Program-made: the position numbers and the translations under genes
Part shown: positions 1 to 64,000 of the stretch, in pieces
Layout: each line of letters opens with the position of its first letter
Position numbering within the stretch: position 1 is the stretch's first letter
Assembly (NCBI GenBank): GCA_910589415.1
Contig: OU342637.1
Location: forward strand, 24,217,162-24,281,161
Reading direction: 5' to 3'
DNA length: 64,000 nt
Source of the DNA: Malachius bipustulatus
Taxonomy: Eukaryota > Arthropoda > Insecta > Coleoptera > Melyridae
Notes under the pieces: generated by a model
Seen by the model: only the letters and a program-made list of their open reading frames with translations
The model's database searches: none
What the model was told of the DNA's origin: nothing

Positions 1-93
1 CGCACAGGAAGCTATGCTCAAAATGGCAGTTAAATCTGAACAAAAATATTATTATTTTAGGTGTCTTTTGAGTGCAAACCGCGATATATTTAC

Positions 94-1306
94 CTCTTTT
101 AACATTAATGCTAGTCCAGGAATAAAATTGAACATTAACACCTCCATGCTTTAAAATTTCTCTTTTGGCGTAGACTAAGTAGTCCTCGATTGAAGTTTTA
201 ATGTTTTCGTATTCCTCAGCAACGTATTCCCTATCAATGACAATTGCTGAAATGATTGGCTTATTTATTTTAGAGTCGTATGGGGCGGGAAAAGTTTTGA
301 GGAAATTATTTTCATTGCATTTAGACAAACAGGGGTCTTTGGGAGTTAAAACAAATCAAAAGTTGTTTCAAAAATAACTCCAAATTCTTATTTGTAGTTG
401 CTAATATTGACCCAAATAGTATTATAACATAATCTTCAGTTTCCCACATTGCCTATTACCCTCTTGGTCGCCCTCTGAGTCGGTCTTTGATTATAGTTTA
501 GACTGTAATTTAATAAAGAGAAAATTACCTAAGCATCGCCCTAACAAGTGCAACCTGTTGGAGAAGATTGTCAACACAAGATTCATCTGGTCACTAGAAA
601 GTGATAACCTCATATCGAAACTTCAAACGGATTTAGGAAAAATAAATCAACCATAGACAATATTCACACACCTATAGAAACGAAGTTTCCGAAGCCTTCG
701 CTAACAAGCAATCGTTACTTTCGAAATTCTTTGACCTAGAAAAATCATACGACTTGACTTGGAATAACTCCATCCTGGCAAACCTCGACGACTGAGGCTT
801 CAGAGAACACATATTGTATTTCTTGCAAAACTTCCATGGTAGCTTAACAATGAAAGGTAGGTTAAATGGACACAGCTGAAAACGGTATTCTCAAGGGTCA
901 GTCCTAAGTGTTACTAAGTCCTACTGCAAACTTATCTGGAAGAAGCACATTGAATATTTGAAAACATAGTTCAATAAATCCCTAAACATCGAGTATTGGC
1001 CCACCACTCGTGGGGAGCTCAGAGGCAAACTCCTGAATATTTAAAACACTGGTACTTCCAAAGTTTGAGTGTAAAGAATAGCTCTTCGTATCACTTGAGC
1101 CCACACAGATAACCTTAATCACAAACCAGCCTCATGAAACTGATATGCCAAAGTCATACAAGACCGTCAAAAGAAACAAGTTCTTCTCTACGAAAGATGC
1201 CATCGAATCCACGACGAACTAAGATCCAACTGCCAGCACCCACCTCAAACAAGAACCCACAATCACCACCATAGACCAAACTGTCATACATCAAGGAAAT
1301 CGAACT

Positions 1307-1347
<41 letters not shown>

Positions 1348-2279
1348 CCACACAGTACCCTCGTTCACTTCCACAGAATTCAAGAGTCACTTTCGGACTA
1401 AGCACACTTTTATTTAACAGATGCCAGTCTGTTATAATTATAATTTTTCATTTGGTATCTTATCAAGTAGCTGAAATTTTTATACCGGGTGACAAAAATA
1501 ATCAAATTTTTTACCACTCTGTATATAAATTTCATCCATCCAATAGGATACCGGACGAAAATTTAAGATAGGGATATGTAAGACGTTTTCCCATATCTCG
1601 AGCCGTTTTCAATATAAGCTGCTTTGAAAATGGAAAATCGCGATTTTCATTTGTTTATAACTCATAAATTGCTCATTACAAACTTCAACTTTACAAACCA
1701 TTCTTTTTTACTTTTCTCAAATAATCTGAAGATGTAATAATATAGAGGATGTCCTATTTAAAATAACAAAGTTATATGGCGTACAGCGATATTGGGCCAT
1801 CCTGTGTATCTGAAAATAATTTTACAAACTGCACTTTACCCTCCCATTTACAGCACTTTTTGGTTCATTTCGATATCTTTAATAGTGTAGGTGTAATCGA
1901 GCTTTCCATTTTAGAGGACTCACCCTGTATATAATTATACTCATAGGAGTTATTATCATGTAACTCTAGAACCGAGATTACTGTTAGAACTTCTTAAGCT
2001 CTGATAAATTTATTTACAATCATCATAATTAAAAAGCAGTAACAATTTCGTCAAAAATGCTAAAATTTTAAGCCCCCTTCTCACCTACCCTTATTCACTT
2101 ACCTAAAGTGGCGTTGGTGGTGATGAGTGATGGAAAATTGTTGGCACTGGTCATAACATAAACCCACGCGAAGCTGACAAATACCCCCAGTAGCATCGTA
2201 AGAGAATCATATCTATCATAAAAAGGTAGACTTTTATACCACTCGAATAAAATAGAATTTATTATCAACCATATTGAAA
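94..2279 (-). CDS. Partial gene, unrecognised membrane-associated protein (two exons, runs off left edge)
   Basis: Two minus-strand exons join in frame. Exon A (2103-2279) has an acceptor ending TTATTAG and a GTAAGT donor, and encodes two hydrophobic stretches (around LIINSILFEW and MLLGVFVSFAWVYVM) that look like membrane segments. Exon B (94-336) has an AAAG acceptor and a GTAAAT donor, and reads soluble sequence containing INKPIISAIVIDREYVAEEY. Exon A ends with one spare base and exon B begins with two, so the junction rebuilds an Asp codon. The 1.77-kb intron is filled with LINE and repeat debris. I see no start codon and no earlier exon, and the remaining exons lie left of base 94. I do not recognise the family. 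Splice sites, phase agreement and open frames support a real gene; the function is unknown. Confidence 0.5.
530..1270 (+). pseudogene. Degenerate non-LTR retrotransposon reverse transcriptase (Jockey/R1-like)
   Basis: Broken plus-strand frames read a LINE-type RT. They include NLLEKIVNTRFIWSLES and DNLISKLQT near 550-620, then pieces resembling the palm (FDLEKSYDLTW-like, near 720-765) and the GVPQGSVL region (near 890-910). Stops and frame changes are frequent, so this is an old dead copy. It sits in the intron of the left-edge gene, on the opposite strand. Confidence 0.7.
1309..1343. repeat. (CA)n microsatellite
   Basis: About 17 uninterrupted CA dinucleotides, followed by a GC variant and CACCCACACA. 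It lies at the end of the degenerate LINE relic. Confidence 0.95.
1480..1940. repeat. Dispersed non-coding repeat bounded by ACCCTGTATA-type ends
   Basis: This block shares long similarity with 43740-44290 (the segment with TTTATAACTCA, then CTCAAATAATCTGAAG, then a boundary like GGACTCACCCTGTATA). A shorter cognate lies near 26800-26870. No coding potential is visible. The ends resemble those of TA-target MITEs seen elsewhere in the window. Confidence 0.6.
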
Positions 2280-2829
2280 CTAATAACATGCCGATGGTGT
2301 GTAAATGTTACATGTACCTTGCAGGTGTGTATTATGAACTGAATCAGTTCTTTATTATTAGGTTAGGAAGGCTGAAAGGTCGCGCATTAATAATTCATCC
2401 CCCAAATCCATCAGTAAGTAGATCAAGCCGACTCATCCTTGACTCACATAATACAAAGTAGGCTTTGCAACCCCTGTGAACTCATTATCCGACTTGAATC
2501 TGGGCTAATAATTGATTCGGCGAATTTTTTCTATAGTCACTATGTTTATTCGGTAGACAAGGAAAGGAACAGCGAAACTTCTTAATGGATATGAATAGGT
2601 TTTAAATTCCTTCAACGGACGATTTAATTAACAGCTTATTTTAGTAGCTACCTAGTGTTTTTAGTCATGCACCTTTCTTAGTGTTGTTCCTATTATTAAT
2701 AATAATGTAATTCTTCCTTCTATTATTTATACTTTATTTATATTATTACTATTATTTATACATCAAAAAGGAAACAAATCTTCAGCGTTGCGGGAAATCT
2801 ACAACTTTGGCAACAATGAACACTTTGGA
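2280..2829. other. Non-coding stretch, nothing recognised
   Basis: A+T-rich sequence with a short TTATTA-rich patch near 2690-2760. I see no reading frame, TIR or known repeat. Confidence 0.5.
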
Positions 2830-3295
2830 TAGGTATATTTGAAAACCCCGTTGCCGTTCAGCACATCCAGACTCCTCCTATCAACAATAGTGCCTCATCT
2901 GCCTTCCTGGTTAATATTTCTACTCCCATCTCTTCTAGGGTCCTGATATTTTGTTTTACAGATCTCAAGATGTTTAATCCAAAATGTCCTCTGCCGTTTT
3001 CCCAACTGGTCTGCCTTGCTATCTATGTAGACTCAGCACCCTCTCCCACAATATATTTCACAGCAATGGACCATGAATTGGTCCCTGAAGTACCCCGCAA
3101 GATGCTCTAACACGCTGGCGGTACTCTGTTTCGAACAAACTATAAAGTGACCTTATCTTAGCTGATCGTTTTTTCTTATATATTGCAGGTATACCTACCA
3201 GGTGCCAATAACACCCCAATAACCGCCCCCCCCCCCCCCTGGCATGAGCATCCAGGAAAGACCAAGTTTCTCTCCGGAACCGCTTCCACATTTCG
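2830..3295 (-). pseudogene. R1-like non-LTR retrotransposon RT fragment
   Basis: The minus-strand frame reads FETEYRQRVRASCGVLQGP then IHGPLL, matching the conserved GVPQGSVLGPLLW block of R1-clade reverse transcriptases. It is followed by a stop and heavily decayed downstream sequence. Only a few hundred bases survive. A run of 14 C residues (3226-3239) interrupts the upstream part. Confidence 0.6.
3226..3239. repeat. Poly(C) tract
   Basis: Fourteen consecutive C residues inside the R1-like fragment. Confidence 0.9.
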
Positions 3296-3829
3296 TACCT
3301 TGATGTAACCTGCTGATCTGAACTGGCCTAACCTACAGTTCTTTTAAATATTGCAAATATCAAAATGTCTGAACGGGACTCTGCGCTCTATAAGATAAAA
3401 GAGTTCTTTGTTAGGGATTAATTTCTAGTTAGGGATTCATTTTTATGTCCACAAGAGACTTCTTTTTTTCCTTTTTTTGCTTCTATTTATGTACTTAGCC
3501 AGCATTAAAAGATTTTCCTTAAATCTCGATTAATCCCGATCGCCTAATCCTTATGCGCTTGTTTCTTTCTAAATTATTATCAATTGTCCAAGTCAAAGAA
3601 GTGGAACAAAAATAACAATTCTAATCAAAAATTATTATCTTCATATCACGCACGATATACCTATAATGAAGCTGAGTATTGATTATTTCGATAATTAGAA
3701 ACCAACCAAGTTCTTGATAAAACAATTTCTGTGAAATAATCATTAATTCATCTTCGAGGAAATGTAATTATTGAGCGAGTACCTACCCCTACCTACTAGA
3801 ATTTCAAAATAATTTTCATATTTTATGAA
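3296..3829. other. Non-coding stretch, nothing recognised
   Basis: A+T-rich sequence with no supported gene, repeat boundary or regulatory element. Confidence 0.5.
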
Positions 3830-3965
3830 TGTATCTTAGCTTAGCGTTACAGTTTTTATTCCGTACTGTGTCGTACAACCTATTTACATTCTTAATTTAA
3901 CTCCGGTAGGTATATGGAACATTACAGTACCTACTCAGTCCGGTAAATTTTAGAAATGGATTGAT
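3830..3965 (-). repeat. Partial inverted copy of a dispersed repeat (relative of 35640-36110)
   Basis: Read on the minus strand, it matches about 36010-36110: CCATTTCTAAAATTTACCGG, then AAATTAAGAATGT, then a TACGACAYAGTA-like string. It is non-coding. The family also includes 5210-5530. Confidence 0.65.
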
Positions 3966-4481
3966 ATAAGAAGTATACACTGCAACGGGTATTTTAATTT
4001 AAATAATTCGTGCGTGGATCAGTCCCCAAGTAACCCCTTACTAAGATATTTAAAAATAATTTTTGTTTACAAATTAACTATATACAATAAACCTCGCAAT
4101 AAACCAAATAATATTATCAAGAGCGATGGCGGTTTTAGGTATTTGGCTCCTCCCACTGGACGGGCAGGCCGCAGTAATCCGAGGTCCCCGTTGGTTTCCG
4201 GAACTGATTGTATATGCAGCGCTTGGTGATAAGGAGCGGGTCGCTACCAGCCGCCGCTGTACCCTCGACACCTCGCTGGAACGCGTCACCCGTTTTACTA
4301 TACCAGAACACGCGATCGATTCGGGCCTCGAATCTCGTCCGCCTGGAGAACAGGAGGTAGTAGGCCCTGTGGGCTCTCAATACAAGCCGCACCGACGAGA
4401 CCTGCTGTTTAATCTAGGTCTTAATAAGACGTGAGCCTGCAGGATGGCAAACTGAAAATAAAGAAAAATTAATTACTAGTT

Positions 4482-4789
4482 CTCCGCTCAGAGCTCATTA
4501 CACTCTGGGCGAGAGTTACGGGACAAGGATAGACCGACTCAATGCTTCGGCCTTTCCCCCTTGGTGCACTCAGTACATGTACTTTGGTTACCTGGTCCTG
4601 TCCTGTGTCCCTGGGGGCTCACTACACCCACCAGAGAAATGATACGCGCGCTAGTCAATACCCAGCTCGCGCCTCGCTGCCTGTTTACCCGGTCGGTGGA
4701 CTCAGTACATCCACCGCGGGGTGCTGGCTCCTGCAGGCTCAGTACACCTGGCAGGAGTTGAATGCTTGATGGTCAGTACTCAAACAAGC
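4482..4789. other. Array of eight hairpins with a conserved 9-nt loop and unrelated stems
   Basis: Plus-strand loops are at 4494-4502 (CTCATTACA), 4538-4546 (CTCAATGCT), 4569-4577 (CTCAGTACA), 4618-4626 (CTCACTACA), 4654-4662 (GTCAATACC), 4701-4709 (CTCAGTACA), 4738-4746 (CTCAGTACA) and 4772-4780 (GTCAGTACT). Every loop is 9 nt and seven of eight contain TCANTAC. Each is flanked by a stem of its own sequence: about 12 bp for the first (CTCCGCTCAGAG), 7 bp perfect for the sixth (CGGTGGA/TCCACCG), and 10 bp with one bulge for the seventh. The second, third, fifth and eighth are weaker, with one or two mismatches or wobbles. Several have a bulge, always in the 3' arm on the plus strand. Loop starts are 31-49 nt apart. 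Conserved loops with covarying stems point to a folded RNA or single-stranded DNA. Function unknown. Confidence 0.85.
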
Positions 4790-4790
4790 A

Positions 4791-4823
4791 CTGTCCGTTC
4801 TTCGGATGTCCTCTCCTTTTATA
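4791..4823 (-). promoter_or_regulatory. Core promoter: TATA box and initiator
   Basis: On the minus strand TATAAAAGG (4823-4815) lies 31 nt before the A of an ACAGTG initiator (A at 4792), the usual arthropod spacing and a good match to the TCAGT-type initiator. A transcript would enter the hairpin array at about +3. The prediction rests on motif and spacing only. Confidence 0.6.
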
Positions 4824-4826
4824 GCC

Positions 4827-4862
4827 GGCGGCGGAGTGATAAGGCTGCTATCGCCGCCGCAA
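4827..4862. other. G+C-rich hairpin upstream of the TATA box
   Basis: GCGGCGG...GTGATA pairs with TATCGCCGCCGC across a 7-nt loop, giving about 12 bp with a 2-nt bulge. It lies just upstream (minus strand) of the TATA box and lacks the TCANTAC loop of the neighbouring array. Confidence 0.65.
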
Positions 4863-5209
4863 AAACCTTCTCTTCCTGTTTCGAACTGATTGAATGAAAT
4901 AAACTGTCTCTAATAAGCAACTAATTGGAATAATAATTATGAACGAAAGCCTCGGATTTCGTTACAACAAGAGCAACAAGAGTTACAATATTAGTATATC
5001 AAAATGAAACGATGCCTTTGATTTGTTAATTTATTAGCAATCAGTTCAAAATTTTCAAGGTGGCATTTAACAAAAGTGATACCTAACAACCTACTATACG
5101 CTTCTGTAGTTACTCGAGTGTTGCCTAGAATGCGTCTTTAGTTACGAGTTCGTAGTTGAAAAACATACGAGGTGAGCAACAGGTAGGATCATTTAATTTT
5201 GGACAACTA

Positions 5210-5530
5210 CCAAATTTGAAATTTTTCGGATTGGTCAGTAAATAGTGGTAACTAAGGACGCATATAGACTCCACCCACTAACGCAATTACCGTGGATACG
5301 ATTATTGTCAAAATTTGACCGCAATAGAGACCGTATTATTTTAAACCAATAAACAGTTGAAGTTCCTACAACTTTGTTGTTAAAAAAAAATGAATTGAAA
5401 AAATAACACAGGATGAAATAAAATCTTGTAAGATACTTGTACTGCAAGCGATGTTACAGTATTCGTCGCCAAATTCTGAATTCAGTTCCTGTAGTCACCT
5501 CGTCCATAAACATAACACTCAGACTGTAAC
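5210..5530 (-). repeat. Inverted copy of the 35640-36110 repeat family
   Basis: The reverse complement aligns with 35660-36010: GTTTATGGACGAGG, TTTGGCGACGAATA, CTGTAACATCGCTT and TTTTATTTCAT follow in the same order. It is non-coding and ends about 280 bp upstream of the aminopeptidase start. Confidence 0.75.
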
Positions 5531-5811
5531 ATCCGCTTTGCAGGACTTATAAAGTATGTATAAGTATAACTAGGTACTTTTAATTCAATTTCATTGTATT
5601 TTTAGACGCTTCAAGCATTTAAGCATTGAAGGTATATTTTACGTCAATTAAGACAGATACATTAATTGTTCCAAAATTCTGATCTAGGTAAGCAAATGCT
5701 AGTTGTGACATTTAGAGTAAAACAAAGCAATAGCTATAAACAAACAATTTTGAGTCAGTCCAAATAGTCCAAATTATTCATGTGGGGTGGAAAAGTTAAA
5801 ATTAAATTAAA

Positions 5812-8094
5812 ATGTCGCTAATTTCAATCGTTAGAAGAACTAACTCTCAACATTTTCTAAAATCCTTAGTGTATACACGTAGTTTCAGTTCAGAAACTCC
5901 GGCTGTCAGCGGAGCAGAACGGGTAAGTACTTTTATTAACAAATCAAATAATTCAATCCTATTATCAAGAACCTTAAACTTCAATGCGGTAAAATTAACT
6001 CAAAAACAGGCGATAACTTTAAGTTCCATCAAGCGGTTCGAGGTGAACCTAACAACGTTTTAATTATTCTCATAATGCAGTAATTACTTTCGTTAACTTA
6101 ACTCTAAATAATACAATGAAACTACTGTCAAAATTGGACATTTATTAACTTCAACGGGGTTGTAGAAGAAATGGACCTAATTCACATACTAATTTGCTGA
6201 TAGGTCCACCCAGAAATAATAGATGTCGCTAGCGGCGATGTCGCCAAACAAATACATATTTTTTGTTTCCCTTATTAATTATTGTCGTTTAAAGTATTTG
6301 TATTTATTAATCAATAATTATTCTACAGAAAGGTTTAATTCTTGGCGTTTATCAAGGCGAAGGCGGCGAACATGTCCTCACCAAAGCTGGCAATAAATTC
6401 AATGATCATCTCAATGGAAAATTAGGGGAACTTATAAAACGGTAATCACTTTTATTACTTTTACTCTCAACTTTAACCAACTCTAATAAGTCTTATCAGA
6501 ATCTAAAGCCTTCAATCGTTGACATTTCCCGATCAAGTGAAGCAGAACTAGGACAAGTTATTAAAACAAGCATTATTTCCAGCTCCGGCGGATCAATAAA
6601 GAAAGGCAAGTTCAGAGTATTCAACAACATCGACAAAGAATTCTGGGCCGTGGCCGTCGTCGGTTTGGGTCGCGAGAAGCAGGGCTACAACGAAATGGAA
6701 GCGATCGACGAAGGGATGGAATCGGTGCGAATAGCAGCCGGTCTGGGCGCCTTCCGTCTCCAGAAACAAGGCGTCACAAGAATCCTAACCGAAGGTCTAG
6801 GACACGCTGAGCAGGCTGCAGAAGGCAGCGCCCTCGCCTTGTGGACCTTCCAGGAAAATAGGATCAAGGAGAAGTGGAAGACGATTCCGACGTTGGAACT
6901 GTTCGACGACCCAGACACGGAGGGCTTCCAGCGCGGACTCTTCAAGGCCGAGTCACAGAACCTGGCGCGTCGATTGTCGGACACCCCGGCCAACCAGATG
7001 ACTCCGCTGCATTTTGCTCAGGAGACCGTCAATGAGCTCTGTCCTTGCGGAATTAAGGTCCAGGTGCATGACAAGGATTGGATCGAGAGCAAGAAGTTCA
7101 ACGCGTTCTTGACAGTCGCGAGAGGCTCCTGCGAACCTCCGGTCTTGCTGGAGATCTCTTATTGTGGAGGACCTGCTGACCAGAAACCGATTTTGTTTGT
7201 TGGAAAAGGGATCACGTTCGATAGCGGCGGACTTTGCCTCAAGAAGTGTAAAGGAATGGATGTATACAAAGCTGACATGAGCGGCGCTGCTTCCATCATA
7301 TCTGCTATCAGGTTAGTTTCTACTAATTGCATTTTAATTTTACACCATTGTGGAATGGTATTCGGTTGTTAGAATATTTGTGGAAATTTCAAATTTTAGG
7401 GCCGCAGCCGCTTTAAGCCTCCCAATCAACATCGAAGCGGTGATTCCCCTCTGCGAGAACATGCCAAGCGGGATGGCGATGAAATGCGGCGATGTGGTGA
7501 TGGGGATGAACGGAAAATCAATCAAGATCACCGATCCTGACAACGAGGGTAGATTGATCATGTCGGATGCGATGGTGTACGGTCAAGGGCTGCACAAACC
7601 AAGACTTATAATCGACGTAGCCACTTTGACACCCGGTTCGCGAAGAGCGTTAGGATCGGGTGCGAGCGCGGTTTTCTGCAACTCCCAGACCATGTGGTCG
7701 CAGGTGAGGAAAGCTGGCGTCATCACCGGCGATAGGGTTTGGAGGATGCCTCTTTGGAAGTACTACATTCAAAAGGTACGTTGATTAACGAATCGTCTGG
7801 AGTTGATGTAATTTTTTTATTATACTATCGAAGGTGACGCATCATACATCTCACGACGTGAACAATAAAGGAGAAGGCCACGCGTCAGCGTGCTTAGCTG
7901 CAGCTTTCCTGAACGAGTTCATCCAGTGCGTGGACTGGATTCATTTCGATACAACCGGTGTCGGTATGAAATGCGAGCACAAAGTTTACCCGTATTATAG
8001 GAAAGGAAGAGCTACCGGACGCCCAACCAGAACCCTAATTCAGCTGCTCTACCAATTATCGTGTCCCTCAGAAGGTCAGAGGGAGGTCAAATAA
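5812..8094 (+). CDS. Leucine aminopeptidase (M17 family), mitochondrial-type N terminus
   Basis: Two-metal cytosol-aminopeptidase-type exopeptidase that releases N-terminal residues from peptides. Exons are 5812-5922, 6329-6441, 6583-7311, 7400-7775 and 7834-8094, all GT-AG and in phase, encoding 529 aa (human LAP3 is 519). The first ~30 residues (MSLISIVRRTNSQHFLKSL...) are Arg/Ser-rich without acids, suggesting a mitochondrial presequence. The M17 metal ligands are visible: VGKGITFDSGG near residues 280-290, KADMSGA near 306, and DPDNEGRL near 361-367. The family signature there is usually NTDAEGRL, so this copy has Asn for Ala but keeps the Asp, Glu and Arg. NMPSG, RVWRMPL and GRPTRTLI are also conserved. 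A polyA signal follows at about 8155. The nearer AG at 6499 would give stops, and the AG at 6582 restores frame. The Drosophila relatives granny-smith and the sperm-LAPs belong to the same family; which orthologue this is cannot be decided here. Confidence 0.93.
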
Positions 8095-8489
8095 TAGCTT
8101 TAGTACGATCTTTGGTAAGAGACTTAATCTGACTAGTATAAGTGATCCGGGAATCAATAAAATTCAATAAGGGGTTTTTGTGACTATTGTAAATTTGGCA
8201 GCCTGGTCATCTGCCATTTTCAAAACGTTTAGAATAATAATTATTAGATCTTAGTGAAGTCTTCCCGATCGCGAAATTCTAACGAAATATAATAATGTGC
8301 AATTCCATCAATTCCATGTCTGAGCGCTTCGCATGGTAATCTTGGACTGGACTTGTAAAGTGTTAAAATTCTAGTGTAAATTTTATTAGGCAGGGAATAT
8401 ATTATGTATGTGTAGTGGTTTATTTTTTGTACTTGATCTACAAATATACTTATTTATATCTTTATTCTTGTTCTTGTTTTTATTTTATT
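8095..8489 (+). other. 3' flank of the aminopeptidase gene
   Basis: Contains AATAAAATTCAATAA near 8155-8170, the likely cleavage signal. The rest is A+T-rich with no further gene seen. Confidence 0.6.
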
Positions 8490-10150
8490 TGTAGGAAATT
8501 CATGAGCACTAACTGATGCGTTTCAATACCACAATTTCATCCTTGCTCGAAACAGATGCAAAGAAATAATAGATCAAACCAAGGAAACTCGCAACCAAAG
8601 AATTGGGAACAAACTTCTCTCCTGCCCTAACGGTTCGAAACCTTTTTGGTCGGTAACTAAGGCAGTCAGTCAGAACTTCACCAGATCGACAATTCCACCA
8701 CTTACACGGATAAACGGGACTATCGCATCTACGGCTACTGAGAAGGCGAACTTGTTGGTGGGAGTGTTTTCTTCATACTCTTCCGTCGACTTTCAGGGAA
8801 GGGCGTCCCTTCCGTGGAGCCCAAAATGTCAGACATTGTTTTCCGACAGTGTCATAAAGCGCATTATGTTAGCCTTAGACCCAAACAAACTTTCAGGGCC
8901 CGATGACGTACCTGTTATCGTACTTAAAAAATGCGCCACTGAGCTGTCATCTGTTTTCTGTCAACTTTTCAATCTGTCCTATAGAAAGGGAATATTTCCT
9001 TTCTGCTGGAAATGTGCACGGATCCAACCTATTACCAAGAAAGTCAAAAATACTATATCAAATAACTATCGACCAGTGGCACTGCTTTCAGTAATATCCA
9101 AGATTATGGAGAAATCTATTAATAACCAACATCTTTTAAAGTACTTGGAAGGAGCTAATATAATCAGCGACCGCCAATACGGATTCCGCAAACAGAGTGA
9201 ACTAACTGGTGACCTTCTCACCTACCTCACCGAGCTGTGGAGCAGCGCAATCGAGCACCATGGGGAGTCTCGAACGGTTGCGCTTAATATTTCCAGAAGT
9301 TTCGACCATGATGGACTGTTGGCAAAACTGCACGCTTATGGGATGCCCGAGAAATTCTGCTTGTGGCTTGCGAGTTATCTCGGAGATTACAGGTGGCAGT
9401 CGATGGAGTTCTTTCTGAGACCTTTTCCATCAATGCCGGTGTGCCGCAGGGATCCATTTTATCTCCGATTCTCTTTCTAATATTTATCAACGACTTGCCT
9501 GAAACATCAAAAAATCCAATATACAGTATTGCCGATGACAGTACTCATATCTTCTTAGACCTTAGATGCACGAACATCTGCCATCAACGCACAGACTCGC
9601 AGGGAGCAAGAAGTTGCCATACTTAACAATGACTTACAAGACATTCTAGCTTGTGGCGATAGAAACCAAGTTCAATTTAATGCTGGAAAAACCCAAGCAG
9701 TCATCTTCTCCAAAAAGGTCAACGTTTTGGAGCCTGATATGGTGATGGCGGGACACTCTTTTACTATCCATCGTCATCTCTTCGTTTACTTGGAGTGAGC
9801 CTCGGAGCGAACATGTCATTGGCATGCAATTGGCATGATCATGTTGCAGGTCTGGCGAAGAGTGCTTCTCAAAAACTTGGAACACTCTTCCGCACGAAGA
9901 AATTTTATACACCACAACAGCTTCTCCTCTTATACAAGGCTCAAATCCGACCATCCTTGGAGTACACATGTTTGGAGCTCATGCAGCTCCTAAACTACGC
10001 TGAGATTACTCGACTCTATCCAGAAAAGAGCCATGTCCACTTGATTGGGGACCCAGATTTGACAAAAAGTTAGACACTCTCGAACATCGAAGAAGAGTGG
10101 CCGGAAATGTGTGTGTCCACCAAACCGGACACAGCCCGTTTGTTCCCAAT
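8490..10150 (+). pseudogene. Jockey-like LINE, reverse transcriptase relic
   Basis: A long open frame begins upstream of 8752 without a start and runs to 9480. It contains the RT thumb/fingers motifs LSGPDDVPVIVLKKC, CARIQPITKK, NNYRPVALLSVISKIMEK and ISDRQYGFRKQ. After a shift near 9420 a second frame (9363-9626) reads INAGVPQGSILSPILFLIF and SIADDSTHI, the catalytic ADD box. A third frame (9795-10073) has the C-terminal part (LLLLYKAQIRPSLEYT), then LEHRRRVAGNV in another frame. At least two frameshifts and the lack of an endonuclease domain mark it as dead and 5'-truncated. Confidence 0.88.
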
Positions 10151-10429
10151 ACCGGGTGGGTCATCGAAAAGGTAACAAGCCTATAATTTGGAAAGTGAAG
10201 ATCTATGCAAAAAACACCGAAACAGGTCGATTTTGTTTTCGAGGGGGACATATTTGCGTGACAAATTTAAAACTACCCAAGTTCACCCCCTTGGCAGGGG
10301 GGGTGATTTGCTTATCATCATAGGGAACAGATATCGAGTGATACATAATTTGAAAGCTACTTGAATTTTTTACAACGATATCCAACATTTTGGGTTTCGC
10401 TTACATTATACTCTCTCTTTCTCCTAGTC
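10151..10429. other. Non-coding, probable repeat tail
   Basis: Downstream of the LINE relic. It has a G-rich patch (GGCAGGGGGGGTG near 10290-10302) and no reading frame of note. No element boundaries were found. Confidence 0.4.
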
Positions 10430-10650
10430 TAAGTAGTTAGTAGTCTGAATTACTGGACCCGGCGGACTGAGTTCGATTCCGGTGAAGGCTCTGGGTGTCT
10501 GTGTTGTCATTTCTACTATTTAATTGTATACTTGAGGCTGGGTAATGGCAAAATAGCTCAAACCCATAATTATCGGAGTGGAGCGACTTTGTCTTCCCTA
10601 CATAGTGAAGACCGAAGCTCCCTCCTTTAAAAAAAATAAAAATAAAAAAT
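10430..10650 (+). repeat. SINE with tRNA-like B box, degraded head
   Basis: GAGTTCGATTCCGG (10469-10482) is a Pol III B box; the A box is not clear. The 3' part (GGAGTGGAGCGACTTTGTCTT ... AAGACCGAAGCTCCCTCC, then A-rich tail) is shared with the SINE at 27743-28012. Confidence 0.7.
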
Positions 10651-11072
10651 AGTAGTTAGTAGAGAGATATTGCAGACACAAATAACGTCTGGCAGTATTA
10701 AAGTTGACGTTATTTTGACATCAGAGCATGCGTAGATGTACTTTACAATAAGGTAAACCATAATAAGGTTAGTGCCAAACGTTATTAGCGCAGCGTTTAG
10801 GGAGAGCATTATCCGTACCTTATTTCGTTCTCGTGCTATATTCGTCGACGGTCGTTAATATTCGTAGAACGTGCTACCTAACCTTCTTTGTTATTTGAGA
10901 TTTGAGATTTTATTTGAATTGAAAATTGTGGAGTGTAGTCATCTTGTTGTAGTGGAGTGGCTATTACTCCACAACCACAATTATTACTATTTTCTAATAA
11001 AATACCTTATGATTCCACAGTTTGCTGAGGCTTTGAGATCGCGATCAGATTAAATAAAAATTATTAAAAATT
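10651..11072. other. Non-coding, nothing recognised
   Basis: A+T-rich sequence. Short open frames on both strands have no recognisable content. Confidence 0.45.
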
Positions 11073-11316
11073 AAAAATTAGTAAAGTTACCTAATCTGAG
11101 TTTTTCTATTTACCTAATTAATATTTTAATGTTTATAAAAACATTAAAATTATTAAAAAAAATTTCAAAAAAAAAATTATCAAAAATTAGTAAAGTTACC
11201 TAATCTGAGTTTTTCTATTTACCTAATTAATATTTTAAAATTAAAACATTAAAATTTTAAAATATTAATTAGGTAAATAGAAAAACTCAGATTAGGTAAC
11301 TTTACTAATTTTTGAC
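11073..11316. repeat. Three-copy A+T-rich repeat, two direct and one inverted
   Basis: A ~57-bp unit (ATTAGTAAAGTTACCTAATC ... CCTAATTAATATTTT) occurs at 11073-11130 and 11182-11240 in direct orientation and at 11253-11316 inverted. The last two form a near-perfect hairpin. The three copies are nearly identical, implying recent origin or conversion. Confidence 0.85.
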
Positions 11317-11550
11317 AAGTTATGCGCCGGCGCTCCAGTTAAAAACTACAATAAAGTTGTGGCTGGTGAAGTAACTGCAATATCTTAAGAAACCAATAGA
11401 TTTACTGCAAGTCCTTAAACGAATAAGGTTAGCTTTAATACTGTCTGAATGCGTCAGCAATATCTCTCTAGTAATGGTGGTACTGGTGGTCAAGTTAAAT
11501 TTAAATCTCCCGCTTGAATTCACCAAACCAAAACGCGAGAGTGTTCTAGA

Positions 11551-11990
11551 TTAAAGGTCAACTCACATCTAACGGCAAGAACGGATGTTCAAAGTGGACG
11601 TGTATAAGGATTTTGAATGGGTGCGTTATTTACATCTGACGGGGACGTTTTGTTGTCAGTCCGTCCCCGTCAGATGCAAATGTAGTCATTCAAAATGAAT
11701 GTCCACGTTGAACATCCGGTCTGCCGTTAGATGTAAACGAACCTTTACTTAAAACCCATGTAAATTCAGTTCAATCCATCATCGCTAGATGGCGGCGCGC
11801 GTATTGGAACCGCAGAATAGAAACAATCGCTGTAACAATGCGCACGACATATTTTATTTTACCCTTTTCAAATTCTGCTCTCCGGGTACCAAATGATTCT
11901 CGGCGGGGTCTGAGTGGAGTGACACAACAATGTTAAGTAACGCGGGATCCGTGGAAGGTGGCGCGAAACTGTAAGAATTCAAAGTTTAGG
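11551..11990. repeat. Terminal segment of the ISL2EU-type element (fold-back F plus flank G)
   Basis: F (11551-11750) is a palindrome centred near 11650, with arms containing CATCTAACGGCA/TGCCGTTAGATG and GACGGGGACG/CGTCCCCGTC. G (11750-11990) contains CCATCATCGCTAGATGGCGG and CGCGGGATCCGTGGAAGGTG. F and G recur at 17130-18045 and 18330-18790. Confidence 0.8.
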
Positions 11991-12126
11991 CATCCTTTCA
12001 TATATTGTTGTTGTTTTATTGGCAATTAATATAATATAATTTGAAAAAATTGATATAGTGTTACTAAAAAATAACCACAAAGTTGCTTACCTTAATTTAT
12101 TAAGGTGGTTTTAATTATTGTTTTTT

Positions 12127-12716
12127 ATATACAGGTGTACCAGCTCGATTTAGACAACGGTAAGGGCCGTGTAGGTCTCGTCAAGACGAAACGTTTTTTT
12201 ATTTGAAGTTTTTGGATTTGGACCTTCGTTGCGGAAATATGGCCGACTTCCGGTTTTTAGTTTTTTGGCTCCAGTTTCGGCATTTTGAGGTTCTCGCCCA
12301 AACTGAAACTAGTTTTGGAAACTCCTTAGCTTCAGTTACAACTTTCATATTGAAGTCAAGGTTCTATCTCTGTTGGATTCAAAATGGCGACATGCCCAAG
12401 ACTTTAAATTTTTAGTCTTTGAATCAATTCAAATTGAATCAAATTGAAAAATTAAGATTCTGAATCCAACAGAGATAGAACCTTGACTTCAATATGAAAC
12501 TTGTAACTGAAGCTAAGGAGTTTCCAAAACTAGTTTCAGTTTGGCCGAGAACCTAAAAATGCCGAAACTGGAGCCAAAAAACTAAAAACCGGAAGTCGGC
12601 CATATTTCCGCAACGAAGGTCCAAATCCAAAAACTTCAAATAAAAAAACGTTTCGTCTTGACGAGACCTACACGGCCCTTACCGTTGTCTAAATCGAGCT
12701 GGTACACCCTGTATAT
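12127..12716. mobile_element. Long fold-back element, ~250-bp inverted arms
   Basis: Arms 12127-12385 and 12462-12716 are close reverse complements (for example GTGTACCAGCTCGATTTAGA and its partner TCTAAATCGAGCTGGTACAC). The ends read TATACAGG...CCCTGTATA, as in TA-target MITEs. The ~75-bp middle contains CAATTCAAATTGAATC. No coding capacity. Confidence 0.85.
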
Positions 12717-13370
12717 ATTCTGGACATAGGGAATTCCCATGTTAAAATAAACTATTATAAATATTGGCTCCCCTAATTATTTTACAGTAAAATGTCAAAT
12801 GTAAAAGTTCTTAAGAAAAAAAAACTGCTTCTCGTGCTATAATTGAATTTTTATTTGGTTCATCCGTTTTCGAGAAAATCAGGAAAAACTGAACGGTTTT
12901 TCGTAGTTTTTCAAGGTTGCTTTGCTTTTGATAGATAATGCTAATAAGATAATAACAAATCTCAAATATTTCTAAGTGAATTGCCAGAGTAATGTCATTC
13001 AATAAATTTTACTTTTTCTTCAATGGTGTAATAATTCATTTTTATGAACAAGTTTTTCTTTAAAAACTAATACTTTGCCACTTAAAGTTTTAATGATGAA
13101 TGAATTATTTTGAACAATCAGTTATTGACAATAATTAATAATTTTTAGCATTATCTGTCAAAAGCAAAGCAACCTTGAAAAACTAAGAAAAACCGTTCAG
13201 TTTTTCCTGATTTTCTCGAAAACGGATGAACCAATGAAAATCCAATTATAGCATGAGAGCTTTTTTCCTTAAGAAGTTTCACATTTGACATTTTACTGTA
13301 AAATAATTAGGGGAGCCAATATTTACAATAGTTTATTTTAACATGGGCATTCCCTATGTCCAGAAATTCA
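12717..13370. mobile_element. Second fold-back element abutting the first
   Basis: Arms 12717-12945 and 13150-13368 are reverse complements (CTGGACATAGGGAATTCCCA near 12720 against GGGCATTCCCTATGTCCAG near 13348). The right end continues into ACACAGTGTA. The left end is shortened where it meets the first fold-back. Confidence 0.8.
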
Positions 13371-13389
13371 AGAGACACAGTGTAGAACG

Positions 13390-13970
13390 ATGGCTTCAAA
13401 ACATATCATCTCTATGAGTATTGTTCTGAGCTTTTTCAAAGAACACATGAAGCAATTTGGAGGTGGGGAAAATACCTACAGTAGAGGACACGTTGTGGAC
13501 TTCCACTTCGAAGAAGACCTGCATCCAGCTCTTTTAAAGGGGAAAGTAGAGACTAGCATTTTACAAGAATTTGTTGCGAGGGTTATGATTAGGGAGGTGT
13601 GAAAGCTGTTCATCCACCATGAAAAAAAGGCAATTGAAATATTTACTTTGGCAACAGGAATGAGTGTCGAAAACACAGCTTTCTGGTTTCACCCCTGTGG
13701 TTTTTTGGGACTGATTCAAATTTAGGAAGTCCACGTTAGGAAACACACTTTACGAGAAGATCGCATCTACATAATTTTTTTAAATGAAAACGGTGTCCCA
13801 TGATTATTTCATCAAATTCAAGGACAGTTACCTATATGTCACAGGTAAAAAAAATTGTTTTTTAGTTGTTTGGACTCCTGAAGAAGCTGAAATTGTGGAA
13901 ATAGAAAAGGATTCTGACTGGACTACAAAAATGTGGACATTTAAAAAAAGTTTTATTTAAATAATTTTAT
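13390..13970 (+). pseudogene. YqaJ-type nuclease relic of the ISL2EU-type element
   Basis: Opens with a 70-codon frame from an ATG at 13390 (contains GENTYSRGHVVDFHFEEDLH), then broken frames reading KAIEIFTLATGMSVEN, FWFHPCGFLG, HQIQGQLPI-like sequence and LVVWTPEEAEIVEIEKDSDW. The order and the QIQGQL and VVWTPE blocks match the YqaJ viral-recombinase nuclease fold found as the second protein of ISL2EU-type transposons. Multiple stops and frameshifts are present. It converges on the transposase relic. Confidence 0.65.
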
Positions 13971-14224
13971 TCCATTTATTTTGGAAAACAAAAATAAACA
14001 TTGTACCATTTTTATTAGTTTTATAGTTTTATTTTATATAAACCATAGTAAATAATGATAAAATACAATTTTACAATAAAAATATTTTGTAGGCCATTTA
14101 TTTCAAAGTTTATTTCAGTGTATAAATACTTATAATGGTTATTGAGGTAAATTCTTATTGAGTAAGGACTCAATTGCGTTTCTCTGCAAATTAAAGTTTT
14201 TATTAATATGTTTATTAATATAAT

Positions 14225-14760
14225 ATGTTGCTAATAAATTAACTTTAAATATTGATAAAACAGTCTATATTACTTTTGGAAATTACTGTGATAGTGTTCC
14301 TACAGAAATTGAAATCAAAATAAATGACAATGATATACAGAGAGTTGAATACTATAAATATTTGAGGGCCGCTTGGCTATCTGAGAAGATTTTAATTGTT
14401 TTCCGCGTGCAGTGCGTTTCATCCAGCATCTGCGCGCTGAGTACAATGGCATAAATTTCTGCCTGAAATATTGTTGCGTACTGATCCAGGTTTTCAAAGA
14501 ATTCTCGTCTTGTGATTTATACTACAGAATTTACTCAATTAAATTGTTGCAACATATGGTGGTCTATAATTAGTATCGGGGTTTATAATTAGTATTAAGT
14601 ATTGTTTTTAGTTGTAAGTTTAGTATGTAAGTTTAGTTTTAAGACACCAATTTCTTATGCACAGGTATTGGTCATACCTGTATAAGAATTACTATTGTGT
14701 TTAATATATAATGGTAATGTAACTACTGATTTAATAAATAAATAAATAAATAAATAAAAT
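14225..14760 (+). pseudogene. LINE 3' fragment with (AATA)n tail
   Basis: 14230-14365 reads LTLNIDKTVYITFGNYC then NDNDIQRVEYYKYL, a Jockey-type RT segment. A 3' UTR ends in (AATA)n at about 14735-14760. The RT is cut at 14365 by the minus-strand RNase H piece. Confidence 0.65.
14360..14505 (-). pseudogene. LINE RNase H fragment inserted in another LINE
   Basis: The minus-strand frame reads LDQYATIFQAEIYAIVLSAQ then IKIFSDSQAALK. The catalytic Glu (QAEIYAI) and Asp (SDSQAAL) of LINE RNase H domains are visible. About 145 bp survive, head to head with the plus-strand RT fragment. Confidence 0.7.
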
Positions 14761-15257
14761 AAATATTTTGCCTTATAAATAATATAAAATTCTTACAGTG
14801 TTACCTGCAAATTAGAGAAACAACATTTAAAGCCTTTCTTTCACAATTTTTTCTTCCCTTATTCTAATAACTACCTTTAATAATTATTTTACAATCAAGC
14901 AATGAAAATAACCACAAAAAAATTTCTCGACTTGTTTGTCTGAATGTCTGCCTATTTCAATATTAATAATTTTATGAAATATGATAACGCGGAACGTGTT
15001 ATTTACATAATTATATTTTTGATTACAATTCAACATTTCGCATCCAGTTAGAATATTAATGATAAGGAATGTTATGAAAATTATCATAAAAAAAGAATAG
15101 GTACAGTATTTACAGTAAACAAAGTTTAATTTGGGCAAAAAGGTTGAAATTTTGCATTTGAATATCGAATTTCGATCCTATCGAGTGGAGCGAAAACAAA
15201 AGGTTTCGATTTGCTGTTCAAAAGAAAAATTATTATCAATTAAAAATACAAAGTCAC

Positions 15258-16792
15258 CTAATCATCGGTCTCATAAAATTTTTCAACTTCTTTAATTAAA
15301 GGATATTGCAAATTTGTTAAAGCTGCTATCACTTGTAAAATGACATCCCCATGTTGCATAAATTATTGCAGTAGAAAATTTAAAATTTGTAACATTTTAT
15401 CCTTTGAATCGATCTTTCAACATGTATTCTAGCTCTTGCGATTCTTTTGTTTGATGGACGTGAACAGGAGTAAATTGAGGAGCACTTAAAAACGGAGGAA
15501 TATTAACATGTAGGTACCCCAGGAGGTAAAATATCTTGTGGTAAAAACCCCTTATCGGCTAGAATTAAATCACCTGGTTCTAAAATTTCCAACACTTTGG
15601 AATCTTCGACAATTTTTTTATCCGACGTTGAACCAGGAAAAAAAATCGCTAACGAATGTAATGACACCATTTGGAGCGACACCTATTAAAGCCTTCCAAG
15701 TATTTGTATGCTTATAACTAACTATAGGTCGCTGTTTTGTGTCTTCATGGATGATGATCTACTTGAAACAGTCGACATTTCAGTACAGTCTATCTAAAAG
15801 CATGCGACAGTCCGTAAACGAACTGAAACATGTCGGCAAATAAGTTTTATTTTTATCCCTACTGGGGACGTTCCCTTTCATAATCTGATGTTTATACAGA
15901 GTAGTTTTCAGCTTCCAGTACTGCTGAACTTGACGGTCCTGCTTCTGGATCGTTCTTGCTCGCCTAGAGGGCTTGATTTTCTGCCTCACTAATCGCAGTT
16001 TCTTCGATTTCCATCAATGACTTCGATGGTCCAGGACGAACCTCCTGAGCAGCAGTACTTTCAATGTCGCTACTAATGAAAAATAAATTTACTTCATCGA
16101 TGTTTATATCTACCTATGTGTAGAGTGAAAACCAAATGAGAAGTACTTACATGTACATATCAGGGAAGTGAGGTTTTTGTCATAGACATGCTTGAGATTT
16201 TCCCTTTGATTGGCGGCAATGACCTCACTCCGTAAAAACGTACTTAACTCACTCAAAAGTCTGAAAAATGTTCCTTGTGAATTTTGTGATGAGCAAGAAC
16301 AAGTATTTTACTACTCAATTGTTTTTTTCTCTACATAGAAGCCGCTTTTCCACCTTTGATTATTTGAACTGTCATTTTTTTGCTAAGCAAAGGTGAAAAA
16401 ACCGGCCTCAATTTAATATTCCTACTTACATATCAACAGTCCATCTTGATGGCTTTTCAGCTGAATCTGAACGTCTTCAAACTTTCTTTTCTGGAGTAGT
16501 CCAAGTAAATTTTTTTGTAGCGTGTAAAAATAACTCTGGCCCATCTTCCTTCTTCCCATCTCGAAAGTGGCAGCTGCACACATATGCCCCCGGTCCTGGT
16601 TCATCATCACGCCTAATAGAAAACAGTAATAATTATTAGATTTAATACTTTTTTACCAATTCTAAATAATTTTTAGTACCTGATGAGACTTTTCCATTTC
16701 CTTCTTTCCTGTTCATTCTTCGGAAACCTAAAAAAACTGCATTTTTCTCTCACCTTGTAATCCCGACAATCTGGAGCCCAGCACATTACCAT
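15258..16792 (-). pseudogene. THAP-domain DDE transposase relic (ISL2EU-type)
   Basis: The first exon starts at ATG 16792 and encodes the N half of a THAP zinc finger (MVMCWAPDCRDYKVREKCSF, FRFPKNEQERRKWKSL). An intron (about 16680-16613) follows, and the next exon gives the rest (PGPGAYVCSCHFRDGKKEDG), completing the C2CH ligands. Downstream decayed frames read the DDE_Tnp_4 core: HTNTWKALIGVAPNGVITFV, GDLILADKGFLPQDI, a RIARARIHVERSIQRI-like block and a terminal TNLQYPLIKEVEKFYE-like block. In-frame stops (near 16475, 15975 and in the core) and shifts kill it. Confidence 0.8.
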
Positions 16793-17129
16793 TTTAAGAC
16801 TGAAATAATAATTATAAATATTTCTAATTAAAGTAGCAGGTAGGTATATTTTTTTCGAACATAATACGTAAATATGTATCATCTTACACGTATTTACGAG
16901 TATGAAAATATAAAATAAAAACTCGAATTCTCAATATTTTAGGTTATGTTGTTGTAAGTAATACCAATATTTTCGTGTTTTTCCCTATAGTTTCCGGTTG
17001 AAAACGGTTTATATGCACTAAAAGAAGTTCACACTTACCTGTAAAAGTCAAAATTTGCCTTATATAATCAAATTACTTTGTAGAATAATAAAAAACCGTC
17101 CCGGCACTTGTAAAACAACGGTTTGTTTA

Positions 17130-17360
17130 GATCCAGTACTGTGACCTTGTTAAATTGGCGGTTTCTACGTCACTCACCGTCACCGAATTGTGTCGCTGAG
17201 GAGCATTTGGTATCCGGATAGCAGAAGTTGAAAAGGGTAAACTAAACTGTGTCGTGCGCATTGTCACAGAAATTGTTTCTATTCTGCGGTCTGCGGTTCC
17301 CTTACGCACGCTGCCATCTAGCGATGATGGATTGAACTGAATTTACATTGTTTTTAAGTA
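17130..17360. repeat. Inverted copy of terminal flank G
   Basis: The reverse complement matches 11750-11990 (TTTGGTATCCGGATAGCAGA; CCATCTAGCGATGATGGATT). Together with the left copy it forms the long inverted terminus of the ISL2EU-type relic. Confidence 0.8.
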
Positions 17361-18045
17361 AAGGTCCGTTTACATCTAACGGTAGGACAAATGTTCAACG
17401 TGGACTTGCATAAGGAAAATGAATGGCTGCGTAATTTGAACATCTGACAGGGATGTATTGTTGTCAGTCTGTCCCCGTCAGGGTTAACCTGCTGATTAGC
17501 GACGGTTTTACCCCTACGCTGGCCCCCCTCCACTCTCTCTGCTAGCGTGCTGCTAGCTCTGAGTCGACAGGCTCTCAGCGTTGCCACATGAAATCCGTGT
17601 CTCCGTTCTCCTACGGCCCTTAAAGTGTCATTTTTGATTACAAATAATATTAAAACACTTATTTGCTGCAGTAAGTCAGGTCTTTGGTCAGGGTAGGTTT
17701 TTTTTTCCATCAAATATTCGTAAAATGAAAAAAAACCTACCCTGACCAAATACCTGACGGAACCGGTAGCTACTTATTACGGTCTCGTGCGGAAGCGGGC
17801 AGGAAGCACGCAGGATTGTCTGCAGAACGTAGGAGAAGGGCTTGCATATGGCAACGCTGAGAACGTGTCGGAGCCTAGCAAGCAGAGAGAGTGGAGGGGG
17901 GCCAGCGTAGGGGTAAAACCGTCGCTAAACAGCAGGTTAACCCCCGTCAGATCTAAATGCAGTCATTCAAAATCCATTTATTAATCGAAATACATGTCCA
18001 CGTTGCACATCCGTTTTACCGTTAGTCGTAAATAGACCTTTACTT
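17361..18045. repeat. Fold-back F copy split by a nested element
   Basis: The arms AAAGGTCCGTTTACATC (17361) and TCGTAAATAGACCTTTACTT (to 18045) match F at 11551-11750 and 18330-18560. The centre is interrupted at 17482-17942. Confidence 0.85.
17482..17942. mobile_element. 461-bp nested inverted-repeat element with 8-bp target duplication
   Basis: Begins GGTTAACCTGCTG and ends CAGCAGGTTAACC. The arms are about 100 bp long (share GCGACGGTTTTACCCC and CTCCACTCTCTCTGC). CCCGTCAG is duplicated at 17474-17481 and 17943-17950; sibling F copies at 11668 and 18459 show the unfilled site with one CCCGTCAG. An inner hairpin (GGTCAGGGTAGG/CCTACCCTGACC) occupies 17672-17760. The 8-bp duplication suggests hAT- or P-type transposition; the superfamily is unresolved. 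Confidence 0.88.
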
Positions 18046-18106
18046 AAAACCATGTCAATTTAGTTCAATCTATCATCGCTAGATGGCAGCGCGACGAAAT
18101 ACGCGT

Positions 18107-18164
18107 TAGAGAACCTGTATTACCGATACTTACGCTTGTCAGTGTCGGTAATACAGGTTCTCTA
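18107..18164. mobile_element. 58-bp miniature hAT-like hairpin element
   Basis: TAGAGAACCTGTATTACCGA...GGTTCTCTA, nearly all stem. Flanking octamers ATACGCGT and ATGCGCAT agree at 6 of 8 positions, consistent with an old duplication. A third, frayed relative lies at about 18205-18265 and the best copy is at 39889-39948. Confidence 0.65.
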
Positions 18165-18329
18165 ATGCGCATAGTAAAACTCTAATAATGCGCACGCAAC
18201 CGATTACCGTGCACTGTATTACCGACACACACTGACAGGTATTAATGTTGGTAATACAGGTTCCATTACGCGCATCCAGTTGCGCTGCCATCTAGCGATG
18301 ATGGATTGAACTGAATTTCCATGGTTTTA

Positions 18330-18790
18330 AGTAAAGGTCTGTTTACATCTAACGGCAGGACGGGTGTTCAACGTGGACATGTATTATTTCGATTAATAAA
18401 TGGGTTTTGAATGACTGCGTAATTTACATCTGACGGGGACGTTTTGTTATCAGTCCGTCCCCGTCAGATGTAAATGTAGTCATTCGAAATCCATTTATTA
18501 ATCGAAATGCATGTCCACGTTGAACATCCGTCCTGCCGTTGGATGTAAGCGGACCTTTACTAAAATCCGTGAATACTTAGTTCAATTCCTCATCGCTAGA
18601 TGGCAGCGCGACAAAATGCGCGAACTGGAACTGTAAGTGGGCGCACGACACAGTTTGAGTTTACTCTTTCAAATTCTGCTATCCTGATACCAAATGATCC
18701 TCAGCGGGGTCTGAATGAGTGGCCAATTCAAGGAACGCGGGATCCGTGGCAGGTGGCGCGAAACAGTAAGAATTCAAATGGCTCCCATTT
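18330..18790. repeat. F + G terminal segment, direct copy of 11551-11990
   Basis: F (about 18332-18560) is intact, with TAAAGGTCTGTTTACATC at its left and GGATGTAAGCGGACCTTTAC at its right end. G follows to about 18785 (CGCGGGATCCGTGGCAGGTG). An inverted G also lies at 18275-18330, so F is flanked by G on both sides. Confidence 0.8.
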
Positions 18791-19039
18791 ATCAAGTAAA
18801 TTGAACCAGTTTTATTGAGAGCTGTGGGTCTTATCTTTTACCAAAAAAATTACCGGCCATGATTTTTGAAGAAATGGCTCGTTCTGACAGTAGGTAATAC
18901 CTACATGTAGCAGTGAGATTAAAGAAAGTATAGCTTCAGCAGAACAAAACAACAAGGCTGCCACTAATCATTCCCTTCCCCTTATCTTGGATGGCATTTT
19001 TTTCATAATAAAATCTGCGGTGATGGAAACATGAAACAA

Positions 19040-19145
19040 TAATGTCCAGGCACAGTGTTTAAAATGCCCGCAAATTTGGAAAGGAAGAGCAGATGCTACA
19101 AGCAATTTTAGAAATCACCTGAAGAACTACATATACGGTTCTTAT
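19040..19145 (+). pseudogene. BED-type zinc-finger fragment of a hAT transposase
   Basis: The frame reads QCLKCPQIWKGRADATSNFR then NHLKN, the C-x2-C and first His of a BED finger as found at the N terminus of hAT transposases. The second His is lost and no further transposase is visible. Confidence 0.5.
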
Positions 19146-19269
19146 TAATTAAACACAATTCAGGGTGTTCATTGTTACCAAAAGAAAAATACAAAATCGA
19201 GTTGGTGGGATAATACATTTGTTTATTTATAACATTCCTGCCCGCTTAATAATTAGCTATATTAAACAA

Positions 19270-19635
19270 TTATTTTCTCTTTCTATGACTGCGATAAACG
19301 TGCAGCTTCAAGTTGGCATATATTTTAGATTTGTACTTACAACTCTCACATTTGAAAACTTCAGTGTGCTCTCGGTGTTTACGATCGAAATGCTTAGCGA
19401 GATATGATTTCATTTTAGTTTTGAAAGGACAAGCCTCACATTTGAACAGTTCAGCATCTTCTCTGTGTCTAGGGTCAGTCTCCATCGGATTCAAAATTTC
19501 GTTATTCATCAAAGTTTTCCTTCCCCCTATTAACCCTTTATTAAGTTTCTCTGTTTGTATTTGATCAATTGTGTGCTGGAGGGTGTGCCATAATTCTTCG
19601 ATTGATTGTTCTTGTTGTAGTGCGATCTGCTTAAC
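19270..19635 (-). pseudogene. Two-finger C2H2 fragment, relative of the 62095-63837 protein
   Basis: The minus-strand frame is open from just after a TAA at 19636-19638 to a stop at 19270. It reads SIEELWHTLQHTIDQIQTEK, then two fingers: FKCEACPFKTKMKSYLAKHF...H and FKCESCKYKSKIYANLKLHV...H. Both have C-x2-C...H-x4-5-H spacing and the Y/FxT/S signature of the 14-finger protein. An internal ATG is at 19509. I see no acceptor or promoter upstream, so it may be a last exon with lost 5' parts or a truncated duplicate. The ending RSHRKRK and stop look intact. Confidence 0.55.
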
Positions 19636-19639
19636 TTAT

Positions 19640-19969
19640 TCGTTTTTTAGATGACTGATATTTCTCTGCGAAGTTCCGGATCTTTTAATCCGTAGTCAGT
19701 CAGGTTGAATATTATGAATATGATTTTGAAATGTCCCTTAAACGGGTCTGTATTATTTTCAAAAACAAAATTTTACATAATCGTCGTATACCGTATTATG
19801 AACAATTACTGTAGGTAGGTATACAGATTTGCTTCCAATAAATGTTGGAAACTTGCCTGAGGCTACTCATTAAGGCATTTAAGTGGAATAGATTTGACTT
19901 ATTCTAGTAAATCTGTTAGCATGTTAGCAAGTTAGGCTCTTCAATTTTTGACGAGGAGATAAAAAAAAA
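19640..19969. other. Non-coding, nothing recognised
   Basis: A+T-rich spacer upstream (minus strand) of the two-finger fragment. Confidence 0.4.
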
Positions 19970-20540
19970 AAAATTAGTCAAATTTTTGGTTTGACCATAA
20001 TAATGGACTGCTTTAAGCACCCTACCGGTTTCGGTCTACTGGACCATCTTCAGGGGTAAAAAGACGGCTTTAACTATAAAATGATAAAGTTGGAAAAGTT
20101 GAAACATTGAAAGATTTTAAGTAACTTACAGCAAGCGGTGTTAAACGTCCAGAATGGTGTGTGTAAATTGATCGATGTCGTAATGGCGGATGTCGAAATC
20201 AAGCGGATCAATGTCTATACATCAGGCTGAAAAATTGAAAAGTCAGAAACAGAAAAACGTCAAAAGGCTACTTTCACGTGTGCATCCAAAGTCAGGGGAA
20301 AAATGACTGATATGAAAACATAGGGGCGAAGCAAAACGACCAGGAATTTGTCCTTCGTCGCCTCTATGTTTTTATACCAACAATTTTTGAGCCCCCTGAC
20401 TTCGGATTTTGATTTCTAACTTTTAAATTTTCCAGCCTGATGTACCTATATGCATCGGTCGTCTTGATTTTCGCCTTGCATTCTTGCCATTATGAGATCA
20501 ATCAATTTTACACACACCCTTCTGGACGTATTTTATTCAA
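19970..20540. repeat. Repeat with hammerhead-like core and adjoining long inverted repeat
   Basis: On the minus strand 20053-20028 reads CTGAAGA, a GGTC/GACC stem and GAAAC, resembling the hammerhead conserved core CUGANGA...GAAA. 20142-20533 is an inverted repeat (GTCCAGAATGGTGTGTGTAA against TTTACACACACCCTTCTGGA; CATCAGGCTG against CAGCCTGATG). No open frame. Confidence 0.5.
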
Positions 20541-20669
20541 AAATCAGCGGGCGAGAACCCTCCATTTACATATTAGAAAGAACATAAATATCAAACAGAA
20601 AAAATATACATACACATATATAATTTACAAATTTGCAAACCTTACACATTCAGTTAACAAGATGGACAC

Positions 20670-21260
20670 AAAATAAACTATTGGTATCTATTAACTAACT
20701 TTTTTAGTTCACTTTTAAACTGAGAGAGGTTGTTAATATAAGAAATTGCAGAGGGAACGACAATCTTGTTCCACTTCCTGCAGAGAAGGAACGATCTTGT
20801 AATTAATATAATCTCTTTCAGAGTTTGTCTCTGCTAGCTCTCTAACTTTTTTACAAAATTAACATCCTGATATACATGTAACAATTTCAATGATTCCAAA
20901 TTAAGGGAAAGGGCAATCTCAGTACTGCAATCATATTCATTGTAGTTCATTCCTCTCCCTAACTTGTAGGTGTATCTAAAAAACTTATGCTGCACTGACT
21001 CAAGTGATTTTTTTTGTAGGACACCAAATTACAGAACCAAAAGTTAAAATTGGCCTGACTAGAGTTGTGTATCCCATAAGCTCTTGATGTGGTGGCTCTC
21101 AAGTGAATATCAAAATCAAAGTTGGTCTGATAGATTATTCCCAACTCTCTAATGCTTACAACATTCTCCAAGGAGAATGTTTAGACAATACTTTACATTA
21201 CGACAATGTTTACATGAACTGTTCCTTTCATTATTTTGTAAACAAGGAAATTTGTCGTTG
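20670..21260 (-). pseudogene. Jockey-like LINE C-terminal fragment
   Basis: Minus-strand frames read ENVVSIRELGIIYQTNFDFD then IHLRATTSRA, and in other frames LVRPILTFGSVIWCP, SVQHKFFRYTYKLGRGMNYN, LNLESLKLLHVYQDVNFVKK and SQFKSELKKLVNRYQ followed by a stop. The order fits the region C-terminal to the RT palm of Jockey-clade LINEs. At least two frameshifts. It lies about 140 bp downstream of the PTCD3 stop, in the same orientation. Confidence 0.75.
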
Positions 21261-21402
21261 GGGTTCCGACACACCTATTCTATGTCTTTAAGGAGTTAAA
21301 AAAATGAGATTTGAAAGGAGAGAGAGTTAAAAAGAAGAATGTTGCATCATTTATTGTTTATTAGTATTATTTTTTGAACTTAATCACAACATCAAAGTAA
21401 TT

Positions 21403-24400
21403 CTAATTCTTTGGGTCTACAAAACTTACGTCTACCAGTTTAGATAATTTCCCTAAATATCTCTCGTCCAAGGTAAGTTTTTCAGTCAGTCTCTTGACAA
21501 AGTCTGTCACTTCTGGATATCCGTTATCCACGCAATATTGAACACAATTCTATATGGGAAAAAATCGCAATTAGCTACAACAACTCATTAAATTTATTAG
21601 AGAAAAAAACTCACAATAGCTCTAGTGGGTGATTTATTCTCAATACAAGCATCCACATACAACGACAACGCTTCAGGTTTAGGAACTCCTATTACCGTAT
21701 TGATTCCTTTGTCTAATTTGTCAAATATCTTATTAGCACCGGAAAAATCACCATTCCTCGACAGCAACAACAAGATATTCCCCAGAATTTCACCAGTAAA
21801 ACTACAAAAAAAAAAAAACATTACACCACAACTAATACACAAGCTGAGAAACAATCAAATCATACTTCATTCGATTTGTTTTCTCCTCATCTTGACCCTC
21901 AATTAAATTATAAATCTCCATCCCGATCTCGGCAAACGGTTTGTTCAAATCAGGAGAAGCGACCGCCAGATTGTTAACTATCGCGTTCAGCAGCTGATCG
22001 AGAAGCTTTTCTCTGTAGACGTGATCGAAAACAATCATATCCGACCAAATTTTGGGAATATATTCGACGGCTCCGTTCAGTTCTACCTGCTTTATGATTT
22101 CTCCCATTACGGTTGGCTCGGGGACATAGATATGGGGCACCAGTTTCTCGTAACAGGTCTCCATAAACTCCAAAAGGGGCACTCCTTGACACAGTAGGAT
22201 GAAGTAATGGCGACTGGAACAATTCATTTGCCTTGAGTAACGTCTCTCAATCAATAAGAGAAATATTTGACATGGATAAAAAAAAAAGATGAAGACGGTT
22301 TGTCGTAATAAGATTTGAGGAACTGGTAAACAAAAAATGAGATAGGAAAACAAGTCCTTTTTCTTACTAATATATAGATTCCTTGTACGAGTCTCCTATA
22401 AGGTCGTAGTTGTTTCCAAAGTGTAGTAATGTGTTGACTCTTTTTGCTAAATCGACATCCTGTAAATGATTTCTACAAATATCCATTGCAGTCACGAAGA
22501 AATTAACATCGACAATATCTTTTATTTTGTGCTCTTTGTTTTCCACTTCGTTCATTATGTCATATAAAATCGTACTAGTAGGTCCTCCTGTAATAAATAA
22601 AAATACCTGCATCAGTATAAACAAAAAAATATTTATATCCCGTAATAAACCCAGCGATCATTATTATAGATAAGGGGCCACCAGGCATACATACTATGTA
22701 CACTATGAGATACTATGGTTCTGTAGGAGTATCCTGGTACCAGTGAAAGTCCGTGCAAAAAAGGTAATAATGGAGAAACAGGTAAAATTAGTTTACATTA
22801 AAAAAATAAGATACCAATGTAAATCATGGTAGTGAGTGTGAAACTGTTATGTACACTTGAATTTTTTTCTAAATAGTATGCCAAGGTCATATTAGCTTAT
22901 GCTAGTTGTAATACAGAAAGTAATACAAAACTGCCTCCTCATAATATGGAAATTAGTATATTAGCGGGTTATCTACCAACATTATCTACCAACACAAGAT
23001 GGCTAACAATGAACAGTTGAGTTCAAGTGCTTCCTGCAAATATTGCAGTAAAAATGTGTTAAATAGGGTGAGGTGAAATGCATTGTTTGTTTTAGCATTT
23101 ATCACCCTTCTTGCACAAAGAAAGTGAAAGATTTGAAGTTTGTAAGTGATGGGGAAGTTAAATGCTGTGAAATGGTAATAAGCTCACGTGAATCAAATGA
23201 GAGTAGCATGGAAGATGGAACAGCTCTACAAAGAATAATGGAACAGAATGAATACTTGAAGAGAGAGAATTACCTTCTTGAACAATTACTGAGAAGTTAG
23301 GATGAAAACATAAGCAGTTTGAGGGAGGAAATTAATTTGTTGAGGGAAAATATAAACTTACTAAAGTACAAAATTGTGAGATGCAAATGGCCGATTATCC
23401 ATATACCTACATAATTACCAAACCAATACTTACTCTCTTTGCAGAAAGTTATCATCACGTAATACCAAGAACCTAAAGATGTTTGAATGCCTAAATTCTT
23501 AAACTCTACCAGCATCTTAAGAACATTCTGTCTCGTCTGCTTGGAACTTCCCATGGTGCTCAAGCAATGAAGGATGGCGTTCAGTGTCCCCAAATTGGGT
23601 CTCAAACCGGCCGTTTTCATCTGCGTTAATAATTGTACAACGAGATTCCAACGCAAATCGTAGCCTTCTTTAATAAAATTGGCGACACTTATGATCGAGT
23701 TGAAAGCATCCACGCTGACAACGAGCTGTTTCTGCTCGGCTTCTTCGAACAACTGCCAAGCTCTTTCGACTTGGTAATGTTTCGCCATGCCTTGGATGAT
23801 CGCCGAGTAGGTCTCTGCTGTTGGCTTATCGATGCTCACAAATATTTCTTCGGCGATTCCTCCGTCTCTGAAAATAAACGGGTTAAATTCAGTTATTATT
23901 CGCTTCAAACTTACAGTAACTATTATTAATAATTATACTTACAACCAAGTTTTTCTTGTCCTCTCTTTCCCTTTATTGCTCTGCCTGAACCAGCGTTCTT
24001 CGATAAAATCATCCGACAGAGTATCAGCACTGTTATGGTAGCACAGCAACTCGAGCAAACTCTGCTGAGCGTCAAAACTTACACTGACGCTCTTACTTGA
24101 TAAATTTTTATAAATCGTTACGGCATCAGAGACTTGTACGTTATTTATCTCTCTTATTAAATCCTCCTCGGTCACTTCACTCTCTTCGTTGTACTGTGCT
24201 CTGGGATAGAACATCTGCACTGGAGGGTCGGCTTCTTTATGCTGGAACAGCTCTGAATGTTCTTGTCTGATCCATAAGGCCGCTTTCCTGCCGGCTTCTT
24301 GGGCCATCGCAAATGTTCTTTTACCGACATTCGATTTCGGAATCAGATAGGGATCATCGTGGTATTTGTAATGGGCTGCGGTCGGGTCTCGAGATACTGT

Positions 24401-24613
24401 TGACTCTAGGGCCCTGAGAATGTCGGTTGGGCCCCTGGATATACGCTTTGGGATTTCGATTTTATCGGGCTTACTAGATGTAGTGGTGGAAAATCTGTAG
24501 TGAAGGGGTTTTGGAGGGGTCTTCTCAAATAATTGCCTGAAAAAAAGGAGTTAATTTTATTTACAATTAGATTTGAAGGTTTACCTTAAGGAAAGGCGAG
24601 AGAATCGACTCAT
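21403..24613 (-). CDS. PTCD3: Pentatricopeptide repeat protein PTCD3 / mitoribosomal small-subunit protein mS39
   Basis: RNA-binding PPR protein of the mitochondrial small ribosomal subunit, needed for mitochondrial translation. Seven exons (24613-24585, 24536-23943, 23867-23434, 22587-22368, 22213-21866, 21801-21615, 21549-21403) join in phase with GT-AG sites to give 652 aa; human PTCD3 is 689. The N terminus is Arg/Ser-rich (MSRFSRLSLRQLFEK), as expected of a mitochondrial presequence. Family blocks are clear: IPKRISRGPTDILRALEST, DPTAAHYKYHDDPYLIPKSN, VGKRTFAMAQEAGRKAA, TYSAIIQGMAKHYQVERAWQ, GLRPNLGTLNAILHCLSTMG and YRHYFILLCQ. The helical PPR repeats fill the middle. Intron 3 (23433-22588) holds an opposite-strand LINE fragment. 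Two AATAAA signals lie at about 21350-21360. No frame break was found. Confidence 0.93.
22650..23395 (+). pseudogene. LINE ORF1 fragment inside PTCD3 intron
   Basis: From an ATG at about 22999 the plus strand reads CKYCSKNVLNRVR, then after a frame break RCIVCFSIYHPSCTKKVKDL, a Cys/His pattern like the PHD-type finger of some LINE ORF1 proteins. A coiled-coil-like EQNEYLKRENYLLEQLL and a stop at 23298 follow. The RT part is absent, so the fragment keeps a 5' portion, the opposite of usual LINE truncation. Confidence 0.5.
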
Positions 24614-25149
24614 GTTTTACTAGTATGTTGTTTTGTGGTATTCAAAATTCCGAAAGTAGCCTGAAGAAAATTTTGCGGAATCTTTTGTAAAATTTAAGGC
24701 CACATTATCAATTTTTCCCCTATATTTGGACTTGGGACTTGGAGATAAGGACTGCTCAAACCAAATAACGAAAAGAATAAAATAAGATTAAGAATAGAAA
24801 ATTTCAAGGATATCTTAGGTTAAAACAACTTTACTAAGTTCTTCTTCTTTCGTTTCTTAATGTCATAATGTCGTTTCAATCTTTGACTTTAGCTAAAACA
24901 TTTTAACAATTGATGCGCATGCGTATATTTGTGACGGTAGCTGAGTTCACATTTCACAACATATTTTGATTTTGTTATAATTTTACTTATAATATCTTAT
25001 GTAGAAGTCTTTCGCTATTTTAAAAGTAACATTATCTTCAGATAATTTTCATTTCAATTTACTTGTCTGAAGATTCTGTGTAAGACTGAAGTGACTGACT
25101 AGTGATAGTGTGATCACAGAATAGGTACAATCAGAATATAAACTTCAAT
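24614..25149. other. 5' flank of PTCD3
   Basis: Presumed promoter region. No TATA box stands out. Contains scattered GTGATAGTG repeats near 25100. Confidence 0.4.
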
Positions 25150-26460
25150 AAAAATACCGAGTTCGCGCATCTACTCGGCGCATAAGTAGTGATCCGCCAT
25201 GATTTGAGATGAGCTTTCATTAGTTTTGAATGCGGGCCCACAGAATAGAATTGTACCTATTCTGTGGCGGGCCTGCGTTTCTACTCTGAAGCAATGGCCG
25301 CTAGAGGTATGGCTTATTGTCTCTAAAAGATCAAAAACGCCGCCGGCGAGTTTAGCTTCTGATTTATTTTATTCTGTGGTGTGATAGTGATAGTGAAGGG
25401 AGTGACTACTGACAGACTGAAAAATGAAAAGCACAGAAATAAGAATCAGAAGGCAAACTTCAATTAAAAAAAACATTGAATAAAAAAAACCGAGTTCGCG
25501 CATCTATTCGGCGCATAGAGATCCGCCTTGTTTAAAGCTACGTTTTCCTAGCTGCGTATATCGCACTGCGTACGACGCACGCGTAACACGCCCAACACTG
25601 CTCTTGTATGGTTTAAATCGGACCGTTTTCCTACAGTGCGTGTTCCGCAGTATTGGACGGTTTGCGCTCGCGTGAAACGTCGGCTTTGCCTCGAAAGCAG
25701 TCAATCACGCGACGCAGTGCGTAAGTTATTGTTTTTTTTATTATTTTATTGTTGAATACATCAGGAAAAGAATCTCAAAAAAGATTTTCTGCAGCTGAAG
25801 ATGAACTGTTGTTTGAACTGGTGGCTGGATTACTCATAATAGTATACGATGTAAAATTAAAAGACTACAAAAATAAGAGTTTAAAAGACACAAAATCGAA
25901 TTAAATTAACTAGGTTCGTCTTTTTTCAACAAAGTTCTTTATAACAAGGAATTATAAATACTTCTTCTTCATCGTAATGAGATCTAGAAGAACTCCTTTT
26001 CTCATAATATTATCACCAAAATAAATATTACATTTTAATTTGAACTGATTTCCGCAAGTTGGAAAACACTGTTCACGCAACCAATACTGCGTGGATCGCC
26101 CTGCGTAAACCGCACGCGTTTTGCGCTAGCGTTTGACGCAGCTAGGAAAACGTAGCTTTTTTATAGAGAGGAACTCAGCGCTCAGCGGCGGGGCGCAATG
26201 GAGTCAGTTACTCTCTATCGCTCGTTGCCTGCAGTGCCAGCGGCGGAGTGGCGCTCCTCTATAATCGCGAGCACACATTATAGATGTTTGTCAAAACATC
26301 TAGTAGGTACACTCCTGCACAAAGTGACTGCATTTAGTTTTGAATGCGGGTCTGCGCTTCTTCGCCGGAACAATGGCCGCCAGATGTGTGGCTTGTCTCT
26401 AAAAGATCAAAGGCGCCGCCGGCGAGTTTGGTTTCTTATTGTTTCTTTTGACTGCGCAGG
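25150..26460. repeat. Two copies of a repeat, the second interrupted by a DNA element
   Basis: Copy 1 (about 25158-25365) and copy 2 (25490-25530 plus 26160-26440) share ACCGAGTTCGCGCATCTA, TAGTTTTGAATGCGGG, AACAATGGCCGC and TCTCTAAAAGATCAAA...CGCCGCCGGCGAGTTT. The 3' sequence of copy 2 (GCGCAGGCTGCG...GACGTCACG) recurs near 34660-34760. Confidence 0.75.
25533..26162. mobile_element. Inverted-repeat DNA element with a MADF-domain scrap
   Basis: Ends are AAAGCTACGTTTTCCTAGCT and AGCTAGGAAAACGTAGCTTT, perfect inverses of 20 bp. Tandem CGCACTGCGT-like words lie inside both ends. A plus frame near 25765-25905 reads RFSAAEDELLFELVAG then VYDVKLKDYKNKSLKD, the first half of a MADF domain such as the Myb/MADF partner proteins of PIF/Harbinger elements. 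No transposase is present. Confidence 0.65.
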
Positions 26461-26541
26461 CTGCGTTCCGGTCTTCTGACGTCACGCGGTTGGAAGACTA
26501 CACATGAGATTGCTCATATCTTTTCTAATGTCAGAAATCAA

Positions 26542-26675
26542 TAATAGTATATTACATTACTAGTGTAGAAAGTGACTCCATTTCACACGAGGGGGAGATT
26601 TTGGTATCGTACGAGGCGCCAGCCGAGTGTGAAATGACACTTTCCACACAAAAGTAATGTACACTATTTTTCCTA
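26542..26675. repeat. Short fold-back repeat
   Basis: Arms share GTAGAAAGTGACTCCATTTCA / TGAAATGACACTTTCCACAC with outer ATTAC/GTAAT extensions; about 50 bp each. Confidence 0.7.
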
Positions 26676-27012
26676 CGACCACAGATTAATGCTCATTAAA
26701 AAAATTATACTTTTATTTATTTGATAACTTTACAAAGAAAACTAATGATTGAATTAGAAAAACTTACAATAACAACAATTTAGAATTGTAGAACTTGAAA
26801 GTAAGTCATATAATCTTATTTTTTCTTCTCGGGCAATCTAAAAAATGCAACAACATATAGCATTCATCTTCCCTTTGGGTTACCATTCATCAAGTTGGAA
26901 GAAAATAATTTCAACTTTGTCTAATAAGCCTTTATAAAGAATGTTTTTTTTGTCCCATGCCCATTTTTGAAAACATAGTAACATTAATAATTATAACTGA
27001 ACAATAGTTTGA
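26676..27012. other. Non-coding; fragment of the 1480-1940 / 43740-44290 repeat
   Basis: 26815-26870 (TTATTTTTTCTTCTCGGGCA then ATCTAAAAAATGCAACAACATA) resembles 44160-44205. The rest is A+T-rich. Confidence 0.5.
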
Positions 27013-27136
27013 GACACAACCTCAGAAGGTCTGGTGAAGACCACCATCTCCGTTGATGTTTTTGGTTGGTATGGCAGATTGATTACTGATTCGATGTCTC
27101 TGTCTTCACCAGCACTACACCATCGCTGAGGTTGTA
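27013..27136. repeat. Imperfect fold-back repeat
   Basis: ACACAACCTCAGAAGG...CTGGTGAAGAC is mirrored by GTCTTCACCAG...CGCTGAGGTTGT. Confidence 0.55.
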
Positions 27137-27575
27137 TTGTTCAGAGAACTTAACTACTGTCTTCATGAGGCCATATCAAATCAAAAGCAAACTATGACAC
27201 ATTTTTTATTGTTCCACATTACTCTTTCTTTATAAGGGGGAATTAAATATAAAAAAACAAGACTGGGAATACACATACTCCTATATACAAAAAAAACTAA
27301 AATCTACCAATATCTGACACTATTCTATCCAGTACTTATCCAATAAAATGACACATAATTAAAACAGAATGACTGAGTGGATGAACTAACAATACATTTT
27401 ATTTAAACCCTAATTAAACCACTAATTACTCAAAAGTTAAATATATTTTACAGCAATTAATTGTTATAATACATCGGAACGGTGGTCACAACGGACGATC
27501 AAAAATTTACCTATTCATCAAGAGAGTTTTAACTGATCTATTTTATTATTATTATAATATTATTTATTATATTAT
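27137..27575. other. Non-coding, nothing recognised
   Basis: A+T-rich spacer without a supported feature. Confidence 0.4.
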
Positions 27576-27715
27576 GCACGGTGATCCCGAAATGGCGGAC
27601 ACGGATAGTACCAGTACCAAAGCATTAATTGGGGATTAGGGATTGAAGTTCATTTACTTTTGCTTAAGTAGATAGTGACCAATTTTATGGAAAATAAAGT
27701 CACAACACCACACAA

Positions 27716-28196
27716 TACCTCACGACCTTAATAAGTAACTAGTGACTTGCGTGGCCAAGTGGTTCTCCGCTGGCTCACGAAGCCATAGATCGCGGGTTCG
27801 AAACTCACCTCGGCCCGCTTTACTTTTCAGATTCATTTTCGAATGTCTGTGAAAAGTAAAACAAGCGATCGAACATTTAAAAGGCAAACATATATAAAAT
27901 GTGTGTGGCTAAAGAGTTCGTGCTCAAAGCCAAATTACCGGGAGTGGAGCGACTATGTCTTACCTACACAGTTAAGACCGATGCTCCCTCTTTTTTTTAA
28001 AAAAAAAAAAAACATGCAGTAACTGAAATTACTAAAAAAGCGATTTCTGAGAAACGGAAAGCAGAAACGTACGTTTGAAGGAACATTTCTCTTTGCCGCT
28101 TCTCCATCAGCGAAAATGTTCCGCCAAACGTAAAGTTTCTTGAAAGTCGCTTCTTTTGTAATGTCAGTGACTGCACGTTATTAAGGTCGTGAGGTA
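27716..28196. mobile_element. TA-flanked MITE with ~110-bp inverted arms
   Basis: TACCTCACGACCTTAATAA opens and TTATTAAGGTCGTGAGGTA closes it. The arms continue inward with CAGTAACTGAAATTAC/GTAATGTCAGTGACTG and GAAACGTACGTTTG/CAAACGTAAAGTTTC. The left arm is split by a SINE. Confidence 0.85.
27743..28012 (+). repeat. tRNA-derived SINE with A and B boxes
   Basis: TGGCCAAGTGG (27752-27762) is a perfect Pol III A box and GGTTCGAAACTC (27795-27806) a good B box, spaced as in a tRNA. The head resembles a tRNA-Ser type. The 3' end (GGAGTGGAGCGACTATGTCTT...AAGACCGATGCTCCCTC and an A tail) matches the SINE at 10430-10650. Confidence 0.85.
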
Positions 28197-28275
28197 TAGA
28201 TACACTTCTTATGGAACTAGAAAGAAAAATAGTGTGTAGGTCTATAATAGCCAGATTAAGATGTCACCATAGAAA

Positions 28276-29028
28276 TACAGTGTGCCCAGGATAAGGATGA
28301 ACAGAATGGGGATCTCGGAAACCGTGAGAGATACCGGCTCCCTTAAATTAGCAAAAAGTTGGGCAATTTAGGGGTCAATGATATTCCGTTATGTCGGAAA
28401 GATATAGAAGAACAAAGAAAACTTTCTTATTGCTACTTTTTAGCTCTACAAGATGGCATTTATAAAGTTTCAGTCCAATTAGTTTAGAAGAAAACACCAT
28501 CAACTTATATGGCCTGTAAAAAAGTACACCCCGTGGTTTGGCCATATTTAATTTACAATACACAAAATTACACGAACACGCATTTGTCCATAAGTACAAA
28601 ATTCCCGCTATCCCTTTATTAATTCCTCGAAGTTACCAATCACACGCACATTGAGTAGGTACCAGAAGAGGGAGAGAAAGTGAAGAAGATAGACTGTAAA
28701 AATAAAAATCAATTAAGCCTGCTATAAAAGAAATAAATAATTGAAAAGTGCCTGTCGGAGATGAAGAGTGCTACAACAGAATAATTATTGTTTGGGAAAC
28801 AGAAAATCTCCAGCGACCAACCAAACAAGGTAACTCCTTTTTTTTTCTAGCCACCTGTATTAAATAGAATTTTCGAATATCTCCGGATGCAAGAGGAATT
28901 TTCTCGGTTTCTCAACGGAATATCATTGACCCCTAAATTGCTCAACTTTTTGCTAATTTAAACTACCCTGTATCTCTCACAGTGTCCGAGATCCCCATGC
29001 TGTTAATCCTTATCCTGGGCACACTGTA
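28276..29028. mobile_element. Fold-back element with ~130-bp arms
   Basis: TACAGTGTGCCCAGGATAAG (28276) is mirrored by CTTATCCTGGGCACACTGTA (to 29028). The arms continue through CCCTAAATTGC.CAACTTTTTG and GGAATATCATTGACCCCTAA. The ~480-bp centre is non-coding. Confidence 0.85.
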
Positions 29029-29136
29029 TATGACGAAGCTGATGAAACAATTTTTGCTTTGAAATTTACAGTCTTTCTAAACATCCTCGACAACACTCTG
29101 TGTACAGTGTTTGCCATTTCGGGATCACCCTCTATA

Positions 29137-29987
29137 AGTAGATACAAGGTGGCCCATCGAAAAAAAAAACAAAAAAACTATAAATAGGCGATAAAGGCCA
29201 CAGAACATTTCTTTCGTGTACATCTCAAGTTTAATTTTCAATTGACCATCTTGTACATGTTATGGACCAAGTGATTAATGAGGTCATTATTTGCAATGTT
29301 CGGGCAGTATGAATAATAGGATTAGTGGTCTTTATAAATATTTCTGTGAGATTGTTGGACAATTTAATAATTTCAAAAAATCCATACCTACAAGTGGAGA
29401 GCGGGAAAGAGAATGTTAAGCATGTTGGTTTCAAGTAATTTTAGAAATAAGTTGATAAGATACTAGCTTGATCTGTCTAACCCTAATCCAATACCTTGTG
29501 ACTAAAAAAGGTAACACCTTAGAGTTCTCTATTGAAGATATTTGGAACTCGGAGATTTCACTGAGTGTGTTAGAATATTGTGTAAGTGTATAGGTCAAGT
29601 TCTTAAAAATGAGATCGTTCTATTCTTTTATAATAATAATGTCACAGTTTAAACTAATATCTTATTACAAAGCAAATAAATGAAAAACATTATTCATAAA
29701 CCCTGGTCAATTTACCATTTTTATTTTAATAGTCACTGTCATATATTGCCCTCTCATATTAGGCACTTTTCAAACTGCTCAGACGTTATTGTTATCAGAA
29801 ATGTAATATCTTATTAATCACTTGGTCCACTTAATAATAATATATAAAATGTACATTTACAATTTTCATTACAAAAATTTGATCCATTCATACCCAAAAT
29901 ATGACCATTTTACAAATCCGTTACATTGCTACATAGAAAAACCGGTTCTCGAAAGAATCTTTTTGATCACCCGTCTAGAATGTATCT
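29137..29987. other. 3' flank of the PRELI gene
   Basis: A+T-rich. It must include the 3' UTR of the minus-strand PRELI gene. No clear AATAAA close to the stop, no other gene. Confidence 0.45.
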
Positions 29988-32900
29988 TCAGGAATAGGAG
30001 GCGTAGATCTTCGTCTTGGCCTTGGCTAAATCGGAGGCGTTCTTAGCAGCGTCTTTCAGCTTGCTGGTAGCAGTGACCGTCGGGTTATGAGCCGATGGGG
30101 AGGTTATGGCATTCTGTAACGGGAACATGTTGCAGAGGACGTGATTGAAGCCAGATATCTGCAAACAAAAAAATCCGCTTTCAACTCAACTTTAACTACT
30201 GATAACCTTTAACCTGGAAACGACTTTCAGACCCGATCAATTAACCGGTTTTTGTTTATAAACATTAAATCCGTGTTATCTAATGATGTTGCTATTTTAA
30301 GGTTCAATTTCACCTATTTTAGTTGATAATATAATACCAAACCGGTCGACTTCCATCACGTAGAGTCGTTCTTTTTCAATCTCTCTTTAATCGATTTGAG
30401 TTAGGGAATAGGACTGATTATCGATGATTGACAACACTGTCCCAATTAGGGATGCAACGAATATTCGGCAACTATTCGGCGAACGTAATATTCGGCCATT
30501 TTGCCGAATATTCTATTCGGCCGAATATTTCTATTTGTCGCCGAATATCTCCGCCGAATATGTCTCAAGTTTTTATGAATAGAAATACCGAGAGAAATAC
30601 CTACATATTTTTCAAGACATTTTAGGAAACTCCTAAATAATAATGGCTTGGATCTATTGTTATTGATCACAGTTAATCCCTTAACAATAGACCAGGCACC
30701 TATCTACCTGAATATTTTTATGGCTGGACTCTTTTTCAAGCATTGACGGAATATTTTACACTTTAATTACAGCATCTCCTAAGTACCTATAATTTAGCGG
30801 GTTTCGTATCTTGAAAAATACTAATTTATATCTACACAATAATATTCCTATATTATCATCAATTGGGTATTAATTTTAGGGACTCTTCAGAGAAAATATG
30901 AAATAAAAATCAGAGATAACACAGAACGCAGACTTCATGATTGTATAAAAATTTAAAAGAATTCCTGTTTTCAAGTGGGTCCTTTCAATTTGTAAACAAA
31001 CCACTTATACAACAATGGTTAGGAGAAAGACTAGTATATGTAAAAGAAAAGGACAAAGTTCATATCTACCCATTTCACCAAAAGAGACAAACAACAATAA
31101 TGGAAATATGGGATGACTTCATGAATCAGATTCCAGTGTTGACGTTAATGGGCTATAAATCAACAATAAATCACACTTCCCCTTTTGAATTTTAGAAATT
31201 TCTTATTCATTCTTGAAATCTAACAAATAATTTAATAACATTGTTCCTCTTGTGTTTTATTATAGGGGGGAAATTAATGAACTTATAGAAATTGCTTACA
31301 CTTTACCTACTTGCTTGAAATTTCAATGACAGGAACAGTAACAAAAAGATAAAGTACCCAGGTACCTACTTCTAAGAATAATTGATTATTTACTGAAAAT
31401 TGAATATTCCTCTGATACCCTGTTATTGTTTTGCCTAAACTCGAGCTTCAATATGAAAATGAAACAGTCAATAAAGTCAATAAAAATCACCCAACAATAG
31501 CGCTGAACCGGTTCCTTTCCGAGAATTTATTGTTTTATTAGGTACCTAAAATCCAACCTATAAAGCACATGAATGACTGAAAGATGCACGTAAAAAACTG
31601 GTTATGGACAAGTTGGACAACCCTCAAATAAAATAAAGAAAAAGAAGCCTGTTAGAGCTGGCACTGTGGACTCACCAGGAATTAAAAATTTCACAAAACC
31701 ATAATATTCGGCCGAATACTAATGGCCGAATATTCGTATTCGGTATTCGGCAAAAATCGGTATTCGTTGCATCCCTAGTCCCAATAATAATAATAAAACA
31801 GACTGGGCTATGAAAATAATAATCTTTAAGCAAAGAACAGATCACATTTTTTTAAAGTATTACAGTAGGGAAAATAGTTACCATTTTAAAGCAACAATTT
31901 TGAAAGATGAACTTACCATTTTGTGACAGTTCTTCTTGAACCTGTCATGTCCGAAAGCGCAGATGGCTCTGCCGAAACCTTTCACTTGCGATTCAATCCA
32001 CGCCGATCGAACTGCAATTGTTTTCCCGGGGTTCTCTTCGCTCGGCGTGTACACCACTTTTTCCACGACACTCTAAAAATTCATCACCCCTGAGTAACAA
32101 AAAAACAAGTAAGATCAAAGACAAATTCTTACCATGACTTTGGCGTAACCCAGATTCCTGGTGTAAGTGATCAGCTGCTTCGTCTCGGGATCGACAATCG
32201 ACTCTTCTACAATGTAGACATGCTTGGCGGTGATGAAACGTTCTGCCCATCTCGGAATGGAATTCGTTTTACTTAGCAGCCGTTTCGTGACCAAACGACC
32301 CGACCTGATCTCCCGACTCACAGTGTCCTCCGTCAAAACATGTTTACTGAAAAATAAGGACTCATTGGATCGATCCGTTCTTTATTGGCTGCGATAAATC
32401 CAATATAAATTGGGTGCTTCCTCGGGGTTTGGGGGACATGGAAACTCTGCTTGACTCCCCCACCACGTTGTCACATGGACGAGGGAGGACCCAACAAAAA
32501 GCTTATAATAATCCAGGGTATGCGGCGATGAATGTAAGATAGGAGGGGGTGCTCGGCAGCTACCAACAAACCTCAGGGACCCTGACAGAGTAACACTAAG
32601 TCAGGTCATTGGTCATTGTTAGGTTTTTTTCCTCTTAAAATTTACTACCCCTTTTCTTTATTTCTTTATTTTACTTTTATTCTTAAATTTTAGCCTGACG
32701 AATGACCTGGCATAGTGGAGGGGAATTCTAGTTGCCAAAGACCGAACTTAAGACGCCACAGCCCAACAATGTTGCTGCTTCTTCAATATCGGTGTTCATA
32801 TTCACATATAGAAATCGCAATGACAATATAAGCACTTGTTAAATTTACCTTTGGATATTTTACTGAGCCAAAATGGACTTAAGCTCCACCCCACAACACT

Positions 32901-33135
32901 TTCAATAGTGGATACAAAGTTCAAGTCAAATTAGCTCCCACCCCACAAAACATTCATTAATAATAAAGCTCACATTATAGTACCTAATTAAGGACCAAAA
33001 ATACATAATAATTAATAAATAATATAAAGACACAATGATTATTTACCTGTTCGGGTTGGGGTATCTGTTCCAGAATCCACAAGCGACTTGTTCCCAGGTA
33101 AAGTTAAATATGGCAGTTTGTTCGTAAAAACGCAT
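29988..33135 (-). CDS. prel: PRELI-domain mitochondrial lipid-transfer protein
   Basis: PRELI/MSF1-family protein. Relatives (PRELID1, yeast Ups1) shuttle phosphatidic acid across the mitochondrial intermembrane space with TRIAP1/Mdm35, feeding cardiolipin synthesis. Exons are 33135-33047, 32346-32133, 32072-31917 and 30158-29988, with all splice sites GT-AG and in phase; 209 aa, close to human PRELID1 (219). Family blocks are FNFTWEQVACGFWNRYPNPN, KHVLTEDTVSREI, TKRLLSKTNSIPRWAERF, HVYIVEESIVDPETKQLITY and GFGRAICAFGHDRFKKNCHK. The last exon is an Ala/Lys-rich helical tail (DAAKNASDLAKAKTKIYAS). Intron 3 is mostly a 1.3-kb hAT-type insertion and intron 1 contains a small fold-back. The symbol follows the Drosophila orthologue name; orthology is inferred from sequence recall. 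Confidence 0.93.
30447..31777. mobile_element. hAT-type element, 1331 bp, in PRELI intron 3
   Basis: Ends are TAGGGATGCAACGAATA and TATTCGTTGCATCCCTA. An exact 8-bp duplication, GTCCCAAT, lies at 30439-30446 and 31778-31785. The subterminal 100 bp on both sides are packed with CCGAATATTCGG-type words. A frame at about 30941-31195 (contains WDDFMNQIPVLTLMGYKS) could be a transposase scrap but I cannot assign it. Non-autonomous. Confidence 0.92.
32597..32725. repeat. Small fold-back in PRELI intron 1
   Basis: AAGTCAGGTCATTGGTCA is mirrored by TGACGAATGACCTGGC. It resembles the inner hairpin of the nested element at 17672-17760 (AAGTCAGGTCTTTGGTCAGG). Confidence 0.55.
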
Positions 33136-33672
33136 GACGTCTTGTTGTCTTCTCTGGAATCTTCGATAATTTATGTAACATGTGGAATGTCAGCGGAAAG
33201 CTGCCGGACTGTTTGAGATCACAACGATTTCATGGACGCTCCTTTTACCTTACGTGCACTCACCGACTCACCTGCTGACAGGAGCTGTATCAACAACAAT
33301 TAAAAATGGTGCAGAGTGCAGCAGGTGCTAGGGAGACGAGTAGCGACTAAAGTTCTTCCAACATGAAAATGTCGTCCAACTACTCGGCGGAATGGTAATG
33401 AATGACACTACTCAATCATTCATTAGCAGCTGATCGGGATTGTAAGTTGTTTGTAACTGACCTTCACGGAAGCCTCTCCCCGGTTCCGGAGTGTCAAGCA
33501 AGAATCAGGAATTGTGAATTGATTATTAACAGCTCGTCAACGGGATGACAGCTCCGGGAGAAGTTAAGTTGACGTCGTTGACGATTAAATTCGAAGGACC
33601 GTTCGTTCGTCAATTAACATAATTTTTTAATTATCACTGAATTAAAAATATAAATACATACTCTTTACTTTT
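33136..33672. other. 5' flank of the PRELI gene
   Basis: Presumed 5' UTR and promoter. No TATA box or repeat was recognised. Confidence 0.4.
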
Positions 33673-34058
33673 TAGGGATGTGCGATACTGCGATTTAAAT
33701 CGATTCCCAAAAGAATCGATCTTCTGGGCTACGATTACCGATTTTTTTAATCGATTCTTTTTTAGAAGAATCGAATTCGTGCCGAAAACCGCGCAGCTTA
33801 GTGCCGATCCGACGAATAATAATAATATGTAGCGTTCATTATTGTCAACGATGACTGGCTTGACTTGAAGCTTCAAATGTCTACGTTTCAACTTTCATAT
33901 TCATGTCATGCATTTTTATATAAATAGCAGGCGTCAGAATCGAAAAAATGGATCTTTGAAAAATCGATCTTTTGAGTGATTTTTGTTGAATCGATTTTTT
34001 TGCTTCGATTCGAATCGATTCAAGGAATCGATCTTTAGAGCGGAATCGCACATCCCTA
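33673..34058. mobile_element. hAT-like MITE, 386 bp
   Basis: TAGGGATGTGCGAT...ATCGCACATCCCTA termini, with AATCGATT-type words crowding both subterminal regions. The flanking octamers do not match, so the duplication is eroded or one end is misplaced. Confidence 0.75.
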
Positions 34059-35639
34059 CAGCAAAGATAAGACAGACTGAACAGTGGACACATGCATTCT
34101 GTCGATGTGCGACAACGACATTGTAAAAGTGAAGTATCAAAAGAAGCGCCATCTGCTGCCTCGATCGCTAACTACACGCAGAACCGGAAATTGGTTTTAG
34201 AAATCACGGATAATAATATAATAATAATTATAATTCAAAGTTCACTGACGTAATAATATTATCTAGATTTCTTGGTTTCCGGTAATAATAATTATATCAC
34301 TTTCGTGTAAGTATTTAGTAATAATGAACACACGTCAATAATTCATTATTTCTACATCTGATTACATAAATTCAGATTTAGGCATTAGAATGTAAATAAA
34401 ACTGCATATTATTAAATTGTGATCTATTTTGTAGATGACAAGCAAACGACAGATTGACGTTTCGTTCAATTAAATTGACATTTTAAATCAACTCTAGCTA
34501 GACAACCAGTCGCTTGGGCGATAGTAACTTCCGGTGACAATTTTCAGTGGAAGCTGGCTGTATGTATTATTATTATGTAGTGTGTATCTAGTGTATTTGC
34601 TAAACAGGCACGATACACATATACACGGTATGCCGATAGGCCGATAGACGATGAGATGACGCGCAGGCTGCGCTCTGGTCTTGTGACGTCACGTGGTTCT
34701 AAGACTACAAACACCATGAGATTGCTCATATTTTTTATTGTCAGGAATAGATAAATAATTCTTTGTAGGCTTGCATAAGTCGGCAACTAACAGCTATCCA
34801 TTTAACGTTTTAAAAAATTTCAAGGCCAACTAAATCCCAGAGTTTTCATAGTCAACTTTTGTTTTTCTTACAGCCGCCATATTGTTTTTTATGTCGTTTG
34901 GTACAAAAAAAATCATGAAAATCAAACATCAATAACATTAAGAAAAATTGTAAAAATTTCATTTTATTTTTATCGAAAAAAATGAAAGATTTTTCCATAA
35001 TAGATCAAGCATAAAGAAAAATACAAGCAAAAAGGATGGAAGCAATATAATTTGACATTTATTTTATAAACAATCTCACCGCGATTACTACTTTCAGTCA
35101 AAATAAAACCACATGACGTCATTGCGCAGTAATAACCAATAAAATAGTAACAGCAATCGGCATACGTGTATAATTATGTGTATCGTGCTAACAGGTTCTC
35201 TAACAACGACATAGGGAACCTGCACTACCGACAGTAACGCTTACTAGGGTAGCGTATCCACTCGTTGACGTTTACTTAACACGGTTATGTTTGAACAGCT
35301 GGATGTCATATTTTTGGCACATTTGGTCACAGGCGTAGGTATCAAATGCAAGTGTGGAGTGTGGATAAAAGTGAAGTTTGAAAAATGAAACAAAATAATA
35401 ACACGAGTAGAATTCGAGGAATTCTCGTTCAGTATGGGTATTAAAAACGTATTACGGGTTTATAAGTTCTACGAAGCTGTAGACTTTAGTATTGGATATA
35501 AATTATAAGTCGATATCTAACGTAGCTACTGAGAAAAAGTGTCTTGGTAGGCAAACGACCGGCAGTGTGATCTTAGTACTCGTATAAGACCCTCCCATAC
35601 TGATCTTTAAATAGATATTTACGTCATAAGTCCGGTAAG
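34059..35639. other. Non-coding region with repeat fragments
   Basis: 34660-34760 repeats the tail of 26440-26530. 34795-35000 (GTTTTCATAGTCAACTTTTG, GCCGCCATATTGTTTTTT) matches 58880-59100. 35213-35245 is half of the 60-bp hairpin MITE (TAGGGAACCTGCACTACCGA). No gene was seen. Confidence 0.6.
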
Positions 35640-36110
35640 CCAGATGTTATAGTATGACGAGTTTCATGTTTATGGACGAGGCGACGTCAGGAGCCGAATC
35701 CAGATTTGGCGACGAATAGGTAGGTACTCTGTAACATCGCTTACCAGGACGTATCTCGTACAACGTTTTATTTCATACTGTGTCATTGTTTAGATTCAAT
35801 TTTTTTTTATTTCAACAATAAAGTTGCACTCTCTGTAGCAGTTTAGTTTAATACGGACTCTAGCGTTCTAATGCATTTTGACACTAGTCGTATAATAATA
35901 TATGCATGGCAACTGCTTTGTAGATGCGAAGCGTCTGATCTGACATTTGTTTGACCAATCAAAGAAATTACTTCATTTTGATATCCAATTAATGTGATTG
36001 GTCCAATATCAGTCCATTTCCAAAATTTACCGGAATGTACTGTAATGATGATCAACTTACCGGACTCAAATTAAGAATGTTAGTATAGGTGATACGACAT
36101 AGTATGAAAT
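35640..36110 (+). repeat. Dispersed repeat, most complete copy
   Basis: Shares ordered blocks with 5210-5530 (inverted) and 3830-3965 (inverted, right part only). It includes TTTATGGACGAGGCGACG, ATTTGGCGACGAATAGG, TAACATCGCTT, a T-rich tract, and TTTACCGG near its right end. Non-coding. Confidence 0.7.
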
Positions 36111-39100
36111 AAAGAGTTTTTTCGATTTATTTACTGTAATGTAACATGGGTCGCCTTTTACATCCTGGTCACGGCACCAATTCTGTAGTGTAACCTACCT
36201 AAAAAAATCCTGGTCACATGGAACCAATTCTGTAGTGTAACATGCCTAAAATTCTGGATCCTGCGTCATGCGCAGTAAATCTGTAATGTGGCCCCCAGAC
36301 TGAATCTTTTGAAAAAGAAGAACCCCTTTGACGTTTGAAATGTCAACTTGTCTGTCGTGAATGACTGTTTGGATCCCCGCTCTAATGTTTGATTTGAATT
36401 TTGAGGTTTTCCCGCCCTGAATTCTAGAAGGTTTGAATTTAAAGATTAACCCGCCCCGATTTCAAATAAATGGCCGACATTACTAACTTACGTTTGTGGT
36501 CGTTGTTTACCTTTGCTCGTGTTTTACCTTTTGGCTCGTGAGCATTACCTTGGCTCGTGTCATTACCTTTTGTAGTTTTGGCTCGTGATCTGTCTAGTTT
36601 TCACCTTGTTTGGACCTTGTTGTTGTGTGGGTGTAGTAACCTTATTTTGGTTCGTTCGTAGCAAACGCTACGAAAATACTTTGAGAGAGTCTTTTGTTGA
36701 GAGATAGGAGATTTAATTTAAAAGACAGAGTTTCCCCTTTGAAATGAATTGATTTATTGACTTTTGAATTGATTTGAATGTTTGAATTGATTTGAATTGA
36801 TTTGAATCTCTCCCCGCCAACCCACTCGACTGATCCCACCCGCAAAGAGTTCCGCCTACACAAAATTTATAGTCAGAGTAAAAAAAGAACCCCGTGAAAA
36901 TAAAAAAACCTCTGACTTGCGAAGTGCCAAAAAAAATACAAAAACATACAATGAAAAACATACAATACAAAGGACACAACACATATAAAATCGGCACCGT
37001 TTTGGTGTAAAATTGACATTTGATAAACAAATCTGTTATATTCAGGAAGACCCCATTTTATCTTTCTATTTCAAGAACTCATACCTCCTGAAAAGAAAAC
37101 GAAACACACAAAAATGCAAATAAAACACATATAAATAAACAGTGGGGAAAATAATATGTCGTACAGACCTAATTCTCTTTAGCGCCCGCAGACTTTCAGT
37201 GGGGAAAATAATATGTCGTACTGACCTAATTCTCTTTAGCGCCAGCAGACTTTCAGTGGGGAAAATAGATTGTTTGCAAGTAAATAAATAGTTTAGAGTT
37301 CAGAAAATAAGAAATGCAAAATGAGACCAAACATATTACATAACAGAGGCGTTATCGAGCCGTAAAAAGGACGGTCAACGATAACAATTTGGAAATAAAA
37401 TCAATTCGTCAAGACCACAGTGCATAAATAAATCAAATCAATTATGAAATTTAAAGAAACAAATACGGTTATAAGTTTGAAATAACGTTAGGGTAATGCA
37501 TCGTTCAAAATTATGACATGACATGAAAACAAAATATCGTTTACAGCTCAGATAAATTTATCATTAGCCTCCGTACCCCAAAAAAATATAAATAAACAGT
37601 GGGGAAAAATAATATGCCGTACCGACCTAATTCTCTTTAGCGCCAGCAGACGTTCAGTGGGAAGGGTAAAATGAGCTACAGGCACTATTAATAAAATCAC
37701 ATGAACCATCACCGATAGGTGAACTCGAATTAAAGTTCCTGGGTTACAGTTTAAAATCAAAATACCACCATCGCTATCTCATGATTATAAGTCGTTTATC
37801 GCAGGTACTCTCCTGGACTTGTTCGTGAATGAAATCAAATAAAGCACATTTTGCAGTTCGACGAAGCATTCGAAATAAATATCAGTGTCTTGTGTCATTC
37901 GCATTGTAGAACAATGAAATTGAAATATTAATAATGATTAATGATCAAACAAGTCACAAATGGAATTAATTTAGCACAACCAAATGTAAAATCATGAAAA
38001 ACACATGTTCAACCCTTTTGACTATAATAATTTAGAAATAAATAAAGGTCGGAAATAATAATCAATAATCGAAGCAAGCATTCTCACAAATGAAATAAAG
38101 TCACATGAGGTTTTTTATGTACAAATTAGTTCAATCCAAATAAATAAATTGTTTAAATAATTTCATGAATAAAGAATGATAAAAGAAATGGTAACGAGTA
38201 AAAAGAAAGGTTAAATAAGTGAGCAGTGTGAATATCGTTAAAATAGAATGTGCTTCGATAAAATAATAATAACCACAATAATACTAGTCAAAAGGCATGT
38301 GCAATTTCAAGATTACAATAAATAAATAATAATTAGCTAAAATTCAAGTATAAGTTTCTCAAAAAGTAACAAACTGTTAGGTTAATTTGAATAATGCAAA
38401 ATGACAATGGAAATGAGATCGATCATGTCCTTACGGTTAGAAATTAATTGATTCGCTGAAAATATCTGATTCATAAAATGGTGGTATTGGTCACATGTTT
38501 AAACAATTTGAAATTAGACAATAAAATAAAATATTGAAACTAGCGTGTCGCTGAACGTATTGAAATAAACTTATTTAACTGTTACTGCAGGTGCGTTTGA
38601 GTATCTACATGGGGGCCCTGTTTTAAAATTCTTTCAATTACAAAACGTGAAGTTTCAAATTATACATGCTGGTTGGAATAAAATATAAGCTATCTCCTTT
38701 CGTTTGAATACAAAACAATTATTTAAAACTTAATGTGGCTCTACTTGAATAATTAATTAGCTTGACCAAACACGTGTTTTACATGAGTCTTTTTCTAAAT
38801 AAACAAATTGAAACCAAATTGAATAATACAAACAAATAAACTAAACGATATGATCTGATCTCTTGAGATATCACAATGCCTAACAGATATTAATAAATTA
38901 GGATAAACAGTACTCACATGGACTTTGTTTGGATTCGATTGTTTAAAAATAAATAATGAATGAAGAGCACCCCAGCTGATCGAACCCTCTGACCTTCACT
39001 CTCTGACGGTTGAAAAATAAGTGAACATGACTAGTGACTACTGAGTGTGACTTCAATTCTCGCTAACTGATACATGTGGTTTTGTGACATTGACAGAACT

Positions 39101-39888
39101 GACGTTTCTAGCTTTGAAAGCTTGACAAATAAAAAATAAAAATTGGGTGCGTTTCTCAGCTCTAAAGTTTACAATTTGAACCATGCGCAGTTGTTATATA
39201 GGTCGGTTCTCTTCATTACAATAATTTTCACTACTTACAAAAGCGTGAAACAGCATATTGCACTTACTTTTCAAAAAGTCAACGAATATGCGAACGTTCT
39301 ACGTTATACTGTTATTAATTGGATAAATTATTATAAATATCTCTGATAAGTACTTTAAAGGTAAAGTTTTATCTAAACTTGATTCATACTCAAATTAAAT
39401 GAATCAAGTTTTACACAACTCAATTACAAAACTATACGTCAGATTTCAGATTATGTCAAACTCAAAACTTAGATCTAAAGGGAGCTTAATTTTAGTTTAG
39501 AAATCGTCCACAATGCGCGATGCGCAACCGGAATGCGCATGAACAGTGTTACCCATTTTCGTCCATGCACCTGCCGGCCTCTTTGTTGTCTCTGGCGTTT
39601 ACCAGTCCCATTTGTTTCTCATGTGTTTTATCGCAATCGTTCATCGCAACGCACCCACCGCAGTCACTGGATGCAGCTAGACAAGGCTTAGCTAGGACAT
39701 GGCGTAAGAATAGGGGTAAAATATACGGTACATCAGTTATCATTTACTGCCGCTGAGTGCTGACAGCGTCTCTTGGTACCAAAATTTTCATAGCTTACCA
39801 TAATTTAAAAACATCTGGAATGGGTTAAACTGTTTAACGCCCTTTTCAATCAACAGGGGAACTGGGACTGTGGAGCGTGGGACCAGCG
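36111..39888. other. Long A+T-rich non-coding region, possible decayed LTR-type sequence
   Basis: The minus strand at about 36182-36165 reads TGGTGCCGTGACCAGGAT, which could be an LTR-element primer-binding site, next to GTTACACTACA. A diverged second copy lies about 54 bp to the right. 36770-36805 is a GAATTGATTT-type microsatellite. 37030-39000 is very A+T-rich with no frame beyond noise. No LTR pair could be closed. Confidence 0.4.
37140..37268. repeat. 57-bp tandem repeat, 2.2 copies
   Basis: CAGTGGGGAAAATAATATGT...GCGCCMGCAGACTTT starts at 37140 and 37197, with a partial third at 37254. A further copy lies at 37598-37664. Confidence 0.85.
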
Positions 39889-39948
39889 TAGGGAACCTGT
39901 ATTACCGACACTAAGTAAAGCGTCAGTGTCGGTAATACAGGTTCCCTA
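39889..39948. mobile_element. 60-bp miniature hAT-like hairpin element
   Basis: TAGGGAACCTGTATTACCGA pairs perfectly with TCGGTAATACAGGTTCCCTA around a ~16-nt centre. GACCAGCG and GACCAGCA flank it (7 of 8 identical), an 8-bp duplication typical of hAT. Relatives are at 18107-18164, about 18205-18265 and 35213. Confidence 0.8.
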
Positions 39949-41091
39949 GACCAGCAAACAGCGCAGCGGCAGCGAGCAGTACCACTTCCTCCCTTCCTGC
40001 GATGTCTTTCATTTAATGAAAAAATGCACATCTACAAACTGTATGTTAAAACTTCAATTGTCATTTTTAATTATTAAAGAAACGCCGTGGAGGAGGATGG
40101 ATAAATAAGTTAAGTCAAACTCAAACCTCAAACCTAACAGTCAATCAAAAATCAACCAAACATCAAACGTTAAAAATTATGATTAGGTATGATGTTATTA
40201 TTATTAACGGAAAAATTGAGAAATTGAGATTGACGAGAACTGATTAAACATGATGAAAAGCTCGGTTGCTTTCTGTGGCTTTCATTAATAATTTAATGCT
40301 TTTCGGTTTGTTTTATTTTGATTGAAGGCTTTTTTATCCCTCCCCTCAGTGGAGACAATAAAAAATTTTTCCCTAATAACTACCAATTATTGTTTTTTTA
40401 TCCTGTGACTTGATTGTGTTGTGACTCTAATAATAATGGTGTTTATGTTTTTATAATCTGTTTTTACTGATTTATGAGTTTGATTGTCAAATTTTATCAG
40501 TGTCCAGCAGGAAGTGCAAAAAAATCTGACTAAAACTGAAAACCGTTAAAACGAACTTCACTGAATTTTAAAAATAGAGGTAAGTAAGGGGGTTAAGGTT
40601 ATCTCCTTGCAAAATAAACAAATATTTAGGACAAACATCTTGGTAATTATTTATTATTATTACAGTAGTAGTTTCTCAGATACTTTTTCATTTATAGAAA
40701 GCTGCTTTTAGGCCCAGAAAAATCAACTCTCCCAGTTGATTGATCTGTATCTGCTATTTTTTAGGGATTTGTCGGCAAATCAGACAAGTCTCGCAGGGTT
40801 TTGATAGGCTGAGGCTCATGATGAGTCCTAAAAACCAGGAGGAACCGTTACTCTCCAACCACATCTTCAGCTCTTACTCAGGAAGGAGACCTAATTTTTA
40901 TGCGTTTAGAATCAGTTCTTAGAGAGATTCAAGGTTGAGCATTTTTATTGAAAACAAAATCTTGACGTAGGTTCTCGAATGTTCGAATTAAACAATTTTG
41001 TCAGTAACACTCAGATTCAAAGACTTGTGATGCAGCAGTGCAAACAAATCGGCAGCGAAACTTTAAACTAATCGCATTTTATTTACTTCTA
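39949..41091 (+). other. 5' region of the AT-hook/zinc-finger gene
   Basis: A GTAAGTAAG donor at 40580 after ...TAAAAATAGAG could end a non-coding first exon (about 40500-40579). The acceptor TTCTAG at 41091 precedes the coding exon. The promoter was not found. Confidence 0.45.
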
Positions 41092-41117
41092 GGCCACATC
41101 GAGCCACCCACATCGCC

Positions 41118-44100
41118 ATGGATTATGCCGGCGGTGTCAACGACACGTTCTCTGACAGCATAACGGACGGCTACGTTACAGCTCCAGATACGTCCTACCT
41201 GTCCGTCCTGGACGCGGCAAACGTCTCGGAATTGAACGAGAATTTTTCCACTCCCAAGCATGATGGAAACTTCAAACCGTACTCGGAAGAAGCGAACGAC
41301 ATTGATGAGAACGGTCAAGACATCATGGTGTTCAGTGTGGACAACTCGGACGAGTATTATGGGATCCAAGTCATCCAGGACGAGCACGGAAATCTCCAGA
41401 AGTACCAGTTCAAGCTGCAGAGCAACCCGGACGGGCAGTTGGAGGCTCTACCCGACACCATTCGTCTTTTATCGTTCGACACAAACGAACCGATTATACC
41501 CCTGACGAACGATGAGGGGGAGAACGAAGCTTACGATCAAAGCGAACAGAAGGATTGCAATGTGATTACGACGGCTGAGGAGCTGAAGGAGCTTCATATC
41601 GATCATGATGAGACCATTCGACATCACAGTGATTTCGAAGAGGATACCACTCTTCAGGATTGTGAGGGGATCGCTGAAGAGGCTATTGAAACTAAGATTG
41701 GTGAGATATCTTGAGTTGTCTTATTATAATATATCAAAATTGCTTCGTAAATGAGTGCCTCAACCATAATGATCAATTTACAGAATTGGGTCTATAAGTC
41801 TGATTTCATAATTTGATACCGGGTACACTGTGCTCAAAATTATTTGATTTGAGAGCATTCCTGAATGTGAAAATACTCTAAATTGAATCCCTTTTTTCTC
41901 TCTCTGAAATCAACATACCAAACTTCGCAGTTTCTGTCTGGAGAGAGTTTTTTTTCAAAAGTAACCACTGTCCACTGCTCTTTACTAATGGGGCGTTAAT
42001 TATATATTATATACCTCATGTTACAATTTTTTCAGGAATAATTGAAGAATGTAACATAAAACAAGAATTATTAATGCAAGACAGCCAAAAAGACACTTTG
42101 GTCCATCCAGAGTACGTCGAAGCGTCAGATCCATCTCGCTTCCAGGACGAGCTGAACGAAAACGTTTATTCGAGTGAGGCGCAACAGAATCCGGAATCGG
42201 CAGAGACTTCTAATCTGAGTTACTGCAACGAAGATGACATCTACCTGGACGGTAACATTAGTAACGACTGCGACCAGGACTCTGAACCCATGCCTTCGTA
42301 CGAGACCATCTACATCAAAGACCCATCGATCTCAACTTCTGCTGCTCAAAATCAGACTAATCACGAACAATTGATCGAGTTTGTAAACGACGGAAGCCTG
42401 TCCGTGGTTCCCGATCCGGAAAACGATTCTGAAAACGATGATTATCAGATTGTTGATGGGATGCACGTGACGGGAGACGTTGACGATTTCAATTCCGGTT
42501 CCAATGAAATAATAAATGAAAAAACAACTTCTTCTTTGATACAGAACGAGAGCATTTTGCAATGTAACCTGTCTCAGAATACGATAAAAAGTGAAGTGCA
42601 GAGCAAGGAGAACAACCGATCCATCATCTATTACATAGTCAGGAACCTCCAGAAGGAGAACCTGAACACCGTGACCCTCCTAGACAAGTCCTCTCCGGTT
42701 TTCAAGCCGGTAAAAGTGAACCCGAGGAGCATCCTGAAGAGCTCGTTCATCACTCCGCAACTCGACGATGACATCCCCGATTCCGTCCCAGTGGAGCAGC
42801 TGCTGCAGGAGAACCATCCGGTGAAGCTCGGCTGTCGGAAACCGCTGAAGAAGAGCGAGGAGCACCAGTTCATGAACTTCATAAACCGCACGACCATCCC
42901 TCAGGTGCCCGTCCGTACGGAACGTCTGCCCAGGAAGCAAAAGATCAGACCCGTACAACGGATGGATGAGGAGATAATCGTGCAGGAGGTCGTTGTGTCC
43001 TCCAACGGATCCATCGAGACTTTGGAGGACAGGGCGTTTAATAAGGAACCGTTGCAGATCGGAGAGACGGTCGTGCTGAGCGACTCGGACGAAGGCTCCG
43101 ATAAAAAGCAGGGCGCCAATAGGAAGAAACGAAAGTATAAAAAGCACAAGCAGAAGATCGATATTACCATAAGCGACACTAGCGATGATGAGGAGGTTAT
43201 CGAGATTTATAGCGATGACGATAAGGGTTCCGAAAGCGAGGATAAAAGTAATTTTCCCACAAAAAGAGGAAGAGGTAAAGATTAAATTTATTTTTCTTGT
43301 CCACTAAATCATATAATGCACTTTATTTTTTAACATATTAATCGCTACAGTTACAGTTACATATTATACATACAACTCGATTCTATTTTTACATCTTTAT
43401 ATTAAGTAAACAATAAAAAAAAATACAAAACATCACCAAAAACTATCAACAATAATTGTGTTTCAAAAAAAGGTTTAAAAAAAAACCATTGGTAAGATAG
43501 GTGGGGTTAGGTTAGTAAAAAATTTCATGAGGGCTTTCGTGTTCAAGATACAGCGTTGTGGAAAAAAATTATATACATTTTTTACAATTATAACGAACTA
43601 CTGGCAACATTGTAATGAAATTTTGTATGAACATATTTTGGAAGCTGACACGTCCCATGGTTTTAAAGGGATTATGACCTAACTCATGAAAGGTTCGATT
43701 TTTTAATTATAATTTTAAGTGTACTTCATTTAATTTTACACCAAAATGGTACTCTTCGTAAAACTCGACACTGTGTACAAGTGAAAATCGTCATTTTTCA
43801 AGTTCAAGGGCCTGTACAAGGAAAACGGCTGAAGATAGAGAAAACCGGCTTACATGTCCCTATTTTAACTTTTCATGTACCCTATGATGTAGATGAAATG
43901 TTTATACGGGGTGATAAAAAATTTGAAAAAATCTGAGATTTCTCCACTCGTCGCCAAATAAAAAAAAACAAAGAAAGTACAAATGTTTCTATACCATAAG
44001 ATAGTACATAAAAAGTTAGAACAGGGACATGTAAGCCGGTTTTCTCTATCTTGAGTCGTTTTTGTTGTACAGGGCCTTGAACTTGAAAAATTACGATTTT

Positions 44101-46791
44101 CACTTGTTTATAACTCAAAAACTTCTCAATTTAAACATCAACAAACTGTAAAAGCCAATCTTATTTTCTCTTCTCAGACAATCTAAAAATGCAATAACAT
44201 AGGAGCATTCCATTTAAAAAAACATAACTTTGATATGCCACTCTCATATGGGACACTCTGTATAGTCCAAAATAATTTTAAATTGTGGCCATTGTGATCT
44301 TGTGCTTGAATTTACAAAAAGTTTTTTGAAAAAAATCCATTGTTTGGCCTACAGAGACCGCTTCGAATAAGCTGGGACACCCTGTATACACCTCATTTCC
44401 TCACTGTTGCAATATTTTTCTTAATGACCTTTTTCTCCATATTTCAAGCATATTTTTTGTCTATCACCACTTACATTCAAACAGTCGCCTTATGGTTGTA
44501 CCCAAGCATCTAAAACATCGCACAACATCTATACAGTCACCAACTGTACAAATATTCCACCCTATCTTCAATATCATGTGGAACAATTATTATTCCTTAT
44601 CCACTTCCAATAAGGCCATTAATCTTTTTTGTTACTGCCTTTCTACCTTTACTGCCAATTCACTATCACTTTTGATATAAAAGTCTTGCTTCATTATGCA
44701 TCCGTTTTAGCTTCTCCTGAAATAACCTCCGGTCAATTCCGACTTCCATTTATTGAATTAACTGACTTCATACTTTTGTCTTAGTTTCTTTTCCATCTCT
44801 CTTTTTTCAATATCCATCTCTCTCACCACACCCTGCTGTTTCACCATCTCTAATTTCTCAACCCCTATATCCAACATAACAACATACATGGATCCATCAC
44901 TGTCTTCACCTCTTTCTTGGGTTTTGCCCCATTTTGACCGTCTTTTGTCTTCATATTATACTGCTTCTCTGCTACTTTTGACTTGATCACAGTAATAACT
45001 TCCTCTGTTATTACTTTCATCACATTTTTAATTTCAGAAAATTCAATCATCTATGTAGATTGTCCCTAACTTTTTCCAACTCTTCTTCCATCAACTTTTT
45101 CTTCTTTTTCAACCAAAACATCTTCTCTACATTCTTGACACAGATAACTTTCTTCCAGTTTTCAGTTGTAATAATCTAATTTCAGTCTCAGTAAATATTT
45201 TCTTGGCACCCTTCCCCCTATCTGCCCCGGTCAACTGTTTAAACGCATTAAAAGCAGTTCATTTTGTCGGTTCACTTGCACAGCACTTTCCAGCACTCCA
45301 CCTAATCTCGTTTCTATCTTATTTCTGGCATGTTTCTTTGGAAACCTTATTTGTACCAATCGATTAATTACTGTGAATTCTTCACTCTCTAGCTCTACTC
45401 TACACACTTTTTGATACAGTTTTTTGTTTTGATAATAAGATTTTTTTGAAGATAATGTTAGACAAAAAAATATGACTACAACTAATTATCTTATTATGTG
45501 TCCTATTACAGGTAGACCGAAGAAGGAGAAACCGGTTGAACAGTCTTTGACTCCCGTCAAGAGAAGGCGTGGCCGTCCTCCTAAAAATCCGGGCGCGAAT
45601 TCCGGTGAAACCGAAGATGACTCCGAGACCCCTTCGAAGAAATCCAGGACCGACGAGAGCGACGACAGCCCCCAGAAGGAGAAAATACTGTGCCCCGAAT
45701 GCTCTGAACCGTTTGCCACACAGAACAGTCTCAATACCCATTTACAGCATCACAAGTTAGAGAACCGGTTAACCGGGCGTCTCAGAATAAACAACCAAGA
45801 TGACGATCCGTCAACACAAAACGATGCACCGTCAACAATTGACGTGGAAAAAAAATCATTGATCGAAGATGGCGATGTTGCTCAAGTAATTGAACCTGCA
45901 GCGGTTTCGTCGTCTTCATCTTCATTTTTGTCTTCGTCTTCTCCACTTTGCCTTGAACAATCTTCAGCTGCGGGAACCTCGAAAATACCTGTACCGATGT
46001 CTGTGTCATCATCAAAACCTGTCCGGAAACTCTTTGAATATAATCACAGATGTGATTCCTGCAAGAAGAATTTCAAGAACTCGATCCTGTTGAAGAGGCA
46101 CGTTTGTTCCGAACGTCCTAAAATCGTGTGTCCCGTTTGTAAAGAGAGCTTCCCGGATTCGGGCAAACTGAACATCCATAAACGCGTTCACCTCAAGAAG
46201 AATCTCGTACAGAGTACCAGTACGGTTTCGGTAGCTCCCAGGAGATCCGTGGCCGTACCTTCCTCTTCCAATGCTGCTTCGTCCGAGACGGTCGAGTTCA
46301 AAAAACCCCCCAGCCTGAACAAAGTACAAAGGAAATGCGACGAATGTGGAAAGGTGTGCTCGTCACTGGCCATATTGAAGATCCACAAGAAGTCGCACAA
46401 GCACTACACTTGCGCTTCCTGCAACAGCACGTTTCTGTCGAGAGTGCTCCTCGATTCGCACAAGAGAGAGAAATGCGTGAAAGTGAATTCGTCACCGCGA
46501 GAGAAGCCCCAGCTGAATGCGACTCTATCTCGGCGTCCCTCTTTCCGAATCAGGAAATCGTTCGTCGCGTCGCCGGCCAGGAGTTTCAGACGCTCGATGC
46601 GTAAGTCGATCGGAGGAAGGTCTTCCAGGGCGGGAAAGTTACCACCGGGCACGAATGTCAGCAATTTGGAAACGCCCAGTAAGAAGACTCCATTTAAGCA
46701 GGGGCCAGCTCACAGAGGTATACCGGCCGGGAAAAGATTGACGGAATGGGCGTTAACTATGAATACTCGTCTCAATGCTCCTCCGAATTAA
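41118..46791 (+). CDS. Acidic AT-hook and C2H2 zinc-finger nuclear protein, 1033 aa
   Basis: Coding exons 41118-41700, 42036-43274 and 45512-46791 join in phase with GT-AG sites. Residues 1-600 are acidic and low in order (many D/E/S/N), ending in a basic-acidic patch (NRKKRKYKKHKQKI). The exon 2/3 junction rebuilds RGRGRPKKEK, an AT-hook, followed by KRRRGRPPK, a second AT-hook. Then come about five C2H2 fingers between residues ~665 and 930: CPECSEPFATQNSLNTHLQHH, CDSCKKNFKNSILLKRHVC, CPVCKESFPDSGKLNIHKRVH, CDECGKVCSSLAILKIHKKSH and CASCNSTFLSRVLLDSHKREK. A basic tail follows. It is likely a DNA-binding chromatin or transcription factor; I do not recognise the orthologue. The start ATG lies 26 bp after the exon acceptor. 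Intron 2 (2.2 kb) carries repeats. AATAAA lies at about 46880. Confidence 0.88.
43740..44290. repeat. Fold-back repeat in intron 2 of the AT-hook gene
   Basis: GAAAACCGGCTTACATGTCC (43840) is mirrored by GGACATGTAAGCCGGTTTTC (44026). The right side continues into the family also seen at 1480-1940, ending GGGACACTCTGTATAG. Confidence 0.8.
44460..45410 (-). pseudogene. Possible coiled-coil ORF1-like relic in intron 2
   Basis: Minus-strand frames read INRLVQIRFPKKHARNKIET, then VNRQNELLLMRLN, KYLLRLKLDYYN and IKNVMKVITEEVITVIKSKV. Lys/Glu-rich helical content with several stops suggests the first ORF of a retroelement, but no diagnostic motif confirms it. Confidence 0.3.
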
Positions 46792-48643
46792 GATTAGTTT
46801 AATTTTACTTGTTGGTCAGTTGTAAATTATTGTTCAATTAGATTTCTATAAATTTGATTTTTGCTTGATTAAGTACACAAAATAAAAAAGAATATTGTGA
46901 TTTTACTGGACTTGGAATTATACCTAATTGAAATGTTTGTCGATATTTTTTTTTTCTTTCATTAATTTTAAATTTGAACGGATTGTATTGAAAGATATTA
47001 TTGACTTGTTCGTAAAACTGATACTGATACAAGATCAGAAGATTGTCTTGCACAAAACTGAAGTAGATAGAAATCTGTACCTTCTAATTTTTAATAAAAA
47101 AATAAAAATGAAAATGTCTCAGTAAAATTTATTTTATATAAATGGATTAGTTGAATAAATAATAGTGTTACTGTGTTTTATAATATGTTTTAATTCAGTT
47201 TATATAATGTATAGTCTGTACTAACTTGTAGTAATAAAAATATTTCAGTAAGATATGTTTTATATAAGAGAATTGAATAAATTTTAATTTTATTTGTTTT
47301 TTTTTATTTAAATTATTATTGATCAGGACTTTTGTTCCCAACCTCCACGAGTTTCTTGGCTATTGTTCCGTGAATTTTATAACACACAACACTGCAATCC
47401 ATATGACAAAAACAGGGCTTTTGCCTCTTATATGTGGCCATTTTTTTGGGAAGAAAAATTCCTCTGGAAAATAATTGTTCATATTATATAATTTTGGCGG
47501 ATATAGCCGCTCCCCTAATTTTTTTTCGAGAAACTATAACAATAAATAAAGTTTATAAGATGTCTAATAAATGCTTCTTCTTCTGTAATAGTGCTAACAG
47601 AATCTCGCCGCCTCATGCCCTAACACCGAGTAAAGTCCAGATATAGATGGTACGATGCAAAAAATAAATATGGCCCTGGCGGGGCTTTTAATTCCTCAGG
47701 ATCTGAGAGCTTTAATATGTCGTATATGGGAGTGCCGTGGAGGTACCCCCCTCCCCCCTCGCTGTGGTATTAATAACAGAGGCGGGATCCGCGTTTACCG
47801 GGAAAGTGTTATTTTTTCGGGAATAAGTCTAGGAAACACTCTAAAAATGTGTCTGAAAGTTGCGATCGAGTTAAAATTTCGTAGAATGTATACAGGGTGT
47901 TTTGTAATTGAATGTCAATATTTAAGGGGGCGATTTTTGGGTCCATTTTAAGAAGAAAACTTCATAAGAACGTATGTCCTAAAAGTCTTAACTTTTGAGA
48001 TACAGGATGGTAAAGATTTATTAAAATAAATCATTTTTTCGTAATATCTGTAATAATTCAGCCTCAGTCGGCAGTGTAGTAAGGTTAAGTGGTCGTTTCC
48101 AATCCACTTGTATTGTAGAGTTAATGCCTTTGGGGAGCTGGAGCTCTGGAGTGCTGTGACAATTAATGGAGTTCTATTCTATTAAAATTTGCCGCCCTCT
48201 CCGTCCTAAATACTTACAACAAAATTCGGAGAGCACGTACAATCTTCTGCCCTCATGTCACCTCTGTAGATTAACGACAATATCGGGTGATCATGCAGCA
48301 GGTCGCTTCCGATCTTATCAAATTTATAAAGACCAGTGTTATATCTGATTTTATTTCCCTAAATGCAAGCGGCTGCGACATATATAAAGTTTATTCAAAC
48401 AACTGACTGGCATCATACCAGTTTGCCCTAGGACACAGTAGGTATACAAAATATTTCTTAAAAAATAAAATTAATAATTAAATGAAAATTATTACAAAAA
48501 CATTATTGTTATTTTGGTTTAAAACCAATATAGGTGCATACAGGATGGTTAACAATTCGATGCTCACCATTGGGATCTCGGAAACGGTAAAAGATACAGG
48601 GTGGAAATATTATGGAAATAAAATTTATGGAAACTTAAGGCGT
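46792..48643. other. 3' flank of the AT-hook gene and repeat-rich spacer
   Basis: 3' UTR with AATAAA near 46880. 47885-48010 is a dispersed repeat starting TATACAGGGTGTTTTG. 48540-48643 is another (TACAGGATGGTTAAC, GGATCTCGGAAACGG) into which the LTR element inserted. No gene was seen. Confidence 0.55.
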
Positions 48644-51414
48644 TGTCACGCCCCAAAACTGGCCCTACAAACCTAACAATAAGGAACCTGTTCGGGCGCC
48701 AAATGTCACGGTACAAATTCCGGTGACGTATTATTTAGCGATATACAGGGTGTTGTATTACTCGTAATAACCCTCGGACGCCAACTTTATTTTCCCTGTA
48801 TCTACAGGTGACGAGGTCAGTTCCCCGCAGGAGATATCTGCTGGATCTCCATTTATGCTTTTACCCGCAATAACTCAGTGAAGATTTCAATCCAGGAATT
48901 CAATGTGTTTATTAATTCGTAATTTTAGTTGGGAAGTAGGTTTTAATTACTTTCCAACTAATTCTGGAGAAAACGCTTAATTTAAAAGGTGGTAGCAGAA
49001 CTTTATAATTTATTAGGCAACGATAAAACAGTAATCTTAATTAGAAAACAATTTAATTCTCATTCTGAGTAAGTATGTACATTTATAAACGAAACGGGTG
49101 ATTAGTTAAGAAAAATTATACAATCGTGCAACACTGCATGCTACTAAACTACCGCGATGAGAACTGAAATGCAACGGTAGTGAAATGAAAATTATTATTA
49201 TTTACATCCATTCTATTAACTTGGTGCTAAATCTAGCCCCTACAATAATTAACTATGCTCATGCAAGCGAAATGAGTGGTGAGTTAGGTGAAAGGTGATT
49301 ACGATTCCCTGTGCATTCCCCATGCAAACAAAATAGCAATTATAGCAACAATAAACAAACGAGATACCAAACAAGCAAGCTTCATCATTAATTAATATAA
49401 AATTTCCCCCCTTGGGTGCAGCCTGATATTATTCCTAGAGATTTTAAATTAATTCAAAGTAGTTACGGGATACCCTCGTCGGGCTCCCCTCCCACCGACA
49501 CACATCCAGTGTTGTGACCGATCTAGATCTTTCGATCTAGATCACTGATCTAGATCATATATTGAGATCTATGATCTGATCTAGATTCTTTTGACATGAA
49601 AGATCTATGATCTGATCTAGATCAGTTTTTTTTGATCTTGGATCTTTTTTCTAGATCTTTTTATTGAAGACTTTTCAATAAAAATGCAAGTTTAATGAAG
49701 TAAAGCTGGCTAAATATACAAATAATGTGAAGGCCATGTAACAAAATCTTACAATTCTGTGTCTGATGTGTCAACTTCATTTAATCTCACGTAACTGTTT
49801 ACGATCATTGAACTCTAACCTACTGGAAATGACTCGCAATGATTAAATAATGTACCACGCGATATTTTTAGGCAACACGCACTAGTGCAGTATACCCATC
49901 TTTTTCTATCGCATGTTAGCTTTTGGCTAAGAGAGTGAGAGAGAATGACAGAGAATCGCATGAGAGAATAAACACTTGAGAAACGTGACGACCTTGATTG
50001 AGCGTGAAATACAAAAGCCGGACTGCGACGGAAATACTGCAGTATAGTCCCTGCCCCTTACACGTTTTTGGTTAAGGGCATGTGTGTATATGGTGCACAG
50101 TGAACAAAGAAAAAATTCCTAGCCTTATTTTGTAAAAATAACTGATGAAACAAATAAAAGATAAAACCATGATACAACATTACAACTACACAAGGTATTT
50201 CAGCCTGAGACTGAAAAGTGAAAACTCAACCGCGCTGCACATGACGTCACTGTGGAGATAGTAATCCAAGCACTTGAAAATATTTGAATGTGGAAGTCAA
50301 CATTTGTGGGGTATAATGAAAACTTTGAAATTGATGTTGAAAAAAATTGATCTATTTAGTGATCTAAAACTCAGATCTTTTATTTGATGATCTGATCTTT
50401 GATCTAGATCATTTTCAATTTCGAGATCTATGATCTGATCTAGATCTCTAATTTTTAAATGATCTTTGATCTGATCTAGATCTTTTTTGAAATGATCTTT
50501 CCCAACACTGCACACATCCTCCATCTTAGGGAACAACACTCCGCTAAAAGGAACACACGTGACGACAAGAAAGTACCCGAGGAAAGCAGTCGTTCCTACT
50601 ATATTACTTTCCCGCCCAGTTCGAGTCCTTCACTTCCATCTTCCCGAGCACCGATTTCCTCTATTTAGAACGCACTCACCACAAAGGAAACCGACACCCG
50701 ACCTATGGAAGTGTCGGGAAAAGGGCGGCAAGCAAATAACTAAAACATCTCTTTCTGGATCGGACGGTTGGCCAGACCCGCTCTGGAACTTACCTTGCTT
50801 GTATTCAGCTGAGAGCTGTAACCGTAATCATGTAATAATCTCGCTCCATCTACTTATATAGGCGAGACAGAGGGTTGCTGTGGTTACGCACTGCGCTGCC
50901 GCCTTGTCATTGGTGGGGCGTGTCGGTCGGCTATCGCGACTCGGCTCGGTCCGCGTCCGCGGAAGCAGACGAGTCGCATTATAGCGTACTGTATATTTCC
51001 TTCCAAATATTTATTACTTGAAATGTAATTTAACAATAGATCCTAATACTTATTGCTATGCTATTTAGGCTTAATCTTTTCCTTAATTAATAATCTATTT
51101 ACTGATAGTGTTTTTGAGTCCCAATCTCTATTCATAATCTTGATGACGCTCGAAACAACACCGGAAGCATACCTACCTAGGCTGTGTTGTTCTCGTGAAT
51201 CTAATTTTCTATTTACAATTAAAATTATAATTTACATCTGTTAATTATGATGTTTGGTCTCAAAATTATCCTTATTCCATTACCTATCAAATGATATTAC
51301 TTACATTCCCCTATCATTTTCTCTAATCTCTATAACGCTCGAGATATACTAAAATGTCAAGTGAATGGTAATGAACTTTACAATTATTTCTTTATAACGA
51401 GGGACTTCGTTATA
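48644..51414 (-). repeat. 3' LTR, interrupted by a hAT-type element
   Basis: Without the insertion (49507-50510) and its extra octamer it is 1759 bp. Plus-strand ends are TGTCACGCCCC and CTTCGTTATA. TATATAAG (minus) lies at about 50861-50853. Confidence 0.93.
49507..50510. mobile_element. hAT-type element, 1004 bp, inserted in the 3' LTR
   Basis: CAGTGTTG at one end and CAACACTG at the other. The octamer CACACATC is duplicated exactly (49499-49506 and 50511-50518) and occurs once in the other LTR. The outer ~130 bp on each side are crowded with GATCTAGATC and GATCTGATC words. The interior is non-coding. Confidence 0.96.
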
Positions 51415-51432
51415 CTCCCCCCTCACTTCCAA
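51415..51432 (-). other. Polypurine tract of the LTR element
   Basis: The minus strand reads GGAAGTGAGGGGGGAG immediately before the 3' LTR start TATAACG; this primes plus-strand DNA synthesis. Confidence 0.85.
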
Positions 51433-51712
51433 TAAAAAAAAAAGAATCTCAAATTCTTTTTTTTTTCTATCAATCTCACCTAATTTTGCATGAACATATT
51501 TACAATTTATAATACTTAACCTGATCTATTCTAATATTTATCTCTACACTGATTCTACTGCACTGTCAAAGCGTTTTTGAATACAGTCACTTTTACATTT
51601 CAATGTCTTTCACTTAAACTTTAACTTCAACTTCAACTTTTCTTCTATTACTTTGTTATTTTTCTTTCTAAAATGTTCATCTTCGTTTCCTTCATTTTTG
51701 AAAGTTTTCCGA

Positions 51713-52006
51713 TTAAGGAAAATCTGAGGTGTCACTGTTATAAGCCTTAAGATCTTTAATGTGTATTTTCTTCAACTTCGTGCCTGTTTGATCTTCAAGA
51801 TCGTATACAACTGGTGAAATTACTTTAATTACTTTATAAGGCCCCGAAAATTTAGGCGCTAATTTTGCTGCAAATCCCTGAATGGCAGACGATAGTGGAT
51901 GTTCGCGACGCAACACCAAGTCACCTATTTTACATCGCCACTCTCTTCGCCGTAAATTGTAATGAAAACTTTGTTTATTAAAACCTCGTTTTAATTGAAT
52001 TCGCAC
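51713..52006 (-). CDS. Integrase C-terminal part (LTR element)
   Basis: 97 codons including KIGDLVLRREHPL, KFSGPYKVIKV and YDLEDQTGTKLKKIHIKDLK, the SH3-like GPY/F region at the end of gypsy integrases. It is separated from the main pol frame by a shift near 52160, so this frame has no native start. Confidence 0.85.
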   Translation of the reverse strand: MRIQLKRGFNKQSFHYNLRRREWRCKIGDLVLRREHPLSSAIQGFAAKLAPKFSGPYKVIKVISPVVYDLEDQTGTKLKKIHIKDLKAYNSDTSDFP

Positions 52007-52124
52007 TAATTCGAATGTTTCTTTTAATTTACCCAGGATCTCTGTCCTATTACTTATTTCATTATCATTTGGATTGTCTCCATTGTCATCAATATTGTTT
52101 TCCCTATTTCTAGTATAGACTGAT

Positions 52125-54491
52125 TTAGGTACTATTAATTCCCTTCCGAAATTTAAATAAGCTGAAATAAGCTAAAAATCCCGTTGTCTCCTGTTTAGCT
52201 GTGTTCATCGCGAAACCTAATTCTGGTAAATGATCGTCCCAGTTACGTTGGTTATTATCGCAAAATTGAGCAATCATTGTTTTAAAAGTTCTGTTTGCTC
52301 TCTCTACCGCGTTTGCTTGCGGAGTGTAAACAGGTGTAAATTTTTGGCGAATATTCATATCGGCAAGCAGTGTTTTCATTTCTTTGCTGATGAACTGTTT
52401 TCCATTGTCCGATATGATCGTCTTGCAGCAACCAAATTTGCTGATTACCTTCTCAAAAAGTGCATTTGCTACTGCCGGAGCTGTAGCTTTTCTCAGAGGT
52501 TTAAATTCTACCCATTTGGTGAATTTATCTTGTGCCATGAACAGAAAATTATTTCCTTTTTTCGATCTAGGTAAAGGTCCAACAAGATCTATGCAGACTT
52601 TGTCCCAAGGCTCCTTTGCTAATGAAGGTTGCATTTTCCCTGGTGTTTGCTGCTGAGATACCTTATATTTTTGACAACACTCACAACTTCTAACGTATCG
52701 TGCGGTATCACGAAACATTTTTGGCCAATAATAATAATTGGATATTCTTGCAATCGTCTTTGCAATGCCCATATGTCCACCTATGGGTTCATCATGATTT
52801 TCCTTTAAAATATCTTTTCTTATTTCTTTGGGTATGCATAATTTCCATGGATCAACCGTTCCTGGTTCGTTGAAATTATTACTCTCCCAAAAATGTCTGT
52901 AAAGTTTTCCGTTCCTGATTGCGTAGTCAGGAAAAGCATCGGGGTTCGCTTTTATCATTTCCAGTTTTTTATTATACCAACTACATGTAACGTTTGCTTC
53001 GTTGAAATATAATTCTTTAGAACTTTGGCCGTTTTCGACTGGGAGCGGATCCCTTGATAAAGCATCTGCGACCCTGTTTAATGCTTGTTTTCGGTACTTT
53101 ATTTCGAAGTCATATTGCTGCAAGTATATGCTCCATCTAGCTACGCGTCCTGAGGGTGACTTCATGGTTTGAAACCAACTTAGAGACATATGATCTGTTA
53201 GTACTTTAAAGTGGTACCCTTCCAAATATGGACGCATTTTTTCTATCCCCCATACAATTGCTAGACATTCTTTTTCTGTTGCCGTATATTTCTTCTCTGC
53301 GGCTAACAGACTTCTGCTTGCATAAGCAATAACTCTTTCTCCATTTTCTTGATTTTGTGTTAATGCCACACCCAATCCTAGGTCTGATGCATCTGTTTGT
53401 AACACAAACTCTTTCGAAAAATCTGGGCATGCTAAAATTGGGGCGGTGGTCAGCTTTTCTTTTAATTTCTTGAACGCTTCTTCTTGCTGATCCCCCCATG
53501 TCCATTTCTGATTCTTCTTTAACAACTTTGTTAGTGGACTAACAATTTCTGAAAAATGTTCTACGAATCTTCTATACCAAGAACATACTCCTAAGAATCT
53601 TCTTAACTGCTTTAGATTCTTTGGCGTAGACATTGCATTAATGGCTTCTACTTTTCCTGGGTCAGTGTGTATCCCCTCTGACGTAACACTGTGCCCCAAG
53701 TATTTTAACGATGTCCTGCAAAATTGGCACTTATCAGGATTAATTTTTAAATTCGCATTTTTCAACCTCCTGAAAATTTCCTTTAGTATGTCTAAATGTT
53801 CCTCGAATGTATCACCCAAAACAATTAGGTCGTCGAGGTAGGCAAATACTTTAGGTTCCATTTCCGGACCAATTATTGAATCTAATAATCTCTGAAATGT
53901 AGCTGGTGCCGAGTGCAGTCCAAACGCCATTACTTTAAATTGGAAAAGTCCACGACCCGGTACTGTAAACGCTGTAACTGGTTTACTGCTGTTGGTCAGT
54001 GGGACTTGCCAATATCCTTGTCTCAAATCTAGGCTACTGATGTATCGAGCTCTTCTTAATTTGTCCAAAATACTCGAAATGTACGGAAGTGGGTACGCAT
54101 CTTTTGCTGAAACTTCATTGACTTTTCTAAAGTCTATACAGAACCTATAGTTTCCGTCCTTTTTCCTAACTAGAACTACTGGTGAACTCCATGGACTTCT
54201 AGACGGTTCTATTATACCTTCCTCCAGCATTTCATCAACCTGCTCGTCGATGATTTGTTGCATTTTTGGGTTCTGAGGTCGGTATCTTTGCTTGATAGGT
54301 TCTTTCTGTATTAGTTTAATATGATGTTGAACTCGATCCGTTGTACCCTTGATCTTTTCAAATTCTTGAAACTCCTTGTTCAAGAAAGTATTTAATATTC
54401 TCTGCTGAGTATTTGAAAGATCCGGTAAAGGCGATTTGCTGTATGAAGTCATTACTTTACTTCTATCTTCATTACCTTCTTCACTTACCAT
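52125..54491 (-). CDS. Pol: reverse transcriptase, RNase H and integrase core (LTR element)
   Basis: 788 codons. The RT has the FRKVNEVSAKDAYPLP region, LDLRQGYWQVPL, FKVMAFGLHSAPATFQRLLD and the catalytic FAYLDDLIV. RNase H follows with LQTDASDLGLGVAL and ATEKECLAIVW. The integrase has an HHCC finger (H...HMGIAKTI...CECC), the DLVGPLPRSKKGNNF strand and an ISDNGKQF catalytic Asp. The native frame is lost near 52160 by a tandem repeat of a 10-bp AGCTTATTTC unit, adding unrelated residues before a stop. The first codons (MVSEEGNED) are not a genuine start: the frame continues upstream toward the protease. Confidence 0.95.
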   Translation of the reverse strand: MVSEEGNEDRSKVMTSYSKSPLPDLSNTQQRILNTFLNKEFQEFEKIKGTTDRVQHHIKLIQKEPIKQRYRPQNPKMQQIIDEQVDEMLEEGIIEPSRSPWSSPVVLVRKKDGNYRFCIDFRKVNEVSAKDAYPLPYISSILDKLRRARYISSLDLRQGYWQVPLTNSSKPVTAFTVPGRGLFQFKVMAFGLHSAPATFQRLLDSIIGPEMEPKVFAYLDDLIVLGDTFEEHLDILKEIFRRLKNANLKINPDKCQFCRTSLKYLGHSVTSEGIHTDPGKVEAINAMSTPKNLKQLRRFLGVCSWYRRFVEHFSEIVSPLTKLLKKNQKWTWGDQQEEAFKKLKEKLTTAPILACPDFSKEFVLQTDASDLGLGVALTQNQENGERVIAYASRSLLAAEKKYTATEKECLAIVWGIEKMRPYLEGYHFKVLTDHMSLSWFQTMKSPSGRVARWSIYLQQYDFEIKYRKQALNRVADALSRDPLPVENGQSSKELYFNEANVTCSWYNKKLEMIKANPDAFPDYAIRNGKLYRHFWESNNFNEPGTVDPWKLCIPKEIRKDILKENHDEPIGGHMGIAKTIARISNYYYWPKMFRDTARYVRSCECCQKYKVSQQQTPGKMQPSLAKEPWDKVCIDLVGPLPRSKKGNNFLFMAQDKFTKWVEFKPLRKATAPAVANALFEKVISKFGCCKTIISDNGKQFISKEMKTLLADMNIRQKFTPVYTPQANAVERANRTFKTMIAQFCDNNQRNWDDHLPELGFAMNTAKQETTGFLAYFSLFKFRKGINST

Positions 54492-54525
54492 TACATTGTT
54501 TAAGAAGACTCTATTCGTACTAAAA

Positions 54526-54996
54526 TCAATATGAAAATTTGTATCTACTTAGCACATCCATTCCCAATATGATATCAGTAGCTAGTTTCGGTACTATCAG
54601 AAATTTTGCTTCTATTTCTGATTCCTTCAGCTTTATTTTAGCAGATACTAGGCCTGTAATCGGTATTGATGAGCCATCGGCAATTTTCGTTGACACGTCC
54701 CTCAGGATTTGAGCATAAAAACCAATTGTTTCTAACTGACGAATTACTGGTTCGCTTATAAACGACCTATTTGCTCCTGTGTCCAACAAAATTTTGAAGC
54801 TTTTATTGCCTATACTAGTACTTAACGTCGGCCTGTTATCTTTAATTACATTCGGAGCTGTGCACCTAATTGGGCCTTGCTGTTCACTTTCTGAACATTT
54901 TACTAACGATTTATTTACAATTCTATTTACATTGTCTTTCCTGCTATTTACAATATCTTCATTTTCTTCTTCAAATTTCCTATTTTTCTTTTCCAA
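54526..54996 (-). CDS. Aspartic protease (LTR element)
   Basis: The frame contains FKILLDTGANRSFISEPVI, the DTGA active site of retroviral-type proteases, and ATDIILGMDVL, the flap-distal ILG motif. It opens without an ATG (first in-frame codon TTG), as expected for gag-pro frameshifting. A change at a T run near 54535 separates it from RT; in the other frame the sequence continues into RT. Confidence 0.9.
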   Translation of the reverse strand: MEKKNRKFEEENEDIVNSRKDNVNRIVNKSLVKCSESEQQGPIRCTAPNVIKDNRPTLSTSIGNKSFKILLDTGANRSFISEPVIRQLETIGFYAQILRDVSTKIADGSSIPITGLVSAKIKLKESEIEAKFLIVPKLATDIILGMDVLSRYKFSY

Positions 54997-55085
54997 TTTA
55001 CAAATTTTATTTACATTTTCCTTTTCAATTTCCGAAGCAGCGGTCTTCCGGAACTGATCCTGCTTCGGTTCAGTAAAGTTCCTTT

Positions 55086-56084
55086 TTAGTTTCCCTTCTT
55101 TTGGTTATTTTTGCCCTTATTGTCCGGTTGGTGACAAATGTGGCATTTAACCTCAGCTGCATGTGTGCATTCATCAACCTTCTTGCCCGCTTCGTTGAAT
55201 TTCCAGCACGTAATTGTTTCAAGTTTCTGTCCTCTATTTGTGCATGGACAATTCTTTGTTGATACTCCCGGTTTGTTACATCTTTCACAAGCCATTTTTC
55301 TTGGTTGCGTAGCTTGACCTGCGTATCGATCCCTAGATCGTACATTTTGGCTTGAAAATTGTTCTCTTGGCTGCGAATATTGCCTTGAGTATTCCTTAGG
55401 TCGTGCACCTTGGCTTGTATTATGCTCTCTAGGTCGCATACATTGGTTTGCATAATGCCCTTTTTGCTGACAGTTCCAGCAATTGACCTCCGACTGTTCC
55501 CGATTGCTAGGCTCTGTGAAACGAACAGTTCTTCTTTGGAAGTCATTACGTTGATTTTCCTGATATGAAGGTCTGTTTAACCAATTTGGAGGTTGTTTCG
55601 TTGCTTGTACCTCCTTTAACATGGTTTCCACTTCTTTTGCTTTATCAATTAGTGTGGAAATGTTTTCAATTTCACATGTCCAGAGCATCTGTCGGACTTC
55701 TGGTCTTAAGTTACGCATTATTAACATAACCTCCTGGGTTGCGCTAATATTTCCGTGTCGGCGGATCAAAGTTTGCATATCGGTGATATAGGAGCACACT
55801 GGTTCATATTGTCGTTGTAATTTTCGAGTTATTTGCATTTCTAACTCGAATTCGTAATTAACTGGGAAATAATATCGCTTAAAATCGATCACAAAATTTT
55901 CCCAATATGCCCAATTATGACTATTATTTCTATACCACATTAACGCTCCTTTACCCAGGATTTGTGGCAGTGCTACCAGCAGTCTTTCAGGTAATACGTT
56001 GAAGTATTCCTTCACTTCTTCTAGCCTTTCTAGAAATGCTGTGGGATCCGACGTCCCATCAAAATAAATATTCCACCCGGACAT
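55086..56084 (-). CDS. Gag capsid/nucleocapsid (LTR element)
   Basis: 332 codons. It has a gypsy-type capsid (FDGTSDPTAFLERLEEVKEY, RNNSHNWAYWENFVIDFKRY, MQTLIRRHG), then a basic linker and zinc knuckles: CWNCQQKGHYANQC is a perfect C-x2-C-x4-H-x4-C. A second, irregular Cys cluster follows (CERCNKPG..., CHICHQPDNK). Confidence 0.92.
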   Translation of the reverse strand: MSGWNIYFDGTSDPTAFLERLEEVKEYFNVLPERLLVALPQILGKGALMWYRNNSHNWAYWENFVIDFKRYYFPVNYEFELEMQITRKLQRQYEPVCSYITDMQTLIRRHGNISATQEVMLIMRNLRPEVRQMLWTCEIENISTLIDKAKEVETMLKEVQATKQPPNWLNRPSYQENQRNDFQRRTVRFTEPSNREQSEVNCWNCQQKGHYANQCMRPREHNTSQGARPKEYSRQYSQPREQFSSQNVRSRDRYAGQATQPRKMACERCNKPGVSTKNCPCTNRGQKLETITCWKFNEAGKKVDECTHAAEVKCHICHQPDNKGKNNQKKGN

Positions 56085-56086
56085 AT

Positions 56087-56506
56087 TTAGTGCGGTTCCT
56101 GTCTTTGCTGCTGCATATTAATTTGCGGTGCTCTTAGGTTGTGATCATTATTATTTACAAAGTGTGTCGTTATAACTGACTTTGTTTCTTCTTTCTTGCT
56201 TATTCCAGGTCCTGACACAAACGGATCTGTCGGGACTTGTGAGAATGTCGAAGTTTTAGGGGTAGCATTACCGTTACCATTTCTCAGAAACCTTACTAAC
56301 TTTTTCCTTTTTTCATCTACACTTCCTTGTGTGTCTAATCCAAATTTTTCTAATTCTTCGTCTATTTCAGCTTTTCTCAACTTGTATATCCATCCTACTC
56401 TAGGATCTCCTAACTCTTGGTCTCTTTCTGATGAACTCTCATCTTTTAAGCTTTCTTGCGATCCATGTTTACTATTTGATGCTATTTCTTTTTCTCCACC
56501 TCCCAT
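56087..56506 (-). CDS. N-terminal Gag-like ORF (LTR element)
   Basis: 139 codons from an ATG at 56506, rich in E/K/S and with a SAP-like helical stretch (LRKAEIDEELEKFGLDTQGS). It ends 2 bases before the capsid ORF start, in a different frame. This is either a native separate first ORF or the Gag N terminus cut off by an indel; I cannot tell from one copy. Confidence 0.7.
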   Translation of the reverse strand: MGGGEKEIASNSKHGSQESLKDESSSERDQELGDPRVGWIYKLRKAEIDEELEKFGLDTQGSVDEKRKKLVRFLRNGNGNATPKTSTFSQVPTDPFVSGPGISKKEETKSVITTHFVNNNDHNLRAPQINMQQQRQEPH

Positions 56507-57000
56507 TTTGAAAATTATTAATTACTTTTCTTATTATTATTTCCTATAACTGCTTTATCTAATTATCGTTGCCTTCCTAACTTATAAATATAGGATCATA
56601 GCAGCGGTTTCTGCTTATAATCCTAATATTTATCCTATACGAACTAATATGATTAGATTACTTGGTATCCTATAACCCTGTTATATCCTAGGAACCTACT
56701 CTGGTCTCCCTATAACGCTTTAGTTATCTCCTGGATACTCTAGTTGAATAAAATCTGTTCTGGTATCATTTATAACCACTCTGTTATACCTAATGACCCT
56801 AATGCCAGTTTTACTACTAATCTAATCTCCCTGCTCGGTGTAATTAATTGTTCCTAACGAAAATTAGCTCGGGTTTCTGCCCTTTATTTCATTTTCTAAC
56901 GGCCCCGTACCTCTAATTTAATTAATTGGAACAAAACTTACTTACTTGGGCTCCAAACGTATGGTTACCCAACCCGAATACCGAACAATCCGAAATATAA
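56507..57000 (-). other. 5' untranslated leader of the LTR element
   Basis: About 0.5 kb between PBS and gag. Recurrent TATAACC-type words (near 56640-56790), no frame. Confidence 0.6.
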
Positions 57001-57020
57001 CAGAATCTGCTCGGGCGCCA
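57001..57020 (-). other. Primer-binding site, tRNA-Lys type
   Basis: The minus strand reads TGGCGCCCGAGCAGATTCTG, 2 nt after the 5' LTR. It matches the first 10 bases complementary to the 3' end of tRNA-Lys(UUU), then diverges. A better match lies inside the LTR at 57080-57062. Confidence 0.75.
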
Positions 57021-57022
57021 AA

Positions 57023-58787
57023 TGTCACGCCCCAAAACTGGCCCTACAAACCTAACAATAAGGAACCTGTTCGGGCGCCAAATGTCACGGTACAAATTCC
57101 GGTGACGTATTATTTAGCGATATACAGGGTGTTGTATTACTCGTAATAACCCTCGGACGCCAACTTTATTTTCCCTGTATCTACAGGTGACGAGGTCAGT
57201 TCCCCGCAGGAGATATCTGCTGGATCTCCATTTATGCTTTTACCCGCAATAACTCAGTGAAGATTTCAATCCAGGAATTCAATGTGTTTATTAATTCGTA
57301 ATTTTAGTTGGGAAGTAGGTTTTAATTACTTTCCAACTAATTCTGGAGAAAACGCTTAATTTAAAAGGTGGTAGCAGAACTTTATAATTTATTAGGCAAC
57401 GATAAAACAGTAATCTTAATTAGAAAACAATTTAATTCTCATTCTGAGTAAGTATGTACATTTATAAACGAAACGGGTGATTAGTTAAGAAAAATTATAC
57501 AATCGTGCAACACTGCATGCTACTAAACTACCGCGATGAGAACTGAAATGCAACGGTAGTGAAATGAAAATTATTATTATTATTATTTACATCCATTCTA
57601 TTAACTTGGTGCTAAATCTAGCCCCTACAATAATTAACTATGCTCATGCAAGCGAAATGAGTGGTGAGTTAGGTGAAAGGTGATTACGATTCCCTGTGCA
57701 TTCCCCATGCAAACAAAATAGCAATTATAGCAACAATAAACAAACGAGATACCAAACAAGCAAGCTTCATCATTAATTAATATAAAATTTCCCCCCTTGG
57801 GTGCAGCCTGATATTATTCCTAGAGATTTTAAATTAATTCAAAGTAGTTACGGGATACCCTCGTCGGGCTCCCCTCCCACCGACACACATCCTCCATCTT
57901 AGGGAACAACACTCCGCTAAAAGGAACACACGTGACGACAAGAAAGTACCCGAGGAAAGCAGTCGTTCCTACTATATTACTTTCCCGCCCAGTTCGAGTC
58001 CTTCACTTCCATCTTCCCGAGCACCGATTTCCTCTATTTAGAACGCACTCACCACAAAGGAAACCGACACCCGACCTATGGAAGTGTCGGGAAAAGGGCG
58101 GCAAGCAAATAACTAAAACATCTCTTTCTGGATCGGACGGTTGGCCAGACCCGCTCTGGAACTTACCTTGCTTGTATTCAGCTGAGAGCTGTAACCGTAA
58201 TCATGTAATAACCTCGCTCCATCTACTTATATAGGCGAGACAGAGGGTTGCTGTGGTTACGCACTGCGCTGCCGCCTTGTCATTGGTGGGGCGTGTCGGC
58301 CGGCTATCGCGACTCGGCTCGGTCCGCGTCCGCGGAAGCAGACGAGTCGCATTATAGCGTACTGTATATTTCCTTCCAAATATTTATTACTTGAAATGTA
58401 ATTTAAAAATAGATCCTAATACTTATTGCTATGCTATTTAGGCTTAATCTTTTCCTTAATTAATAATCTATTTACTGATAGTGTTTTTGAGTCCCAATCT
58501 CTATTCATAATCTTGATGACGCTCGAAACAACACCGGAAGCATACCTACCTAGGCTGTGTTGTTCTCGTGAATCTAATTTTCTATTTACAATTAAAATTA
58601 TAATTTACATCTGTTAATTATGATGTTTGGTCTCAAAATTATCCTTATTCCATTACCTATCAAATGATATTACTTACATTCCCCTATCATTTTCTCTAAT
58701 CTCTATAACGCTCGAGATATACTAAAATGTCAAGTGAATGGTAATGAACTTTACAATTATTTCTTTATAACGAGGGACTTCGTTATA
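57023..58787 (-). repeat. 5' LTR, 1765 bp
   Basis: The minus strand starts TATAACGAAGTCCCTCG and ends GGGGCGTGACA. TATATAAG at 58233-58226 is a likely promoter. A 100-codon antisense frame (57932-58234) is present in both LTRs with a single residue change. Confidence 0.95.
58226..58234 (-). promoter_or_regulatory. LTR TATA box
   Basis: CTATATAAG on the minus strand within a G+C-richer stretch. The same site is in the other LTR at 50861-50853. Confidence 0.6.
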
Positions 58788-59755
58788 GCGTTGCTGAAAT
58801 ATCCTGAAAAAACTTAAAAATGGAGATTCCTTATTTCAATCATATATTTTTTATTATCGGAAAGAAATTAAAATATTTTTGTATGTTTACATAAGTTATT
58901 AAAAGCTCTCATCTGTCATTTCCAAAATTTTCAAGGACTACTAGATCGCAGGGTTTTCATAGTCAACTTTTGTTTTCCTTATGGCCGCCATATTGTTTTT
59001 TTTAGGTTGTTCGCTATAAAAAAATAATAAAAACTAAAAATTGTTAAACTTCAAAAAATAAATTTAAAAAATTTTTATTCTTCTTTTTTCTTTACAAAAA
59101 ATACAACTTTTTAGACCGAATTTCATAGATAAATTAAGAAACCTTAAGACAAGCACTATTTCGGCGTATTTGAACAATGTTGACGTATTTCGATGATTTT
59201 TTTAGGTTTTTCTTTGAAAAAAGAAGAATAAACATTTTATGATTTTTTTTGAAGTTTATTAATTTTTGGTTTTTATTATTATTGTCCATTATTTTTATAC
59301 ATAAAAATAATGGACAATAATAATAAGACAACAAAAAAAAAAAGAAAATGAAGGAAAAACAAAAAATTACAAAGAAAAAAAAACAACAAATAATAACATT
59401 AAACAATCAATCATAGTTCCCTTATTTATTCTGCCTGATTCATTCATTCTGTCAATTTTTTTTGAAGGCTACGATGATTTTTACTAATAGTTTTCAGGGT
59501 AGCTGGCAGTTCATTGAACAATTTAACCGCAGTGTTAGTTGTGGTTGTTATTATTATTTGATCTGGTCCCGTGTAGGTGTCTCGTTTAATTATAACACAT
59601 TAATTTAATAAGAACAACCTTTATTATTAATTCACTATTTCTCTGTGATAACTGATAAGTGATAACACATGATTAATTACACTGACTGACTAGGGTAGTA
59701 GTAGGATGAACTATACTCTCCGTTGTACTACACCAGGTACTGTCACAGTGTAGTG
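58788..59755. other. Non-coding region with repeat fragments
   Basis: 58880-59100 matches 34795-35000. 59262-59328 is a near-perfect hairpin (TTATTATTATTGTCCATTAT and its inverse). The rest is A+T-rich with long A/T runs. No gene. Confidence 0.55.
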
Positions 59756-61114
59756 TAGTGTTGGGAGTATTCGAATACCAGAATCGAGATGTATTCGATT
59801 CTCACAAGTACTCGCATGTCTCGATTCTCTCAAGTACTCGGTGGTATCGATTCTTGCCGATTCCGACGTCAGAACAGAATTCGAATACTTGAAAAACATT
59901 CGAGTACTAGCATTCGAATACTAGATCTCGCGATCTCGGATGGTCGCTTCTTGTGCTTATGTCTCGGATCGTGGAGCGATTCTCGGCTCGGATGTGGGAT
60001 CGGCGATTTTCGACGTCAGAAAAGAATTCGAATACTTTAATACGAGTACGAGTACGAGTACAAGATCTCGGATGGATGAATGTCTCATGTCTCGGGTCTC
60101 GCCTCGCGTCTCGATTCTCGGATGTGGAATCGGAACTCCTAATCGTGTCCATATTTATTGCATTGCCGGATTGCCGCTATTATTATTTATTTTTATTATT
60201 GTGTTGTATTGTCTACAAACTACTGCAGTCGCTTATAGACTAGATGAAATATGAAATCTATCTTTAATCTCACATTCCAAAAATAAAATAAAATGTGTTT
60301 TACCTACCTAGGTACCTACCGTATCATCATTCATTGTTTTAATTTTAATTTTAATAATTTTTAATGACTTGAATATGTACTGAATATGGGTACCTTTCGC
60401 AGTAATTTAAGTAATTATTTTAATTAATAATTTAACATTACTATTATCCTTATAAATTTTACCTATATAACCTTACTTATACAAAAAGATCAAATTGTTT
60501 AAATTTTTCATACAGATCAGGTAGGTACCTGCCCATAATAATAATTGTATCCAACTAACAGTTTTTTGGTGTACTGAAAATAAAATGAAGTTCTCATAAT
60601 TATAAGGTCATACCTATAGGTAGTTACCTAGTTAATATTCAACGCGATCCCGATATACCATAATATGCATATTAGTTATAGTAAAAAAGTTAATTTGTTA
60701 AGTTATTCCGTCTCCGTCTCGATCCTCGTATTAATAATAATATCAATAATAATAAGTACCTATAACTAAGACAACTTCGGGAAAAGTCAATGCGGGACAC
60801 TACTATATGTAGCAGGAATAGAAATCAAGGTCAAGCGGCTTCGACCTTCGACCAGCAGAATCGATCCTTATCCTTGTTCTCGTAGTACTCGTACTCATTC
60901 ATATCGTCAGTATTCGAATACTGAAGCATTCGAGTAGTAGTAGTAGGTAGTCGGTATCGGCAACAGCCCGATTCCGGAGTCCCGAGCGCGGCAGAATCGA
61001 TCTTTGGTCTGGTACTCGTATCGTCAGTATTCGAATACTGAAGTATTCGATTCTGATAAGTATTCGAGTACTGAGGTCTCGATTCTTGAAAGTATTCGAT
61101 TCTGCCCATCACTA
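59756..61114. mobile_element. hAT-type element, 1359 bp
   Basis: TAGTGTTGGG and CCCATCACTA ends with an exact 8-bp duplication GTGTAGTG (59748-59755 and 61115-61122). Both subterminal regions (about 350 and 250 bp) are crowded with GAATACTTGA/TTCGAATACT/GATTCTCG words. The interior is A+T-rich and non-coding. Confidence 0.93.
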
Positions 61115-61122
61115 GTGTAGTG

Positions 61123-61382
61123 TACTGTGTACAATGGTTCCCTAGACATGGAGGGTGGATGGATACATAGTTGCACGACTGTGCATATTCTCCCAACACG
61201 CAGCATACGTGTTACGTGTGTCTTCTCAAGCCACTACTGTTCAGTTTGCATGCTAGAAGAGGGACAGTTTTATTTCTTGTTACACTCTCACTATTTTGAT
61301 CATATAATTATCACTTAATTTCTTACATGAATACAAAAGAAATATTCTTATATCAACAAAAAAATATAATTAAATACTATTA
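61123..61382. other. Non-coding spacer
   Basis: No supported feature. Confidence 0.4.
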
Positions 61383-61907
61383 TACAGGGTGTTAAGAAAA
61401 TGACGGATAAACTCTTCAGTACATTGTAGGGGACACTCAGTAGAGTACGGGAAAAATAATTTAAAAAATTCTGGTCTTCAATATGGTGAGATAAAAAATG
61501 CCAAAGTTAACATTTTACTATCTTTGTTTTTCGGTATTTGCAAAAACTAGATGATTTTACAGATATAAAAAAGGGTACTTTAATCGTTATCAATTAAAAA
61601 AATTGCTTAAGATGTATTACTGGCTTGGAAAATTTAATAAGATTTTTTTCTTTTCCAAGATGCTGAAAAAAAAGTATTAGGCAACAACGGTTTTGATACC
61701 TTGACTATCTACATTGTTAGAAATTAGACGAAATTACCAAATAGCAACTGTTATTGTATTAAACGTTGCCAAATTTATTGTTCAATATTTTGCTTATATC
61801 TTTTAAAATGTAGCTCTGGAATTTTTTTAATTATTTTTCCCGTACCTTACTGAGTGTCCCCTACAATGTACTGAAGAGTTTATCCGTCATTTTCTTAACA
61901 CCCTGTA
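61383..61907. mobile_element. TA-flanked MITE with ~90-bp inverted repeats
   Basis: TACAGGGTGTTAAGAAAATG (61383) is mirrored by CATTTTCTTAACACCCTGTA (61907). The arms match for about 90 bp with two or three differences. The ~340-bp centre is A+T-rich. Confidence 0.93.
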
Positions 61908-62094
61908 TAATTATTATAATAAACTTATGTAATTGGAAAAATTTTTAACAAAATTAAAATATGAAGAAAGTTGAATTAAGTGGACAATAAGGTTATATTG
62001 GGTAGTAATAATTTATTTGTAACTTTTATTATAAGCAATAATTATTTGCTACATTTGAACAATTTAGTATTTTTTTCAAACGAGATACAAGCTC

Positions 62095-63837
62095 TCACTT
62101 TGGTTTCACTTCAGTATCTTTTCGGTGATTGCGTTTGAAGTGTCTATTTAGATACGCTTTCACTTTAGTTTCATAAGGACAGATGTCACACTTGAGCAAT
62201 TTAGCATTTTGTCTGTGTTTAAGATTGAAATGTATAATGATGTATCTTTTGATTTTAGTTTCAAATGGACAAATGTCACATTTGAACAATAATTCAGTAT
62301 GTTCTTTGTGATTATAATTAAAATGTTTGGTTAGATAAAATTTCACTTCAGTTTTATAAGGACAGATGTCACATTTGTACAATTTATTACGTTCTTCGTG
62401 TTTACAAATAATATGCTTCTTCAAGTTGAGTCTTTTTTTAGTTTCAAATGCACAACTGGCACATTTGAACCATTTAGTTTCAGTACGCTCTCTGTGATTA
62501 TAATTAAAATGTTTGATTAGATTTCTTCTCACTCTAGTTTCATAAGGACAGATGACACACTTGAGCAACTCCGTATCTTGTTTGTGTTTACAATTGAAAT
62601 GCTCAATGATGTCTCTTTTGATTTTAGTTTCAAATGGACAAATGTCACATTTGAACAATAATTCAGTATGTTCTTTGTGATTATAATTAAAATGTTTAGC
62701 TAGATAACATTTCACTTTAGTTTTATAAGAACAGATGTCACACTTGTACAACTCAGTATCTTGTCTGTGCTTACAAATAATATGTTTCTTCAAATCGCTT
62801 CTTCTTTTAGTTTCATATGAACAACTGGCACATTTGAACAATTTAGTTTCAGTATGTTCTCTGTGATTATAATTAAAATGTTTAGCTAGATAAAATTTCA
62901 CTTCAGTTTTATAAGGACAGATGTCACATTTGTACAATTCATTACGTTCTTTGTGTTTACCAATGATATGCCTCTTCAAATTGTTTCTTGTTATAGTTTC
63001 ATATGAACAACTGGCACATTTGAACCATACACTATGTTCTCTGTGCTTATAATTAAAATGTTTAATTAGATATCCTCTCACTTTAGTTTCATAAGGACAG
63101 ATGTCACACTTGTACAGCTCAGTATCTTGTGTGTGTGTACGATTGAAATGCTGAGTGATGTATCTTTTGATCTTAGTTTGATATGAACAACGGTCACATT
63201 TGAACACTTCAGCAGTATGTTCTCTGTGTTTGCTATAAAAGTGATTATAAATATATTCTTTCACTTTAGTTTCATAAGGACACAAGTCACACTTGAACAA
63301 TTCAGAATTTTGTCTGTGTTTCAAAATCATATGCCTTTTCAAATTGATTTTTCTCGTAGTTTCATATGTACAACTATCACATTTAAATAATTCAATCGTA
63401 GCACCCTCAGAACATCTCTTCAATGGTGTAAGTGTGAAGTATTTATGGACAATATTGCTTCTTTCTTTAGAATTTGGCTCATGTTCCTCTTCTTCAGTAC
63501 ATATCTCTTCTTTCAATCCTACAATTTGATTCTCATTGTCAAGAATTCCAAACTTACATTCGGCTTTCACTGCCACAAGTTTCCTATCAATCTGACCACT
63601 TTCCTGATAAAAATTCTCATTTTTACAAGGATAATTCTGGTAGTTGAAACAGGAATCGAAAGTCGGGAATTGTTCTTTCTTTTCTTCGTTTATGGGAGTG
63701 GTGAAAGTTGCTTCCTCTTCCAAAGGGGCACTATCAATAATTACATCTTGCTCTTTGATCAGGTCGTAGTCGTTGAACTCATTCAGTGAGTCTATTGGCT
63801 CAACTTTCACAAGACATGAAGAACTGACATCACTCAT
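62095..63837 (-). CDS. Intronless 14-finger C2H2 zinc-finger protein, 580 aa
   Basis: A single coding exon from ATG 63837 to stop 62095. Residues 1-150 are acidic and contain three psi-K-x-E sites (VKVEP, VKAEC, LKEEI), possible SUMO sites. Residues ~151-575 are 14 uninterrupted fingers of the form (F/Y)KC(D/A)xC-(P/S)YETK...(H)-x4-H with linkers like KHREHTEL rather than the common TGEKP. Two finger types recur: CDICPYETK...HFNYKH and CASCSYETK...LKKHIICKH. Runs of similar fingers indicate internal duplication. The short TGEKP-less linkers and extra aromatic make DNA binding by all fingers uncertain. An acceptor-like TTTCAG at about 63935 implies a non-coding upstream exon. A related two-finger piece is at 19270-19635. 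Confidence 0.9.
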   Translation of the reverse strand: MSDVSSSCLVKVEPIDSLNEFNDYDLIKEQDVIIDSAPLEEEATFTTPINEEKKEQFPTFDSCFNYQNYPCKNENFYQESGQIDRKLVAVKAECKFGILDNENQIVGLKEEICTEEEEHEPNSKERSNIVHKYFTLTPLKRCSEGATIELFKCDSCTYETTRKINLKRHMILKHRQNSELFKCDLCPYETKVKEYIYNHFYSKHREHTAEVFKCDRCSYQTKIKRYITQHFNRTHTQDTELYKCDICPYETKVRGYLIKHFNYKHREHSVWFKCASCSYETITRNNLKRHIIGKHKERNELYKCDICPYKTEVKFYLAKHFNYNHREHTETKLFKCASCSYETKRRSDLKKHIICKHRQDTELYKCDICSYKTKVKCYLAKHFNYNHKEHTELLFKCDICPFETKIKRDIIEHFNCKHKQDTELLKCVICPYETRVRRNLIKHFNYNHRERTETKWFKCASCAFETKKRLNLKKHIICKHEERNKLYKCDICPYKTEVKFYLTKHFNYNHKEHTELLFKCDICPFETKIKRYIIIHFNLKHRQNAKLLKCDICPYETKVKAYLNRHFKRNHRKDTEVKPK

Positions 63838-64000
63838 GATGATATCTACTGTGACAGGTTTTTGATGGCCAAAACCTATCTTTTTTTGGTATTGTTACCA
63901 ATAACTAGCCTCATAAGTCATTAGGTATGGATACCTGAAATGTAATTAAATACATTAATAATAGTGGAAGGTAGAATATCTAGAAGTTCAGTGGGAAAGA
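63838..64000 (-). other. 5' UTR and upstream of the 14-finger gene
   Basis: The minus-strand CATTTCAG acceptor near 63935 is followed by about 97 nt of leader to the ATG; the first exon lies beyond the window. Confidence 0.5.

Follow-up and report, generated by a model that had tools for sequence, protein, structure and literature searches.

Tandem hairpins with a common GHANUGA heptaloop and differing stems in long terminal repeats of Malachius bipustulatus

At the 5' end of R, after the start site, the transcripts of HIV-1 and HIV-2 carry the TAR hairpin, a place that they would share with the hairpins described here. The TAR of HIV-2 has more than one hairpin, and TAR needs Tat. The array that concerns us has another loop and far more hairpins than these Tat-dependent elements. 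The iron-responsive element is recognised by a CAGUGN hexaloop and a C bulge; we rejected it for the present array, whose loops are GHANUGA heptaloops and whose bulge side varies. Pumilio sites, a tRNA anticodon mimic, roX and miRNA were rejected together with it (in the loop taken as 9 nt, position 1 is paired and positions 3 and 5 vary). The structure of Ty3 RNA was reportedly the subject of a study in 2024.

Successive stem-loops that repeat one short motif are found in the packaging signal of alphaviruses, where four to six stem-loops with GGG select the genomic RNA (PMC8233893); that signal, however, has GGG as its motif and lies in the coding region of a positive-strand virus, whereas here eight or nine GHANUGA heptaloops lie in a long terminal repeat (LTR). 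Ty3 is of the same superfamily as the element to be described, but the relevant passages of the source, on the genomic RNA signals of Ty1 and Ty3, mention no loop repeated in tandem hairpins, and they present the packaging sequences of yeast Ty elements as not precisely defined (PMC4974528). In vertebrate retroviruses, the residual conservation of long R regions has been linked to stem-loops, a point of likeness, but no repeated identical loop is described in the portion of the source drawn on (PMC3601003).

A search of the open-access literature found no description of such a hairpin array; retroelement RNAs are known to have cis-acting regions, the kind to which it would belong, but its architecture was not found described there. 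A preliminary description of the locus knew of no family with this design. Run against the whole window (by which we mean the entire 64,000-nucleotide stretch analysed), Rfam 15 yielded nothing at gathering scores; at E up to 5, two weak matches were obtained between 3500 and 6000, both outside the LTR. In viral contigs, a loose pattern found at least 120 stretches and a strict three-loop pattern 11, none of these 11 being recognised by the hairpin model when E values up to 2 were allowed. Run against 99 and 33 viral loci, the model picked out one hairpin-like match, L072 (E 0.14, 0.046) and, more weakly, L109 (E 0.44), each standing alone. A search of phage DNA gave no match.

Nine hairpins and their strand

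The preliminary description had reported eight hairpins with a constant 9-nt loop. All eight were found where it placed them, but it had overlooked a ninth at 4369-4392, beyond the coordinates that it gave, in which TGTATTGAG (4384-4376) is carried on a stem GGCT/AGCC. The plus-strand loops [CG]TCANTAC[ACT] become NGTANTGAN when read on the minus strand. As bases 1 and 9 of this unit pair (U/G in six of the nine hairpins, G/C in one), the loop of the window array is better read as a heptaloop, GUANUGA, above a closing pair, so that the positions given for the loops stand and their length does not.

4485-4790 and 4369-4392, minus strand: nine-hairpin array (hairpins 1-8 and hairpin 9, respectively)
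4763..4790, minus strand: hairpin 1, loop GTACTGA at 4779-4773, with a G-C closing pair in most copies and A·C in that of the window
4728..4757, minus strand: hairpin 2, loop GTACTGA at 4745-4739
4694..4716, minus strand: hairpin 3, loop GTACTGA at 4708-4702
4644..4672, minus strand: hairpin 4, loop GTATTGA at 4661-4655, G-C closed
4608..4637, minus strand: hairpin 5, loop GTAGTGA at 4625-4619
4564..4582, minus strand: hairpin 6, loop GTACTGA at 4576-4570; stem damaged in the window copy
4531..4553, minus strand: hairpin 7, loop GCATTGA at 4545-4539
4485..4511, minus strand: hairpin 8, loop GTAATGA at 4501-4495
4369..4392, minus strand: hairpin 9, loop GTATTGA at 4383-4377; present in other copies too

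The structure belongs to the minus strand, as both folding and the U·G pairs indicate. Folded over 314 nt, the minus strand reaches -127.6 kcal/mol (z -3.78, with 1 of 100 shuffles as good) and the plus strand is unexceptional (z -0.82, 20 of 100); moreover, the six U·G closing pairs would be C·A mismatches on the plus strand. The earlier opinion that mismatches favour neither strand is therefore not upheld. Nor is the remark that bulges fall in the 3' arm (plus-strand view) a rule of the family, since several bulges of related arrays lie in the opposite arm.

How far does the pairing exceed what such loops would meet by chance? As a control, arm pairing was scored at every GTANTGA/GCATTGA site in the window, 56 in all with both strands counted. 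Array members take the first seven places (-12.8 to -19.7 kcal/mol), the best site outside the array having -8.9 kcal/mol (25973, plus strand) and the two remaining members -7.7 (4780) and -2.4 kcal/mol (4577). Arm shuffles equalled the observed energy at most 4 times in 300 for seven members, 32 times for 4384 and 65 times for 4577; two sites outside the array were seldom equalled by their shuffles either (25973, 0/300; 15657, 2/300), at weak energies. When the motif is widened to GHANUGA, strong arms (-9 kcal/mol or better) accompany 7 of 67 minus-strand sites in the window, all seven in the array, and 1 of 69 on the plus strand.

Across the nine window hairpins, 86.7% of upper-stem cells are paired, against 49.3% after shuffling, a level reached by none of 500 shuffles. 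Two-sided changes occupy 18 cells (5.8 in shuffled sets, 0/500 reaching 18). Cruder measures are less striking: two-sided changes occur in all five upper pairs, which 48/500 shuffles match, and the count of further pair types is reached by 12/500. Sliding the partners abolishes the signal. Tandem Repeats Finder reports no repeat at 4482-4789, where two of the units, at 4553 and 4685, resemble each other in part (81% over 26 nt). With this blank result and differing stems, a simple tandem repeat was rejected; the original argument that stems which differ and yet pair are not the product of plain tandem duplication is borne out by covariation in excess of shuffles.

Not every member is sound in the window copy. 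The stretches of hairpins 1 (4780) and 6 (4577) by themselves prefer other folds, which we attribute to decay, since other genomic copies have better stems; most relatives likewise improve on the damaged stems at 4577, 4780 and 4546. Hairpin 9 alone is modest (z -1.36, 21 of 200 shuffles as good), and a 330-nt stretch including it, downstream of hairpin 8, folds no better than shuffles (z +1.04).

The LTR around the array and its copies

The array lies in a dispersed repeat with sharp LTR-type ends (TG...CA) common to its copies, and that the surrounding anatomy is that of an LTR we regard as nearly certain.

3981..4966 (986 bp), minus strand: solo LTR of a probable Ty3/gypsy-type retrotransposon, with ends TGTAACG...CGTTGCA and borders shared among copies
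3977..3980, strand not assigned: possible target-site duplication ACAC, its partner ACAA (4967-4970) inexact; suggested by the 4-bp duplications of other copies
4815..4823, minus strand: TATA box TATAAAAGG, from sequence; TATAAA in 20 of 21 aligned sequences, L144 being the exception
4790..4794, minus strand: initiator-like ACAGT, with a putative start at A4792, 31 nt past the first T of the TATA box
4062..4067, minus strand: degenerate polyadenylation signal AACAAA (AATAAA in relatives), a probable guide to the R/U5 boundary

Searching the source genome (544 Mb, 52 contigs) gave at least 40 dispersed copies of the LTR, including that in the window, at 83-100% identity (40 scored of 231 candidates). 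At 20 other loci that were fetched, similarity begins at 4962-4970 in 15 and stops at 3973-3985 in 15, and exact 4-bp target duplications border 6 of the 11 copies having both ends. The flanks of these 20 contain no common internal region, so that most look like solo LTRs; the primer site TGGCGCCCAACGTGGGG directly follows the LTR in one of them (L139). At the single place examined beside a primer site of a window-type LTR (L182, 1 kb), no reverse transcriptase (RT) was seen by eye. In the 20 fetched loci, 140 of 170 sense-strand motif sites within the LTR zone have strong hairpins, against 2 of 167 outside it.

The TATA box and the initiator-like sequence would both agree with a transcript starting near 4792 on the minus strand, as had been suggested. 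Of the 15 copies with an intact LTR end downstream, 11 have AATAAA 86-88 nt upstream of it (present in L138-L141, L143, L144, L147, L150 and L153-L155; absent from L146, L148, L149 and L151). From its position we infer that the array lies in R, and would consequently occur at both ends of the genomic RNA; it would fill about the first half of R, just downstream of the TATA box. Of the earlier idea of a multivalent leader, the repeated loops on folded RNA survive, but the leader is not that of a host transcript: the array belongs to a multicopy LTR, and both a host noncoding RNA and a host mRNA leader were rejected for that reason.

Two further observations concern this LTR. At 4452-4470 (minus strand), directly after hairpin 8, TTTTTCTTTATTTTCAG resembles a 3' splice site, and something similar is found in most of the 21 aligned sequences. 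The 92-aa minus-strand and 102-aa plus-strand frames within 4078-4434 were rejected as genes, being inside the LTR and without a homologue in a search whose control, a PTCD3-homologue exon, gave 143 hits. That exon, which lies in the window, resembles arthropod proteins, the best of the named ones being from a beetle (65%).

Variation among copies was followed in an alignment of 20 sequences, including the window (L156 was left out as a near-duplicate of L157). Deviation from the commonest letter amounts to 30 of 1074 cells (2.8%) at the six fixed loop positions, 153 of 3104 (4.9%) in the stems, 210 of 3896 (5.4%) in other columns of the array and 23 of 179 (12.8%) at the free loop position (Fisher p 0.0004 when fixed positions are compared with all others, 0.0001 for the free position, from cells that are not independent). 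Free decay of stems beneath persisting loops had been proposed in advance as grounds for abandoning the structural claim, and between copies the stems do decay like their surroundings and the fixed loops less. Such decay is, however, what is expected of dead copies, and the constraint is seen between lineages (see below) and in two covarying pairs. One pair of hairpin 6 is A-U in eight copies, G-C in eight, G-U in two and broken in two (Fisher p 0.005), and one pair of hairpin 4 is U-A in 14, C-G in 2, U-G in three and broken in one; the compensatory changes that the preliminary description advised looking for thus exist at two pairs, changed on both sides, the other variable pairs being broken or changed on one side.

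Other array lineages and a gag-pol element

A pattern consisting of the LTR end and the primer site, with up to three mismatches, matched 202 places in the genome, belonging to several LTR families (reversed control, 0). Three further LTR lineages have arrays of their own. One of the places matched, L178, holds an 836-bp LTR whose alignment to that of the window is mainly confined to the first 270 bases (62%). Behind its TATA box stand eight hairpins, none of them matched by more than 9 of 300 arm shuffles; five more motif-like sites, reached by 51-217 of 300 shuffles, were left uncounted. The third LTR (in L145) is 69% identical to L178, and 66% to the window LTR over the first 272 bases, and the fourth (L181), in which all eight hairpins are present, is 66% identical to L178 and 64% to the third. 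These three, being 64-69% identical to each other, are not fully independent. Their loop consensus is G-H-A-N-U-G-A. Their stems are mostly unlike those of the window, although the three share some with each other, and a short local match (33 bases, 79%, E 0.001) connects window hairpin 8 with hairpin 5 of the third LTR.

The 24 hairpins of the three lineages were chosen by loop motif and by eye (hairpins 5 and 8 of the third LTR having looser loops), and the five upper pairs were taken over from the window hairpins. In these pairs, 105 of 120 cells are paired (shuffled mean 61.0, sd 4.3; 0/2000), falling to 27-57 when partners are slid by one to three places. The closing pairs are all standard (UG 17, GC 3, UA 2, CG 2), and the fixed loop letters are kept in 23 (G), 23 (A), 23 (U), 24 (G) and 24 (A) of the 24. 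In a separate covariation count, 87.5% were paired against 50.4% in shuffles (0/500), and two of the five measures were unremarkable (pairs with two-sided change, 147/500 shuffles; pair types, 77/500); as the three lineages share stems, these counts do not come from independent rows. The fold of the L178 array again favours the sense strand (z -2.69, 1/100; antisense -0.73, 21/100).

When a covariance model built from these 24 hairpins was run on the 64 kb of the window, its top seven matches were all array members (E 0.0003-0.8), those at 4546 and 4780 being missed. Of the further lineages the reverse test covered L178 and the third LTR and was weaker: a model built from the window found three of the eight L178 hairpins (E 0.34-1.4) and two of the eight in the third LTR (E 0.02, 0.07). 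In all four lineages the distance from the beginning of the TATA box (TATA[AT]AA occurs in the other three as well) to the first loop is 42-44 nt, which places that loop some 12-14 nt after the putative transcription start, and loops are spaced by 29-52 nt, apart from 118 nt before the ninth of the window. The array is thus a property of at least four LTR lineages, with eight or nine GHANUGA-heptaloop hairpins whose stems differ and remain paired. That selection has acted on a folded RNA with repeated loops on display, as first put forward from the window, is well supported, also by the three further lineages.

Arrays were absent from the L179 LTR, which has the same type of primer site, and from a gypsy element in the window itself (about 48.6-58.8 kb; 58% RT identity). 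The latter, at 48644-58787 on the minus strand, is a second Ty3/gypsy element with gag and pol frames, whose LTR-like direct repeats (48644-49507/57023-57892 and 50511-51414/57884-58787) are 99.3-99.7% identical, one repeat copy having about 1 kb extra between its parts; short palindromic tandem repeats of CTGATCTAGATC-like units occupy 49519-49624 and 50400-50500 in its LTR region. Elsewhere in the window, a 599-aa frame (62095-63894, minus strand) has many C2H2-like zinc fingers and an internal period of 369 bases.

What kind of element carries the array? One array lineage flanks the gag and pol of a Ty3/gypsy element: on contig C31, the order is LTR (L183, with hairpins 5-8 in the piece read), primer site, gag frame, RT and RNase H, and a second LTR (L184), in which the scan gives hairpins 2-8, and L181 is the LTR neighbouring this element. 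Ty3 is nearest to the C31 RT among solved structures, and it is for this lineage that RT and RNase H of Ty3 type were seen between LTRs. No match to Peptidase_A17 of BEL/Pao elements (150 of 1407 candidates scored) lay within 18 kb of the 100 primer sites listed out of 202; BEL/Pao is unsupported, and the Ty3-type RT of a related lineage speaks against it. The L181 array recurs at 100% identity over 371 bases at all 40 places scored (of 736 candidates), 36 of which can be grouped into 18 pairs on the same strand, with spacings of 5.1-5.9 kb in 17 and 8.7 kb in one; paired identical arrays are the pattern that very recent LTR-gag-pol-LTR insertions would give. The interval of about 4.9 kb between LTRs, which has been partly read, seems to leave little room for env or an accessory gene.

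The primer is tRNA-Lys, ARAGORN finding a whole reverse-complement tRNA-Lys(CTT) after the L181 LTR. This complete copy (L181 903-978; C31 about 15,502-15,577) lies between two LTRs and runs on from the primer site without a break; it looks as though the primer tRNA had been reverse-transcribed in full and the product then joined to another LTR. In the reverse complement of L178 (about 1241-1264), a stretch that matches the LTR end recurs inverted just after the primer site.

What the array may do

We propose, with a probability of about 0.42 for the explanation as a whole, that the array in R of the genomic RNA is a multivalent cis-acting docking array for Gag or nucleocapsid. Conservation of the loop and of pairing, with stem sequence and bulge side left free, points to a reader that recognises the loop; the repeated loop would be what is recognised, and the stems would merely support it. 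Eight or nine copies point to avidity, and the hairpins may act jointly to gather many molecules of one RNA-binding protein. In the absence of any sign of an accessory protein, that reader would be Gag/nucleocapsid or a host protein. Gag is the likeliest partner if, as it seems, the 4.9 kb are too small for another protein, and the element's own Gag or nucleocapsid could thereby select and pack the genomic RNA, for which the alphavirus packaging signal, with its motif repeated over several stem-loops, offers a parallel (PMC8233893). This step to Gag and packaging is a tentative one, at somewhat less than even odds. With R at both ends of the RNA, each transcript would carry the array twice, and solo LTRs like that of the window would retain only a decaying array. 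Certain observations count against the proposal: the fetched C31 Gag piece stops before any zinc knuckle, and related gypsy LTRs (L179 and those of the window element) are without the array. Further, as R is in every transcript from such an LTR, the array alone cannot separate full-length from other LTR-started RNAs.

We rank Gag packaging first and, second, a role in export or localisation. In the latter a host RNA-binding protein would dock on the array, which would act like a constitutive transport element, and would provide for export, localisation or stability of the retrotransposon's unspliced RNA; we consider this unlikely. The uniform loops would suit a single protein, the array would stand at the extreme 5' end of the RNA and again in the 3' R, and an export factor of the element's own is improbable, since the C31 element seems to have gag and pol only and LTRs recur about 5.9 kb apart. 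The same genome, however, contains gypsy LTRs that have no array, and we know of no host binding partner for GHANUGA.

Behind these come two explanations that we think improbable. In the first, the nascent array would recruit an elongation-boosting factor to LTR transcription, as would fit the constant place of the first loop, 12-14 nt past the putative start in all four lineages; HIV TAR has the same place relative to the start, but its loops are unlike those of the array, a Tat-like frame is unlikely in the partly read 4.9 kb of internal sequence, and eight or nine hairpins over 420 nt downstream far exceed what would be needed. The second, which we hold at least as improbable, is translational: a structured leader, predicted to be about 0.9 kb long, might block scanning and favour internal entry or shunting to gag. 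The stability of the fold (-127.6 kcal/mol over 314 nt) and the position of the first ATG of the gag frame, about 100 nt past the primer site in the C31 element, accord with this, but a block to scanning needs no uniform loops, and the stretch beyond hairpin 8 is unremarkable (z +1.04). Chance, or a mutational by-product of GC-rich tandem duplication, has next to no probability: the units did probably arise by duplication and their loops are fairly evenly spaced, but the explanation is contradicted by pairing that is kept while stems differ, and each of the 11 viral-contig stretches that the strict three-loop pattern found is a plain repeat or a chance occurrence.

As a caution for annotation, tandem structured RNA in intergenic DNA can derive from solo LTRs. 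Returning to packaging by Gag, how LTR-retrotransposons choose their own RNA is poorly defined, yeast Ty being an example (PMC4974528), and an array that is compact and constrained, in a family with identical recent copies, makes loop and stem separately testable. It is conceivable, although we put it below an even chance, that eight or nine U·G-closed GHANUGA hairpins at both ends of the RNA represent a new class of retroelement signal, a scaffold for Gag assembly; such an array might coevolve with Gag while its stems drift, and would be a retroelement counterpart to the repeated-loop packaging signals of RNA viruses.
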